Made by a program: the position numbers and the translations under genes. From Flavobacteriaceae bacterium (GTDB taxonomy: Bacteria; Bacteroidota; Bacteroidia; Flavobacteriales; Flavobacteriaceae): a stretch of DNA of 64,000 bases. Positions 1 through 64,000 of this stretch are shown here, one piece after another. The notes under the pieces are model-generated. The model was not told the origin of the DNA, searched no databases, and was given only the letters and a program-made list of their open reading frames with translations. The DNA is taken from positions 1 to 64,000 of the forward strand of contig JAFMLE010000004.1 of NCBI GenBank assembly GCA_017852395.1. Reading direction: 5' to 3'. The stretch's first letter is position 1; each line of letters opens with the position of its first letter.

Positions 1-317
1 CTGTAGGGAAACAGTTTGGTCCCAACCGTTGCTACGACCACTTTTTGTCCTTTGGCTACATTGGGAGCACCACAGACAATAGGTAGGGGAGTGTCACCTC
101 CTATAGTTACGGTAGTAATTTTTAGACGGTCAGCATTGGGATGTTTTTCACAAGTTAATACTTCACCAACGACTACACCTTTTAGACCGCCTTTGATAGA
201 TTCATATGCTGTTGTTCCTTCTACCTCCAAACCTAGATCGGTGAGCATTTCGGAAACTTGGTCAATAGTGAGTGTTGTTTTTAAATATTCATTGAGCCAG
301 TTGAGAGATATTTTCAC
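1..317 (-). CDS. pheT: Phenylalanyl-tRNA synthetase beta subunit, N-terminal part (truncated by window edge), GTG start
   Basis: Reverse-strand translation reads (V/M)KISLNWLNEYLKTTLTIDQVSEMLTDLGLEVEG...GVVVGEVLTCEKHPNADRLKITTVTIGG...PIVCGAPNVAKGQKVVVATVGTKLFP, a typical PheT N-terminus with tRNA-binding domain. The + strand ORF at 16..324 is its antisense. Confidence 0.92.
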   Translation of the reverse strand, partial: MKISLNWLNEYLKTTLTIDQVSEMLTDLGLEVEGTTAYESIKGGLKGVVVGEVLTCEKHPNADRLKITTVTIGGDTPLPIVCGAPNVAKGQKVVVATVGTKLFPY

Positions 318-356
318 GTTCTAAAAGGGTTTTATATCCGAAATAAAGTCGTCCTG

Positions 357-364
357 CAAATATA
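357..364 (-). promoter_or_regulatory. Bacteroidota -7 element TATATTTG upstream of pheT
   Basis: Reverse complement of caaatata matches TAnnTTTG, about 39 nt upstream of the GTG start. Confidence 0.45.
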
Positions 365-388
365 ATAATCTATTAGAGATGGTGTTCG

Positions 389-2488
389 CTAACTGATATA
401 ATTCCAAATGTTTTTGAAGGCACCTAAAGCCGTATAAGTTTTACGAATGGGGGCATTAGCAGGATGAAGCAGCTCAGGGTCTTTTTTGAGAATTGCTGCG
501 GCCCATGCACGAGCGGTTTTGAGCAATTGCTGGTCTTTGGCGAGGTCGGCAATTTTAAGTTGCAATAGACCACTTTGTTGGGTGCCCATTAGGTCACCAG
601 GGCCTCTGAGTTTAAGATCTACTTCGGCAATCTTAAACCCATCGTTTGTTTGGACCATAGTATTGAGACGGGTAGTTGCATCGTCAGAAAGTTTATGGCT
701 ACTCATTAGTATGCAATAACTCTGATCGTTGCCCCGACCAACACGCCCTCGCAATTGATGTAATTGCGATAAACCAAATCGTTCGGCACTTTCGATTACC
801 ATTACTGAGGCGTTGGGTACATTGACACCCACTTCGATAACGGTTGTGGCTACCATGATTTGGGTTTGCCCGTTTACAAATCGCGCCATTTCATAGGCTT
901 TATCTTCTGCTTTCATTTGACCGTGTACAATACTGATTTGGTAGTCTGGAGTTGGAAAATCCCTAGCAATGCTTTCATATCCATCCATCAAATCTTTGTA
1001 GTCCATCTTTTCGGACTCTTGAATCAGCGGATATACGATGTAAACTTGTCGCCCTTTATTGATTTCTTCTTTTAGAAATTGAAACACTTTAAGACGATTT
1101 TTATCAAAGCGATGTACGGTTTTTACGGCTTTTCTTCCAGGTGGTAATTCGTCGATGATCGAATTGTCGAGATCGCCATAGAGACTCATTGCCAGCGTTC
1201 GGGGTATTGGGGTTGCGGTCATCACCAAAACATGGGGAGGCAAGGTGTTTTTTTTCCACAATTTGGCCCTTTGGGCGACACCAAATCGATGTTGTTCATC
1301 GATGATGGCCAAGCCCAAATTGTTGAACACCACTTTGTCCTCCAAGAGCGCATGTGTGCCCACAATAATTTTTAGTTTTCCTTCTTTTAGGTCTTCTAGT
1401 AAAGGGGTACGATCGGTTTGCTTAACGCTGCCTGTCAGAATCCCAACTTGCAGATCCATGTTTTCTAGAAGCGATGAAATCGATTGAAAATGTTGTTGGG
1501 CCAATATTTCTGTTGGGGCCATGATGCAGCCCTGGTAGCCATTGTCTATGGCGAGCAATAGGGCCATAAATGCAACTATTGTTTTGCCCGAGCCAACATC
1601 GCCTTGCAAAAGGCGGTTCATTTGAGCGCCAGTACCCATATCAGAACGAATTTCTTTCAATACTTTTTTTTGGGCGTTGGTCAATTCAAAAGGAAGGATT
1701 TTGTTATAAAATACTTTAAAATGGGTTCCTACTTTAGAAAAAATATAGCCCTTTATTTTCTGTTTGCGTTCTTGATTTTTCTTCAATAATTGCAATTGTA
1801 TATAAAAAAGCTCCTCAAATTTTAGCCGAAATTGCGCACGCCCAAGTGCCTCGTGGCTGGTCGGAAAATGAATTTGCTGTAACGCCTCACGTTTAGGAAG
1901 TAGGCCGAGTTGCTTCATCAGATTTTCTGAAAGCGATTCGCTAAATCCGTTTTGAGCAGCATCAAACAACGCCATCATCATTTTATGTATAATCCGCTGT
2001 GAGATCCCTCTTTGTGCCAGTTTTTCAGTACTTGGATAAAGCGGTTTTAAGGCAATCTTTGGTCCTTGTTCAAACAATGATAGAAGTTCCATTTCTGGAT
2101 GCGGCATAGAGACAAGTCCGTTATACCAATTGAGGCGACCAAAAATCACATATGTTTCGTTTTTGCGAAGCCCTTCCATAATCCATTTATACCCACGAAA
2201 CCAAACGAGTTCTAACCGACCTGTTTCATCCTCAAATTGCGCACAAAGGCGTTTGCCCCTTTTTTGTTGAATCAATTGCAAATCGGTTACACGGCCCACG
2301 ATTTGTACTTCAGCAGTACTTTGTGGCAATGCGGCGATTTTGAAAGTTGTGCTTCGGTCGATATATCGATTGGGAAAAAAATGCAATAAGTCTTGAAAGG
2401 TATAGATCCCCAGTTCGGATTGCAGCAACAACGCACGGTTAGGTCCTACGCCTTTGAGGTATGCTATTGGTGTTTGTAGTGGATCCAT
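389..2488 (-). CDS. recG: ATP-dependent DNA helicase RecG
   Basis: 699 aa; GDVGSGKT Walker A, DEQHRFGVAQR, TATPIPRTLAM, RGRVGRG motifs. Confidence 0.96.
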   Translation of the reverse strand: MDPLQTPIAYLKGVGPNRALLLQSELGIYTFQDLLHFFPNRYIDRSTTFKIAALPQSTAEVQIVGRVTDLQLIQQKRGKRLCAQFEDETGRLELVWFRGYKWIMEGLRKNETYVIFGRLNWYNGLVSMPHPEMELLSLFEQGPKIALKPLYPSTEKLAQRGISQRIIHKMMMALFDAAQNGFSESLSENLMKQLGLLPKREALQQIHFPTSHEALGRAQFRLKFEELFYIQLQLLKKNQERKQKIKGYIFSKVGTHFKVFYNKILPFELTNAQKKVLKEIRSDMGTGAQMNRLLQGDVGSGKTIVAFMALLLAIDNGYQGCIMAPTEILAQQHFQSISSLLENMDLQVGILTGSVKQTDRTPLLEDLKEGKLKIIVGTHALLEDKVVFNNLGLAIIDEQHRFGVAQRAKLWKKNTLPPHVLVMTATPIPRTLAMSLYGDLDNSIIDELPPGRKAVKTVHRFDKNRLKVFQFLKEEINKGRQVYIVYPLIQESEKMDYKDLMDGYESIARDFPTPDYQISIVHGQMKAEDKAYEMARFVNGQTQIMVATTVIEVGVNVPNASVMVIESAERFGLSQLHQLRGRVGRGNDQSYCILMSSHKLSDDATTRLNTMVQTNDGFKIAEVDLKLRGPGDLMGTQQSGLLQLKIADLAKDQQLLKTARAWAAAILKKDPELLHPANAPIRKTYTALGAFKNIWNYIS

Positions 2489-2575
2489 GCGTGTATGAAT
2501 AAAACGAAAATACGGGATTTCTGCATTTGATCTTTGAGAAGTTTTTAAATTTATAGGGACAAATTCATTTAAACT

Positions 2576-3466
2576 ATGCGTGCTTTAGTCATTTCGGGAG
2601 GGGGCAGCAAAGGGGCCTTTGCAGGTGGAATTGCACAATATCTTATCGAAGAGGCCCAGCACCAATACGATTTTTTCCTCGGAAGCTCGACCGGTAGTTT
2701 GCTCATTAGTCATTTGGCCATGGGGGAGTTGTCCTACATCAAAAATGTGTTTACCTCGGTTACTCAAGACCATATTTTTAGTAATTGCCCATTTACAATT
2801 CGATATAAAAATAAGATACCCACCATTGGCATTCACCACCTCAATGTGTTAAAAAATTTTATTAAAGGGCGTAAAACCTTTGGCGAAAGTTTGGCACTGC
2901 GCAGACTCATTGGCCAAACCTTGCCAAAAGAACATTTTAAAATCATACAGCAGCAAAAAAAACAAATAATAGTGACCGTATCCAATTTGACAACCAATAA
3001 AGTCGAATACAAAAAGGCGTCAGATTGCAGCTATGAGGATTTTATTGATTGGATTTGGATTTCATGCAATTATATTCCCTTTATGAGTTTGGTTCAGAAA
3101 AACCAGTCCGAGTATGCCGATGGCGGCTTGGGCTGCATCGTTCCAATCTCAAAGGCTTTTGAAATGGGGGCAACTCATGTTGACGCCATCATGCTTAATA
3201 CCGCGGTCCCACAAATCAACAGAATGCCTACCCGTAATGCCTTTGATGCACTGACTGTGTTGTTTGATTTTATGGTCGACCAAATTGCAGAGCACGACCT
3301 CGCACTTGGAAAAATGACTGCCAAAGCCTATGATGGGAGTTTACGTGTTTTTCATACCCCGCAAGTGTTGACGACCAATTCGCTGATTTTCGACCAACAA
3401 AAAATGAATCATTGGTGGGCAGAAGGATTTGCTTATGCCCACCAAAGTATAACTAAAGGAATTTAG
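2576..3466 (+). CDS. Patatin-like phospholipase family protein
   Basis: SGGGSKGAFAGG oxyanion loop, GSSTGS nucleophile elbow, DGG motif. Confidence 0.88.
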   Translation: MRALVISGGGSKGAFAGGIAQYLIEEAQHQYDFFLGSSTGSLLISHLAMGELSYIKNVFTSVTQDHIFSNCPFTIRYKNKIPTIGIHHLNVLKNFIKGRKTFGESLALRRLIGQTLPKEHFKIIQQQKKQIIVTVSNLTTNKVEYKKASDCSYEDFIDWIWISCNYIPFMSLVQKNQSEYADGGLGCIVPISKAFEMGATHVDAIMLNTAVPQINRMPTRNAFDALTVLFDFMVDQIAEHDLALGKMTAKAYDGSLRVFHTPQVLTTNSLIFDQQKMNHWWAEGFAYAHQSITKGI

Positions 3467-4734
3467 TTTTTAAGATAATCTAGTGTGAGTTGTGTCATGG
3501 CTTTTACACCGAGCAACAAACTGGCATCATCTACATAAAAACCGGGTGTGTGGTGTGAGGGTGCGTCCGCTTCAGGAACATCGGTTGGTGTCCCTCCTAG
3601 AAAAAAATAAAACCCAGGAATTTTACTCTGAAAATATGAGAAATCCTCAGCACCGGTAATCGCACGCATCAGCTCTACTTTGTCACTGCCCGCAACTTTT
3701 TGAAGACTTTTTACAGCAAAAGCGGTAAGTTCAGGATCGTTATATGTGATATCGGTACCGTCTTGTATATCAACCGTAGCGGTTGCTCCATGCGCTTCTG
3801 CAATAGATGTTACTAATGTTTTCATACGTTCACGAATTACTTCTTTCATATCCCGATCCAAAGTTCGGATGGTACCAATCATTTGCAATGATTCTGGAAT
3901 GATGTTAAAACGTACTCCAGAATGTATGGAGCCTACAGAAACTACTGCCGCTTCTTTGGTCAACTCCGAATTTCTACTGATGAGTGTTTGTAAACCTGTG
4001 ATGATTTGCGCCCCCGTAACAATAGGATCAACGCTCTGCCATGGGGTTGATCCATGTGCCTGTTTTCCTTGTATATCAATGACAAAACGCTGTGAGGCAG
4101 CCATGGTACCTCTGGGTTTGTAGCGAATTTTACCTACGTGGGTTCCCGAATTGATGTGCAATCCAAAAATGGCATCTACATCAGGGTTTTGCAACACACC
4201 TTCTTCTATCATGTATTTTGCACCTCCTTTTTCGCCTTCAGGCGCTCCTTCTTCAGCCGGTTGAAAAATAAATTTGACGGTCCCTGCAAAATTGGTGTTT
4301 TTTGCCAAAATTTCTGCTGCACCCATCAGAATGGCAACATGGGTATCATGACCGCAAGCATGCATAACGCCTACCTCTTGACCGTTGTATTGTGAGACCA
4401 CTTCGGATCGATAGGGGAGTGCATTGCGCTCGGTTACGGGTAGCGCATCCATGTCGGCTCTAAGGGCCACTACTTTTCCAGGCTTTTTGCCTTTCAAAAT
4501 TCCAACCACGCCCGTATGGGCCACGCCAGTTTGTACTTCCATACCCAGTGCGCGAAGATGATCTGCTACTTTTTGAGCGGTGTTAAATTCGCGGTTTGAC
4601 AGTTCTGGGTTTTGGTGAATCTCATGACGCCACTGAATGACTTTTTCTTCGATATTCTGATATTGAGCTTCTAAGTTTTTTTGACCTTGCACAAGGCATG
4701 GAAGCAAAAAAAGGATCCAAATTAAATTTTTCAT
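3463..4734 (-). CDS. M20-family amidohydrolase (hippurate hydrolase-like), secreted
   Basis: Signal peptide; HACGHDTHVAILMGAAEIL, QPAEEGAPEGEKGGAKYMIEEG, HHTPGFYVDD. Confidence 0.92.
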   Translation of the reverse strand: MKNLIWILFLLPCLVQGQKNLEAQYQNIEEKVIQWRHEIHQNPELSNREFNTAQKVADHLRALGMEVQTGVAHTGVVGILKGKKPGKVVALRADMDALPVTERNALPYRSEVVSQYNGQEVGVMHACGHDTHVAILMGAAEILAKNTNFAGTVKFIFQPAEEGAPEGEKGGAKYMIEEGVLQNPDVDAIFGLHINSGTHVGKIRYKPRGTMAASQRFVIDIQGKQAHGSTPWQSVDPIVTGAQIITGLQTLISRNSELTKEAAVVSVGSIHSGVRFNIIPESLQMIGTIRTLDRDMKEVIRERMKTLVTSIAEAHGATATVDIQDGTDITYNDPELTAFAVKSLQKVAGSDKVELMRAITGAEDFSYFQSKIPGFYFFLGGTPTDVPEADAPSHHTPGFYVDDASLLLGVKAMTQLTLDYLKN

Positions 4735-4820
4735 TAAACGTTATTTATGGTTGATTTTTTCTAAATATAAGGTGTTTATAATTATTTGTCCACTTGGGCC
4801 TCGTGATTTTAATTAATAAG

Positions 4821-4828
4821 TATTTTTG
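4821..4828 (+). promoter_or_regulatory. -7 element TATTTTTG immediately upstream of the UvrD-type helicase gene
   Basis: TAnnTTTG match ending 2 nt before GTG 4831 and 5 nt before ATG 4834. Confidence 0.5.
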
Positions 4829-4830
4829 AG

Positions 4831-7161
4831 GTGATGTCACCAGAACAATCTTATCTCAAAGAACTCAACGAAGCCCAACAGCAACCGGTACTTCACAAAG
4901 ATGGCCCTTTGATGGTTATTGCAGGAGCAGGATCGGGCAAGACACGAGTTTTGACGTATAGAATCGCCTATTTGATGCAGCAAGGTGTCGACGCCTTTTC
5001 CATATTGGCTTTAACGTTTACCAATAAGGCTGCTCGAGAAATGAAAACACGAATTGCGGATCTAGTAGGAGCAAGTGAGGCCAAAAATTTGTGGATGGGC
5101 ACTTTTCATTCTGTTTTTGCGCGTTTGCTTCGTGCTGAAGCAGACAAATTGGGTTTTCCAAACAACTTTACCATCTATGATACCCAAGATGCCGATCGCT
5201 TGATCGCATCGATTGTTAAAGAAATGGGGTTGGATAAGGATGTTTACAAATACAAACAACTTCGTAATCGGATATCGGCCTTCAAAAACAGTTTGATAAC
5301 TGTAAATGCCTATTTTAAAAATCCCGAACTTCAAGAAGCCGATGCCATGGCACGACGTCCAAAAACGGGTGATATCTACCGTGAATACGTCGAACGCTGT
5401 TTTAAGGCCGGTGCAATGGACTTTGACGATTTATTGCTCAAAACAAATGAATTGCTTAATCGTTTTCCAGATGTTTTGGCAAAATATCAAGATCGTTTTC
5501 GCTATATCATGGTCGATGAGTATCAAGACACCAATCATTCTCAATACCTTATTGTTCGGACCTTATCGGATAAATTTCAAAACATTTGTGTGGTAGGTGA
5601 TGATGCCCAAAGTATTTATGGATTTCGAGGGGCAAACATCAACAACATCCTAAACTTTCAAAAAGACTATGCCGATGTTGCGGTTTATCGTTTGGAGCAA
5701 AATTATCGATCGACCAAGACCATCGTCAATGCAGCCAATACGATAATTGCGCATAACAAATCTAAAATAGACAAAACCGTTTGGACATCAAACGGGCAAG
5801 GCGAGCGCATCTTGGTCAAGCGTTTAGCCACCGATGCCGAAGAAGGGCGTTGGGTAGCGTCGTCTATTTTTGAATTGAAAATGCAAGAACAGCAACGCAA
5901 CAAGGATTTTGTGATTCTTTATCGTACCAATGCCCAATCCCGTGCTATGGAAGATGCGCTCAGAAAACGGGATATTCCGTATCGTGTTTTTGGCGGATTA
6001 TCATTTTATCAACGTAAAGAGATCAAAGACATATTGGCCTATCTCAGGATTTTGGTCAATCCCAAAGATGAAGAAAGTTTGAAGCGAATTATCAATTTTC
6101 CGGGGCGGGGAATTGGGCAGACAACGATTGACAAATTGATTATTGGCGCCAAGGAACATCAAATAACGTTGTTTGAAGTGATTCAGGCCTGTAATAGTTT
6201 GCCGTTGGGCCTAAACGCGGGCACTCAAAATAAGCTCCAACAATTCTATACCCTAATTCATTCTTTACAGATTGAAAATGAAAACGCCAACGCTTTTGAA
6301 ATAGCCGATAAGGTTATCAAAAGAACTGGAATGATCAACGAACTAAAAAAAGATGGCACTCCTGAGGGGGTAGCACGGATTGAAAATATTGAAGAATTGC
6401 TCAACGGTATTCGTGATTTTACCGAAGGGCAACTCGAGATTGCCGACGCAACGGGCAGCTTAACGGAGTTTTTAGAAGATGTTGCACTTGCCACTGATTT
6501 TGATAACGACAAGGACGAACACGCTGATCGGGTATCATTAATGACGGTTCATTTGGCCAAAGGACTCGAATTTACAAACGTGTTTATTGTAGGGATGGAA
6601 GAAGATCTTTTTCCTTCAGCACTAAGCCTCAACACTCGAAGTGAATTGGAAGAAGAACGACGTCTCTTTTATGTAGCCTTGACACGTGCTGAACGTAGAG
6701 CCTTTTTGAGCTATGCCTTGACACGCTACCGATGGGGTAAATTGATCGATGCCGAACCAAGTCGTTTTATCGACGAAATTGATGAAAACTATTTGGACAA
6801 GGACATCCCAAAGGATGATTATGTCTTTAAACCATTTATTGACAAAAATATATTTGACAGTCCACCGGCAAAACAAACTCCTGTCAAAAGCTTACCACAG
6901 GAAAAAGTACGACTCAACACTAGTCCAACCCCTGCACAACTCGGGAGGCTTAAAAAGATTAATAGTTCCCAAACTAATAGCCCAACAGCTGATCTAATAC
7001 AACTAGAACCTCAAATGAAGGTAGAGCATAATCGATTTGGTAGGGGCGTGGTAATCGTAGTTGATGGAAAAGGAAATGATAAAAAGGCGACCATAAATTT
7101 TGCAGGCGTAGGTGAGAAAAAATTATTATTGCGCTTTGCTAAGCTCAAAATCATTCCCTAA
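4831..7161 (+). CDS. UvrD/PcrA-type ATP-dependent DNA helicase
   Basis: 776 aa; AGAGSGKTRVLTYR, VDEYQDTNHSQY, GDDAQSIYGFRGA, LMTVHLAKGLEF, FYVALTRAERR. Confidence 0.95.
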   Translation: MMSPEQSYLKELNEAQQQPVLHKDGPLMVIAGAGSGKTRVLTYRIAYLMQQGVDAFSILALTFTNKAAREMKTRIADLVGASEAKNLWMGTFHSVFARLLRAEADKLGFPNNFTIYDTQDADRLIASIVKEMGLDKDVYKYKQLRNRISAFKNSLITVNAYFKNPELQEADAMARRPKTGDIYREYVERCFKAGAMDFDDLLLKTNELLNRFPDVLAKYQDRFRYIMVDEYQDTNHSQYLIVRTLSDKFQNICVVGDDAQSIYGFRGANINNILNFQKDYADVAVYRLEQNYRSTKTIVNAANTIIAHNKSKIDKTVWTSNGQGERILVKRLATDAEEGRWVASSIFELKMQEQQRNKDFVILYRTNAQSRAMEDALRKRDIPYRVFGGLSFYQRKEIKDILAYLRILVNPKDEESLKRIINFPGRGIGQTTIDKLIIGAKEHQITLFEVIQACNSLPLGLNAGTQNKLQQFYTLIHSLQIENENANAFEIADKVIKRTGMINELKKDGTPEGVARIENIEELLNGIRDFTEGQLEIADATGSLTEFLEDVALATDFDNDKDEHADRVSLMTVHLAKGLEFTNVFIVGMEEDLFPSALSLNTRSELEEERRLFYVALTRAERRAFLSYALTRYRWGKLIDAEPSRFIDEIDENYLDKDIPKDDYVFKPFIDKNIFDSPPAKQTPVKSLPQEKVRLNTSPTPAQLGRLKKINSSQTNSPTADLIQLEPQMKVEHNRFGRGVVIVVDGKGNDKKATINFAGVGEKKLLLRFAKLKIIP

Positions 7162-7778
7162 TGGCTGAATACTTAACCTTTTATCCGAATTCGATTAATA
7201 TCAAATATATTGAGCAGGCTGTAGCTGTTTTAAATGCGGGCGGGGTGATTATTTATCCCACCGATACGGTCTATGCGATGGGCTGTTTAAGCACACACAA
7301 AAGGGCATTGCAGCGATTGGCTCAAATAAAAGATGTCAAACTCGAAAAAGCACCCTTTAGTTTTTTGTTCGAAAGCATCAGCGCGCTATCGCAATATGTA
7401 AAACCCTTAGATAATTCAACGTTTAGGCTTCTAAAAAGTACACTACCAGGGCCCTATACCTATATTTTGGCTACACACAATCGGATTCCAAAACCCTTTG
7501 ATAAGCGAAAAACTTTGGGGGTTCGGATTTCAGACCATCCGGTATTAAAAGCACTACTGCCAAAATTAGATGCACCGCTGATTACAACATCATTGCACGA
7601 TGAAGACCACATAAAAGACTATACGACCGATCCAGAAATTATTTATGAATACTGGGCGTCCCAAATCGATCTGATGCTCGCTTGTGGTTTTGGAGACAAT
7701 GTTCCATCTACAGTAGTTGATCTTACGACTCCAGACCCTACACTAATTCGGATAGGTAAGGGTCCTTTTGATTTTTAG
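7161..7778 (+). CDS. L-threonylcarbamoyladenylate synthase family (Sua5/YciO/YrdC)
   Basis: GGVIIYPTDTVYAMGC, LPGPYTYIL, GVRISDHP, STVVDLT; overlaps the helicase gene via TAATG. Confidence 0.9.
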   Translation: MAEYLTFYPNSINIKYIEQAVAVLNAGGVIIYPTDTVYAMGCLSTHKRALQRLAQIKDVKLEKAPFSFLFESISALSQYVKPLDNSTFRLLKSTLPGPYTYILATHNRIPKPFDKRKTLGVRISDHPVLKALLPKLDAPLITTSLHDEDHIKDYTTDPEIIYEYWASQIDLMLACGFGDNVPSTVVDLTTPDPTLIRIGKGPFDF

Positions 7779-7780
7779 CA

Positions 7781-7815
7781 AAAAAAAAAGCACACCCTTG
7801 AGGTGTGCTTTTTAT
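7781..7815. terminator. Bidirectional intrinsic terminator
   Basis: AAAAAGCACACC-cttga-GGTGTGCTTTTT perfect hairpin flanked by A and T tracts between convergent genes. Confidence 0.9.
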
Positions 7816-7831
7816 ATGTTCAGTACAGAAA

Positions 7832-8695
7832 TTAGTTTGCTGCTTGCATTCCTTGCTGAATCAAGTCATAGAATTGATCCAATTTAGGAAGAACAACAAT
7901 ACGAGTTCTTCTGTTTTTTGCTCTGTTTTGAGCATTGTTGTTGTCAAACAAAGGCATGTAATAGCTTCTACCAGCAGCGGTCATACGCTCAGGAGCTACA
8001 CCAAAATCTTGTTGCAATACGCGAACAACAGAAGTAGCACGTTTTACACTCAAATCCCAGTTGTCTAACAAAATATCATTTTTGATTGGCACGTTGTCCG
8101 TATGACCTTCTACCATAAATTCGATATCTGGTTTGTCATTGACAACCTTAGCAACTTTACCCAAAACCTCTTTGGCTTCACGAGTTACCATGTAGCTACC
8201 ACTTCTAAAGAGTAGTTTATCCGAAATCGAAACATATACGACTCCTTTTTCTACGTTGATTTCGATATCGTCATCGTTTAGGTTCCCCAAAGCACCTTTA
8301 AGGCTGGTAACTAAAGCTAGCGTTACAGAATCTTTCTTAGTAACCGCGTCTTGCATGCGTTGGATGCGAACGTCTTTTTCTTTAATGCTTTCTAATGAGC
8401 GCTCAAGGTTTTCGGCCCCTTTTTGAGATAGAGTTGTTAGATTCCCAATATTATCAATTAAATCTTGGTTGTTTGCTTTCAAGAATTTGTTTTGTTCTGT
8501 GAGTGTTGCCAGTTGTGCTTCTGCAGCATCTTTTGCTTCGTTACAAGCATTGAGTTTTACAGTAGCAGAGTCCAACATGGTCTTTGTCTCTTGCTGTAGT
8601 TGCTCCAATGTCGCATATTTCTTTTGGGAAACACACGAAACCAAAAGTCCAGCAGAGAGTGTAAGTAATAAAAAGCTTTTTTTCATTTTCGTCAA
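7832..8695 (-). CDS. OmpA family outer-membrane lipoprotein
   Basis: Lipobox LLVSC; C-terminal FMVEGHTDNVPIKN...DNWDLSVKRATSVVRVL...RRTRIVVLPKL. Confidence 0.93.
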   Translation of the reverse strand: MTKMKKSFLLLTLSAGLLVSCVSQKKYATLEQLQQETKTMLDSATVKLNACNEAKDAAEAQLATLTEQNKFLKANNQDLIDNIGNLTTLSQKGAENLERSLESIKEKDVRIQRMQDAVTKKDSVTLALVTSLKGALGNLNDDDIEINVEKGVVYVSISDKLLFRSGSYMVTREAKEVLGKVAKVVNDKPDIEFMVEGHTDNVPIKNDILLDNWDLSVKRATSVVRVLQQDFGVAPERMTAAGRSYYMPLFDNNNAQNRAKNRRTRIVVLPKLDQFYDLIQQGMQAAN

Positions 8696-8709
8696 ATTGT
8701 TTAATAGTT

Positions 8710-8741
8710 CAAAGTTAAAAAATCAGTTTAAAAAGACACAA
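8710..8741 (-). promoter_or_regulatory. Bacteroidota -33/-7 promoter for the ompA-family gene
   Basis: Reverse strand TTG-N21-TAACTTTG, 14 nt upstream of the ATG. Confidence 0.55.
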
Positions 8742-9723
8742 TATCCTTGTATTTTTTCTTTTTATGTATGAAATATTTTATTACAACGCTGTTTGTCGAA
8801 TGATATTGTGACAAACTCCTTTTTGACCTTTTTACAAACATTTTTCTAAACGCACGATAAAAGTGCCAATGTGCTTTGATGATCGCACTGCAATGAACTG
8901 GTTTGCCACGCAGCAAAAAATGTATTCCCGCAATTCCATCGAACACAAGTCGCATAAAAAGAACGCTTATCAACTGCTTTTTTGGCAGGTTTTTGACCAA
9001 CATAAAAAGTGAATTTCTAAAATTCAAGAACGTCTTGCGTGGGGAGGGTGCAAGGGTGGCACCTCCCAAATGATATACTTTTGAAGCACCTATAGAATAA
9101 ATCTGATGCCCTTGATTTTGAAATCGCCAGCAAAGATCGATCTCCTCTTGATGTGCAAAAAAATCCGAATCAAATCCTTTTTGTTCTTTGAAGTCCAGAG
9201 CGCGTACAAAAAAACAAGCGCCACTGGCCCAAAAAATCTTTGCATCGGCGTCAAATTGCCCTTCATCCTTTTCGATATGATCAAAAACCCGTCCTCGACA
9301 AAAGGCAAACCCATAACGGTCTATGAATCCTCCAGCAGCACCTGCATATTCAAAACAGGCTTTGTTTTTAAAATCTAAAATATGGGGTTGCGCAGCTACC
9401 GTTTTAGGATGTTTTTCAAAATGTGAGACTACAGGAGCTAACCAACCAGCCGTAACCTCAATATCTGTATTGACCAACGCGTATAGATCAGTGTCAATGT
9501 GGGCCAAGCCCTTGTTGTAGCCGGCAGCAAACCCATAATTCTGATCTAAAGAGACCACGCCAATGGAAGGATAGTGGTTTTTTATAAAATCAATAGAATC
9601 ATCGGTCGAAGCATTATCAATGACCCACAAATCTGCATCAATCGTATGGCGTGTCAGAGCAGGTAGAAACTGCTCCAAAAGCTTGCGACCGTTCCAGTTT
9701 AATAAGACAACGGCTACCTTCAT
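8728..9723 (-). CDS. Glycosyltransferase family 2
   Basis: VVLLNWNGRKLLEQFLPAL...WVIDNASTDDS...YGFAAGYNKGL...LVNTDIEV. Confidence 0.93.
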   Translation of the reverse strand: MKVAVVLLNWNGRKLLEQFLPALTRHTIDADLWVIDNASTDDSIDFIKNHYPSIGVVSLDQNYGFAAGYNKGLAHIDTDLYALVNTDIEVTAGWLAPVVSHFEKHPKTVAAQPHILDFKNKACFEYAGAAGGFIDRYGFAFCRGRVFDHIEKDEGQFDADAKIFWASGACFFVRALDFKEQKGFDSDFFAHQEEIDLCWRFQNQGHQIYSIGASKVYHLGGATLAPSPRKTFLNFRNSLFMLVKNLPKKQLISVLFMRLVFDGIAGIHFLLRGKPVHCSAIIKAHWHFYRAFRKMFVKRSKRSLSQYHSTNSVVIKYFIHKKKKYKDIVSF

Positions 9724-10211
9724 CCCATTAACTGTTTGTAAGAGGGCAAGTTTTCGATAAAATGATAGTGATCGTCACTCTGCTTCATGTCACAAAAATA
9801 ATGATTAATGCCGTTGGTTACCATCAGCAGATGACTCTGTACCGCCCGATTGTATTGTGCTATTTGATCGAAGGTGCGCTGCGAAATTATGACATTAGGA
9901 GCTTTGCATTCTACCAATAACAAAACTTTTCCTTGTGGAGAAAACACAATAATATCGTAACGCTTTTTAACACCATCTACGATCAATTGCTTTTCTACAT
10001 TGATAAGGGTTTTTGGAAATACTTTTTCGTCAACAAGAAATGCTAAGCAGTGCTGACGAACCCATTCTTCGGGAGTGAGCAATACCCATTTTTTACGAAA
10101 AGGATCCCAAATATGCTTCTTATTTTCATTATTTTTGATCGGAAGAGATATCGGCTTAAAATTGAGCTGCTCCATGATACAAAGGTGCATAAAAATTAGT
10201 TTTGCAGACAT
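9720..10211 (-). CDS. Stand-alone type I restriction HsdR N-terminal-like (PD-(D/E)XK nuclease) domain protein; likely true start at M(EQLNFKP), about 10175
   Basis: KKRYDIIVFSPQGKVLLLVECKAPNVIIS fits a D...ExK nuclease core; small single-domain protein. Confidence 0.8.
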   Translation of the reverse strand: MSAKLIFMHLCIMEQLNFKPISLPIKNNENKKHIWDPFRKKWVLLTPEEWVRQHCLAFLVDEKVFPKTLINVEKQLIVDGVKKRYDIIVFSPQGKVLLLVECKAPNVIISQRTFDQIAQYNRAVQSHLLMVTNGINHYFCDMKQSDDHYHFIENLPSYKQLMG

Positions 10212-11200
10212 ACGAACAACTATTTAATGAGATTCAAAAAAAGCAAATACGTCCCGTCTATTTGCTTGCTGGAGAAGAACCCTTTTTTATCGATCAATTG
10301 ACCGATTTGCTCACCGATTCAATCAGTACCCCAGAATCCGAAGCTTTTGATAAGACCATTTTGTATGGCAAAGATGCTCAAGCCAGTCAAATCATTGAAG
10401 CGGCCAAACGATTTCCAATGATGGCAACCCACCAGCTAATTGTTGTACGCGAGGCACAACACCTGGAGCGTCAATTTGAGGCACTTACTCCTTACGTAGA
10501 AAACCCACAGCCACAAACGGTTTTGGTATTTTGTTATAAATACAAAAAATTTGATCAGCGAAAAAAGTTCTTTAAAGCGGTGGACAAAAAAGGGGGGTGT
10601 TTTGAATCAAAGCCCTTGTATGATAACAAGGTAGAACCTTGGATTCTTAATACTTCCAAGCTTTTGGGTTTAAATCTTAGTGCGGCTGCTGGTCGGTTAA
10701 TTTTTTATAATACAGGAAATGATCTTGCCCGGATATATAAAGAACTTGAAAAGTTAAAAATCATTGGAGTTACCAAAGAGATTCTACCAGAGCACATAGA
10801 AAAACACATCGGGTTTAGCAAAGAGTTCAATAATTTTGAGTTGGTCAATGCGTTGGGGGAGAAAAATTTTTCTAAAGCCATCCATATCACACAGCATATG
10901 GGTCACAACCCCAAGCAATACCCTTTGGTTGTTACGGTAAGCACGATATTTTTATTTTTTCAGCGTTTACTTATATACCATGGTTTAGATCAAAAAAATA
11001 ATGCTGCAAGCGTTTTGGGAATCAAGCCCTATTTTGTCAAAGACTATGCACAGGCCAGTATGAAATACTCCATGCGTCAATGCAGTCAAATTATCTCCCT
11101 AATTGCAGAAGCTGATGTTAAAAGTAAAGGAGTAGGAGCAGATGCATCTCAGACCGAAGCACTCCTAAAAGATTTGATTATCGGTATTTTTTCTTGTTAA
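10202..11200 (+). CDS. holA: DNA polymerase III delta subunit; TTG start
   Basis: RPVYLLAGEEPFFIDQLTDLL...QLIVVREAQHL...ARIYKELEKLKI; an in-frame TAA at 10190 leaves TTG 10202 as the only nearby start. Confidence 0.9.
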   Translation: MQTYEQLFNEIQKKQIRPVYLLAGEEPFFIDQLTDLLTDSISTPESEAFDKTILYGKDAQASQIIEAAKRFPMMATHQLIVVREAQHLERQFEALTPYVENPQPQTVLVFCYKYKKFDQRKKFFKAVDKKGGCFESKPLYDNKVEPWILNTSKLLGLNLSAAAGRLIFYNTGNDLARIYKELEKLKIIGVTKEILPEHIEKHIGFSKEFNNFELVNALGEKNFSKAIHITQHMGHNPKQYPLVVTVSTIFLFFQRLLIYHGLDQKNNAASVLGIKPYFVKDYAQASMKYSMRQCSQIISLIAEADVKSKGVGADASQTEALLKDLIIGIFSC

Positions 11201-13602
11201 AATTGAATCGCCGGATAGTGCTGAGGATTAGCCTCGTGAAGCATTTTGTAGGCAGCTTCAAAAATATCGTCCACAGAAGGTTTTGAGAAATAGTCCCCAT
11301 CCGTTCCATAGGCAGGGCGATGTGCTTTTGCAGAAACCAATTTTGGGGCGCTGTCAAGCAACGGATAGATCTGTTGTTCTTCGATCAGCTGCTGCAAAAT
11401 ATACCCCGAAGCGCCTCCCGGTACATCTTCATCTATGATCATCAGTCGGCTGGTTTTGGCTAGACTCTTTCCGATACTTTTGTTGATATCAAGGGGGATT
11501 AGGCTTTGTAAATCGATTACTTCTGCTTCAATGTCAAGGGCTTGAAGTCGTTGGGCCGCTGCTTCAACAAGTCGAAGTGTAGATCCATAACTCACCATGG
11601 TTAAATCGGTTCCAGAACGCAGAACTTCACTCGCCCCAAGGATCATATTAAATGCACCTAGATTGTTTGGCATGGTTTCTTTGAGTCGGTATCCGTTTAG
11701 TGACTCAATAACAATGGCGGGTTGCTTTATTTGCAATAAGCTGTTGTACATTGCCGCTGCTTGCGTCATGTTTCTGGGGGTCAAAATATAGATCCCTCGC
11801 AATAAATGAAGCATACCTCCCATAGGTGATCCTGAGTGCCAAATCCCCTCAAGTCTATGCCCTCTTGTACGGATGATGAGTGGTGCGATTTGTTTGCCAT
11901 GTGTGCGATAACTCAATGAAGCCAAATCATCACTAAGTGTTTGTATTGCATAGAGGACATAATCTAGATATTGAATTTCTGCAATGGGACGCAACCCCCG
12001 AAGTGCCATGCCAATTCCTTGCCCTATTATGGTAGTTTCTCTAATACCTGTGTCTGCAATTCGTGTGGCTCCATATTTGTTTTGTAAACCTTCTAGTCCT
12101 TGATTCACATCGCCTATTTTTCCAACATCTTCGCCAAAAATCAAAAGATCGGGATGCTGAGCAAATAAGGCATCAAAATTGTCTCTCAAAACTAGCCTTC
12201 CATCTACTTCTGAAGTATTTTCTGCATAGGTTACATCAATTTTATTTGCAATTTGACTGTAGTGGTCTTGTGTGTACAAGTGGGACGAAAATCGGGGATT
12301 AAGGGATTTTTTTAGATTTTTAATCCACTGTTGAAGCGCCGTTGTTTCTTTTCCAAAATATAATTTGGAGACCAATCCCCTTGCAATTTCTAGAAGCTCT
12401 TTGTATCCAAAACCATCCAGTTCAGAAAGGTTTTTGATCGCAAGAACAACATTTGGATTGTTATTGGTAAGTTTTACCGTTTGTTGCAACTCGGTGAGTA
12501 ACTCTTCTTTTGCTTTTAGGATGGGTGCATTATGTGATTTCCAAGCCTTGGTCCTGGCTTCTCGCACCGTTGTGTTTATTCCATTTTCAATGGACTCAAG
12601 TTCGGAGGCTGTGGCAATACCTTGTTGCAAAATCCAATTTCTAAATTGCAAGTTGCAATCGTATTCTTTCTCCCAAGCTAGACGTTCTTTGGACTTGTAG
12701 CGCTCATGAGAACCAGAAGTAGAATGCCCTAGGGGCTGTGTAAGCTCGGTTACATGCACAACTACAGGGGTATGTGCTGTACGGGCCAATTTGGCTGCAT
12801 AGGAGTAGGCCTTTATAAGCGCTGTGTAGTCCCAGCCTTTAACGGAAATTATTTCTACACCGGTCTCATGCGCTGTTTTTTGAAATCCTTCCAATACCTT
12901 AGAGATGCTGCCTTTTGTAATCTGATCTTTGTTGTGTACAGAGATGCCATAGTCATCATCATAAATACTCAAGACAAGTGGAACTTGTAGAACGCCGGCA
13001 GCATTGATGGTTTCAAAAAATTGTCCTTCAGCTGTGCTGGCATTTCCAATAGTCCCCCAACATATTTCGTTGCCGTTTTTCGAAAAGTGGTTGCCGTTGG
13101 GGAGAGACAATTCACGATAAATTTTTGAAGCCTGAGCAAGACCAAGCATTCTGGGCATTTGAGCTGCGGTAGGAGAGAGGTCGGCACTGTGATTTTTCAA
13201 CTTTGATAAGGGCAACCAGTTCCCATTTGCGTCAATCAATGGGGTCATAAAATGACCGCCCATTTGTCGCCCAGAAGACATGGGCTCCACTCCAGGCTCT
13301 GTATTGGCGTAAATGGCGTGAAAGAAAGCCTCTTCGCTCAGAAAACCTTGGCCCATCAAAAGCGTTTGATCTCTATAATATCCCGATCTAAAATCTCCGG
13401 GCTCAAAAAAATGATTAATAACCAGTTGAGGCAGTTCTTTACCATCGCCAAAAATCCCAAAACTACCTTTGCCCGACAAAACTTCACGACGACCCAATAG
13501 GCTACAAGCCCTGCTTTTGTAGGCTAGAGTATAGTCTTCACATACACGAGCTTTAAATTGTTCGTAATCGAGTTTTACTGAGGATTCTTTGCTAAATGTC
13601 AT
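11197..13602 (-). CDS. Fused alpha/beta thiamine-pyrophosphate 2-oxoacid dehydrogenase E1 (801 aa)
   Basis: Alpha half GNASTAEGQFFETINAAGVLQVPLVLSIYDDDYGIS; beta half FGEDVGKIGDVNQGLEGLQNKYG...IADTGIRETTIIGQGIGMAL. Confidence 0.9.
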   Translation of the reverse strand: MTFSKESSVKLDYEQFKARVCEDYTLAYKSRACSLLGRREVLSGKGSFGIFGDGKELPQLVINHFFEPGDFRSGYYRDQTLLMGQGFLSEEAFFHAIYANTEPGVEPMSSGRQMGGHFMTPLIDANGNWLPLSKLKNHSADLSPTAAQMPRMLGLAQASKIYRELSLPNGNHFSKNGNEICWGTIGNASTAEGQFFETINAAGVLQVPLVLSIYDDDYGISVHNKDQITKGSISKVLEGFQKTAHETGVEIISVKGWDYTALIKAYSYAAKLARTAHTPVVVHVTELTQPLGHSTSGSHERYKSKERLAWEKEYDCNLQFRNWILQQGIATASELESIENGINTTVREARTKAWKSHNAPILKAKEELLTELQQTVKLTNNNPNVVLAIKNLSELDGFGYKELLEIARGLVSKLYFGKETTALQQWIKNLKKSLNPRFSSHLYTQDHYSQIANKIDVTYAENTSEVDGRLVLRDNFDALFAQHPDLLIFGEDVGKIGDVNQGLEGLQNKYGATRIADTGIRETTIIGQGIGMALRGLRPIAEIQYLDYVLYAIQTLSDDLASLSYRTHGKQIAPLIIRTRGHRLEGIWHSGSPMGGMLHLLRGIYILTPRNMTQAAAMYNSLLQIKQPAIVIESLNGYRLKETMPNNLGAFNMILGASEVLRSGTDLTMVSYGSTLRLVEAAAQRLQALDIEAEVIDLQSLIPLDINKSIGKSLAKTSRLMIIDEDVPGGASGYILQQLIEEQQIYPLLDSAPKLVSAKAHRPAYGTDGDYFSKPSVDDIFEAAYKMLHEANPQHYPAIQF

Positions 13603-13609
13603 TGGCCCT

Positions 13610-13617
13610 CAAATTTA
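13610..13617 (-). promoter_or_regulatory. -7 element TAAATTTG upstream of the E1 gene
   Basis: Reverse complement of caaattta, 7 nt from ATG at 13602. Confidence 0.45.
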
Positions 13618-13642
13618 CGAAAAATTTACATTTTTTATAACG

Positions 13643-16474
13643 CTAAAACCAACGACGAGAAAACAAGTTAGCAAGTTGTTTGGGACGTATTGAAAGTACA
13701 AATCGGATTTTTTCATGATAGTTGATCTGTGTAACTTCCCAGCCCATAGTAGAGGCAATCGGAAAATAGGCTTCTAAATAATCCGGCAAAATATTCAATC
13801 GCAAACCGGTATCATAAAACGAACGAATTGGATGCTTTTGATTTTTTAGCAATCCCAAATCTAAGTAGGCCTCGACCCAGCGCCACAATCCCATACTTAG
13901 ATTGGTTGACAACAACCACTTGTTGGCATTGGAATTGGGAATAATAGACTTGAACCCGCCTTCTGCCATAACAAATTGTTGGCCAAAAAAACCCGACGTT
14001 TCAGAGCGCCCAAAAAAAGGAAGCTCAAACAAATAGTCTGTAGGTCGATTTAGGTTAAAATCAAAGTAAGACTGAGAACCTGTTCGGCTGCTTATAAAAT
14101 AACCTGCAAAAACACGGGCTTGAAACTGTCGGCCGCTTGGGAAAAGTCTTCGGAAATCAGCCGTGTAATCCATTTTAGAAAAATGGGTTGAAAATTCGAT
14201 TCCCAGATCACTCGTGATGTAATTGATGGTTTGATTGTCTGTATATAAATAACGGGTTTTGAAAACGGTATATTCTGGGTTACCCTCACCTAGAACTTGT
14301 TCCTGTTTTTCAACTCTATAAATGGAAAAATTAAGCAACTTTCGGATATTTGATCGTAAGTCGGGTGTCCGAAACAACAGGGACACATTTGGAGCAATAA
14401 CATTGTATCGTTTATTATTGGCATAATGAAATGAGTTTCCAGATACATTGAAAAGCGTTAAATAGTTTTTGGATTTTGGGCGGTACCATCTGTAGGTACC
14501 ACTAAAGCTTCCCACTACGGTATTTTCCAAAAATGAATACTCGGGTTTGATGTCCATAGAAAAGCGTTGTGCACCGATTTTTTTGTTGTTAAATCGAATA
14601 CCACCCGTAATTCCATCATAGAGGTTATAACTGTTTATAGGGTTGAAAAAGACTTGAATTTTTTTGGGATTTTCGATGTCTTTCAACGCTCTAAATTGAA
14701 AGGATTCGGCAATTGGTCCAGGGTTGATTTTTCTCCAATTATTTTTTTTGTTGAGTTCTGGCAATCCATTTTGCGCATTTATGGCGACATAATCTGCATC
14801 ATATTTGGGCAAAAAAAGCGTGTATTCCTCACTGGGCATTACCCATCTGTTATATACGATAGAGTCCCCTTTGAGCAGATTGATTTTTACGGGTATTGAG
14901 GAATTGAATTTATCTGACAATGTGATTTTAAAACCGTCTGAGCGCACTTCAGGTTTGGATAATGCATAATCCAAGACCGCATCGGTATCTAATAAATTCT
15001 TGAAAAACCAATCCAAGTTTTTATTTGAATATTGTTGAAAATAGTCTTGGGTTGCTGCGGATTGAGAATGATCAAAAAGATCTAAAAGTAGCTGCTCCAT
15101 ACTTTGGCTGCCGATATAATCTTCGAGATAACGCAAAGCGAGTCCGGCAGTATAAGGGTTTGCAATGCGGGCATTGTAGCGCGTCAATTGATCTTTGGAT
15201 AGGGTTGCTTTTTGATAATTGTTTAAACGGAGCATTTGCTCAGAAAGCAACATAAATCCTTGGTTAAATCCAATTTTAGCAAATTGATAACTTTTGACAA
15301 TAGGAAAACGAGAGAGCCTGCCAATAAATTTTTTTTCTGGATAATACGTTTCAATGTATTTCATTGTAAGATAAACGTGCAATCCCTCGCTAAGCCAATG
15401 ATTTTTACGTTGGTCCATTGACAAATTGGATTTGATGTATTCACCACTTATGGTTTTCAATAGTTTTACTTCGTTTAAAAAAACCACGTCAAACGGACTC
15501 AAAATTTCCGGCAGTTGGCTCAAACCATAAAAAGGGCTTTTGTTGTAGTCTTTTTGGGTTACTAAAAGTTTAGGATGAGTGCTTTGCCCAAGTTGTGATA
15601 CTAAAAAATCATGAATTTTTTGCAAACTACGTTCAAAGTTTTCTTGAGTGTTTTCGGGTTCTTTAAGGTCTGTAGCGATGGAAAAACCATCTTTGAGAAT
15701 AGCGGTAGAAAAGGTTTTTTGCTGCTCTAGAACCAGCTTAACTTCATGAATGTTTTGCCCCGATAGCAAATATGTTTTTTGGAGCGCTAGAGGGCCCTTT
15801 GCTTGATTTTTGATATGTAGATTAGATACCAGTGTGTAAGAAGCAGGTGCACTTAGTTGGATTTGATAGTCAGAAAATTCTAAACTGGCATCGTCCAAAT
15901 TGAGGTTGCTATATTTTTTCCAACCGGTTTTAGAATACGGACTCAACGTGATGATCCAATGTCGTAGATCAATGGTTTTTTTGACAGGATTGACTCCATA
16001 ACCCGTAAATCGCGCATTAGGAATTTTGATCAGATAGCGCAGCTTTATTGATTTTTTTTCACCGGGCAACGCGGACTCTAACAGCGGAATTGCAATAAGA
16101 TCTTGCTGGTTTTCGATCCGAAATCCTTTTAACGTATCAGAAGAAGTCGTGATGTGTTGTAGTGTTGTATATCCAAAATTCTTTTTGTTTGAAAGGTAAA
16201 AACTGCGATCAAATTCTTCTGCAAAACGCTTTGATAGGGGTGTGTTATAAGCACTGTATGCATTGATCCAATCGTTTAAAAAAAGAGTGTCGATTTTTTG
16301 TTCCGTCAGATTTTCGAAAGTTATGACTTGGTCGATTTGAATCTGATTAAGACTGTCTATTAGAACAGCGTTTAGTTGGTAGGTTGGATTGAGCTGTCCA
16401 AAAGCGAGCTGTTGCCCCACTGCCAACAGCTGAAAAGCACAAATAAAACGGTACAAAAAATGTTGCTTTTTCAA
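13643..16474 (-). CDS. M1 aminopeptidase-like protein lacking HExxH, with probable C-terminal outer-membrane beta-barrel
   Basis: 943 aa, signal peptide; WLSEGLHVYLTMKYIETYYPEK resembles the M1 NEGFAEY region; C-terminal half is aromatic/beta-rich and ends in RRWF with terminal Phe. Confidence 0.7.
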   Translation of the reverse strand: MKKQHFLYRFICAFQLLAVGQQLAFGQLNPTYQLNAVLIDSLNQIQIDQVITFENLTEQKIDTLFLNDWINAYSAYNTPLSKRFAEEFDRSFYLSNKKNFGYTTLQHITTSSDTLKGFRIENQQDLIAIPLLESALPGEKKSIKLRYLIKIPNARFTGYGVNPVKKTIDLRHWIITLSPYSKTGWKKYSNLNLDDASLEFSDYQIQLSAPASYTLVSNLHIKNQAKGPLALQKTYLLSGQNIHEVKLVLEQQKTFSTAILKDGFSIATDLKEPENTQENFERSLQKIHDFLVSQLGQSTHPKLLVTQKDYNKSPFYGLSQLPEILSPFDVVFLNEVKLLKTISGEYIKSNLSMDQRKNHWLSEGLHVYLTMKYIETYYPEKKFIGRLSRFPIVKSYQFAKIGFNQGFMLLSEQMLRLNNYQKATLSKDQLTRYNARIANPYTAGLALRYLEDYIGSQSMEQLLLDLFDHSQSAATQDYFQQYSNKNLDWFFKNLLDTDAVLDYALSKPEVRSDGFKITLSDKFNSSIPVKINLLKGDSIVYNRWVMPSEEYTLFLPKYDADYVAINAQNGLPELNKKNNWRKINPGPIAESFQFRALKDIENPKKIQVFFNPINSYNLYDGITGGIRFNNKKIGAQRFSMDIKPEYSFLENTVVGSFSGTYRWYRPKSKNYLTLFNVSGNSFHYANNKRYNVIAPNVSLLFRTPDLRSNIRKLLNFSIYRVEKQEQVLGEGNPEYTVFKTRYLYTDNQTINYITSDLGIEFSTHFSKMDYTADFRRLFPSGRQFQARVFAGYFISSRTGSQSYFDFNLNRPTDYLFELPFFGRSETSGFFGQQFVMAEGGFKSIIPNSNANKWLLSTNLSMGLWRWVEAYLDLGLLKNQKHPIRSFYDTGLRLNILPDYLEAYFPIASTMGWEVTQINYHEKIRFVLSIRPKQLANLFSRRWF

Positions 16475-16482
16475 CTTTTAGA

Positions 16483-17172
16483 TTAAAAATTGGGACGGTA
16501 AAGTTCTTTTTTATGAAAGTTACTCAATGCATCAATTACTTCATCAACCGTGTCCACAATCTCTATTAGGTCCAGATCGCTTGCACTGATGTATTTTTCG
16601 TTTAGCAAGGTATCTTTGATCCAATCAATCAAGCCCCTCCAGTAATCACTACCCACCAAAATGATAGGAAAACGAAGGATCTTTTCGGTTTGAATAAGCG
16701 TAAAAGCTTCAAAAAGTTCATCTAAGGTGCCGATACCTCCAGGAAGAACAACAAACCCCTGAGCGTATTTGACAAACATGACCTTACGAACAAAAAAATA
16801 TTCAAACGTCATTTGCTTATCAATATCAATATACGGGTTAATGTTTTGCTCAAAAGGTAGGTTTATGTTGAGACCAACAGAGGTGCCATTGGCAAGCCGC
16901 GCTCCTTTGTTGGCCGCTTCCATAATACCGGGTCCTCCACCAGTTATGATGCCGTAGCCATTTTCTGTAATGGCTTTTGCTATTGCAACAGCCAATTCAT
17001 AATGGGGTGTGTTTTGCTTGGTACGAGCAGATCCAAAAATGGAGATGCAAGGCCCAATAGCGCTCATGGTTTCGTATCCTGTTACAAACTCACTCATGAT
17101 CTTAAAAAGTGCCCAAGAATCATTGGCTTTAGTGCCTACCCAGTTTTTGATGTTTGATTGTTCGTCTTCCAT
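16483..17172 (-). CDS. LOG family protein (TIGR00730-like, Rossmann fold)
   Basis: IFGSARTKQNTPHYELA...GYGIITGGGPGIMEAANKGA...VVLPGGIGTLDELFEAFTLIQT. Confidence 0.93.
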   Translation of the reverse strand: MEDEQSNIKNWVGTKANDSWALFKIMSEFVTGYETMSAIGPCISIFGSARTKQNTPHYELAVAIAKAITENGYGIITGGGPGIMEAANKGARLANGTSVGLNINLPFEQNINPYIDIDKQMTFEYFFVRKVMFVKYAQGFVVLPGGIGTLDELFEAFTLIQTEKILRFPIILVGSDYWRGLIDWIKDTLLNEKYISASDLDLIEIVDTVDEVIDALSNFHKKELYRPNF

Positions 17173-17188
17173 AGATCAATTAGTCATT

Positions 17189-20029
17189 TCACTTAAAGTT
17201 ATCAATTTCACGTCTTAAATAGGCGGCCGTATGACTCTTTTTTTCTTTTATCACCTCTTCGGGTGTGCCACAGGCTAGGATTTCTCCACCATATTTGCCA
17301 CCCTCTGGGCCGATATCGATCAGATAATCTACCTGTCGTATAACGTCCAGATTGTGCTCTATAATCAAGACCGTGTTGCCACGATCGACGAGCTTATTGA
17401 GCATCTCCATCAATACTCTAATGTCTTCAAAGTGCAGTCCTGTCGTGGGCTCATCCAATATGTAAATTGTTTGCCCAGTGTCTTTTTTTGACAACTCACT
17501 AGCCAATTTGATGCGCTGTGCTTCGCCACCCGATAGGGTTGTCGATGATTGCCCCAATGCAATGTAGCCCAAACCAACTTCTTTGATTGTTTTTAGTTTT
17601 CGATAAATTTTTGGAATACTTTCAAAAAAGTCGCAAGCTTCGGCTATATTCATCTCAAGAACATCTGCAATGGATTTTCCTTTGTAGCGGATTTCAAGAG
17701 TTTCGCGATTAAATCGTTTTCCTTGACAGGTTTCGCATTCCACATAGACATCGGGCAAAAAATTCATCTCGATCACCTTCATGCCGCCGCCCTGACACGT
17801 TTCGCAACGACCTCCTTTGACATTGAAACTGAAGCGTCCCGGTTTATACCCCCTAATTTGAGCTTCTGGTGTTTTGGTAAATAAGATACGTATCTCACTA
17901 AAAACACCACAATAGGTGGCGGGGTTGCTTCTTGGCGTTCTTCCTATTGGGCTTTGATTGATGTCAACAACTTTGTCAAGGTGTTTTAGCCCACTAATTT
18001 TTTGATAGGGCAAGGGAGTTTTTACGCCATTAAAAAAATGTGCATTTAAAATCGGATAAAGTGTCTCGTTGATCAGTGTCGATTTGCCACTACCTGATAC
18101 GCCCGTTACTCCAATCATTAGTCCTAGTGGTAACCGAACCGAAATGTTTTTTAAGTTATTTCCCGTGCACCCCTCCAAGACCAATTCGTTTCCATTTCCT
18201 TTTCTTCGTGCTTTGGGTGTTGGGATTTCCTTTTCACGATTGAGGTATTGTGCTGTTAGTGAATTTGCTTTTGCTATTTGCTCAGGCGTCCCTTGTGCAA
18301 CAATTTGACCACCACGAATACCTGCCATAGGACCAATATCCAGCACGTGATCTGCAGCGAGAATCATGTCTTTATCATGCTCAACAACGATTACTGAATT
18401 TCCAATATCGCGAAGCGCCGCCAACGATTGAATCAAACGCTGATTGTCTCGCTGATGAAGACCAATGCTGGGTTCATCAAGGATATAGAGAACACCGACC
18501 AATTGCGAACCAATTTGAGTGGCCAATCGGATACGTTGGGCTTCCCCGCCGGAAAGAGATTTTGAAGATCGGTTGAGGGTCAGGTAGTTGAGTCCTACGT
18601 CTAACAAGAATTGCAGTCGCACTTTGATTTCTTTAATGACTTCGCTACCAACTTTTCGTTCATTTTCGCTTAAATTTTCAGCTACTTGATCAAACCATGC
18701 ATAGAGATCGACCAAGTCCATGCTCGAAATGTCCGCTATATTTTTATTGTCAATTTTGAAAAATAGGGCTTCTTTTTTCAAACGGCTACCGGCACATTCG
18801 GGGCAGGTTCTTTCGTCCATAAATCCCGAAGCCCAACGTCGGATGCTCATCGAGTCGCTGTGTTCGTGCTGATTTTTGATGAAATTTATAATCCCTTCAT
18901 AATCCACAACATAATCGCGGGTGATGCCCAATGATTTGGAGGGTATGCTGAATTTTTCGTTTCCACCATTGAGAATCACATCTAATCCTTGCTTTGGAAT
19001 TTTTTTGATGGGGTCGTTAAGAGAGAATTGATAACAAACCGCTATGTTTTCTAGTTGTTTAAATGCCCAGTTTTTTTTTGACTCACCAAGGGGTGTCAAT
19101 CCACCCTGATTGATTGATTTGTTGGGGTCTGGAATGATTTTTTCTAAACTGACCACATGTTCTGTACCCAGTCCCTTGCAGGCATCGCACATGCCCTTGG
19201 GGGAATTAAAACTAAAGGTATTTGGCTCAGGTTTGGGATAGGATATACCTGTTGAAGGGCACATCAAATTTCGACTAAAATAACGGGGTTTCTGATCCTC
19301 CAAATCATAGACCAACATGCTGTCATCGCCATATCGCATGGCAATGTCTATGGATTCTTGAATGCGTTTTTGACCCGCAACGTCATTTGTTACCTTTAAA
19401 CGATCGATTACCAAGTCGATATCATGGGTTTTGTAGCGATCCACCTTCATTCCGGGCTTTAGATCCATTATTTCGCCATCCACACGAACACGGTTAAAAC
19501 CTTGACGCGCTAGTGAATCAAAAAGTTCGCGGTAATGCCCTTTACGGGATTTTATCAAGGGTGCAAGAAGTGCAATTTTTGTATTTAAAAAAGCTTCTTG
19601 TATCAAGTCAATGATCTGAGAGTCCGCATAACTGACCATACGCTCATTGGTATGATAACTATAGGCTGTTCCTACACGCGCAAATAGTAAACGAATAAAA
19701 TCATACAGCTCAGTGATGGTGCCTACCGTAGATCGTGGGTTTTTGGAAGTCGTCTTTTGCTCAATAGCAATAACTGGAGACAAACCATCGATTTTATCAA
19801 CTTCGGGACGTTCTAAATTGCCCAGAAATTGACGTACATATGCAGAAAAGGTTTCCATATAGCGTCGCTGTCCCTCTGCATAAATTGTGTCAAAGGCCAA
19901 AGAAGACTTCCCACTACCAGAAAGCCCCGTAATGACCACCAATTTTTCGCGGGGAATGGAGAGGGTCAGGTTTTTGAGATTGTGCACTCGGGCACCCTCT
20001 ATGTCAATAGTTTGCTGCTGTAATTTCAT
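17189..20029 (-). CDS. uvrA: Excinuclease ABC subunit A
   Basis: [38 protein letters not shown]; zinc-binding [29 protein letters not shown]. Confidence 0.98.
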
Positions 20030-20042
20030 AGCTTAGAAGGGG

Positions 20043-20050
20043 CAAAAGTA
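20043..20050 (-). promoter_or_regulatory. -7 element TACTTTTG upstream of uvrA
   Basis: Reverse complement of caaaagta, 13 nt from the ATG, with a TTG 24 nt upstream of it. Confidence 0.45.
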
Positions 20051-20091
20051 CGTTTTTTGATCGTAAATAGTGGTCAAGTAAATGCAGTTAT

Positions 20092-21783
20092 TTACTCCTT
20101 GTAAATAACTGCTGCCGCATCATCACCACGAGGATCTGCTCCTGTAGAAAGGTTCTTTTGATCATCTACTAATATAGCATCTACACGTCCAATAATTCTA
20201 CTGTACTGTTCAGCAACATTATAGCCTTTGTCTTGAAGTGCTTTGATAAGCGCGGGATCAAATTTTCCAGGCTCCAAAATTACACTATCAGGAAGCCATT
20301 GATGATGAAAACGGGGCGCATCAACAGCCTCTTGCATGCCCATTCCAAACTCAAATACATTTAGGATGGTTTGAAAAACCGAAGTGATAATGGTCGAACC
20401 GCCGGGGGTTCCAACCACCATTGCCAGTTGCCCATCTTTTTCAACTATCGTTGGTGTCATCGAGCTCAACATTCTTTTTTGAGGCGCAATTGCATTAGCA
20501 CCACTACCTACCAATCCAAACATATTGGGCACTCCAGGCTTGCTGCTGAAGTCGTCCATTTCATTATTGAGAAAATAACCTCCTTCTTCGACAAACACCT
20601 TAGACCCATAACTGCCGTTTAGTGTAGTTGTGACCGCAACGGCATTTCCAAAACGATCAACAATAGAGTAGTGGGTCGTTTCTTCACTTTCCTCCCAAAC
20701 AATAGAACCCGGTGCAATATCCGAAGACAAACTGGCTTTTTCCCAATCAAAAGATGCCATACGACGATCTAAATAACGAGAATCAAGCAAGGAGTCTACC
20801 GGAATAGAAACAAAATCAGGATCTCCCAAAAATTTACTGCGATCGGCATAAGAACGACGTTCTGCTTCTACCATAACCTGGATTGCTTCTAACGAATTGT
20901 GTGGGTATTGTCCCAAATCATAGGGCGCTACCATCTGAAACATCTGGCCAATACATATACCACCGCTAGAAGGAGGGGCCATAGAATAAATGTTCAGATT
21001 TTTATATTTAAAATTAATAGGGGTACGCCATACAGGTTCATAATTTTCTAAATCTTCAAGGGTTATGATACCTCCAGTAGCTGCGACTTTTTCTACGAGT
21101 TGTTGTGCCACAGGTCCTGAATAAAACCCGGCTTTACCACGATCACGAATTTGCTCTAAGGTCCGTGCCATGGCTTCATTTTTGACCGTATCGCCTGCTT
21201 TATAATTCTGCGCATAAAGGGTTTGCTCACCGTTGATAAGCACAAACTCTTCACGCTTAGATGTAAAGCTTCGCGCTTGTTTTTCGGTTACTACATAGCC
21301 GTTACGAGCCAGATCAATTGCGGGTTGAATCAACGTTTCAAAAGGGAGTGTTCCCATTTTGCTATGGATTTCAAACAATCCTGCGATGGTTCCGGGTACG
21401 CCTACTGCCAGGCCTCCCAAGGTGCTTTTTCCTTCAATCACATTGCCTGCGTCATCAAGATACATGTTTTCAGAAGCTCCTGCTGGTGCCTTTTCACGAT
21501 AATCTAGAGTGCCGACTTGACCATCAGCAGTTCGGTAAACAAAAAAACCGCCACCACCAATATTTCCAGCGTTGGGATAACAAACTGCCAAAGCCAAATC
21601 CGTTGCAATCATCGCATCATAGGCAGTACCACCACGGGCTAAAATAGAAACTCCAATCTTAGAAGCCTCTTCACGTGCTGAGACTACCGCAGCCTCAATT
21701 TTTTTGTCTGTTGAAGTACAGGATAACAAAAAGCTACCCAACAAGCATATTGTAATTTTTGATACAGAAAAAAAGGTTTTCAT
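20092..21783 (-). CDS. ggt: Gamma-glutamyltransferase (lipoprotein)
   Basis: Lipobox LLSC; EETTHYSIVDRFGNAVAVTTTLNGSYGSKV, GGSTIITSVFQTILNV. Confidence 0.94.
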   Translation of the reverse strand: MKTFFSVSKITICLLGSFLLSCTSTDKKIEAAVVSAREEASKIGVSILARGGTAYDAMIATDLALAVCYPNAGNIGGGGFFVYRTADGQVGTLDYREKAPAGASENMYLDDAGNVIEGKSTLGGLAVGVPGTIAGLFEIHSKMGTLPFETLIQPAIDLARNGYVVTEKQARSFTSKREEFVLINGEQTLYAQNYKAGDTVKNEAMARTLEQIRDRGKAGFYSGPVAQQLVEKVAATGGIITLEDLENYEPVWRTPINFKYKNLNIYSMAPPSSGGICIGQMFQMVAPYDLGQYPHNSLEAIQVMVEAERRSYADRSKFLGDPDFVSIPVDSLLDSRYLDRRMASFDWEKASLSSDIAPGSIVWEESEETTHYSIVDRFGNAVAVTTTLNGSYGSKVFVEEGGYFLNNEMDDFSSKPGVPNMFGLVGSGANAIAPQKRMLSSMTPTIVEKDGQLAMVVGTPGGSTIITSVFQTILNVFEFGMGMQEAVDAPRFHHQWLPDSVILEPGKFDPALIKALQDKGYNVAEQYSRIIGRVDAILVDDQKNLSTGADPRGDDAAAVIYKE

Positions 21784-22385
21784 ACCGGTCTAAAATTTTG
21801 GTTTAAGATATGAAGTTTCTCTTGAGAAAATTTTTTTAAAACTTCAAAAAAACTAAAAAAATCATGCTCCACTTCTGTGTAGTTTTCGACAAGCCAGTCA
21901 ACAGATCGGTCCATCTGACATTCAAACTTTGCACGGCGACTCATCTGACTCAAAATCGATCGTAATCCCTCCAAATCAGCATATTGAACTAACCAATTGT
22001 GCTTTCGAATCACAGGGATGAGTTGTTGTATTTTTTGGGGGAGTTGCGTTTTATGGGCGTCCAAAAGACAATAAAAATTGGCGCTATAAAGTGTTAAAGG
22101 CGTGGATGAATAACGATCCCAATGTGCTGCTAAAAAATGATCATAAACGAGATCTACAATGACCCGACTATAATGACGATGAACAGGAAAAAGCAAGCGC
22201 ACATGCTTTTTAAAAACAGGGTGTGCATCGGTGAAACTATCAATTTCACGATGCAACAAAACTCCAATTTGCCAAACTACTGGCAATTCCATATACCGGT
22301 TGCCTTTTAAAGCATCAGCAATAAAATTGCCAATTTGCACTCCAGGATTATTTTCAGAAAGATAAAGATGCGCAAGATAGTTCAC
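21780..22385 (-). CDS. Acyl carrier protein phosphodiesterase (AcpH/DUF479 family); GTG start
   Basis: MNYLAHLYLSENNPGVQIGNFIADALKG...HREIDSFTDAHPVFK. Confidence 0.88.
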   Translation of the reverse strand: MNYLAHLYLSENNPGVQIGNFIADALKGNRYMELPVVWQIGVLLHREIDSFTDAHPVFKKHVRLLFPVHRHYSRVIVDLVYDHFLAAHWDRYSSTPLTLYSANFYCLLDAHKTQLPQKIQQLIPVIRKHNWLVQYADLEGLRSILSQMSRRAKFECQMDRSVDWLVENYTEVEHDFFSFFEVLKKFSQEKLHILNQNFRPV

Positions 22386-22443
22386 GCTTCTAAACTAGGC
22401 TATTTTGAATTGAAAGGAACACTTTTAACCCTAAATTTCTAAC

Positions 22444-22451
22444 TATCTTTG
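22444..22451 (+). promoter_or_regulatory. -7 element TATCTTTG, exactly 4 nt before the glmM ATG
   Basis: TATCTTTG-tcct-ATG. Confidence 0.55.
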
Positions 22452-22455
22452 TCCT

Positions 22456-23835
22456 ATGACTTTAATTAAATCCATTTCAGGAATTCGAGGAACCCTTGGC
22501 GGAAAACCCGGAACCAATTTGACACCCATTGATGCAGTTACTTTTGCAGCAGCCTACGGCACACTATTGATTGAAGAGTCTCCAGACCAAAAGATATGTG
22601 TTGTGATTGGTAGAGATGCCAGACCTTCGGGTCAAATGGTACAGCAATTAGTCCAAAATACGCTTATAGCTTTAGGAATAGATGTCATTGATTTGGGGCT
22701 ATCGACTACCCCTACAGTCGCTATGGCAGTACCACATGCCAAAGCGCAAGGAGGAATTATTTTGACCGCCAGTCACAATCCCATCGAATGGAATGCATTA
22801 AAATTACTCAATAGCGCTGGTGAATTTATCAGTGCCCAACAAGGTCAAGCCGTTCTAGATAAAGCCTCTTTGCTAGATTTTGCCTTTGCACCCGTTGAAA
22901 AAATAGGAAAAATAATTCCCGATACTACCGCTTTACAGTCGCATATAACAGCTGTTTTGAAGTTGCAGTACACCCAAGCCGAAGCCGTTAAATACAGGGC
23001 GTTTAAAGTTGTGGTAGATGGCGTCAATTCTTCTGGGGGAATCGCCATTCCATTACTGTTAGAACAACTGGGGGTAGAAACCATAAAAATACACTGCGAA
23101 CCTAATGGTATGTTCCCACACAATCCAGAGCCATTGGCAGAACACCTAACCGATTTATCCGAAGCGGTTGTTGCGCATCAAGCCGACCTAGGCATTGCCG
23201 TTGACCCTGATGTAGATCGCCTGGTTTTTGTGGATGAGAATGGAACTGTTTTTGGAGAAGAATATACTTTGGTCGCCTGCGCCGACTACGTTTTGTCCAA
23301 AACACCAGGGCCAACGGTCTCCAACCTGTCCTCTTCACAAGCTTTGCAAAAAGTCACAAAAACGTATAAGCAACACTATTCGGCGGCAGCAGTAGGAGAG
23401 GTCAACGTGGTCGAAGAAATGAAAAAACAAAACGCCATAATCGGAGGCGAAGGCAACGGTGGAGTCATTTTGCCCGAGCTTCACTATGGCAGGGATGCAC
23501 TCGTGGGTGTTGCTCTTTTTCTATCTCACCTTGTCGAACAACAAAAAACAGCCTCCGAACTACGTGCGTCGTACCCTAACTATTTTATGGTTAAAGAAAA
23601 GGTGACACTTACACAAGACACTCCGGTAGACGCAATTCTAAAAATTATTGCCTCCAAAAACCAAGACCAAAAGATCAATTTAGTTGATGGAGTCAAAATA
23701 CAATTTGATAATTCTTGGGTGCATCTTAGAAAATCAAATACCGAGCCGATCATCAGAATTTATACAGAAGCACCAACATTGGATGAAGCAACAAAATTGG
23801 CACAGGATTTTAAGCAACTGATTACGAAGCTTTAA
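22456..23835 (+). CDS. glmM: Phosphoglucosamine mutase
   Basis: SGIRGTLGGKPG, VVIGRDARPSGQM, TASHNPIEWNALKLLN, VDPDVDRL, GGEGNGGVI. Confidence 0.92.
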   Translation: MTLIKSISGIRGTLGGKPGTNLTPIDAVTFAAAYGTLLIEESPDQKICVVIGRDARPSGQMVQQLVQNTLIALGIDVIDLGLSTTPTVAMAVPHAKAQGGIILTASHNPIEWNALKLLNSAGEFISAQQGQAVLDKASLLDFAFAPVEKIGKIIPDTTALQSHITAVLKLQYTQAEAVKYRAFKVVVDGVNSSGGIAIPLLLEQLGVETIKIHCEPNGMFPHNPEPLAEHLTDLSEAVVAHQADLGIAVDPDVDRLVFVDENGTVFGEEYTLVACADYVLSKTPGPTVSNLSSSQALQKVTKTYKQHYSAAAVGEVNVVEEMKKQNAIIGGEGNGGVILPELHYGRDALVGVALFLSHLVEQQKTASELRASYPNYFMVKEKVTLTQDTPVDAILKIIASKNQDQKINLVDGVKIQFDNSWVHLRKSNTEPIIRIYTEAPTLDEATKLAQDFKQLITKL

Positions 23836-24712
23836 CCGGTTTGAGATGCCGATGTTTAAACCGATTGTGCGACCATAAATATTGTGTTGGGTCTTTGTAA
23901 ATCTGTGCTTCCAACAATTCAATAAAGGTGTCTGTTATTTCATTGGTCTTTGTTTCCTTAGACTGATCGCTGATAACCTTAAATGTGACTTCATAAAACC
24001 CCCTTTTTACACGCTGAATATCTGCAAAAACCACAGGGATATTGTATTCACGAGCGATACGCTCAGCTCCCGTAAAGACAGGGACATCTACCCCCAAAAA
24101 AGTACGCCAATAGCTTTTGGGCTTAGGCCTTGGTGATTGATCACTAGCAAATCCATAATGACCATAAATGTGTTTCTTTTGGTGTTTGGCAATCGTTTCT
24201 ATAGTCTTAAATCTTGGGATCAAATCCGCACGATATTTTTTTCTGATTTTTCGAATCAAACGATCAAAATAGGGATTGGAAAGTGGTGAGTATATGCCAT
24301 AGGGGGTATTGTCTAACCACAAGCCCAAAGACAACATCCATTCCCAGCTGGAGTAGTGGCCACATATGATGATCGTGCTTCGGTTTTGTTTTTCAAAACC
24401 GCGGAGCACCTCGATATTTTTTGGAATTAACCGTTTTTTTATTTCTCGATTTGGTAGCGTAATTCCTTTTATAATTTCTAAAAACAAATCACACATATGC
24501 CTATAAAAAGACCGAGATACTCGATTGACTTCCTTTTCAGAATAGTTGGGAAACGCCAATCGTATGTTCTGATGAATCATTTTTTTTCGGTACCCAATAA
24601 CACGCCCCAAAAAAAAACTTAGTAGATCCGAAAAAGCATAAAAAACCGGAAAGGGCAATAGAGATATGATCAGCAAAATCGGGTAGGTCAATACAAAGAC
24701 GAGGAAATGCAC
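23822..24712 (-). CDS. LpxL-family lysophospholipid/lipid A acyltransferase; GTG start
   Basis: HYSSWEW (HX4E), FASDQSPRP, TFLGVDVPVFTGAERIAREYNIPVV. Confidence 0.9.
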   Translation of the reverse strand: MHFLVFVLTYPILLIISLLPFPVFYAFSDLLSFFLGRVIGYRKKMIHQNIRLAFPNYSEKEVNRVSRSFYRHMCDLFLEIIKGITLPNREIKKRLIPKNIEVLRGFEKQNRSTIIICGHYSSWEWMLSLGLWLDNTPYGIYSPLSNPYFDRLIRKIRKKYRADLIPRFKTIETIAKHQKKHIYGHYGFASDQSPRPKPKSYWRTFLGVDVPVFTGAERIAREYNIPVVFADIQRVKRGFYEVTFKVISDQSKETKTNEITDTFIELLEAQIYKDPTQYLWSHNRFKHRHLKPVKAS

Positions 24713-24730
24713 GTATATTGATTTAGGCTA

Positions 24731-24738
24731 CAAATATA
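24731..24738 (-). promoter_or_regulatory. -7 element TATATTTG for the LpxL-family gene
   Basis: Reverse complement of caaatata in a 54-bp divergent spacer. Confidence 0.45.
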
Positions 24739-24754
24739 TGTAGATAGTTTAGCA

Positions 24755-24762
24755 TATCTTTG
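24755..24762 (+). promoter_or_regulatory. -7 element TATCTTTG, exactly 4 nt before the rhomboid gene ATG
   Basis: TATCTTTG-aaaa-ATG. Confidence 0.55.
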
Positions 24763-24766
24763 AAAA

Positions 24767-25414
24767 ATGTCAATATCTCTAGCTGTTGGGCTTTTAATTG
24801 CAGTTACTGTTCTGGTATCCTATAAAGGTTTTAAGGATTATGCGTTTTTTGACCGTTATAAATTCAATATAAAAAGCATCCGAAGCGGGCAATGGTATCG
24901 ATTGTTGAGCACGGCCTTTTTGCATGTCGATCAACAGCATTTGCTTTTCAACATGATTACACTTTATTTTTTTGGAGATGCTGTTTTACAACCCTTTGGC
25001 AGTTTGGTCTTTTTTGGAATTTACATTTTGAGTGTATTTGGCGGCAGTGTCGTCGCTTGGGCATACCACAATGATACACCTCATTACACTGCAGTTGGTG
25101 CGAGTGGAGGCGTAGTGGGCATTTTATTTAGTGCCATTTTGATACACCCCGATATGCAATTGGCTTTTCTCTTTTTCCCAATACCCATTCCAGGCTTTGT
25201 TTTTGCCATTGGCTATCTGGCGTATACCCTCTATGGGATGAAACGTCAAAATGATCTTATCGGACATACAGCCCATATGGGGGGCGCACTTTTTGGGGTT
25301 TTAATAACCTTGATGGTCTCTCCAGACCTGATTGTCAATCAGTCTAATATTGTGCTGATTTGTTTGGCAGCGGTTGTTGTATTGGCTTTTTTACTGTGGA
25401 GAAAAAAAACCTAA
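24767..25414 (+). CDS. Rhomboid family intramembrane serine protease
   Basis: Multiple TM segments; AVGASGGVVGILF (GxSG) and IGHTAHMGGALFG catalytic His. Confidence 0.93.
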   Translation: MSISLAVGLLIAVTVLVSYKGFKDYAFFDRYKFNIKSIRSGQWYRLLSTAFLHVDQQHLLFNMITLYFFGDAVLQPFGSLVFFGIYILSVFGGSVVAWAYHNDTPHYTAVGASGGVVGILFSAILIHPDMQLAFLFFPIPIPGFVFAIGYLAYTLYGMKRQNDLIGHTAHMGGALFGVLITLMVSPDLIVNQSNIVLICLAAVVVLAFLLWRKKT

Positions 25415-26517
25415 GGCTGACTTAAGAGTTCTGTCAACTTTTTTTCAAGTTGCATCCCTCGCAAATCTTTACCAACAATAACTCCATTTTCATCCAATAT
25501 AAACATGGCCGGTATCGCACTGACTTTATAGGCTTGTGCAATAGGATCCTTCCAATACTGAAGATGCGAGACATGATCCCAAGTCAGACCATCATCAGCA
25601 ATCGCTTGAATCCATTTTGATTTTTCTTTGTCTAGGGATACGCTAATAATATGCAAGCCCTTATCCTTTAGCTTGTTGTAGGTGCGTACCAAATTTGGAT
25701 TTTCGACTCGACAGGGGCGGCACCAAGAGGCCCAAAAATCAATAACGGTTATTCGACCCAATGCATTGTTTAGGTTCAATTGCTTACCATCAGGTGTGGG
25801 TGCGTCAAAATCTGGAGCAGTGCTTCCAATTGCGGTTGGGTCTGCAGGTTGATCGACCAATGACTTTAACCGAATGCCAATGCTACTGTTTTTTAAGCGA
25901 TCAGAATACGAAGCATAGTATTCTTGTGCTTCTTTGGGGGTGATGGATTTATTGACCAAATACCGCTCTAAAATCAAAAGTGAAATAAAAGAGTCTGTAT
26001 GTGTAGAGATAAATGATAATTCGTATTTCTTAATCTGTTCTTGTACATCATTGAACTGTTGTTGCAAGTCTTCAACAAGTAGATTATCTCCTCTTACACT
26101 TGCCTGCTGCATGTCTTGACGGATTCCATTAATGGAATTGATATAGGCTTTGGTTTCCGCTCTATAGGTCATAAAATCGTCATTTGAACGTGTGCCTTTG
26201 GCTATAGAGCTGCTCAAACTGTCTTTAAACAACGTTACTGCAATGGTTCCCTTTTCTGCGATAAAAGGAAAATTGAGATTGATCCCTTCTACTGCTAAAA
26301 AATTTATTTCAGGAAAATCTAATTTTGATGAAAATTTGAAAACACCCTCAGACACCAAACTCGTATCAACAACCTGAGGTTGATTGTTTGCATCCGGAAC
26401 AATCAAATATATTTGTTTTCCATTGACAGCATCAATAGTTCCTTTAATTTTAAGATCAGAACTCATGTTGCTGCACGACATGAGTACCAAGGATAGTGTT
26501 ATAAGAGAATATTTCAT
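25411..26517 (-). CDS. TlpA-like thioredoxin-fold lipoprotein with DUF4369-like N-terminus
   Basis: Start reassigned to MKYSLITLSLVLMSCSNMSSD (lipobox); WASWCRPCRVENPNLVRTYNKL. The longer ORF (to 26892) only runs antisense to aroC. Confidence 0.9.
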   Translation of the reverse strand: MKYSLITLSLVLMSCSNMSSDLKIKGTIDAVNGKQIYLIVPDANNQPQVVDTSLVSEGVFKFSSKLDFPEINFLAVEGINLNFPFIAEKGTIAVTLFKDSLSSSIAKGTRSNDDFMTYRAETKAYINSINGIRQDMQQASVRGDNLLVEDLQQQFNDVQEQIKKYELSFISTHTDSFISLLILERYLVNKSITPKEAQEYYASYSDRLKNSSIGIRLKSLVDQPADPTAIGSTAPDFDAPTPDGKQLNLNNALGRITVIDFWASWCRPCRVENPNLVRTYNKLKDKGLHIISVSLDKEKSKWIQAIADDGLTWDHVSHLQYWKDPIAQAYKVSAIPAMFILDENGVIVGKDLRGMQLEKKLTELLSQP

Positions 26518-26541
26518 CACTTGCATGTTTTCATTTACTTG

Positions 26542-26549
26542 CAAAGATA
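26542..26549 (-). promoter_or_regulatory. -7 element TATCTTTG upstream of the TlpA-like gene
   Basis: Reverse complement of caaagata. Confidence 0.45.
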
Positions 26550-26627
26550 GTAAATGACCTATACTTATCAGTACGTAAAAATGCATTCTGGGAATTGAAA
26601 AAACCAAATTACTCTTAATTGTTTGTC

Positions 26628-26635
26628 TATATTTG
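26628..26635 (+). promoter_or_regulatory. -7 element TATATTTG upstream of aroC
   Basis: TAnnTTTG 15 nt upstream of ATG 26651. Confidence 0.45.
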
Positions 26636-26650
26636 TGGATATCGCAAATT

Positions 26651-27721
26651 ATGGCTGGTAATATTTTTGGAAACGTTTTTCGTTTAACCACTTTTGGTGA
26701 ATCACATGGCCCCGCATTGGGAGGCGTTATAGATGGTTGCCCTGCAGGGATCTCGATTGATATAGAAGCTGTACAGGCTGAATTAAATCGACGAAAACCA
26801 GGACAGTCAGCCATCGTTACACAACGAAAAGAACCCGATACCGTTGAGTTTTTTTCAGGAATTTTTGAAGGGCAAACAACAGGCACTCCCATCGGTTTTG
26901 CAATTCACAATACCAATCAAAAGTCTAAAGATTACAACCACATAAAAGACAGTTTTAGACCCTCACATGCCGATTATGTATATGACCAAAAATACGGTGT
27001 ACGCGATTATCGTGGGGGTGGGCGAAGTTCTGCACGAGAAACCGCTTCTCGAGTGGTTGCTGGAGCCATTGCAAAACAATTTTTAAAAGACATTAAAATC
27101 AATGCCTTTGTTAGTGCCGTTGGTTCAATAAAGGTTGATGGCGATTATACCGCATTAGATTTTTCTCAAATAGAATCTAATCCTGTGCGCTGTCCAGATC
27201 CGGCCAAAGCCGAAGAAATGGAATCGTATATCAAAAAAATAAGAAAAGAAGGGGACACCGTCGGAGGAGTGGTGAGTTGTGTTATACAAAATGTGCCCAT
27301 TGGACTTGGAGAACCCGTTTTTGATAAATTACATGCTGCACTCGGAAGCGCCATGTTGTCTATTAATGCCGTTAAAGGTTTCGAATATGGCAGTGGATTT
27401 GATGGTGCAAAAATGACCGGCAGCCAACACAATGATCTTTACAACCAAGATGGCACCACAAAAACCAATTATTCTGGTGGAATACAAGGGGGTATTTCGA
27501 ACGGAATGGCTATTTATTTTAATGTGGCTTTCAAACCGGTAGCCACCATAATGCAAACCCAAGAAACCCTTAATAATAAAGGCGAATTTGTAGATATGCA
27601 AGGCAAAGGTCGTCATGATCCTTGTGTTGTACCACGTGCAGTACCCATTGTTGAGGCCATGGCAGCGCTTGTTTTGGCTGATTTTATGCTTTTAAAACGA
27701 CTTAATAACAACCAATTATGA
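26651..27721 (+). CDS. aroC: Chorismate synthase (start at [10 protein letters not shown])
   Basis: [51 protein letters not shown]. Confidence 0.97.
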
Positions 27722-29028
27722 AAAAACTAGCCCTTCATTGGCAAATTCTCCTCGGCATGCTTACCGGTGTACTTTTGGGAGTTTTGCTTTCTTACACTTC
27801 GTTTGGACCCAATTTTATCAAAGATTGGATAAAACCTTTTGGAACTATTTTTATCAACCTACTAAAATTGATTGCCATGCCCCTGATTTTGGCATCATTA
27901 ATTAAGGGAGTGTCCGATCTCAAAGACATTTCCAAATTGTCCAAAATGGGCGGGCGTACCATCGGCATATACCTTTGTACAACGATTTTGGCCGTTGTGT
28001 TGGGATTGGTTTTGGTCAATACCATCAAGCCCGGTAACAACATCAAAGAAGAAACCCGCGAAGAACTGATGCTTGCCTATGAAGAAGGCGCGAGTGCTAA
28101 ACGTGCAGTCGCCCAACAACAACGTGAGGCGGGTCCGCTACAACCCCTAGTTGATATTGTTCCAAGCAATATTTTTGAGGCCACGACAAACAATCGCAAT
28201 ATGCTGCAGGTCATATTCTTTGCTGTATTTTTTGGAATTGGGTTAATTCTAATTCCTCAAGACAAAGCAGCCCCAGTAAAGGCTTTTTTTGATGCATTCA
28301 ATGAAGTAATTCTAAAACTTATCGACCTCATAATGCTGGCAGCCCCCTATGGTGTGTTTGCACTTCTTGCTGCTCTAGTGGTCGAATCACCAAGTTTGGA
28401 TCTCTTCCAGGCCTTAGGCATGTATGCAATAACACTACTCATTGGTTTAGCATTGATGATTGTTGTTTACATTGTTTTGGTTAAAATATTTACAGGACGA
28501 TCACCAAGTTTTTTTATGAACGGAATCGCACCTGCCCAATTACTTGCCTTTTCTACCAGCTCGAGTGCAGCCACCCTACCTGTAACCATGGAACGTGTAG
28601 AAGAGCATCTTGGTGTTGACGAAGAAGTTGCAAGTTTTGTTTTACCAATAGGAGCGACCATCAACATGGATGGCACTAGTGTTTATCAAGCCGTTGCCGC
28701 AGTTTTTATTGCACAAGCGTTTGGTCTCGATCTAACGTTAGGTACGCAGTTAGGGATCATTCTAACAGCAACTTTAGCGTCTATAGGCGCAGCAGCCGTG
28801 CCTGGTGCTGGCATGGTTATGTTAGTTATTGTATTGGGTCAGGCAGGCATTCCTGAGGCTGGACTTGCATTGATTTTTGCAATTGATAGACCGCTTGATA
28901 TGTGTCGTACAATCACCAATGTAACAGGTGATGCAGCCGTATCAATGATGGTGGCCCACTCGTTTGGAAAACTCAAAGAAGAACCACACGAAAAAAAGTG
29001 GGATGATAACTACCCCACCAAAGGGTGA
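27718..29028 (+). CDS. Dicarboxylate/amino acid:cation symporter (DAACS family)
   Basis: [56 protein letters not shown]; overlaps the aroC stop by ATGA. Confidence 0.95.
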
Positions 29029-29105
29029 TTCCTCCATTACTGATTACGTTCAAATTTTAGCGAATCGTTTTTAAGACAACTTTTTAGATTTTGAATACCA
29101 CACCA

Positions 29106-29600
29106 ATGATCGAAATTTTTATAACAGGAGGGACTTTTGACAAAGAGTACAACGAAATAACAGGTACGCTTTTTTTTGAAAACACCCACCTCCCAAAAAT
29201 GCTCGAACGTAGCCGTTGTCGTTTGCCCATCAAAGTCTCTAAACTTATGATGAAGGACAGTTTAGAACTTGTAGATGAAGATCGTTTGAAATTGTGCAAT
29301 CACATTGCAACATCCAACGCGGACCAAATTGTTGTAACCCATGGCACGGATACCATGGTTGAAACCGCACGATTTATTGCTGATCAAAATATTGCTTCAA
29401 AAACCATAATCCTCACAGGAGCCATGATTCCCTATGCTTTTGGGAGTTCTTCCGATGGTTTTTTTAATTTGGGCTGTGCCTTATCCTTTGTGCAATGCAA
29501 ACCAAACGGGGTATATGTAAGCATGAATGGTCAGTGTTTTGATTGGCATAACGTTGCAAAGAATAAAGAAAAAGGATTTTTTCATCCGCTCCAAGAATAA
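29106..29600 (+). CDS. Single-domain asparaginase-like protein (N-terminal asparaginase domain only)
   Basis: IFITGGTFDKEYNE and VVTHGTDTMVETARF, TIILTGAMIPYAF; about 164 aa, no C-terminal domain. Confidence 0.85.
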   Translation: MIEIFITGGTFDKEYNEITGTLFFENTHLPKMLERSRCRLPIKVSKLMMKDSLELVDEDRLKLCNHIATSNADQIVVTHGTDTMVETARFIADQNIASKTIILTGAMIPYAFGSSSDGFFNLGCALSFVQCKPNGVYVSMNGQCFDWHNVAKNKEKGFFHPLQE

Positions 29601-30017
29601 CTACGATTCTATAAAGCGATTTTTTTGCTCCGGATTTGGAATTGGACAATCCGTGTAGGGTTTAAAAAAACGGTATCTGTTTTTAGCAACACCACGATAC
29701 ATCCAATCGGTTATGAATGTTGGCAATACTGAAAAAACAAGAAAAATTCGACTGATTCCTCTCAATCTTTTGAGAATTTGAAATACCGCCTGAGATTCGA
29801 CCCAAAAGGCTTCACCAGGTTTCCACAATATCAATGATTGTGTATAGTCCAGGTTGCGGTCGTTGGTAAATTGCTTTCCAAAAGTACCTTGAAGTGCGGC
29901 AAAATAAAATTGCTGTTTGTGGTCCTGTGCAATAACATAACGCACTGCCCAGTGACAAAGAGGGCATTGTCCGTCATAAAAAACGATATAGCCATTTAGA
30001 TACGGGTCGACATTCAT
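29601..30017 (-). CDS. DCC-family thiol-disulfide oxidoreductase-like protein
   Basis: YIVFYDGQCPLCHWAVRYVIAQD (DxxCxxC), WMYRGVAKNRYRFF. Confidence 0.88.
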   Translation of the reverse strand: MNVDPYLNGYIVFYDGQCPLCHWAVRYVIAQDHKQQFYFAALQGTFGKQFTNDRNLDYTQSLILWKPGEAFWVESQAVFQILKRLRGISRIFLVFSVLPTFITDWMYRGVAKNRYRFFKPYTDCPIPNPEQKNRFIES

Positions 30018-32170
30018 TTTACAAGTTCTAACTGATCCAAACCAACCTGAGTAGTAAACAATCCATAATTGACAATGGCCTTGTTTTTTTCGATGCTATC
30101 GATACTTCCAACGGACTTGCTATCAAGAATTCTGACACGGTCTCCAACCTTTAGAACAACTTTGGGTTTTGGAGGTTGTGGCGGTGCCTTCTTAGCAGAT
30201 TTTTTTTCTTTGCGTATGGGCACAATGGCTTTTTCTAACTCGGCTTGTACCTTTTTTTTCTTGGCTTTTTCTTTTTTAGCTACAGCAGCGGTTTTCTTTT
30301 TCCGCTTTGCGTTTTCACCCTCAACCAACTGCAAAAGTTGCGCAACCAGCGGTCTTTTTCGGTTATCGATAAAATATTTTTCAGCGGCCTCATTAAATTT
30401 ATTTCCTAACACAATCATCCGTTGATTGTGGTCATACATTTCTTGATAATTCAACAGCTTTTGCTTGATTTTATCATTAAGTACTTCTAGTTTTTCAGAC
30501 TCTTTTTGCGCTTTAGAGGCTTCTTCTTTTAGACTTCGGCCCGACTCGGCCATTTGTTTGCGCTCTTTTTGAAGTTTGGCAATCGTGGCGTCAAATCGGA
30601 TTTTGCCACGCTCAATTTTCTTTTTGGCACGATTGATTAGACTGTAGGGAAGTCCGTTTTTTTGCGCAACTTCAAAAGTAAAAGAGCTTCCTGCTTCGCC
30701 CATAACAAGTTTAAAGACCGGCTCAAGTGTTTTGCTATCAAATTGCATATTGGCATTGACCATTGCTGGTTGCTCATCTGCCAGAGCCTTGAGATTGGCA
30801 TAGTGGGTTGTAATGATTCCAAAAGCATCTCGTGCATAAAAATCTTCTAAAATAGCTTCTGCCAATGCACCGCCTAATTCTGGATCGGAGCCGGTACCAA
30901 ACTCATCGATGAGAAATAAGGTGTTTGCATTGCATTTTTTCAAAAAAGATTTCATGTTTTTCAACCGATACGAATAGGTGCTCAAATGATTTTCAATGGA
31001 TTGATTGTCGCCAATATCGGTAAGGATTCGATCAAAAAAAGCGACTTCACTGCGTTCGTGAACTGGAATCAAAATGCCACTTTGGAGCATGAGTTGCAAC
31101 AAGCCTACGGTTTTTAGGGTTATACTTTTTCCGCCAGCATTAGGCCCAGATATCACTACTATGCGCTGCTCATAATCCAAAGCGATATCTTGGGGATAAG
31201 TGTTCTTTTTTTCTTTGATATGTGATAAAAAAAGTAGGGGATGAAAAGCGTTTTTGAGGCGTATGCTTTGATCGGAAGACCAATTGGGTAAACATGCGTT
31301 GATCAGCTGTGCATATTTTGCCTTTGCATAAATTACATCCAGGTGACACAAAAAGGATTGTGAGCCAGCGAGCAAGTCCAAAGCGGGGCGCAGGGTGTCG
31401 GTCAACTGACTGAGAATTTTTTTTATTTCCTCATCTTCTTCAAATAGCAGGTTTTGCAATTCATAAGAATATTGAAGCGTTGCCTCGGGTTCTATAAAAA
31501 CAATACTTCCTGTTTTTGAGCTGCCCATGATACCACCTTTTACCTTTCTGCGGTGCATGGCTTTGACTGCTAGAACCCGACGGTTGTCGATTACAGACTC
31601 GCGGATATCATCTAGATAATCTAGGTTTTGATAATGTGCCAGTGCTTTGTTAAAACTACTTCCAATCTTACCCCGAACAACCTGAATGTTTTTTCGGATT
31701 TGGTACAGGGTTTCACTAGCATTGTTTCGGATTTCACCAAAGCGATCGATTATGGCATCGATATCTGTTTTGATCGTTTTATTTACATAGAGTTGTTCGC
31801 TGATTTGAAATAGCTGGGGGTAGTAGGTTTTGAATTTATTGAAAAATACCAACAAGACATTGGTCGTTTCGTTGAGTGCAGCGATGTCTCTAAATGCTTG
31901 AATTTCTAAAACACTCCCTTCTATTTTCAACAGTCGAAGTGCTGCACTGATTTCTTCAAACCCATGATTGGGTATGCGGTTTTCGTTATCAAAAGAAGCG
32001 GTGAATTCTGCGACCAGCTCCAAAGCTACTTTAGCAGTTTGCTGATCTTCTAAAGGACAAATTTCTTGGCAAGCAACTTTACCCAAGGGCGTAATCGCAA
32101 AGGGCGAAATGGAATCAAGTACTCGTCTAAATTCTAAATCTTCAAGTGTTTTGCTGGGGATATAGCCCAT
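30014..32170 (-). CDS. mutS2: MutS2-type ATPase without Smr domain
   Basis: VVISGPNAGGKSITLKTVGLLQLMLQSG, LIDEFGTGSDPELGGALAEAILE; C-terminus is KOW-like VLKVGDRVRILDSKSVGSIDSIEKNKAIVNYG and then ends. Confidence 0.88.
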   Translation of the reverse strand: MGYIPSKTLEDLEFRRVLDSISPFAITPLGKVACQEICPLEDQQTAKVALELVAEFTASFDNENRIPNHGFEEISAALRLLKIEGSVLEIQAFRDIAALNETTNVLLVFFNKFKTYYPQLFQISEQLYVNKTIKTDIDAIIDRFGEIRNNASETLYQIRKNIQVVRGKIGSSFNKALAHYQNLDYLDDIRESVIDNRRVLAVKAMHRRKVKGGIMGSSKTGSIVFIEPEATLQYSYELQNLLFEEDEEIKKILSQLTDTLRPALDLLAGSQSFLCHLDVIYAKAKYAQLINACLPNWSSDQSIRLKNAFHPLLFLSHIKEKKNTYPQDIALDYEQRIVVISGPNAGGKSITLKTVGLLQLMLQSGILIPVHERSEVAFFDRILTDIGDNQSIENHLSTYSYRLKNMKSFLKKCNANTLFLIDEFGTGSDPELGGALAEAILEDFYARDAFGIITTHYANLKALADEQPAMVNANMQFDSKTLEPVFKLVMGEAGSSFTFEVAQKNGLPYSLINRAKKKIERGKIRFDATIAKLQKERKQMAESGRSLKEEASKAQKESEKLEVLNDKIKQKLLNYQEMYDHNQRMIVLGNKFNEAAEKYFIDNRKRPLVAQLLQLVEGENAKRKKKTAAVAKKEKAKKKKVQAELEKAIVPIRKEKKSAKKAPPQPPKPKVVLKVGDRVRILDSKSVGSIDSIEKNKAIVNYGLFTTQVGLDQLELVK

Positions 32171-32194
32171 GTTATTTTTCTTAATTTAGCTATG

Positions 32195-32202
32195 CAAAAG
32201 TA
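32195..32202 (-). promoter_or_regulatory. -7 element TACTTTTG upstream of mutS2
   Basis: Reverse complement of caaaagta, 24 nt from the ATG. Confidence 0.4.
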
Positions 32203-32209
32203 ATAAAAC

Positions 32210-32887
32210 ATGAACGTAAGGATCCATTCGAGTTGGGAAAAAGCACTTTCTGAAACTTTTGCTTCGACACAATTTTCAGAATTGACCACATTTGTAAAAT
32301 CTGACTACCAACAATTCAACTGCTACCCACCAGGATCTATGATCTTTGAAGCTTTTGATCGTTGTCCTTTTGATCAGGTCAAAGTGGTGCTCTTGGGTCA
32401 AGACCCCTATCATGGCCCCGGACAAGCACACGGATTGGCGTTTTCTGTTCCAAAAGGGATTGCGCATCCTCCATCATTGATTAATATTTTTAAGGAAATA
32501 GAATCCGATGTCGGACACCCTTATCCCCAGCAGGGCGATCTAAGTGTTTGGGCCGATCAAGGCGTGCTGTTGCTCAATGCTACACTAACTGTTCGGGCGC
32601 ATCGGCCAGGCAGTCACCAAGGAAAAGGGTGGGAGCAATTTACAGATCAAGTGATTGCTACTTTATCAAAGCAGCGTAATAACCTGGTCTTTTTGTTGTG
32701 GGGAAATTTTGCCAAAAAAAAATCAAAACTTATAGATGGGTCCAAGCATTGCATTTTGACGACTGGCCACCCGTCACCATTGAGTGCCAATCGCGGCTAT
32801 TGGTTTGGCAATGGGCACTTTAGCCGTTGCAATACGTACCTGCAATCAGTAGGCAAGAGCACCATAGATTGGTCATTGGCATACTAA
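32210..32887 (+). CDS. ung: Uracil-DNA glycosylase, family 1
   Basis: VVLLGQDPYHGPGQAHGLAFSVPKG, LLLNATLTVRAHRPGSHQGKGW, TGHPSPLSANRG. Confidence 0.97.
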   Translation: MNVRIHSSWEKALSETFASTQFSELTTFVKSDYQQFNCYPPGSMIFEAFDRCPFDQVKVVLLGQDPYHGPGQAHGLAFSVPKGIAHPPSLINIFKEIESDVGHPYPQQGDLSVWADQGVLLLNATLTVRAHRPGSHQGKGWEQFTDQVIATLSKQRNNLVFLLWGNFAKKKSKLIDGSKHCILTTGHPSPLSANRGYWFGNGHFSRCNTYLQSVGKSTIDWSLAY

Positions 32888-33759
32888 ATGCTCAAACAAC
32901 CCTCCAGGACCAACGCGATCATTTGATCGACCACAAGATTGGGCTTATCGGTAAACTGACCCGTAACTCTATTGGCCAGTAGTGCATTGAAAGACAAGGC
33001 ATGGTGGTCCATCAGCGATGCAAGGAGATAAATTCCTGCCGTTTCCATGTCAAAATTGGTGAAACGATTGGCTTCAAAATCAAAATTTTGCAATTGCGCA
33101 ATCCAATTTGGATAAGCGATAGGGATACGCGCCTGCCGCCCTTGAGGGCCATAAAACCCGGGGTGTGTAATAGTAATGCCCTCTTCGGTAGAAATACGTT
33201 TGAATTTTTCAAAAAGGGGCTGTGAGGCAGCTACAACATACGGCATTACGTTTTGAAAATTTTGCTGAAAATAACGTGCTATTGCCTGGTTCAATGGGAG
33301 TTGCTCTGCACTGTATTGGTAAAAAGCCCCTAAGGCATCAACCCCAACAGCATATTTTGAAGCTAAAATGCTGCCCAGTGGCAAGTCGGGCTGAATCGCA
33401 CCAGAGGTTCCTAAACGAATAAAGGTGAGCTGAGTAGTGCTGCTTTTTGGCTGCCGTGTTTTAAAATCAACATTGAAAAGTGCATCAATCTCATTGAGAA
33501 CAATGTCAATGTTATCCGTACCCATTCCTGTAGAAACCACCGATAAGCGCTTTCCTTTATAAAAACCCGTAAGGCTTTTGATTTCACGTTTTTGATATTC
33601 AAACTCAATCCGATCAAAGTGCCTAGCGACTTGTTGTACCCGGTCGGGGTCACCCACAGTAAGAATCACAGGGGCCAGTTGACCTGGCTGAAGACCTAGA
33701 TGATATATAGAGCCATCCAGGTTTAGAATCAAATCTGCCGCACTCATTGTCATAATCAA
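32884..33759 (-). CDS. Nucleoside phosphorylase (uridine/purine phosphorylase family)
   Basis: VILTVGDPDRVQQVARHFD, VVSTGMGTDNIDIVLNE, RLGTSGAIQPDLPLGS, FDMETAGIYLLASLM. Confidence 0.92.
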   Translation of the reverse strand: MIMTMSAADLILNLDGSIYHLGLQPGQLAPVILTVGDPDRVQQVARHFDRIEFEYQKREIKSLTGFYKGKRLSVVSTGMGTDNIDIVLNEIDALFNVDFKTRQPKSSTTQLTFIRLGTSGAIQPDLPLGSILASKYAVGVDALGAFYQYSAEQLPLNQAIARYFQQNFQNVMPYVVAASQPLFEKFKRISTEEGITITHPGFYGPQGRQARIPIAYPNWIAQLQNFDFEANRFTNFDMETAGIYLLASLMDHHALSFNALLANRVTGQFTDKPNLVVDQMIALVLEGCLSI

Positions 33760-34100
33760 CCTCCTACACGTTTTACATGGTGTCCCAAACCGACCAAAAA
33801 TTCAATGATCTGATCGCGATGATCGCCTTGAATCAAAATGGTATCGTCCTTGACAGAGCCACCAACCTTCAATTGCGTTTTTAGTTGTTTGGCTAAGTCT
33901 TTGAGAGCTTCCTTAGACCCTTCAAAGCCCTTGATAAGTGTTACTATCCTACCGGCACGTCCTTTGGAACTAAAATGGGCTTCTAAATATTGTTTTTTGA
34001 AATTCGAAGGGGTTTCAAGCTCCATGATTGGATCGGGCGCCAAATCTTCAAATTGGATTTGGGCGAGCGCTTCAAAACTACTTAATTTTTTTTCTTTCAT
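33756..34100 (-). CDS. SUI1/eIF1-like translation factor (YciH family)
   Basis: GRIVTLIKGFEGSKEALKDLAKQLKTQLKVGGSVKDDTILIQGDHRDQIIEFLVGLGHHVKRVGG; start reassigned to MKEKKLSSF. Confidence 0.92.
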   Translation of the reverse strand: MKEKKLSSFEALAQIQFEDLAPDPIMELETPSNFKKQYLEAHFSSKGRAGRIVTLIKGFEGSKEALKDLAKQLKTQLKVGGSVKDDTILIQGDHRDQIIEFLVGLGHHVKRVGG

Positions 34101-34160
34101 TTTATGCTTAAAAATACAAAAACTCAAATAGCATTTTCTATTTTTATCCAAGATATCTAT

Positions 34161-36137
34161 ATGACTTTCGATCGACAAAATAGTAGCGATTCTACCCTTA
34201 TCGACTTGTATAAGCGGATTTTATTTCCTCGTATGATAGAGGAAAAAATGCTTTTGCTATTGCGTCAAGGACAAATTTCTAAATGGTTTAGTGGAATTGG
34301 TCAAGAAGCTATTTCTGCTGGAGTTACCGCAGCACTAAAACCCGAAGAATACATCTTGCCAATGCATCGAAACCTTGCTGTTTTTACGGGACGTGGCGTG
34401 CCTTTGATACGGCTTTTTGCACAGTGGCAAGGAAAGGCCGCTGGATTTACAAAGGGCCGAGATCGTAGCTTTCATTTTGGCAGTCAGTCCCATCATATCG
34501 TAGGGATGATCTCACATTTGGGACCCCAAATGGGGATCGCCTGTGGCATCGGATTGGATGCGCTTTTGAGCACCAAAAACGAAGTTTGTGCCGTGTTTAC
34601 TGGTGAGGGAGGAACTAGTGAAGGGGAGTTTCATGAGGCTCTTAATACGGCTTCGGTATGGCAATTGCCCGTTTTGTTCTGTATAGAAAACAATGGTTAT
34701 GGCCTTTCAACTCCAAGTTCAGAGCAATATCGTGTGGATCAATTATCCAAAAGGGGAGTGGGCTATGCTATGGAAAGTCATACCCTGGATGGAAACAATA
34801 TTTTGGAAGTTTTTCACACGGTAGCAAACCTGGTTGAGAGCATGCGCCAAAACCCCAGACCCGTATTGATAGAATTCAATACTTTTCGAATGCGCGGGCA
34901 CGAAGAGGCAAGTGGTGTAGCTTATGTTCCCAAAGAATTGATGGACCAATGGGCGGTTAAGGACCCTGTTGAAAACTATGAAAGCTATTTGCTGAACCAA
35001 AAAATAGTAACTTCAAAAGACGTGGAGGCCATCAAAGCCTCTTTTGCGAAAGAAATTCAAGATGCTTGGGAATTTGTCAAGTCAGAGCCCCTTATTTCTT
35101 TTTCTGAAACAAATGAATTAAACGATGTATTTCAAAATACTGAAATACAATACATTAAACCTCAGGACAAAACAGAGGAAATACGTTTTATCGATGCCAT
35201 AAAAAAAGGACTATACCAAGGCATGGAGCGGCATCAAGACCTTGTACTCATGGGACAAGATATTGCAGCTTATGGCGGGGTTTTTAAAATCACCGAAGGG
35301 TTTTCTGAAAAGTTTGGTAATGATCGCGTTCGAAATACACCACTCTGTGAATCAGCTATTGTTTCTGCTGCATACGGATTGTCGGTAGCAGGGCGGAAGG
35401 CTATGGTCGAAATGCAATTTGCTGATTTTGTATCTACAGGTTTTACACCTATTGTAAATCTATTGGCAAAATCCCATTATCGCTGGGGGCAACAGGCCGA
35501 TGTTGTTATCCGAATGCCCTGTGGGGGTACGGTAGGAGCGGGGCCTTTCCATTCACAGACTAACGAGTCGTGGTTTACAACGGTTGCTGGGCTCAAAGTC
35601 GTTTATCCTGCATTTCCGTTTGAAGCCAAAGGGTTGTTGCTTACGGCATTGGAAGATCCCAATCCCGTTTTATATTTTGAGCATAAAAAATTGTACCGTT
35701 CCATAAGCGGTAAGGTGCCCGAAGCGCCTTATTTACTACCCTTCGGAAAGGCAACATACCGCCACGAGGGTTCAAAAATGGTGTTGATCACCTATGGTTT
35801 GGGCGTGCATTGGGCTTTGGCACAAGTTGCTCAATTTCCTGAAAACACATTTAGTATTTTAGACTTAAACACACTCATCCCTTGGGATCGAGAAACGGTT
35901 TTTGATGCGGTCAAAAAACATAATAAGGTTTTGTTGTTGCAAGAAGACAATCTTACGGGTGGTTTTATGGGCGAGGTTGCAGCAGCAATTTCAGAACATT
36001 GTTTTGAATCCCTTGATGCTCCCGTAAAGCGATTAGGTGGCTTAGACACTCCGATTCCTTTTGCTGCAGCATTAGAAGCAGGCTATATGCCAGAAGGAAG
36101 GTTGCAAAAAGCAATTAATGAATTGTTGGAGTACTAG
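34161..36137 (+). CDS. Fused alpha/beta 2-oxoacid dehydrogenase E1 (about 658 aa), second paralogue in the window
   Basis: FTGEGGTSEGEFHEALNTASVWQLPVLFCIENNGYGLSTP; MGQDIAAYGGVFKITEGFSEKFG; MPCGGTVGAGPFHSQTNESWF. Confidence 0.92.
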   Translation: MTFDRQNSSDSTLIDLYKRILFPRMIEEKMLLLLRQGQISKWFSGIGQEAISAGVTAALKPEEYILPMHRNLAVFTGRGVPLIRLFAQWQGKAAGFTKGRDRSFHFGSQSHHIVGMISHLGPQMGIACGIGLDALLSTKNEVCAVFTGEGGTSEGEFHEALNTASVWQLPVLFCIENNGYGLSTPSSEQYRVDQLSKRGVGYAMESHTLDGNNILEVFHTVANLVESMRQNPRPVLIEFNTFRMRGHEEASGVAYVPKELMDQWAVKDPVENYESYLLNQKIVTSKDVEAIKASFAKEIQDAWEFVKSEPLISFSETNELNDVFQNTEIQYIKPQDKTEEIRFIDAIKKGLYQGMERHQDLVLMGQDIAAYGGVFKITEGFSEKFGNDRVRNTPLCESAIVSAAYGLSVAGRKAMVEMQFADFVSTGFTPIVNLLAKSHYRWGQQADVVIRMPCGGTVGAGPFHSQTNESWFTTVAGLKVVYPAFPFEAKGLLLTALEDPNPVLYFEHKKLYRSISGKVPEAPYLLPFGKATYRHEGSKMVLITYGLGVHWALAQVAQFPENTFSILDLNTLIPWDRETVFDAVKKHNKVLLLQEDNLTGGFMGEVAAAISEHCFESLDAPVKRLGGLDTPIPFAAALEAGYMPEGRLQKAINELLEY

Positions 36138-36226
36138 TTGTCTCGTTTTTCAAAATCTTCTTTATCGCGCTCTTGAAGTCGATTGACCACAAGTACAACC
36201 AATATAATTCCGGCTGCAAAAAGCAA
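36134..36226 (-). CDS. Small single-pass membrane protein, about 30 aa from TTG (37 aa if a 1-nt frame difference in the A6 tract is corrected)
   Basis: (M)LFAAGIILVVLVVNRLQERDKEDFEKRDN*: hydrophobic helix plus charged tail; stop interlocks with the E1 stop (CTAG). Confidence 0.45.
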   Translation of the reverse strand: MLFAAGIILVVLVVNRLQERDKEDFEKRDN

Positions 36227-36247
36227 AAGTTTTTCAACAAAAAGCAT

Positions 36248-36562
36248 CTATCGAACGGTTACTGCAGTTCCATAAGCCAAAATTTCAGAACAACCCTGCA
36301 TGACCATTGATGTTGTCAATCGAACATTGATCACTGCATTGGCACCCATTCGAAGGGCATCATCCGTCATCCGCTGTAAGGCTTGTTCTCGGGAATCTGC
36401 CTGAAGTTTAGTGTATTCGCTAATTTCACCACCTACAATGTTTTTGAGCCCTGCAAACAGGTCTTGTCCTACGTTGCGTGCGCGTACTGTACTACCACGT
36501 GCAATGCCGTGTACTTCGATGATTTCTTTGTTGGGTAGGGTTGGTGTGTTTACGAGAATCAT
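36248..36562 (-). CDS. YbjQ family (heavy-metal-binding domain/UPF0145) protein
   Basis: IEVHGIARGSTVRARNVGQDLFAGLKNIVGGEISEYTKLQADSREQALQRMTDDALRMGANAVINVR. Confidence 0.93.
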   Translation of the reverse strand: MILVNTPTLPNKEIIEVHGIARGSTVRARNVGQDLFAGLKNIVGGEISEYTKLQADSREQALQRMTDDALRMGANAVINVRLTTSMVMQGCSEILAYGTAVTVR

Positions 36563-36569
36563 ATTTTTT

Positions 36570-37706
36570 TTATTCTAATTTAAATAAACTCGAATCAATT
36601 TTAGGAAAAAGCTTTAACGCATTTTTATAATAGATTTTTTGAAGAATGGAGTCGGGGAGGTCAAGGCCGTACATCCGCCAATGCGCGTGACGTTTTCGGT
36701 AGTAGGGAAAATATTCGTCTGCGGTTTCTAAAACTCTAAAATAGGTGTAGTATTCTTGGACGTTATAACTGTCTTTGCCAAATAATATACGGTCACCATA
36801 GGCGATCAAAAAGGCCCTCGCACGTCTGGGCTGGCGTCCCAATTCGGCCAAAACAGCTCCAATCTCTGTAACCACATTGGGGTAACGATCGAGGTGGGCA
36901 CTCAGTTGATCGAGGTCGCCACCCATCCAGCCTAAATGTGCATTGATAAAGGTGGTGTTGGGGTGTTTTTCAAAAATATGGTGTTGTTCGGCCATCACCG
37001 CTTCAAAAGACGGATTGGAGGCAGGGTCGCGGTACCGACCGGGCTTTTGACGAAGCTCTAACCATCGTTCATTGAATCGATCTTTGGGGGCCCAAAAAGA
37101 AGCAGGTTCTCCCGAATGAATCAAAACGGGGATGCCATAAGTTCCACAAGCTTCCCAGATGGGATCCAATCTGGGGTCGTCTATCGAAATTCGTTGCCCG
37201 TTAACATCGCGATCCGTTAGGCCTAAGGATTTATACACTTTGAGGCCGATAACGCCTTGATCTACTGCATCTGCGATTAATTGTACGTTGTTTTCGGCAA
37301 AATCTTCTTCGTCAATTTTTTCAAAATCAATATTTAAAAACAATCCAAACCGCGTGGGGGCGTTTTCATTTATGTTTTTTAACGATTGACTCAAATACAT
37401 TCCTCTAAAACCACTAAGGTTGACCATAAACGCCATATTGAGGCTGTCCATCTCAGCGACGAGTTTGGACAGGTCCTTTATGGGCATGTCAAATTGGTGG
37501 TTGTGGACGTCTACAAAAGGATATTTGGCACGTTTTAGAAGTGTTTCTGGCACAACAAGTGAAGATTTTGGCTCATATTCTTCAATGTCCATTAGATTGT
37601 TTTTACGCTGTATAAAATCAATGGCGTAGTAGCATACTGCGGTAACTGTACCGATAAAAAACAGGATTTTTAATAGGTTTTTAAACCCAAACCACACTGC
37701 TTTCAT
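36570..37706 (-). CDS. Membrane-anchored amidohydrolase (TIM-barrel metal-dependent hydrolase)
   Basis: FVDVHNHQFDMP, IPVLIHSGEPASFW, TFINAHLGWMGGDLDQLSAHLDRYPNV, DRILFGKDSYN; N-terminal TM. Confidence 0.85.
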   Translation of the reverse strand: MKAVWFGFKNLLKILFFIGTVTAVCYYAIDFIQRKNNLMDIEEYEPKSSLVVPETLLKRAKYPFVDVHNHQFDMPIKDLSKLVAEMDSLNMAFMVNLSGFRGMYLSQSLKNINENAPTRFGLFLNIDFEKIDEEDFAENNVQLIADAVDQGVIGLKVYKSLGLTDRDVNGQRISIDDPRLDPIWEACGTYGIPVLIHSGEPASFWAPKDRFNERWLELRQKPGRYRDPASNPSFEAVMAEQHHIFEKHPNTTFINAHLGWMGGDLDQLSAHLDRYPNVVTEIGAVLAELGRQPRRARAFLIAYGDRILFGKDSYNVQEYYTYFRVLETADEYFPYYRKRHAHWRMYGLDLPDSILQKIYYKNALKLFPKIDSSLFKLE

Positions 37707-38246
37707 CTATTCTATAGGAATCAGTACGCTGGTGGTGTCCCAAACCATCTGAAGAGAAAGTCCTGCAGAGTCGCTTACAAAATCAATGGTAAATTGTTCG
37801 GTAACCGAATCACGCTGCGCGGTTTGCACATTGATGCGCATGATGTCATTGGCATAATCTGGAGGATTATATCCAAAGGCACCTGCTTCAGAATTGAGTG
37901 CGATTACCCAATGATCCGCATAGGGAATGGCATATACCCGATAACGTCCTGCTGCAAGTTTACGTCCACCAATAGCAATATCACCTTGGGTTTCAAATGT
38001 TGTAGCAAAATTGGCTCCGAGTCGCCAGTACTCACCAAAGGGCACCAGTGCGCCAGCTGATTTTTCTCCAAAGATCAAACGATCTTTTTTATAAGGGCGG
38101 TAATAAACCACTTCGAGTTGATTGCCATTTTTATCATAAATTACAGTGTCTTTTGGGCTTTTGGGATTTATGAAAATACCATAAATAAGGTAGCCTGCAA
38201 GCAGTAAAACAATAACAAGTAGTCCGATAAGAATTTTTTTAAGCAT
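37707..38246 (-). CDS. DUF2911-like protein with N-terminal TM
   Basis: RLIFGEKSAGALVPFGEYWRLGANFATTFETQGDIAIGGRKLAAGRYRVYAIPYADHWVIALN; start at MLKKILIGLLVIVLLL. Confidence 0.82.
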   Translation of the reverse strand: MLKKILIGLLVIVLLLAGYLIYGIFINPKSPKDTVIYDKNGNQLEVVYYRPYKKDRLIFGEKSAGALVPFGEYWRLGANFATTFETQGDIAIGGRKLAAGRYRVYAIPYADHWVIALNSEAGAFGYNPPDYANDIMRINVQTAQRDSVTEQFTIDFVSDSAGLSLQMVWDTTSVLIPIE

Positions 38247-38261
38247 GGGTTCTTTTTTTAC

Positions 38262-38269
38262 CAAAGGTA
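38262..38269 (-). promoter_or_regulatory. -7 element TACCTTTG upstream of the DUF2911-like gene
   Basis: Reverse complement of caaaggta. Confidence 0.4.
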
Positions 38270-38392
38270 AGATAAAATGGAGAAGTGGCTGTTTTATAGT
38301 CGTTTTCAAACAATAGGATATCTGTATAGATGACTAAAGATTCTCTATTTAACATAATATTAATTATAGGGGATGCGATATGTCCAGAATAA

Positions 38393-39597
38393 TTACTTAC
38401 AAAAGATCGTATTCCAGTTGGTATCGCCACGGTTTAGCCAGCATTTATGACTGTCCCGGATTTCAAGAACAAACCAATGATTTTCTATTTGGGTTAAAAA
38501 CAATTCAATTTTGATCCCAGCAGTAGAATCATCCGCTAAGCGTTCTATTCGATAATCGACATGCTTGATAAAGCCTTGTTGGGTAGATTGTTTTAGAGTT
38601 TCTAATTCTGAAGGCGCGATTTCGGGAGAAAAATACAACTCCAAAACGTCTTTAGAAGATTTTGGTTTTTGTTGGTTGATCTTAGCCTGTAACATCGTGG
38701 CATCACCACTATTATAGGGATGATCGCTTTGGATTTCATTAGGCGCACGTTGGTCAGGGGCCCATTTGCTTAATTTTTGCGCTACCGTTTTGTTAGGACG
38801 TAAATAATAAGATGCCTTATAATACAATACGGCACTATTTATTTGGTCTAAGGTTTCTTTTAGAAGGCCTAGATTGTAAAAAATCGCCGCCTTCTCCTGT
38901 TTATTCTCAATAATCTCAAGGGCTTTTATCATCGATTCTTCAGCGGCTTTATACTGTTTGTTTTTTAAATAGAAAAGTCCCAAGTTACCCAGTGCTCGTG
39001 TACTTTTGGGATGATTGACCAAATACAAATTTGTCAGTGCTATCGCCTTTTTGAATTCATTGTTTCTATAAAATTCTTCTGCCTGATGATTGTAAAACTG
39101 ATCGTGATTTTTTTGTTTTTTTAACAACGAATAAATATCATATAGATACGAAACTTCGGTTTGATTGGGAGCATCTCTAAGGGTGAGTTGCAATTGATTG
39201 CGCCCATCGTTTATTTTATGAAGTGTTCCATAGCCTTTCGCCCCCCAATTGTCCTCAAAATTAAAGGCCAATGTGGAGTCTGCTACCATAGTCACGAGAG
39301 CTCGAAACTTAAGCAATTTTCCGGGGGAATTCGGGCGGTTTCGATAGCAACCCATAGTGCAGCGTCAATTTCTTCAATCTTAACATCTATATATGCTTGT
39401 CCTGGAGGTTTAATTCCGTACCAGTTATACGAAGTATAGTACTCCCCCAACCACTGCGCATGAAACTTTTTTGGATCTGGAGGCTCCGAACAATCCAGTA
39501 TAAGACACAAATCGCAACTGGAGAATAGTATAAAACTTGCAATCGAAAATAAAGGACCTAAAACGCGGAATGTGTAAGGATTGGCTCTTAAGAACAT
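38393..39597 (-). pseudogene. TPR-containing lipoprotein gene split by an apparent 1-nt frameshift at a G5/C5 tract
   Basis: ORF 39292..39597 (lipoprotein start ...IASFILFSSCDLC...ALWVAIETARIPP) continues in the next frame as GKLLKFRALVTMVADSTLAFNFEDNWGAKGYGTL... of ORF 38393..39355, which carries TPR repeats. One extra G at 39323-39327 restores a single ORF. Confidence 0.75.
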
Positions 39598-39669
39598 GGC
39601 AAATTGATTAGGTTTTCTAAAGTTATAAAAAACCTAACGAATAACCGATTTATCCAAATAGAATCATTT

Positions 39670-40842
39670 TCAGACTTTTAGTCGGATACGATATCGATTT
39701 AAAAGTGCGGCCAAACCTATAATGGCAAAAGAAAATAAAAACGATTTTAACAAACCAATACCTCCTACACCAATCGGATTTGGTAAATCGATCAAGTCGA
39801 GAAAAACTAAAATTTGATAGATCAAATACGGAAGCACATAACATGTTAAGGTTTGTGCACCGGCACTTTTGATGGGTCGAGTCCATGCATCCCAATTTAA
39901 AACATCGACCAGGACATAAATTATTAAAAACGTTAAATAAGAGACGCCAATGCTTACAAGGGTCCAAGACGGGGTGGCTCGAATTTTAGAAAAACCGCCC
40001 CAAAACGGTCGCAGTTCCCATCCGTATAATAAGAACACCAGTCCTAAAACAAAAAATACAATCAGTAGCCTTTTTGGGTATAATTTTAATTTGTTGAGCA
40101 GCACTCCGGCTAGCACTCCCGCCGAAACACAGCTATAATTGGAAGCACTGATTATAAGCCGAATGGGACGTCCTTCACCAAGCGGTATAAATTCTTGAAG
40201 ATGAAGCAAATGAAAAACTAAAAATAGAATCGTAACAAATAACAAACGATGACCTACAAACAAAAAGATCAAGCTATTGAGCAAATACGACCACCCAATC
40301 AGTCCAAGAATCCCCCACCACCTGATTTGGATATAGGCAATAGCCGCCTCACTCCCCGACCGATATATCAGCGCTAAGCCAAGAAGGAGCAACAAGCCAA
40401 CCAGCTGCAATGTCCGCTGTACATTAGGGGTGATTTTTCCAAGATATTGGTAGTCCATCCACACCAAAAAAAACGCAACAACCATTAGGCTGGTCCAAAA
40501 AGCTTTGCTGATGGGCATCAACTCCGGTGTAATGTTTGAATAATTCACCAAGAAAAAACCCATTACCAAAAGGGCTAGAGCTCTAAAAACAATATGGGTA
40601 GCGATATGCCGATTTGAAAAACCTTTATTTCTTCTAGCAGCAACAGCAAGAGGTATCGATAAGCCAACAATAAATAGAAATGCCGGAAATATAAGATCCG
40701 AAAAACCGATAAAATCCTCCGTTGCAGTTGCATGCTCCAACCATTTCGGAATTCCAGAAAGCGTCCAAAAGTCATTGACAAATATCATCAACAACATTGT
40801 GATGGCCCTAAATGCATCAATACTTTTAATCCTATTTGACAT
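39670..40842 (-). CDS. Multi-pass membrane acyltransferase, heparan-alpha-glucosaminide N-acetyltransferase-like
   Basis: RIKSIDAFRAITMLLMIFVNDFWTLSGIPKWLEHA...GFSDLIFPAFLFIVGLSIPLAV; about 10 TM segments. Confidence 0.82.
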   Translation of the reverse strand: MSNRIKSIDAFRAITMLLMIFVNDFWTLSGIPKWLEHATATEDFIGFSDLIFPAFLFIVGLSIPLAVAARRNKGFSNRHIATHIVFRALALLVMGFFLVNYSNITPELMPISKAFWTSLMVVAFFLVWMDYQYLGKITPNVQRTLQLVGLLLLLGLALIYRSGSEAAIAYIQIRWWGILGLIGWSYLLNSLIFLFVGHRLLFVTILFLVFHLLHLQEFIPLGEGRPIRLIISASNYSCVSAGVLAGVLLNKLKLYPKRLLIVFFVLGLVFLLYGWELRPFWGGFSKIRATPSWTLVSIGVSYLTFLIIYVLVDVLNWDAWTRPIKSAGAQTLTCYVLPYLIYQILVFLDLIDLPNPIGVGGIGLLKSFLFSFAIIGLAALLNRYRIRLKV

Positions 40843-40856
40843 GGGTTTAGAAGGGA

Positions 40857-42464
40857 TTAGTTTTCTTGATTTTTAAGTGTATTTTCTAGATAATACTGAT
40901 CCATAGCATCACTGTCTTTATACAATTCGCGGAGGTCCACCAATTGCTGATGCAGTTCTGATCTAATATCGGTATAACTCGGGTCATCATAACGATTATT
41001 CATTTCATTGGGGTCGTTTTTGAGGTCATAAAGTTCCCAATGATTGAGGTCATAATAAAAATGAATCAGTTTGTAGTCCTTGGTACGAATACCATGATGA
41101 CGCGGTACATTATGTTCGCCCGGATATTCATAATACGTATAATAAAGTGCATTTCGCCATTGGACCGCTTCTTGATCCAACAATGGTTTAAATGACATTC
41201 CTTGAACATCCGGATCTACAGAAAGTCCAGCATAGTCCATCAAGGTGGGCATAAAGTCAATATTTTGAACCAACTCCTCCACTACCAAACCAGGTTTTAT
41301 TTTTTTGGGATAACGAACCAATAGCGGGGTTCGAAATGATTCTTCATACATGTATCTCTTGTCAAACCATCCGTGTTCCCCCAAATAAAAGCCTTGATCC
41401 GAAGTGTATATAATGATCGTGTTTTCGGACAAACCTTCTGCATCCAAATAATCTAGCACTTCCCCTACTCCATCATCCACCGATTGAACCGTGCTCAAAT
41501 AATCACGCATATAACGGTTGTATTTCCAAAGTGCCAATGCCTGACCCTTTGGATCTTGAATCATAAAATCAGAAATGATTTTTTGATAATGCGCATCCCA
41601 ACGGGATTGCTGTTCAGCACTCATACGGTCATAGTTGTTTTGAAAAAAAGAACGGTAGGGCGATTTTATCGTGTTTCCTTGATCCAAGAGCTTCAGATCG
41701 TAAACCAAATCAAGGTCTTTGAAAACGCCCATTTCATGTTGTGCTGCTGCAGGTCTACCCGCATAATCATCAAAGAAATTGTTTGGCACTTCAAAATTTA
41801 CGGTTTCGAAAGCCTCAAAATAGCGCGGCTCGGGCATCCACATTCTATGCGGTGCTTTTTGGTTATAAAAAAGGACAAAAGGTTGGTCCGATGCTCTTTT
41901 ATTTTTGAGCCAATCTAAGGCAAATTGTGTCGTCAGTGTGGTAACATATCCCTGATGTTGCGTTCTCACGCCATTTTCAATAAAATCGGGATTATAATAA
42001 TGACCTTGTCCCGGCAACACGTTATAATAATCAAAACCTTGTGGTGTACCATCCAGATGTATTTTCCCGATAAGCGCCGTTTGATAACCGCCCCTTTTTA
42101 GGGATTTGGCAAGATTGTTTTGATTCCAATCAAAAGGGTGAAAATTATCGACCTTGCCATTTATATGGCTGTGTTTGCCGGTCAATATTGCACTACGACT
42201 TGGCGCACATATCGAATTGGACACAAAACTACGCGTAAACAATGCCCCTTCTCGGGCAATCCGATCTATGTTTGGGGTCTGATTGAGCTTATGGCCATAA
42301 GCGCTTATCGCTTGATAGGCATGATCGTCACTAAGAATAAATATAATATTAGGCGGTGGGTCGTTGTCGGCTTGTTTCGAATCCGATTGACAACCGAATA
42401 AAAAAACAAGAATGCTTACAAAAACGACCCACCGCCATGGGAATAAAACCGTATAGTTGTTCAA
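40857..42464 (-). CDS. Type I sulfatase, lipoprotein; TTG start
   Basis: FLFGCQ lipobox; NIIFILSDDHAYQA; SNSICAPSRSAILTGKH (C-x-P-S-R formylglycine motif). Confidence 0.93.
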   Translation of the reverse strand: MNNYTVLFPWRWVVFVSILVFLFGCQSDSKQADNDPPPNIIFILSDDHAYQAISAYGHKLNQTPNIDRIAREGALFTRSFVSNSICAPSRSAILTGKHSHINGKVDNFHPFDWNQNNLAKSLKRGGYQTALIGKIHLDGTPQGFDYYNVLPGQGHYYNPDFIENGVRTQHQGYVTTLTTQFALDWLKNKRASDQPFVLFYNQKAPHRMWMPEPRYFEAFETVNFEVPNNFFDDYAGRPAAAQHEMGVFKDLDLVYDLKLLDQGNTIKSPYRSFFQNNYDRMSAEQQSRWDAHYQKIISDFMIQDPKGQALALWKYNRYMRDYLSTVQSVDDGVGEVLDYLDAEGLSENTIIIYTSDQGFYLGEHGWFDKRYMYEESFRTPLLVRYPKKIKPGLVVEELVQNIDFMPTLMDYAGLSVDPDVQGMSFKPLLDQEAVQWRNALYYTYYEYPGEHNVPRHHGIRTKDYKLIHFYYDLNHWELYDLKNDPNEMNNRYDDPSYTDIRSELHQQLVDLRELYKDSDAMDQYYLENTLKNQEN

Positions 42465-42530
42465 AGAATTATAATTGATAATCCTAAGATACTAAGTTTT
42501 ATCTAAAAAAATCAAAGCATCATCGGGCAG

Positions 42531-42872
42531 CTATTGCTTGCGCTCATAGAGGCAACATAGTGGCAAATTGGCATATACTTCATCATTTGCGGTTGCCTTT
42601 TTGGTGTCGTGACCGGCCTGAGCAATGGCATTGTGGACCTCTAAAATGTCAAGCTTTTGGGCGTTATAAATAAGCATCAATTGGTTGCTAGGAATATCCC
42701 AATTGGCCATTTTTACACCTTTGACATCAAGCGCGGCTTTTTCGATGCGCTTTTTACACATCTCACAATTGCCCACCACTTCAAATTGCGCTTTTTCTTT
42801 TTTAGAGTTGCCAGTTTGAGCTTGTAACCCAAGGGACAAACAGAAGAAAACATATAAGAATAAATTTTTCAT
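42531..42872 (-). CDS. Secreted heavy-metal-associated (HMA) domain protein
   Basis: Signal peptide; VVGNCEMCKKRIEKAALDVKGVKMANWDIPSNQLMLIYN (CxxC). Confidence 0.88.
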   Translation of the reverse strand: MKNLFLYVFFCLSLGLQAQTGNSKKEKAQFEVVGNCEMCKKRIEKAALDVKGVKMANWDIPSNQLMLIYNAQKLDILEVHNAIAQAGHDTKKATANDEVYANLPLCCLYERKQ

Positions 42873-42881
42873 ATCATAAAT

Positions 42882-45107
42882 TTATAAATTCCATCGTAAA
42901 CCCGTATAAATCATCCGACCAAAAACGGGCGCATAGACTTGTGCAGTATCAAATGTATTGGCAAATGGATTATCCGCTTCGATAATCGGATTGGCTTGGG
43001 TATAATTGCCGATGTTTTCTAAACCTGCATATATTTCAAAATCGGCAGAAAAAGCACGTGTTAGCTGGCTGTTCAATAAAGTATAGGCTGCAACCATTTT
43101 GGAAGGCATGTTGTCGTTTTGCGCAACGACACGCTGTTTGCCCACACCATGGTAGGTAAAGTCCCAACGCCATTGTTTTCCTTTGTCGGTTGTGATGCTT
43201 TCCCAGCCAACATTGGCAAAATAGCGGTGCTGAGCTTGTAATGGGCGTTGCAAAAACCCACTACGATACGCCGTTTTAACATCATAGTTTTTATAGGCAA
43301 AACGATACGACCAGGTGTTGGAGGGCGCATAGTCAAAAGAGATTTGCAAACTGTTCGCCCTACTTTTTCCATCGAGATTATAGAAAGAAATTTCTGTTGG
43401 GCGTTCCCAGTCCACCACAACTTGGTTGTCAAATTGGGTAATATAATAATCTATCGTAATATCTGCATTTTGATCTCCAGAAAGCAATATTTTACGCAAG
43501 CTCAGACCGTAGTTCCATGCTTTTTCGGGGTCCAATCCGTAAATGCTACCACCCGTATTTTGAATGTTTATCGTACGGTTGGTGCCAAATAAAGTCTGGT
43601 TTTCGGCAAAAATATTTGCCGCTTTACGCCCGGCGCCAACAGAAGCTCTCAAAATCGTTTTAGGGTCAGGCAGGTAGCGTAAATGCATCCTCGGGGTTAA
43701 AAAAGTACCCAAGTTGTTGTGCTGATCGATTCGCAGCCCCCCTACCCAACTAAAATTTTCTTTGTTGTCGTACGAATATTCAAAAAAGGCGGCAACAGTT
43801 CGGTCGATTCGATCCCAATTTTTGGCATCTACACGCTCTTGATACCGATCATAACTAAAATTGATTCCACTCTTAAAGGTATTGTTGGTGTTACCAATAA
43901 TAGAATTATAAAGCAAATTGACAAAACCACTGTCCTGCAAAATGTCATAACGCCGATTGCCAAAATAGGCTTCTTGATCGTGTTGACTATAAGCGCCTTG
44001 AAAGCCAAAACTCGTATACGGAATTTCTGGAATCACATAACCCATTTTGAAGGCGGTATCCCATCGGCGGGTTTTAATCTCACTACCCCAAATGGTTGAA
44101 TTGTTTTTTTGGGGGTCAAAAGCCACTTGTCCTACTTGCTTTTCATCATTCATAAAACGCAAATTGACAAAGCCTACCCACCCCTTTTCGGCATCGGTAT
44201 ATTGCCAGCGATTGAGGATGTTGAATTGCTGTGCTAATGGGGCATCGAGAAAACCGTCCTTGTTTTGATCCATTTTTTGGTTTCGCTGGTTGCCGTGCAA
44301 ATAAAGGCCTGCGTGCCATTTGTCATTGAGTGCACTGTTGAGATGACCGTTGAATTCCATACGCCCATTGGCCGATCTAAAAAGATTGATAAAACGTGGG
44401 GTGGCGGTAAAGGGCTTCTGAAGTTCCGTGTTGATTTGACCGGCAATACTTTCAAAACCATTGACAACGCTCCCCGCCCCTTTTGTGATTTGAATACTTT
44501 CGATCCAGGGTCCTGGGGTAAACGTCAATCCATAGGCCTGTGATGCGCCACGAACCATGGGAATGTTTTCTTCTGTTATCAGCAAATAGGGACTTGTAAG
44601 TCCCAGCATTTTTATTTGCTTGGTACCCGTAAGCGCATCCGAAAAATTGACGTCTATAGCAGGGTTGGTTTCAAAACTTTCAGACAAATTACAACAGGCT
44701 GCTTTAAGCAATTCTGCGCTGTTTACTGTCAAGATATTTTGAGTTTCGATATAGGATTTTTGCACCGCTTTTTTTCGCTGTGCCAAAGTAATTTCGTCCA
44801 AAGAATTGCTGTCGTCTTCACGCATAAAGTGAATTAATTTCTTGGAAGGATCACTAATGGTTAGGGTGTCGGTTTTAAAACCGATATAGCTAATTACCAA
44901 TCGACTTTGATCGGTTGCAATGGGGATTGAAAAATCACCGTTGTCGTCAGTTGTACTTCCAAGCGAGGTATTGAGCCAATAAATGCTGGCCCCAGCAAGG
45001 GCTTCCGTTTCTGAGGTTGCTCTAAAAACGACTTTGCCGGTAAGTTGTTGTTGTGCTTGCGAGTTAAAAACCACCGCAAGACAGAGGGTAATTAAACTGT
45101 TTTTCAA
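42882..45107 (-). CDS. TonB-dependent receptor with carboxypeptidase-like regulatory domain; TTG start
   Basis: Signal peptide; GKVVFRATSETEALAGASIYWLNTSLGSTTDDNGDFSIPI; plug and barrel; terminal GRMIYTGLRWNL. Confidence 0.93.
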   Translation of the reverse strand: MKNSLITLCLAVVFNSQAQQQLTGKVVFRATSETEALAGASIYWLNTSLGSTTDDNGDFSIPIATDQSRLVISYIGFKTDTLTISDPSKKLIHFMREDDSNSLDEITLAQRKKAVQKSYIETQNILTVNSAELLKAACCNLSESFETNPAIDVNFSDALTGTKQIKMLGLTSPYLLITEENIPMVRGASQAYGLTFTPGPWIESIQITKGAGSVVNGFESIAGQINTELQKPFTATPRFINLFRSANGRMEFNGHLNSALNDKWHAGLYLHGNQRNQKMDQNKDGFLDAPLAQQFNILNRWQYTDAEKGWVGFVNLRFMNDEKQVGQVAFDPQKNNSTIWGSEIKTRRWDTAFKMGYVIPEIPYTSFGFQGAYSQHDQEAYFGNRRYDILQDSGFVNLLYNSIIGNTNNTFKSGINFSYDRYQERVDAKNWDRIDRTVAAFFEYSYDNKENFSWVGGLRIDQHNNLGTFLTPRMHLRYLPDPKTILRASVGAGRKAANIFAENQTLFGTNRTINIQNTGGSIYGLDPEKAWNYGLSLRKILLSGDQNADITIDYYITQFDNQVVVDWERPTEISFYNLDGKSRANSLQISFDYAPSNTWSYRFAYKNYDVKTAYRSGFLQRPLQAQHRYFANVGWESITTDKGKQWRWDFTYHGVGKQRVVAQNDNMPSKMVAAYTLLNSQLTRAFSADFEIYAGLENIGNYTQANPIIEADNPFANTFDTAQVYAPVFGRMIYTGLRWNL

Positions 45108-45126
45108 TGAATTCTTTTTAGGTTAT

Positions 45127-45157
45127 ACGTTAAGTGATGATGGGAAAACTTAAACGT
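45127..45157. other. Imperfect inverted repeat between the HYC_CC_PP-type and TonB receptor genes
   Basis: ACGTTAAGT ... ACTTAAACGT arms with a single bulge, 12-nt loop. Confidence 0.35.
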
Positions 45158-45159
45158 TT

Positions 45160-45576
45160 TTAGCCGTAAAAAGTAAATTGATGATAGTGAAGAAAAAGGC
45201 GCCTCATGGGGCTTGGTGGGGCAACTATATCCGTTTTTGCCAATGCAAAAGTTGTCGGTTGTATGATTTCAAAAAAAGGTGCTTTTTGAACCTGAAAAAC
45301 AGGAAACTCGTAGGTGACCTGGGTCAAATGTTTGTTGCTGTCATCTTGCAAAAAAACAATGGTATCCGAACAACAACCGATGGCCTTGATTGTCTGCGAC
45401 TCACAAGAAATTGCCTGAACGGTTTCGCCCTCCATTCCACAACTTTCGGGCGAACCAGCCCAAGAAACAGAAGCAATATGCGCACCACAGCGGTGGATAT
45501 TTAGCGCCAAACCAACATGAGTTCCGAGCAGGAACAACGCTAGAAAAAATGATGCAACTTTTAAGGAACGGTTCAT
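45160..45576 (-). CDS. HYC_CC_PP family-type small secreted protein
   Basis: Signal peptide, ALNIHRCGAHIASVSW, IGCCSDT, C-terminal APPSPMRRLFLHYHQF. Confidence 0.8.
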   Translation of the reverse strand: MNRSLKVASFFLALFLLGTHVGLALNIHRCGAHIASVSWAGSPESCGMEGETVQAISCESQTIKAIGCCSDTIVFLQDDSNKHLTQVTYEFPVFQVQKAPFFEIIQPTTFALAKTDIVAPPSPMRRLFLHYHQFTFYG

Positions 45577-45580
45577 GCTA

Positions 45581-45588
45581 CAAAACTA
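45581..45588 (-). promoter_or_regulatory. -7 element TAGTTTTG, exactly 4 nt before the HYC_CC_PP-type gene ATG
   Basis: TAGTTTTG-tagc-ATG on the reverse strand. Confidence 0.55.
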
Positions 45589-45603
45589 CAAAATAAAACA
45601 GAA

Positions 45604-45975
45604 TTAGTATAGATCATTACATTCTGCTTGACGTGTGTCTATAAGCTGCAAAATTTTCCAACGGCCGTCTTGCCATAGCAGGGTAAAGTTATTGACCCCA
45701 CAGTGGCTCAATTTGCCGTCTAATAAAAATTGATACGGCACCCACACTTGCGCCATTGGGACATCCAATAATATGGAAGGGCTTCCCAATTTTTCTTCCC
45801 AAACAGGGGCTTGTGATCGTTGCACCACCCCTTGTATAAAATCCGAAATGTTTACGGTCCTCAATACCGTAATTCCGGAGGCATTAACACGTGTGCTTTG
45901 CAAGGTTGCCTCTTCATGAAAAGCAGCTTCTTCGGCTTGCTCTTTTGTCATCTCGCCGTTGTGATTAGCTTTCAA
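45604..45975 (-). CDS. NTF2-like/SnoaL-type protein
   Basis: VPMAQVWVPYQFLLDGKLSHCGVNNFTLLWQDGRWKILQLIDTRQ; start may be M(TKEQAEE), 45951. Confidence 0.7.
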   Translation of the reverse strand: MKANHNGEMTKEQAEEAAFHEEATLQSTRVNASGITVLRTVNISDFIQGVVQRSQAPVWEEKLGSPSILLDVPMAQVWVPYQFLLDGKLSHCGVNNFTLLWQDGRWKILQLIDTRQAECNDLY

Positions 45976-45983
45976 ATTATATT

Positions 45984-46655
45984 TTAGTACAACGGCTCGC
46001 CGTTAAGATTGGTGGTTAATACGGCTGAAAAATAATCCAACAATGGACGTAAGGCCAGAAAAGCATTACACACACGGTCATAAAACGCGGGGTCAAGAAC
46101 CTCCTGGTCGCTTAGCTTTTTGGTAAATATGTATTGCTTTTTACGGATCAGGTCAATGTCAGGATGTTCTTTATTAAAGTTTTTGGGAGCGGTTTTGAGT
46201 TCTTCTCCCGTCAATCCATCCCAGTGGGTGGCAAATGATTTTGCGTTTAGCAACGTCCGTAACTCGGCGGCATCGATTTCCAATTCTTTACGAATCCGGT
46301 ACAAATCTTCTTTGTTGGGATCCCAAAATCCAGCACCCAAAAAAGATGCTCCGGGTTTGATATGGATATAATAGCCGCCGCGGTAAAGGGGTTTTTCGCG
46401 GTGAAAGGCCATACCAAAATGGGTTTTGTAGGGGGTTTTATCGTTCGAAAAACGAACGTCTCGGTAAATACGAAACAACTTTACTTTGTCAATGTGTTCT
46501 GAGGGTCCGATTGCATTCAAAATTTGCAGACCAAACGCTTTAACATCATCCTCAAGGGATTTAAATCGGGGTTTTTGTGATTCAAACCACTCACGGTTGT
46601 TGTTTTGCTCTAAGGCCTTAAAAAAGGGAAGGATATCGGGGTTTACTACGGGCAT
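45984..46655 (-). CDS. DUF2461/TIGR02453 family protein
   Basis: ILPFFKALEQNNNREWFESQKPRFKSLE...RIYRDVRFSNDKTPYKTHFGMAF...GGYYIHIKPGASFLGAGFW. Confidence 0.9.
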   Translation of the reverse strand: MPVVNPDILPFFKALEQNNNREWFESQKPRFKSLEDDVKAFGLQILNAIGPSEHIDKVKLFRIYRDVRFSNDKTPYKTHFGMAFHREKPLYRGGYYIHIKPGASFLGAGFWDPNKEDLYRIRKELEIDAAELRTLLNAKSFATHWDGLTGEELKTAPKNFNKEHPDIDLIRKKQYIFTKKLSDQEVLDPAFYDRVCNAFLALRPLLDYFSAVLTTNLNGEPLY

Positions 46656-46678
46656 TTTTGTTTTTAAAGTACAAAAAA

Positions 46679-47275
46679 TTAAGCACTTCGCGCTTCAAGA
46701 ACCCGAACGACGTCTTCTAAGCGGTGCCCTTTGGCGTTGAGCAATATCAGAAGATGAAAAAGCAGGTCGGCACTTTCGTTGAGAAACAAAGCAGTGTTTT
46801 GATCCTTTGCCTCGATGACCGTTTCAACGGCTTCTTCGCCCACCTTTTGAGCGATTTTGTTGATTCCCTTTTCCATTAGACTATTGATGTAGCTTCCCGC
46901 TTTGGGGTTGGCCACACGGTCTGCGATCGTGGTTTCCAATTGGGACAAAAAGCCGTATTGCACCCGATTTTCGCCCCCCCAGCAGGTATCCGTTCCCTTA
47001 TGACAGGTGGGCCCGAGTGGACGGGCTTGGATCAATAGGGTGTCGTTATCGCAATCGACCTGTATCTTAACGACCTCTAAAAAATGGCCACTCTCCTCCC
47101 CTTTGGTCCAGAGGCGATTTTTGCTACGGCTAAAAAAAGTAACCCGACCAATCTGTTGGGTTTTAGCTACAGCCTCGGCGTTCATATAGCCCAGCATAAG
47201 CACTTTTTGGGTTGTGGCATCTTGTACAATGGCGGGCAACAGTCCGTCTTTTGATTTTTCAAAATTGAGTTTCAT
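46679..47275 (-). CDS. hisIE: Bifunctional phosphoribosyl-AMP cyclohydrolase/phosphoribosyl-ATP pyrophosphatase
   Basis: LMLGYMNAEAVAKTQQIGRVTFFSRSKNRLWTKGEESGHFL; GEEAVETVIEAKDQN...ESADLLFHLLILL. Confidence 0.96.
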   Translation of the reverse strand: MKLNFEKSKDGLLPAIVQDATTQKVLMLGYMNAEAVAKTQQIGRVTFFSRSKNRLWTKGEESGHFLEVVKIQVDCDNDTLLIQARPLGPTCHKGTDTCWGGENRVQYGFLSQLETTIADRVANPKAGSYINSLMEKGINKIAQKVGEEAVETVIEAKDQNTALFLNESADLLFHLLILLNAKGHRLEDVVRVLEARSA

Positions 47276-47277
47276 AG

Positions 47278-48033
47278 CTATAAACGTATCTGAAGGTGGT
47301 TGTTTTTTAAATTCTGCTTGAGTTCGGGGATGCTTATTTCGTCAAAATGAAAAACCGATGCCGCCAGAGCAGCATCTGCATTCCCCTCTTGAAAAACTTC
47401 AATAAAATGGTCGATGTTTCCGGCACCTCCAGAAGCAATGATGGGTAAACGTACTTTTTTAGAAAGTGCCGCAAGTGCGCTACATGCAAAACCATTTTTG
47501 GTGCCATCATGATCCATGGAGGTAAATAAAATTTCTCCTGCACCCCGCTGTTCTACTTCTTGAGCCCATTGAAACAAGTCCAGATCCGTGGGTTCTTTGC
47601 CGCCAACCAGATGGACTTTCCATTGGTGATCAACTTGTTTGGCGTCGATTGCGACAACAATGCATTGGTTGCCAAATTCTGCGGCAAGTGTATTGATTAG
47701 GTCCGGTGTTTTTACCGCAGCCGAATTGATCGCTACTTTGTCAGCACCATTTTTTAAAACACGGTGTGCATCCTCCAAACTGGCAATTCCACCACCAACC
47801 GTAAAAGGTATGTCTAGCGCCTTGGCAACATTGAGTACAAGGGTTTGTAGTGTTCGTCGGCGTTGCTCGGTGGCAGAAATATCCAAAAACACCAACTCGT
47901 CGGCTCCCTCTTGTGCATAGCGTGCCGCCAAGGCTACCGGATCGCCAGCATCACGTAGGTTTTTAAAATTGATCCCTTTGACGGTACGTCCGTCTTTTAT
48001 GTCAAGACATGGGATGATTCTTTTGGCCAACAT
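47278..48033 (-). CDS. hisF: Imidazole glycerol phosphate synthase subunit HisF
   Basis: [52 protein letters not shown]. Confidence 0.98.
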
Positions 48034-48543
48034 TTATAAATTGTGTTTTTGGTTAAGGTCCATTTGGTTGTAAAAACCCAAATCTTTTTCGGTCAGTTGC
48101 TTTACCCAAAAGGCGATTTGCCCGGTATGATACGAACAATGTTCTATGGCATGTAAGGCGACACCTACACCGGTCAACTCAAAAGCCTGAACAGAATATA
48201 CATTTAAAAAATCCGCGTCAGTCGCATTTTGGAGTACTCTTTGGGCCGCATCTATGGTCCCATCGAGACGGTCAAGCAATTCTTTTTTTGAAAATCCCGA
48301 GCGGAGATCAAACTCGCGATCGCGGTCTCTAATGTCTTTTTGATGACCCAATGTAGTGATCAAATACTGATGCATATTTCCGCAAAGATGCAACAGCTGA
48401 TTGCCCAAGGCATTGCCAACGGCATTGGGACGTTGCCAAATTTGTTCTTCAGAAACGGACTCTAGTGCTTTATAGATCATCCGTCGGCTCTCATCCAAAC
48501 GATACAGGCAATTTTCTACAAACGTGGCGTTCCATTTATTCAT
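48034..48543 (-). CDS. DinB-superfamily protein embedded in the his operon
   Basis: Helical-bundle protein with [10 protein letters not shown] and [25 protein letters not shown] overlaps the hisA stop. Confidence 0.85.
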
Positions 48544-49265
48544 TGTTGCAAGATATAGTGTTCTAAAGACTTTAAGGGTATTCGGTTTTCATACAATGCT
48601 TTTCCGATAATCACTCCTGCACAGCCTAAGGTTTTTAGTTTGGGGAGTTCTTCGAGGGTAGAAATTCCACCAGAAGCCACTAGATCTATACCAGGCAGTT
48701 GATCGATCATTTTTTGATATAAAGAAAAAGAAGGACCTGCTAACATTCCATCTTTGCTAATGTCTGTGCAAATCACCCGTTGGACTCCTTTTTGCATATA
48801 GCTAGAAACAAATTCGAAAAGATCTTTATCGGAGGTTTCTATCCAGCCGTTGGTTGCAACTTTTTCGTCACGAACATCGGCACCCAAGATGATTTTTTGA
48901 GTACCATAGCGCCGCAACCAGGATTCAAATACGGTTGGATTTTTTACAGCAATACTCCCGCCTGTTATTTGCGCTGCGCCGGACTCAAAAGCAATCCGTA
49001 CATCGTCATCGGATTTTAGCCCTCCACCAAAATCGATTTTCAAACGGGTTCTTGTTGCTAGACGCTCTAAGGTTTTGTGATTGACGATATGCGCTGCTTT
49101 GGCGCCATCGAGATCTACCAAATGTAAATGTTCAATGCCATGTGCCTCAAACGCTTGAGCGACTTCTAAAGGGTTTTCGTTATATATTTTTTTGGAATTG
49201 TAGTCTCCTTGAGAAAGACGTACACATTTTCCATCAATCAAATCTATAGCGGGTATTATATCCAT
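48540..49265 (-). CDS. hisA: HisA ProFAR isomerase
   Basis: [36 protein letters not shown]...[11 protein letters not shown]. Confidence 0.97.
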
Positions 49266-49266
49266 A

Positions 49267-49851
49267 TTAGCGAAGCTTTAAAAAATTTTGCAGTAGGCAT
49301 CGGCCCGCCTTTCCACTTTTTTCGGGATGAAATTGCACACCATAAAAATTATCTTTTTGCACCGCAACGCTATAGTCCAATCCATAAAAAGCGACTCCAG
49401 TAGTTTCTGGGACAATGGGTGCATAATAGCTGTGCACAAGATACATATAGGTTCCAGAGGCAATGCCTTCAAACAAAGGGCCATTGAGTGACGTTAACTG
49501 ATTCCAGCCCATTTGTGGGATTTTTAACGCTCCTTCAAAACGTTTGACTTGCCCTTTTATGATCCCCAAACCAGCTACAAATCCTTCGTCCGTATGTTCA
49601 AAGAGCAATTGCAATCCCAAACAAATGCCCAAAACGGGCTGCTTTAGCGTGGGCAACAACCGGTCTAATTCTTTGCTTTTAAGTTTTTGCATGGCCATGC
49701 CTGCTGTACCTTGACCAGGAAAAATCACGTGCGAGGCTGATCTGATTTGTTGCGGATCGTCTGTTAGGACATTGGCAACTCCTAAGCGATCTAAAGCAAT
49801 AGATACACTTTTTACATTTCCTGCTCCATAATCGATTACGGCTACTTTCAT
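49267..49851 (-). CDS. hisH: Imidazole glycerol phosphate synthase glutaminase subunit HisH
   Basis: [42 protein letters not shown]. Confidence 0.97.
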
Positions 49852-50961
49852 CTATAGGATTCCTTTGGTTGAAGGCAGTATCATGCGATCGGGATCTCTG
49901 CGTACGGCAGCTCGAATGGCTTTGGCGAATGCTTTGAAAATCGCCTCGATTTTATGGTGTTCATTGATGCCTTCTGCCTTGATATTTAGATTGGCTTTGG
50001 CGCCATCACAAAAAGACTTAAAAAAATGATAAAACATTTCTGTGGGCATTTGACCAATCATTTCACGTTTAAAGTCCGCCTCCCAGACCAACCAAGAACG
50101 GCCTCCAAAATCAAGTGCTACTTGAGCAAGGCAGTCATCCATGGGCAATACAAAGGCATAACGTTCGATGCCGAGTTTATTTCCCAAAGCTTTTCCAAAG
50201 GCCTCTCCTAGGGCAATTGCAGTATCTTCTATAGTATGGTGCTCATCTACCTGCAGATCGCCAGCTACGTTAAGAGCAATGTCCATTTGACCGTGACGGG
50301 CCAGTTGATCGAGCATATGGTCAAAAAAAGCAATCCCGGTTTGGATGCTGCTCTTTCCTGTACCGTCTAGGTTTAGGGTAAGTTCAATTTGAGTTTCGTG
50401 GGTATTTCTTTCAAATGAAATTTGACGCTGTTCGAGTTTTAAAAAGCGATAGATGGCCTCCCATTCTGTAGTTGCGAGTTTGAGTGCATCACTTTTTTGT
50501 TGTGCATCGGGTGCTCCGATTAGTATGCCCTGGCAGCCCAAATTTTCGGCCAATTGAATGTCTGTCCAGCGATCACCAATAACAAACGACGCTTTGAGGT
50601 CATATTGCGCAGCATTTTGATAAGAGGTCAACATCCCGGTTTGGGGTTTGCGAGTTGGCGCATTTGCCTCTGGAAACGAACGATCAATGTGAACGGCATC
50701 AAAATGCACCCCTTCGTTTTCAAAGGTCTTGATTATCAAATTATGAACGGGCCAAAAGGTGTCTTCAGGAAAAGCGTCTGTGCCTAAGCCATCTTGATTG
50801 GTGACCATAACGAGTTCAAAATCAAGTTCGGCAGCAATTTTGCGCATATAAAATAGCGCCTGTGGATAAAATTCTAATTTTTCAAAAGCGTCGAGCTGAT
50901 AATCCGTTGGTGGTTCTATAACCAGTGTTCCATCACGATCAATAAACAAAACTTTTTTCAT
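49852..50961 (-). CDS. hisB: Bifunctional histidinol-phosphatase/imidazoleglycerol-phosphate dehydratase
   Basis: [20 protein letters not shown] (HAD); [37 protein letters not shown]. Confidence 0.97.
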
Positions 50962-50965
50962 GGGT

Positions 50966-52006
50966 CTATTTTTTTAAAAGGGTCAAAAGGGCCTGGTTTT
51001 CTTTAGGAGTCCCAACCGTAATTCTAAGGGTGTTTTCACAATACAGATATTTTGAGGTATTGCGTACTACGATGCCTGCCTTCAAGAATTCTTGATAACG
51101 TTTTTGTGCATCATCAACACGTATTAAAAAGAAATTGGCGTCTGAAGGGTAGCATTTTTGAACAAAAGAACAGTCGATCAACGCTTTTTTTAAGCGTTCT
51201 TTTTCGTGTAATAACGTAGTGATTTCTTCTGAAATACGCTGCTGGTCTTCCAAAACAGCTAAGGCACTTTGTTGGGTCAATACATTGATGTTGTACGGAA
51301 ATTTGATGCGGTTGAGACACGCAATCAAATCGGGCTGTGCAAAAGCCATACCCAATCGAATTCCCGCCATTCCCTGTGCTTTTGAAAAAGTCTGACAGAC
51401 CACAAGCCGTGGAAATTCATTGATCCATGGGATCATAGAAGGCTCATCAGAAAACTCAATATAGGCTTCGTCAACGACCAAAATGCCAATGAAATTTTCA
51501 GCCAATTTTCGTAGTTTTTCTTTAGAAAAATGTTGCCCAGTCGGGTTATTGGGTGTTGGGATAAAAAGCAGTTTGGTCTGTGCGTCGGTAGCTGCAAGCA
51601 GCCCATCAACATCCAATTGAAAATCCCGAGTAAGTGGTACTTTTTTAACGGCCACATCATGAATCGATGCGGCAACCGCATACATACCAAAGGTTGGAGG
51701 TGCTATCAATACGGCATCTTTTGAAGGGTTGCAAAAGAGTTGAATCAATTGCGCTATCAATTCGTCACTTCCATTGCTTAAGAACAGCTGATCGGGTTCA
51801 ACATTTTTGTGCCTGGCAATAGCCCTTTTTAAATCCCATTGAAACGGATCCGGATACCGATTGACACCAGAATCAAAAGGGTTTTCATTGGCATCCAACA
51901 AGATCATAGACCGACCATCATTGACAAATTCTTGTCGTGCCGACTGATAGGGTTTTATTGTAAGGATGTGTGGTCTTAGAAGATTTTTTATTTCTGTATT
52001 CATCAA
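50966..52006 (-). CDS. hisC: Histidinol-phosphate aminotransferase
   Basis: [68 protein letters not shown]. Confidence 0.96.
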
Positions 52007-53316
52007 TTTTTCAAATCATTTAAACGAAGGGTTACGGCATTTTTGTGGGCTTCAAGTCCTTCTGCAGCGGCCATTAGTTCTATCGCTGGTCCCAAGATTT
52101 CGAGTCCTTCGGCCGATATTTCTTGAAAAGTAATGGCCTTAAGAAAACTGTCCAAATTGACTCCACTATACTGCCTCGCATAGCCATTGGTAGGCAGCGT
52201 ATGATTGGTACCTGATGCATAATCTCCTGCGCTTTCGGGCGTATAATTCCCTACAAAAACTGATCCTGCATTGTTAATTGACCCAGTATAGGCAACTGGA
52301 TTTTCCACACAAATGATGTAATGTTCTGGACCATAGGCATTGATAAATTCTTGGGCCTCTGTTGCTTGATCAAAAAACACCGCCTTAGAATTTTTTAGGG
52401 CCTGCTCGGCAATGGCCTTGCGAGGCAACAGTGGCAATTGCTGGGCAATTTCTTTTTCTACGGCATCCAAAACAACGGTAGAATTACTCACCAGAATCAC
52501 CTGACTATCAATACCGTGTTCGGCTTGCGATAATAAATCGGCAGCAACAAAGGCGGGATTGCAACTCGTGTCTGCCACCACCAAGAGCTCACTGGGGCCA
52601 GCAGGCATATCAATAGCAACATGATGTTGCGTTGCCATTTGTTTGGCAACGGTTACGTATTGATTGCCAGGGCCAAAAATCTTATCTACTTTCGGAATGC
52701 TTTCTGTACCAAAAGTAAGTGCAGCAATGGCTTGCGCGCCACCAACCTTGAAGATTTTTTTAATGCCGCAACGTTGTGCTACATAAAGAATTTCTGAGGC
52801 AATTTTGCCTTCTTTATTAGGAGGTGTACATAGTACAATTTCTTTACACCCTGCAAGTTGAGCAGGTATGGCTAACATCAAAAGGCTCGAAAATAAAGGG
52901 GCTGTACCACCAGGAATATACAAGCCTACTTTTTCTATGGGGCGTTTTTCTTGCCAACAACGAACCCCTTTTTGGGTATCTACACTGATGGGTTTGGATT
53001 TTTGTGCCGCATGAAAAGTCTCAATGTTCGTATAGGCCAGATCAATGGCGTCTTTTAAAGCGTCTGAAAGCGCATCGATGGCCGCATCAAACTCTTCATC
53101 TTTGGCACGTAAATGCGTTATTGTAACCTGATCAAACTTTTGAGTGAAGGCTTGCAATGCGACATCTCCAGCAGTTTTGACCTCGTTGAAAATCGTTTTT
53201 ACAAGGGGCTCTAAGCTTTCAAAAGAGGCCGTGGGTCGTGCTGTTAAGGTGGACCAGGTATCGCGTGCTGGCACTAAAAATCGTTGCATCATAGGACCAT
53301 TTTTTCGATTGGACAA
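52003..53316 (-). CDS. hisD: Histidinol dehydrogenase (likely start at M(MQRF), about 53292)
   Basis: GLYIPGGTAPLFSSLLMLAIPAQLAGCKEIVLCTPP, KIFGPGNQYVTVAKQ, DMPAGPSELLVVAD, GTNHTLPTNGYARQYSGV. Confidence 0.97.
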   Translation of the reverse strand: MSNRKNGPMMQRFLVPARDTWSTLTARPTASFESLEPLVKTIFNEVKTAGDVALQAFTQKFDQVTITHLRAKDEEFDAAIDALSDALKDAIDLAYTNIETFHAAQKSKPISVDTQKGVRCWQEKRPIEKVGLYIPGGTAPLFSSLLMLAIPAQLAGCKEIVLCTPPNKEGKIASEILYVAQRCGIKKIFKVGGAQAIAALTFGTESIPKVDKIFGPGNQYVTVAKQMATQHHVAIDMPAGPSELLVVADTSCNPAFVAADLLSQAEHGIDSQVILVSNSTVVLDAVEKEIAQQLPLLPRKAIAEQALKNSKAVFFDQATEAQEFINAYGPEHYIICVENPVAYTGSINNAGSVFVGNYTPESAGDYASGTNHTLPTNGYARQYSGVNLDSFLKAITFQEISAEGLEILGPAIELMAAAEGLEAHKNAVTLRLNDLKN

Positions 53317-54140
53317 ACCAAAATATCTTCTGCTCCTGCCGCTTTTAGTGCATCAATTACTTCCCAAAATGTACCCGCATCAATAACCGAATGAATCGAG
53401 CTCCAACCCTCTTGTGCTAAAGGCAAAACGGTGGGGCTTTTTAGTACGGGCAAAATTTGTGTGATCGCTGCAATACAATCGTTAGGAGCATTGAGTAGAA
53501 TATATCGGGACTTTTTGGCCCGAAGAACGGCTTCAATTCTAAAAAGTAACTTATCAATAAGTTGTTTGGATGCGCTGGTTATTTTGGGGCTTTGCGCCAA
53601 GACTGCCTCCGAAACCAACACCTTTTGCACTTCTTTCAAGTTGTTTTTAAAAAGGGTACTTCCACTCGATACAATATCACAAATGGCGTCGGCCAGTCCA
53701 ATATTAGGGGCAATTTCGACCGAACCGTTGATGATGTGTAAGTCTGCTTGTAGGTCATTTTCTTTTAAAAATTTATTGACCGTGTTTGGATATGAAGTGG
53801 CAATACGTTTGCCCTGCAGATCGGCAAGCGAACGGTAGGGAGTGCCTTTGGGGACCGCAAGCGATACACGACACTTAGAAAACCCCAGCTGGGTGACCAC
53901 GCTAAGGTCTTCCCCTTTTTCGACCAAAAGGTTTTCGCCAATAATGGCCAAGTCTGCTACACCATCTCGGAGATATTGCGGGATGTCGCCATTGCGCAAA
54001 TACAATACCTCTAAAGGGAAATTTAATGCGCTGGCCTTAAGCTGATCTTTACCGTTCTGAATGGTAATCCCGCAATCTTTTAGCAATTTGAGGGACTCCT
54101 CGTGGAGCCTCCCGGATTTCTGAATGGCTATTTTTATCAT
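53289..54140 (-). CDS. hisG: ATP phosphoribosyltransferase
   Basis: KIAIQKSGRLHEESLKLLKDCGI, GVADLAIIGENLLVEKGEDLSVV, GSVEIAPNIGLADAICDIVSSGSTL. Confidence 0.97.
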   Translation of the reverse strand: MIKIAIQKSGRLHEESLKLLKDCGITIQNGKDQLKASALNFPLEVLYLRNGDIPQYLRDGVADLAIIGENLLVEKGEDLSVVTQLGFSKCRVSLAVPKGTPYRSLADLQGKRIATSYPNTVNKFLKENDLQADLHIINGSVEIAPNIGLADAICDIVSSGSTLFKNNLKEVQKVLVSEAVLAQSPKITSASKQLIDKLLFRIEAVLRAKKSRYILLNAPNDCIAAITQILPVLKSPTVLPLAQEGWSSIHSVIDAGTFWEVIDALKAAGAEDILVCPIEKMVL

Positions 54141-54149
54141 TTTTTGAAA

Positions 54150-54180
54150 TAAAAAAAACCCGTTTGATACTCAAACGGGT
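54150..54180 (-). terminator. Intrinsic terminator/attenuator immediately upstream of hisG
   Basis: Transcript-sense ACCCGTTTGA-gta-TCAAACGGGT followed by T8; lies between the leader ORF and the hisG ATG (54140). Confidence 0.88.
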
Positions 54181-54220
54181 CGGTTATATATTAGGGTACA
54201 ACACATCTACCGCGCTTGAG
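54165..54220 (-). promoter_or_regulatory. Predicted antiterminator pairing of the his leader
   Basis: Transcript CUCAAGCG (54220-54213) can pair with CGUUUGAG (54177-54170), 8 bp including one G-U, extendable by CGG (54212-54210)/CCG (54183-54181). This sequesters the 5' arm of the terminator. Confidence 0.7.
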
Positions 54221-54260
54221 CTCGGAAAATTAAATGTGTATGTATATATTTCATTTGCAT
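54207..54260 (-). CDS. Candidate his leader peptide MQMKYIHTHLIFRAQAR
   Basis: 17-codon ORF with CAT-ACA-CAT (His-Thr-His), about 5 codons before the antiterminator segment; stop lies just beyond it. Confidence 0.7.
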   Translation of the reverse strand: MQMKYIHTHLIFRAQAR

Positions 54261-54264
54261 AGTG

Positions 54265-54272
54265 CAAAAATA
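54265..54272 (-). promoter_or_regulatory. -7 element TATTTTTG, exactly 4 nt before the his leader ATG
   Basis: TATTTTTG-cact-ATG on the reverse strand. Confidence 0.55.
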
Positions 54273-54335
54273 ATGGATTATTGAATATTAAAAAACTTTT
54301 CGTGTTTCTTTTTTAGATAAAGCCAAAGGTTGGAT

Positions 54336-55154
54336 TTAGTTATTTCCTAAAATCAAAGGAAGTCCATCCTTACCACTGCCAACAACAATGACCTTAGAAT
54401 TGGGAGATTCGGCCAATTTGAGGGTAGCTTCAATCCCTTTTTCTTTGAGGATTTTGTCGGTCAAAGAAGCGCTGAGAATCCGGTTTGCAGCCGCTTTCCC
54501 TTCTGCATCAATACGTTGTCGCTCAGCTTCTTGAAGCGCTTTGGCCAAACGGAATTCGTATTCTAAGGCTTCTTGCTCCTGACGTAATTTGCGCTCTATG
54601 GCTTCTTTGATTGCATCAGGAAGTGTTACGTCTCTCACCAATACGGCGTTGAGCTGGATGTACTGAGAAGCAACGTTTTTTTGGGTTTCCTCAAAAATTT
54701 CGTTTTGTATCGCATCGCGCTTTGTCGAATAAAGCTGTTCGGGGGTATAGCGTCCCACTACAGAACGGGCTACCGCTCGAATTTGCGGGATCAAAACGAT
54801 GTTTACATAGTTTTCACCTTTGGTTCTGTGTAACAGACCAAGCTCATCATATTTGGGCTGGTACAATACCGATACGTCTAAGGTAATTTCGAGACCATTT
54901 GAAGATAAAACTTGCATGTTTCCTTCAAAAAACTCTTGTTGTTTGACGTTGTAAACATAAACTTTATTCCAAGGAGCGATTACGTGAAAACCTTCTCCTA
55001 AAGGCGGTTCATCGGTTACTACACCGCCTGAAAAAGTTTTAAAAAGCACTCCGGCTTCTCCATAACCAATGTTTATTGAAGATTTGGATACAAAGATGAT
55101 GAGTACAAAAGCCAATAAAATGACTGGTAGTCCGATTTTAGGTAAATTTTTCAT
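54336..55154 (-). CDS. SPFH/prohibitin-like membrane protein
   Basis: N-terminal TM; GVVTDEPPLGEGFHVIAPWNKVYVYNVKQQEFFEGNMQVLSSNGLEITLDVSVLYQP. Confidence 0.9.
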   Translation of the reverse strand: MKNLPKIGLPVILLAFVLIIFVSKSSINIGYGEAGVLFKTFSGGVVTDEPPLGEGFHVIAPWNKVYVYNVKQQEFFEGNMQVLSSNGLEITLDVSVLYQPKYDELGLLHRTKGENYVNIVLIPQIRAVARSVVGRYTPEQLYSTKRDAIQNEIFEETQKNVASQYIQLNAVLVRDVTLPDAIKEAIERKLRQEQEALEYEFRLAKALQEAERQRIDAEGKAAANRILSASLTDKILKEKGIEATLKLAESPNSKVIVVGSGKDGLPLILGNN

Positions 55155-55166
55155 AATAAATAATTT

Positions 55167-55913
55167 TTAGGTTAACATTCCGCCATCTACATGGAGCACC
55201 TGCCCCGTGATGTAGGCGGACAAATCAGAAGCCAAAAACACACAAGCATTGGCTACATCTAGGGGTTGACCTCCCCTTTTGAGTGGTATTCCATCACGCC
55301 ATCCTTGTACGACTTCGTCTGAAAGTTTGGCGGTCATTTCGGTTTCGATAAACCCAGGAGCAACCACATTACTGCGGATGTTACGTGATCCGAGTTCGAG
55401 AGCGATGGATTTTGAAAAACCAATAATTCCGGCTTTGGAAGCAGCATAATTGGATTGACCTGCATTTCCTTTTACACCAACAACAGAACTCATGTGAATC
55501 AGTGCGCCTTTTCGTTGTTTGAGGAAGGTACGCTGGACGGCCTTAGTCATGTTAAAGACCGATTTGAGATTGACTTCTATAACTTCGTCAAAATCTGCCT
55601 CGTTCATACGCATCAACAAGTTGTCTTTGGTAATCCCTGCATTGTTGATTAATACATCAATTTGACCAAAATCTTCAAGCACTGCATCTACGAGGGCTTG
55701 GGCGGCATCAAAATCGGCAGCATTACTTTGATAGGCTTTTGCTTTGATGTTGTTTTTAGATAGTTCGGCAACCAGAACGTCTGCGGCTGCAGAAGAACTG
55801 CTGTAAGTAATGGCTACATTGCAACCGTGATGGGTAAATACTTCGGCGATTCCTTTTCCAATTCCACGACTGGCACCGGTGATGATTGCGGTTTTATTTT
55901 CTAATAATTTCAT
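55167..55913 (-). CDS. fabG: 3-oxoacyl-ACP reductase
   Basis: AIITGASRGIGKGIAEVF, LINNAGITKDNLLMRM, SNYAASKAGIIGFSKSIALELGSRNIRSNVVAPGFIETEMT. Confidence 0.95.
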   Translation of the reverse strand: MKLLENKTAIITGASRGIGKGIAEVFTHHGCNVAITYSSSSAAADVLVAELSKNNIKAKAYQSNAADFDAAQALVDAVLEDFGQIDVLINNAGITKDNLLMRMNEADFDEVIEVNLKSVFNMTKAVQRTFLKQRKGALIHMSSVVGVKGNAGQSNYAASKAGIIGFSKSIALELGSRNIRSNVVAPGFIETEMTAKLSDEVVQGWRDGIPLKRGGQPLDVANACVFLASDLSAYITGQVLHVDGGMLT

Positions 55914-55917
55914 GCGA

Positions 55918-56790
55918 CTACCCTATTAATTCAGCTACTTTTTTACCAATGGCAGCAGGAGAATCAACGACATGAATGCCACATTCGGCCATGATCCGTT
56001 TTTTAGCTTCTGCGGTATCATCAGCACCCCCTACAATAGCACCGGCGTGCCCCATGGTTCTTCCTTTTGGTGCAGTTTCCCCAGCAATAAACCCAACAAC
56101 GGGTTTTTGATTGCCGTTGGCTTTTATCCATTGTGCCGCATCTGCTTCTAGCTGACCGCCGATTTCACCGATCATCACGATACAATTTGTCTCAGGGTCT
56201 TCCATGAGCAATTGAACGGCTTCTTTTGTTGTGGTACCAATTATTGGATCTCCACCGATTCCGATTGCTGTGGTGATTCCTAGGCCTTCGCGGACAACTT
56301 GATCAGCGGCTTCGTAGGTGAGTGTTCCCGATTTTGAAACAATCCCAACCTGCCCTTTCTTGAATACAAAACCGGGCATAATTCCGACTTTGGCTTCGCC
56401 AGGAGTTATGATACCCGGACAATTGGGGCCGATCAAGCGACAGTCTTTTCCTTTTAAATAATGGGCTACTTTGGTCATGTCACCTACTGGAATTCCTTCC
56501 GTAATGGCTACAATGACTTTGATTCCGGCTTCTGCAGCTTCCATAATTGCATCTGCTGCAAATGCAGGGGGGACAAATATGATACTGGTATCTGCGGCGG
56601 TTGCTTTTACAGCTTCGCTAACCGTATTGAACACGGGTTTGTCCAGATGGGTTTGTCCTCCTTTGCCAGGAGTTACTCCTCCGACTACTTGAGTTCCGTA
56701 GGCGATCATTTGTTCTGCATGGAAAGTCCCTTCACTTCCTGTAAATCCTTGTACAATGATTTTTGAATCCTTGTTTACTAGTACACTCAT
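55918..56790 (-). CDS. sucD: Succinate-CoA ligase (ADP-forming) alpha subunit
   Basis: [64 protein letters not shown]. Confidence 0.97.
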
Positions 56791-56819
56791 GTATGATTGT
56801 TTAAATTCGGTTTGGTCAA

Positions 56820-57386
56820 TTATTCTTTAATACGTTCTTGATAAGCCCCTTTTTCTGTATCCACTTTTATCTTATCTCCTTCATTGATAAACAAAGGAAC
56901 ATTGATCCGTGCGCCTGTTTCTACAGTTGCAGGTTTGGTGGCATTAGTGGCGGTATTTCCTTTTACGCCTGGCTCGGTATGGATGACTTCCAAAATTACA
57001 CTTGCGGGCATATCAACGGACAGTGGCATGGAGTCTTCGGTGTTGATCGAAATGGTGACTAATTCACCCTCCTTGAGCAAATCTGGGGCATCAATGATGC
57101 TTTTGTTTATCGTGATTTGGTTGTAGTCATCGACATTCATAAAATGAAATTGTTCCCCTTCGGCATAGAGGTATTGAAATTTGTTGGTTTCTACCCTTAT
57201 GTCTTCAATTTTATGTCCAGCCGAAAAGGTGTTGTCAATGACTTTGCCCGTTGTTACACTTTTGAGTTTAGTTCGAACAAAAGCAGGCCCTTTTCCGGGT
57301 TTTACATGTAAAAATTCGATGATTTTGTATATGTCGTTGCTGTACTTAATGCACAATCCTTTTCGGATATCTGATGTTGTTGCCAT
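56820..57386 (-). CDS. efp: Elongation factor P
   Basis: [55 protein letters not shown]-terminal [20 protein letters not shown]. Confidence 0.97.
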
Positions 57387-57387
57387 A

Positions 57388-58173
57388 CTAGTTTTTTTGA
57401 TTATAACCTTTCATAATACCTCTTTGAGAATCTCGTATGAATTGTAGAATCTCATCCCGCTCGGGAGTTGCTACCATTTCAGCTTCAATAATTTCTACAG
57501 CCTGTGAATTGTTGTATTTCATCTGATAGAGCAAACGGTAGATATTTTGAATTTCTGTTATTTTTTCTGAGGTAAAGCCGCGTCTTCTAAGCCCGACCGA
57601 ATTGATTCCTACATACGATAGTGGTTCGCGCGCTGCTTTTACATAAGGCGGTACGTCCTTGCGTACCAACGAACCTCCAGAAATAAACGCGTGGTTACCT
57701 ACTGTACAAAACTGATGGATTGCTGTAAGCCCTGCCAGTATTACATGATCTCCAATGGTAATGTGCCCGGCAAGGGTACTGTTGTTTGAAAAAATACAGT
57801 GATCGCCCACAAAACAATCATGTGCAATATGCGAATAGGCCATGATCAGGCAGTTGGATCCAATTTTGGTTTTTCCTCGATGATGGGTCCCTCTATTGAT
57901 TGTCACACATTCGCGTATGGTCGTATTGTCGCCGATCTCTGCTATGGTTTCTTCGCCGTTAAATTTGAGATCTTGTGGCACAGCGGAGATTACTGCACCA
58001 GGGAAAATGCTGCAATTTTTACCGATACGCGCACCTTCCATTATGGTCACATTAGACCCAATCCAGGTTCCTTCACCAATTTCTACGTTGTTGTTGATTG
58101 TTGTAAAGGGCTCTATCACTACATTTTTAGCGATTTTAGCTCCTGGATGAACATATGCTAATGGTTGGTTCAT
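57388..58173 (-). CDS. lpxA: UDP-N-acetylglucosamine acyltransferase
   Basis: Hexapeptide repeats; AYSHIAHDCFVGDHCIFSNNSTLAGHITIGDH, GINSVGLRRRGF. Confidence 0.96.
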   Translation of the reverse strand: MNQPLAYVHPGAKIAKNVVIEPFTTINNNVEIGEGTWIGSNVTIMEGARIGKNCSIFPGAVISAVPQDLKFNGEETIAEIGDNTTIRECVTINRGTHHRGKTKIGSNCLIMAYSHIAHDCFVGDHCIFSNNSTLAGHITIGDHVILAGLTAIHQFCTVGNHAFISGGSLVRKDVPPYVKAAREPLSYVGINSVGLRRRGFTSEKITEIQNIYRLLYQMKYNNSQAVEIIEAEMVATPERDEILQFIRDSQRGIMKGYNQKN

Positions 58174-58177
58174 AAAA

Positions 58178-59584
58178 TTAGGCGTCTTTTCGTTTAATGA
58201 TTTGTGCCATCAGTTCCCCTTCGGTAACCAATTGGCCATTGGCAAATGCACATCCTTTCATATGGCAAATCCCTCTTCGTATCGGTGTAATCAAATCGAG
58301 TTTGAAAATAAGGGTGTCACCAGGATGCACTGGCCGTTTAAATTTTACATTATCAATTTTAATAAAGAAGGTCAAATAGTTTTGCGGGTCGGGTACTGTG
58401 TTGAGTACCAACACCCCTCCTGCCTGTGCCATTGCTTCGATTTGCAAGACTCCTGGCATAACGGGTGCGCCTGGAAAATGCCCTTGAAAGAACGGTTCGT
58501 TCATAGTGACATTTTTTACACCTACCACATGATGATCCGATAATTCATAGATTTTGTCCACCAACAAAAAGGGTGGTCGATGTGGCAACACATTGATGAT
58601 GTCATTGACATCCATCAACGGCTCGGCATTGAGGTCAACTATGGGTGCATTTTGACGTCGAGCTGCTTTGATCACTTGGGCCATTTTTTTACTAAAAGCT
58701 GTATTGGTTTTGTGCCCGGGCTTTTTGGCAATTACATGCCCTCTAATGGGCATACCGATCAAGGCCAAATCACCAATAACATCTAACAATTTGTGACGGG
58801 CAGCTTCATTAGAATAATGTAAGGTAAGGTTGTCCAAGATGCCGTTAGGTTTGACACTTAGATTGTCTTTTTTGAAGGCAATTTTTAATTTTTCCATAGT
58901 TGCGTCTGACAATGGCTTATCGACGTATACAATGGCATTATTGAGATCTCCACCCTTGATGAGTCCGTGGTCCAACAACATTTCGATTTCATGCAAAAAA
59001 CTAAAGGTACGCGCTGGGGCAATTTTAGTTTCAAAATCAGCCATGTTTTCGAGGGTTGCATTTTGGGTTCCCAAGACTTTGGTGCCAAAATCAACCATGG
59101 TAGTTACTTGATAATTATCGGATGGGATCACGGTAATTTCACTTCCAGAATCTGAATCTTTATACGATATGACCTCCGTGACTTCAAAATATTCACCGGG
59201 TTCGTCCTGTAGAGTAACACCAGCCTTTTTGAGTGCTTCTACAAAATATTTTGAAGAACCATCCATAATGGGAGGTTCGGGTGCATTGAGGTGTATATAG
59301 CAATTGGTGATGTCTAAACCTACGAGTGCAGCCAGTACATGCTCTGAAGTAAAGATCTTTAAGTCTCCGAACTCCAAGTTAGTGCCGCGATCGGTATTGA
59401 CGACATATTGGGCATCTGCCTTGATTTGATTGGGTGCTTCTATATCATCTCTCACAAAGACATACCCCGTATCTGGTGGTGCGGGTTTGAAGGTGAGTTG
59501 TACATTGATACCGGTGTGTAGTCCCACTCCCTCTAAAGATATGGGTTCTGAAATTGTGTTTTGTTGTAGGCCTCTTCTAATCAT
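58178..59584 (-). CDS. lpxC/fabZ: Bifunctional LpxC deacetylase/FabZ dehydratase
   Basis: N-terminus [19 protein letters not shown] (LpxC); C-terminus [19 protein letters not shown]...[28 protein letters not shown] (FabZ). Confidence 0.97.
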
Positions 59585-60584
59585 TTTTGTCTAATTTTTT
59601 TATCAATTTGGGTAAGTTTCTAAAGTGTACATACGATTTGCTGTAACTTGTATAATCAAATGCTGGTGTTCCTTGGATTTTTGCATGATCAGGAATGCTA
59701 CTTATAACTCCCGACTGACCTTGCATTTTGACGTGATCTCCTATGGTGAGGTGTCCAATTATGCCGACTTGTCCTCCAATTACACAATGTTTTCCAATTT
59801 TTGTTGAACCTGCAATACCGCTTTGAGCCGCAATAACCGTATGTTCACCAACTTCTACATTGTGAGCAATTTGAATCTGATTGTCCAGCTTCACACCTTT
59901 TCGCAATAAAGTTGCTCCGAGTGTCGCACGATCGATTGTTGCGTTGGCTCCAATTTCTACACCGTCTTCTATAATTACAATTCCTGTTTGAGGAATTTTT
60001 TTGTAACTGCCATCTTCTTGTGGTGCAAATCCAAAACCATCGGAGCCAATAACAGTACCACTGTGTATAATACAATCTGAGCCTATAAGGGTTCCAGCCA
60101 AGATTTGTGTACCCGGATAAATGATACAATCCTTGCCGATTTTTACATTTTCACCTATAAAAACCTGTGGATATATTTTGACGTTATCTCCAATAACTGC
60201 ATTTTGTTCGACAACGGAATTGTGTCCTACATAACAGTGCTGCCCAAGTGTAGCGCTTTTATGAACAAAAGCACCGGCTGCAATACCTGTTCGATTATGA
60301 GCCGCTTTGTTGTAAAAATCCAGCAAGTCGCTAAATGCACTATAAGGATCTTTGACACGTATAAGGGTGCTTTCTAACGGACGCTCAGGTTTAAAATCTT
60401 GATGAACAATGACGATAGACGCTTTTGTTTTGTATATGTAAGGGGCGTATTTGGGGTTGGATAAAAAAGTTAATGATCCTGAGGCAGCATCCTCAATTTT
60501 AGAAAGTTCGGACACTTCCGTTGAAGTGTCTCCTTCTACAGTACCATTAAGTTGTGCGGCAATCTGCTGGGCCGTAAATTTCAT
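59577..60584 (-). CDS. lpxD: UDP-3-O-(3-hydroxyacyl)glucosamine N-acyltransferase
   Basis: Hexapeptide repeats, [44 protein letters not shown]. Confidence 0.96.
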
Positions 60585-60588
60585 AGTG

Positions 60589-60596
60589 CAAAATTA
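60589..60596 (-). promoter_or_regulatory. -7 element TAATTTTG, exactly 4 nt before the lpxD ATG
   Basis: TAATTTTG-cact-ATG on the reverse strand. Confidence 0.5.
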
Positions 60597-60601
60597 ATAA
60601 A

Positions 60602-61834
60602 TTATGTAGAAAGATCGGCTTTAGGAAAGCACAAATAATAGGCATGCTGACGTGCACTATAGTTGCGGATCATCCCAAAAGCAGGATGCTCGTGTAAGGG
60701 GGTTAATTTTTGAGATTTTCGCAGCAACAAAATTGGTGTATCGTCAGTTTGATAGGCTTGATTACTTACACTCCCGCTAAAAACAAAGGCTTTCAACGTT
60801 TTTTTGTCGTATGCTTTTGACAATAAAAGTTGTTGCTGTTTGTCGATGTCCAAATCACTAAAAGGCTGATCTGAAAGCTTTATTTTTGGTAAGTCCCGCT
60901 GGATAATGGATTTTGCCAAGCGGCTGAGCACCAAATCGCTATGGTATTGCCAGCTTTTTAAGGCTTGCAAAATATCACTATCATCAAGGCGGATAAAATA
61001 ATCTATTGCTACAGCTTCCCATGATGCCGGTGGGGATTCCAAGGTCAAAAAATACTTTAACGGCTTCGAAATTGTTTGTGCCATCATGGCATCCTTGCGC
61101 AACTCGCGTGCGCGTTCCAGACATTTAACCAACAGTAGTTCAGCAGCCAAACTGGTTTTGTGCAAATAGACCTGCCAATACATCAAACGGCGCGCCATCA
61201 AAAATTTCTCCAGCGAGTAACATCCTTTTTCTTCAAAAACAAGCTGATCGTCAACAACGTTCATCATAGCAATAATACGTTCTGAATTGATATTACCCTC
61301 AGTAGCACCTGTATAAAAACTATCGCGCTTGAGGTAATCCATTCGATCTAGATCTACTTGTCCGCAAATCAACTGATGCATGAATTTGCGTGTGTATTGG
61401 TTTTTAAAAATTGATATTGCCAACGTCAATTGACCGTCAAATGCTACATTCAATTGCTCCATCAACACCAACGACAACTGCTCATGGCTTTTATTGGCCA
61501 GGAGAAAATGTTCCATTGCATGAGAAAAAGGGCCATGACCAAGATCGTGTAATAAAATTGCCAACTGCATCGCCTCAGCCTCTTCGGGACTTATGGCGAT
61601 TTCTTTTTTGCGCAATACCCCAATTGTTTTTTGCATTAAACACATCGCGCCTAAAGCGTGTTCAAAACGGTTGTGATGCGCTCCAGGATAGACCAAATTG
61701 GAGAGCCCCATTTGTGAAATACGACGTAGACGCTGAAAGATGGGGTGCGCTATTACTTTCTGAATCAATGGGGTTTCGATCGGAATAAAACCGTAAATTG
61801 GATCGTTAAGAAGGGTTACTTTTTTTATTTTCAC
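60602..61834 (-). CDS. HD-domain phosphohydrolase (dNTPase/SAMHD1-like); GTG start
   Basis: YPGAHHNRFEHALGAMCLM, AILLHDLGHGPFSHAMEHFLL, SEQ around DLDRMDYLKRDSFYTG. Confidence 0.92.
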   Translation of the reverse strand: MKIKKVTLLNDPIYGFIPIETPLIQKVIAHPIFQRLRRISQMGLSNLVYPGAHHNRFEHALGAMCLMQKTIGVLRKKEIAISPEEAEAMQLAILLHDLGHGPFSHAMEHFLLANKSHEQLSLVLMEQLNVAFDGQLTLAISIFKNQYTRKFMHQLICGQVDLDRMDYLKRDSFYTGATEGNINSERIIAMMNVVDDQLVFEEKGCYSLEKFLMARRLMYWQVYLHKTSLAAELLLVKCLERARELRKDAMMAQTISKPLKYFLTLESPPASWEAVAIDYFIRLDDSDILQALKSWQYHSDLVLSRLAKSIIQRDLPKIKLSDQPFSDLDIDKQQQLLLSKAYDKKTLKAFVFSGSVSNQAYQTDDTPILLLRKSQKLTPLHEHPAFGMIRNYSARQHAYYLCFPKADLST

Positions 61835-61850
61835 ACTATAAAAATCTCAT

Positions 61851-61858
61851 CAAAGATA
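61851..61858 (-). promoter_or_regulatory. -7 element TATCTTTG upstream of the HD-domain gene
   Basis: Reverse complement of caaagata, 16 nt from the GTG. Confidence 0.45.
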
Positions 61859-61960
61859 CTCATATGGGGCTTAATTCGCGATTTAACATTTTAGATGCAA
61901 CTTTTGGTACTGATTTTTCGTTATTAGAAGCACAAACCCCGATCAACCAAAATCCAGCTT

Positions 61961-63511
61961 ATGTCTAAGATACAACTTCTTTGGGTAGATGATGAGATTG
62001 AACTCTTGAAGCCTCATATACTTTTTTTGAAAGAAAAAGAGTTTGAAACCCACCCATGCAACAATGGTCTTGAAGCGATCGAGTTGGTAAAAAACCAACC
62101 CTTTGACGCCGTGCTTCTTGACGAAAACATGCCCGGACTTAGCGGTTTGGAAACGCTAGCTGCTATCAAAATTGCACAACCCAATTTGCCGGTAATTATG
62201 GTTACCAAAAATGAAGAAGAACTCATCATGAATGAGGCAATTGGTGGTAAAATATCCGATTATTTGATCAAGCCCGTCAACCCAAATCAAATACTTTTAT
62301 CACTAAAAAAAACACTACAACAAAAGCATTTGGTTTCTGAAAAAACAATCAAATCCTATCAACAAGCCTTTCGAGAGATCAGCCTGTCCCTCAATGCATT
62401 AAACGACGCAGATCAATGGATTGATTTTTACCAAAAACTACTCTTTTGGGAACTAGAATTAGAAAATCTTGAAGACCTGAGCATGCTGGAGATGCTCGAG
62501 GCCCAAAAGCAAGAAGCCAACATCCGTTTTGCAAAATTTGTTGATGAACACTACGCTCAGTGGATTGACGGCAAGGATCGTACGCCCGTACTTTCCCACC
62601 AATTGATGAAACAAAAAGTTTTTCCACAGCTCACCAAAAAGTCCAACACCCTAATGGTGGTTATCGACAACTTGAGAATGGACCAATGGAAAGTCATCAG
62701 TCCATTTCTAAATGACAACTTCCGAACCGTAGAAGAATCGGCCTATTTTAGTATTCTACCTACAGCCACTCAATACGCAAGAAATGCCCTATTCTCAGGG
62801 CTTACCCCCTATGAAATGGACCATTGCCATCCGCAATGGTGGAAAAAGGACCATGAAGAGGGCGGTAAAAATTTATTTGAAAAAGAGTTTTTTTCGGCAT
62901 GCTTAGAACGAAATCATAAAAACCTGTCTTGGAGTTACCACAAAATTACGCAACTGCAGGCCGGAAAAAATTTGGTTAAAAATCTTGCAAACCACCAAAA
63001 TGAACAACTGACGATTGTGGTTTACAACTTTGTCGATATGATTTCACATGCAAAGACCGAAATGGAAATCATCAAAGAATTGGCTGCTGACGACAAAGCC
63101 TATCGCTCCCTCACCCGCTCTTGGTTTAGAAATTCGCCATTGTCCGATTTGCTTCAGAAGGCACGCCAACTCGGAAGTCAAGTCATCATAACAACAGATC
63201 ATGGCACCCTCAATGTTGCCAAACCCAGTGAAGTAATCAGCCAAAAAGAAGCCAGCCTCAACCTGCGATACAAAACAGGAAGAAGCCTCACGTTTAAACC
63301 CAACGATGTAGTACAGATAGCCACTCCACAAAAATTTGGATTGCCAGCAGACCACCTCAATAGCGAATTTATTTTTGCCAAAGACACGGTTTATTTTGTT
63401 TACAAAAACCAATACAACCATTACGCAAAGCTCTTTAAGAACACCTTCCAGCATGGCGGGATATCTATGGAAGAAATGATCGTCCCCTTTGTTGTTTTGC
63501 GACCCCGCTAA
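61961..63511 (+). CDS. porX: PorX-type response regulator with PglZ-like domain
   Basis: N-terminal receiver ILWVDDEIELLKPHILFLKEKEFE...DAVLLDENMPGLSGLETL...DYLIKPVNP; C-terminal PglZ-like MVVIDNLRMDQWKVI...ITTDHGTLNV. Confidence 0.93.
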   Translation: MSKIQLLWVDDEIELLKPHILFLKEKEFETHPCNNGLEAIELVKNQPFDAVLLDENMPGLSGLETLAAIKIAQPNLPVIMVTKNEEELIMNEAIGGKISDYLIKPVNPNQILLSLKKTLQQKHLVSEKTIKSYQQAFREISLSLNALNDADQWIDFYQKLLFWELELENLEDLSMLEMLEAQKQEANIRFAKFVDEHYAQWIDGKDRTPVLSHQLMKQKVFPQLTKKSNTLMVVIDNLRMDQWKVISPFLNDNFRTVEESAYFSILPTATQYARNALFSGLTPYEMDHCHPQWWKKDHEEGGKNLFEKEFFSACLERNHKNLSWSYHKITQLQAGKNLVKNLANHQNEQLTIVVYNFVDMISHAKTEMEIIKELAADDKAYRSLTRSWFRNSPLSDLLQKARQLGSQVIITTDHGTLNVAKPSEVISQKEASLNLRYKTGRSLTFKPNDVVQIATPQKFGLPADHLNSEFIFAKDTVYFVYKNQYNHYAKLFKNTFQHGGISMEEMIVPFVVLRPR

Positions 63512-63514
63512 TCT

Positions 63515-63522
63515 TATCTTTG
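63515..63522 (+). promoter_or_regulatory. -7 element TATCTTTG, exactly 4 nt before the tsaE ATG
   Basis: TATCTTTG-cccc-ATG. Confidence 0.55.
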
Positions 63523-63526
63523 CCCC

Positions 63527-63931
63527 ATGCAATGGGAATATACACTCGATCAATTGGACGAAATCGCTGGAAGCGTTTTGGAGCATCTTTCTCATCCAAT
63601 TGTTTGTTTTGAAGGATCGCTAGGTGCTGGCAAAACCACCCTGATCAAAAAAATCTGCCAGAAGTTGGGATGCGAAGACACAGCAAACAGCCCCACCTTT
63701 TCTCTAATCAATCCCTATCAGACATCGCAGGCAAAATGGGTCTATCATTTTGATTGCTACCGCCTCAACACCATTGAGGAGGCCTTGGATTTTGGAGTGG
63801 ATGAATATTTGGACTCTGGGAATTGGTGTTTTATCGAATGGCCCGAGTTGATTTTACCCTTATTGGATCAACATCATTATATAAAAATTGAAGCATTGCA
63901 AGATGGCAAGCGAAAACTAACACTAAAGTAA
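63527..63931 (+). CDS. tsaE: tRNA threonylcarbamoyladenosine biosynthesis ATPase TsaE
   Basis: FEGSLGAGKTTLIKKICQKLG, SPTFSLINPYQT, HFDCYRLNTIEEALDFGVDEYLDSGNWCFIEWPE. Confidence 0.95.
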   Translation: MQWEYTLDQLDEIAGSVLEHLSHPIVCFEGSLGAGKTTLIKKICQKLGCEDTANSPTFSLINPYQTSQAKWVYHFDCYRLNTIEEALDFGVDEYLDSGNWCFIEWPELILPLLDQHHYIKIEALQDGKRKLTLK

Positions 63932-63934
63932 ACT

Positions 63935-64000
63935 ATGAAATTATTTTATAGACTGGGCTATTATCTGGTTGGATTTTCTTTGGGACTCATCATACTAACA
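63935..64000 (+). CDS. Start of a membrane protein (truncated by window edge)
   Basis: ATG immediately after tsaE; MKLFYRLGYYLVGFSLGLIILT hydrophobic N-terminus. Confidence 0.5.
   Translation, partial: MKLFYRLGYYLVGFSLGLIILT

What the first reader, a model, noticed from the sequence alone, without database searches (positions are those of the whole stretch)
54138..54275. Apparent complete ribosome-mediated attenuator controlling the his operon
Directly in the sequence (reverse strand): a -7 promoter element; a 17-codon ORF MQMKYIHTHLIFRAQAR with CAT-ACA-CAT; then CTCAAGCG..CGG, able to pair with CCG..CGTTTGAG; then the competing hairpin ACCCGTTTGA-gta-TCAAACGGGT followed by T8 and the hisG ATG. 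The two structures share 54170-54177 and exclude each other. A ribosome stalled at the second His codon would leave CTCAAGCG free, giving antitermination. A ribosome at the stop codon would cover it, giving termination. This matches classic amino-acid attenuation logic but uses only two His codons separated by Thr, far fewer than the seven-His enterobacterial leader.
Basis: partly seen in the sequence, partly recalled or inferred. Interest (0 to 1): 0.78.

Follow-up and report, generated by a model that had tools for sequence, protein, structure and literature searches.

The report
Histidine operon attenuator of flavobacteria
A short histidine-containing leader gene and two competing RNA hairpins sit just before the histidine-making genes, and the same device precedes hisG in all 128 related flavobacterial loci checked, so it is very probably a real but classic attenuation switch that lets ribosomes stalled for lack of histidine turn the operon on.

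Summary
On the minus strand there is a TAnnTTTG -7 box, a 17-codon ORF (MQMKYIHTHLIFRAQAR), an antiterminator strand at the end of that ORF, and a terminator with T8 just before hisG of a complete his operon. All 128 Flavobacteriales hisG loci examined carry a leader ORF with 2-6 His codons plus a terminator; control operons almost never have a His-rich short ORF (2 of 104). The terminator covaries. The antiterminator is conserved within the family and, across orders, changes sequence while keeping complementarity. Co-transcriptional folding gives antitermination with the ribosome at the His codons (p=1.00) and none at the stop codon (p=0.00). This is classic ribosome-mediated attenuation; a 2021 flavobacterial transcriptome paper had flagged a structured 5' element at hisG. 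Two less expected points: the predicted start site falls on the leader ATG (leaderless), and in 68 relatives, not the window, a fifth segment about 14 nt before the hisG ATG pairs with the terminator arm and loop and covaries with it (26 loops, at least 30 changes), hinting at a second, translational lock. In vivo regulation is untested.

The parts
54265..54272 (-). -7 promoter box TATTTTTG (consensus TAnnTTTG)
   Evidence: consensus and its position -12 to -5 from PMC9723704; found at 126 of 127 leaders
54260..54260 (-). predicted transcription start, the A of the leader ATG (leaderless mRNA)
   Evidence: inference: box end at -5 puts +1 at 54260; not measured
54207..54260 (-). leader peptide ORF MQMKYIHTHLIFRAQAR*, control codons CAT 54242-54240 and CAT 54236-54234
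   Evidence: conserved in 128 of 128 loci; control
54231..54244 (-). segment 1 (TACATACACATTTA), 5' arm of the 1:2 hairpin, contains both His codons
   Evidence: 1:2 fold, mean z -3.1 over 66 loci
54197..54209 (-). 3' arm of the 1:2 hairpin (TAGATGTGTTGTA), overlaps the stop codon
54209..54220 (-). segment 2, antiterminator 5' strand CTCAAGCG.CGGT, overlaps the end of the leader ORF
54170..54183 (-). segment 3, CCGACCCGTTTGAG: antiterminator 3' strand and terminator 5' arm (shared)
54158..54167 (-). segment 4, terminator 3' arm TCAAACGGGT
   Evidence: 99.1% of cells paired, 5 pairs with changes on both sides
54151..54158 (-). T8 tract of the intrinsic terminator
53289..54140 (-). hisG, first gene of the operon; ATG about 17 nt after the terminator stem
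   Evidence: TIGR00070/TIGR03455
46679..53316 (-). rest of the operon: hisD, hisC, hisB, hisH, hisA, an unassigned 169-aa ORF, hisF, hisIE-like ORF
   Evidence: hisIE by inspection only

Best explanation
It is a classic 1:2 / 2:3 / 3:4 ribosome-mediated transcription attenuator of the his operon. A ribosome starts on the leader ORF as soon as its 5' end appears. If charged tRNA-His is scarce it stalls on the CAT codons, which breaks the 1:2 hairpin and leaves segment 2 (CTCAAGCGCGG) free. Segment 2 pairs with segment 3 as soon as 3 is made, the terminator cannot form, and RNA polymerase reads on into hisG. If histidine is plentiful the ribosome reaches the stop codon and covers segment 2; segment 3 then pairs with segment 4 and transcription ends at the T8 run about 10 nt before hisG. 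Shown: anatomy, conservation, complementarity, covariation, geometry. Inferred: start site, stalling, histidine-dependent termination.
For: Leader plus terminator in 128 of 128 loci, 2-6 His codons each, with a control of 2 of 104 other operons having a short ORF with 3 or more His. Segment 2 overlaps the end of the ORF: median 9 nt from the last His codon to segment 2 (10-90% range 0-12), and segment 2 ends near the stop codon. Terminator covariation: 16 cells with changes on both sides against 1.4 in shuffles, 0 of 500. Antiterminator: 89.1% of cells paired in register against 19-54% when slid. Across orders, segment 2 with its own arm 3 averages -10.5 kcal/mol against -7.7 when permuted, 0 of 10000, although the sequences differ. 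1:2 hairpin: mean z -3.1, 95% of loci below -1. Folding with arm 4 not yet made: p(2:3)=1.00 in the window (mean 0.79 over all loci) with the ribosome at the His codons, and 0.00 with it at the stop; with arm 4 made, p(3:4)=0.98. Full his operon downstream. A structured 5' element at hisG and leader-peptide clues at amino-acid operons were seen in the F. psychrophilum transcriptome (PMC9723704).
Against: Only two His codons in the window, the low end of 2-6. At equilibrium on the full leader the terminator wins even with a stalled ribosome, so the switch must be kinetic, as in other attenuators. Within the family the antiterminator is supported mostly by conservation, because segment 3 hardly varies: 7 cells with changes on both sides against 3.2 in shuffles. 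Without any ribosome the window still favours 2:3 before arm 4 exists, so super-attenuation is not predicted clearly. There are no transcript data for this organism.
Confidence: 0.93

Rival explanations
1. Dual control: besides transcription attenuation, segment 3 governs hisG translation. In long-spacer relatives it pairs with a fifth segment at the hisG ribosome-loading region; in the window and its clade the terminator hairpin itself lies in that place.
For: Segment 5 in 68 of 86 long-spacer loci (duplex -11 kcal/mol or stronger). One representative per distinct loop (26): own pairing -17.2, permuted -11.15 (sd 0.56), 0 of 10000. Its 3' end lies 14 nt (IQR 13-15) before the ATG. At least 30 loop changes on the hisG tree. 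In the 42 short-spacer loci the terminator ends a median 17 nt before the ATG. bS1 contacts mRNA at -12 to -15 and structure tunes initiation in F. johnsoniae (PMC6847099).
Against: Equilibrium folding of readthrough RNA favours 3:4 (mean p 0.83) over 3:5 (0.16) and shows no change in start-site accessibility between ribosome states. Segment 5 is absent in the window. 18 long-spacer loci lack it. Distances to the terminator and to the ATG are about equally constrained.
Confidence: 0.4
2. The terminated leader RNA acts in trans on hisG mRNA through the terminator loop and segment 5, like an antisense small RNA.
For: The same covarying complementarity; a trp attenuator leader peptide with functions in trans is known in Sinorhizobium (PMC7298713, title and abstract).
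Against: The pairing sequence is mostly locked in a stable terminator stem, only a few loop bases being free; not possible in the window, which lacks segment 5.
Confidence: 0.1
3. Attenuator without peptide control: a plain terminator or a protein- or tRNA-binding leader (for example a T-box).
For: The terminator alone would be compatible.
Against: His codons conserved in position in 128 of 128 loci, His excess absent upstream of other operons, 1:2 hairpin built on the His codons, no Rfam match above a curated cut-off.
Confidence: 0.03
4. Chance or degenerate relic in the window, only two His codons left and no longer functional.
For: One His codon fewer than L002 and L003.
Against: All pairing elements intact, same fold response as relatives; the relatives L004, L044, L049 and L055 also have H-T-H.
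Confidence: 0.03

Closest known systems
Enterobacterial his operon leader (Rfam His_leader RF00514)
   Same: His-codon leader peptide, exclusive antiterminator and terminator, upstream of hisG (comparison from general knowledge).
   Different: Two His codons here against seven; no covariance-model match; predicted leaderless leader ORF; terminator close to hisG ATG.
Bacteroid-trp leader (Rfam RF01692)
   Same: Amino-acid leader peptide attenuator in the same bacteria; trpE leaders of relatives match it (L160, L172), with WWW peptides.
   Different: Trp instead of His, different sequence; the his leader does not match it.
Structured 5' element upstream of hisG in Flavobacterium psychrophilum (Guerin et al. 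2021, PMC9723704)
   Same: Very probably the homologous element; reported as conserved in other Flavobacteriaceae genera, without Rfam hit; leader-peptide attenuation clues noted for amino-acid operons in general.
   Different: The passages read give no peptide, antiterminator, covariation or segment 5; supplements could not be read.
Bacillus subtilis trp leader (TRAP), from general knowledge
   Same: Readthrough transcripts refold to restrain translation of the first gene, the logic proposed here for segment 5.
   Different: Protein-mediated, not ribosome-mediated; only an analogy and not tested.
Leaderless cysteine-rich uORFs of mycobacteria (PMC4633059)
   Same: Leader peptides on leaderless mRNAs proposed as attenuators.
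   Different: Other phylum, other amino acid; there supported by ribosome profiling, here only predicted from the promoter box.

Membership tests
Ribosome-mediated amino-acid transcription attenuator | Short leader ORF with codons of the regulated amino acid | tested here: met
   2 His in 17 codons; 2-6 in 128 of 128 loci; control 2 of 104 with 3 or more
Ribosome-mediated amino-acid transcription attenuator | Cognate biosynthetic operon directly downstream | tested here: met
   hisG, D, C, B, H, A, F by NCBIfam, hisIE-like ORF by inspection
Ribosome-mediated amino-acid transcription attenuator | Intrinsic terminator between leader and first gene | tested here: met
Ribosome-mediated amino-acid transcription attenuator | Antiterminator excluding the terminator, freed by a stalled ribosome and covered by one at the stop codon | tested here: met
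   (computed, not measured)
Ribosome-mediated amino-acid transcription attenuator | 1:2 hairpin containing the control codons | tested here: met
Ribosome-mediated amino-acid transcription attenuator | Readthrough changes with supply of the amino acid | not testable with these tools
   needs reporter or Term-seq
Rfam His_leader RF00514 | Match to the covariance model | tested here: not met
   not among matches at gathering score or E up to 10
Rfam Bacteroid-trp RF01692 | Match to the covariance model and Trp codons | tested here: not met
   no match in the window, none at the his leaders of L105 and L009, while trpE leaders L160 and L172 match
T-box riboswitch | T-box covariance model match | tested here: not met
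   no Rfam match

The most novel reading that the evidence does not exclude
In most Flavobacteriales the his attenuator has a five-segment design: the arm that chooses between antiterminator and terminator has a third, covarying partner placed about 14 nt before the hisG start codon, so that one ribosome-sensing event sets both transcription into hisG and translation of hisG. The window's clade reached the same end by having the terminator close to the hisG start codon without segment 5. The sensing ribosome starts on a leaderless mRNA.
Probability: 0.38. Interest if true: 0.62.

Novelty: new member of a known kind. Interest (0 to 1): 0.42.

Why it matters
It places His-peptide leaders upstream of hisG widely in Bacteroidia, a class whose amino-acid regulation has few described elements in Rfam, and gives a defined RNA family that Rfam lacks. 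Two features are testable open points: attenuation from a leaderless leader ORF in bacteria that largely lack Shine-Dalgarno sequences, and a covarying fifth segment at the hisG start that suggests coupled transcriptional and translational control.

Tried and rejected
Rfam at gathering score and at E up to 10: nothing above a curated cut-off; the top low-score hit (NsiR1, 29.4 against 39 bits) is taken as a terminator-like chance match. Equilibrium folding of full readthrough transcripts with ribosome constraints showed no switch; the stepwise version with arm 4 not yet made did. The idea that segment 5 sequesters the hisG start codon was considered: its pairing with the own start (-5.6) is only slightly better than with swapped starts (-4.1, sd 0.3) and would give the wrong sign of regulation, so it was set aside. 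The idea that segment 5 is a constant DNA motif was rejected because the loop part covaries. A look for segment 5 at trpE leaders found none. Full-text searches for his attenuation in Bacteroidetes found no direct paper; Lopatovskaya et al. 2010, cited in PMC4833913, was not read and may contain predictions for this phylum.

Full report
What is there. hisG, D, C, B, H, A and F are assigned by NCBIfam, and a hisIE-like ORF ends the operon.

Conservation. 110 hisG loci came from two searches of relatives and more from a phylum-wide one. In all 128 Flavobacteriales-type loci annotated, a leader ORF with 2-6 His codons lies upstream of a terminator. A frequent peptide form is MRNxNTHHHFYTCxQAR. 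Applying the same search for His-rich short ORFs to regions upstream of trpE, ilvD, thrA and pheA gives 3 or more His in 2 of 104, against 118 of 128 for hisG. The window's H-T-H is a local reduction: L002 has HVHIH and L003 HVHTH at the same place. Most other Bacteroidia hisG genes sampled also have His-rich leader ORFs (for example MKRYVHHHAIRVSPGKPR in L134), with quite different antiterminator and terminator sequences.

Structures. On an alignment of 66 diverse leaders the terminator helix is paired in 99.1% of cells, with 16 cells changed on both sides against 1.4 in shuffles. The antiterminator is paired in 89.1% of cells and falls to 19-54% when slid; it covaries little inside the family because segment 3 is almost invariant, but between orders its own pairing beats all of 10000 permuted pairings.

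Mechanism. With the second His codon in the A site, the ribosome, by the usual footprint of about 15 nt from the P site (general knowledge), covers to about 54224, leaving 54220 onward free; at the stop codon it covers segment 2 fully. Folding with those constraints and arm 4 not yet transcribed gives p(2:3)=1.00 at the stall and 0.00 at the stop in the window; over all loci 88% exceed 0.5 at the stall and none at the stop. Once arm 4 exists the terminator dominates (0.98), so the decision is kinetic. This is classic attenuation; the histidine response itself is not shown.

Leaderless start. In F. psychrophilum the TAnnTTTG box lies at -12 to -5 (PMC9723704). In the window the box ends 4 nt before the ATG, so the predicted start is the A of the leader ATG. 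In 78 of 126 leaders the gap is 8 nt or less, a predicted 5' UTR of 4 nt or less, whereas only 5.5% of F. psychrophilum mRNAs are leaderless. This is a prediction from promoter position only.

Segment 5. In relatives with a spacer of mostly 38-60 nt, a segment before hisG is complementary to the terminator 5' arm, the loop and sometimes part of the 3' arm. 68 of 86 long-spacer loci have a duplex of -11 kcal/mol or stronger. For 26 distinct loops the own pairing averages -17.2 against -11.15 permuted, 0 of 10000. First tests with shuffles gave z -31 and with swapped loci z -10. The hisG tree needs at least 30 loop changes among these loci. Near relatives show paired changes: GAGTACATC/TTGTATTC in L058 against GAGCACATC/TTGTGCTT in L069, and GAGTATATC/GATATACTC in L122 against GAGTAAATC/GATTTACTC in L123. 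The segment ends 14 nt before the ATG (IQR 13-15). Since it is made after the termination point it must act after the decision. I propose that it lets a free segment 3 restrain hisG translation on leaky transcripts, while 2:3 pairing frees it; equilibrium folding does not show this, so the function is a guess of moderate strength. The window's clade has a short spacer and no segment 5; there the terminator stem itself ends about 17 nt before the ATG.

Known or new. Rfam has no family for it; trpE leaders of the same group match Bacteroid-trp RF01692. Guerin et al. 2021 reported a conserved structured element upstream of hisG and leader-peptide clues at amino-acid operons, so the attenuator itself is anticipated. 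I file it as a new member of a known kind, with segment 5 and the leaderless start as its less expected features.

Noticed in passing
L105, L026, L109, L058, L069 and 63 further loci, 14-30 nt upstream of hisG ATG: Fifth segment complementary to and covarying with the terminator arm and loop; absent in the window.
   Followed up: yes
54265-54260: Promoter box position predicts a leaderless leader-peptide mRNA in the window and in many relatives.
   Followed up: partly
48034-48543: 169-aa ORF between hisA and hisF inside the his operon, no NCBIfam match; looks DinB-like by eye only.
   Followed up: partly
L174 (own genome, trpE upstream): Own genome also has a trp leader, MNLQTTKNWWWKTTQC, with a terminator 15 nt before trpE; WWW leaders occur in most relatives.
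   Followed up: partly
L218-L240 upstream of thrA: Leader ORFs rich in Thr and Ile (such as GTTTNITTLWG), suggesting thr attenuators; terminators mostly not found by my scan.
   Followed up: partly
L148-L152: Class-level hisG loci with His-rich leader ORFs (several ending HHRR) but no intrinsic terminator found before hisG: possibly another output mechanism.
   Followed up: no
L137, L142, L143: Loci with leaders ending HHFHHSS and no clear T-tract terminator found; shared CACCC..CCGGTGA sequence, unexplained.
   Followed up: no
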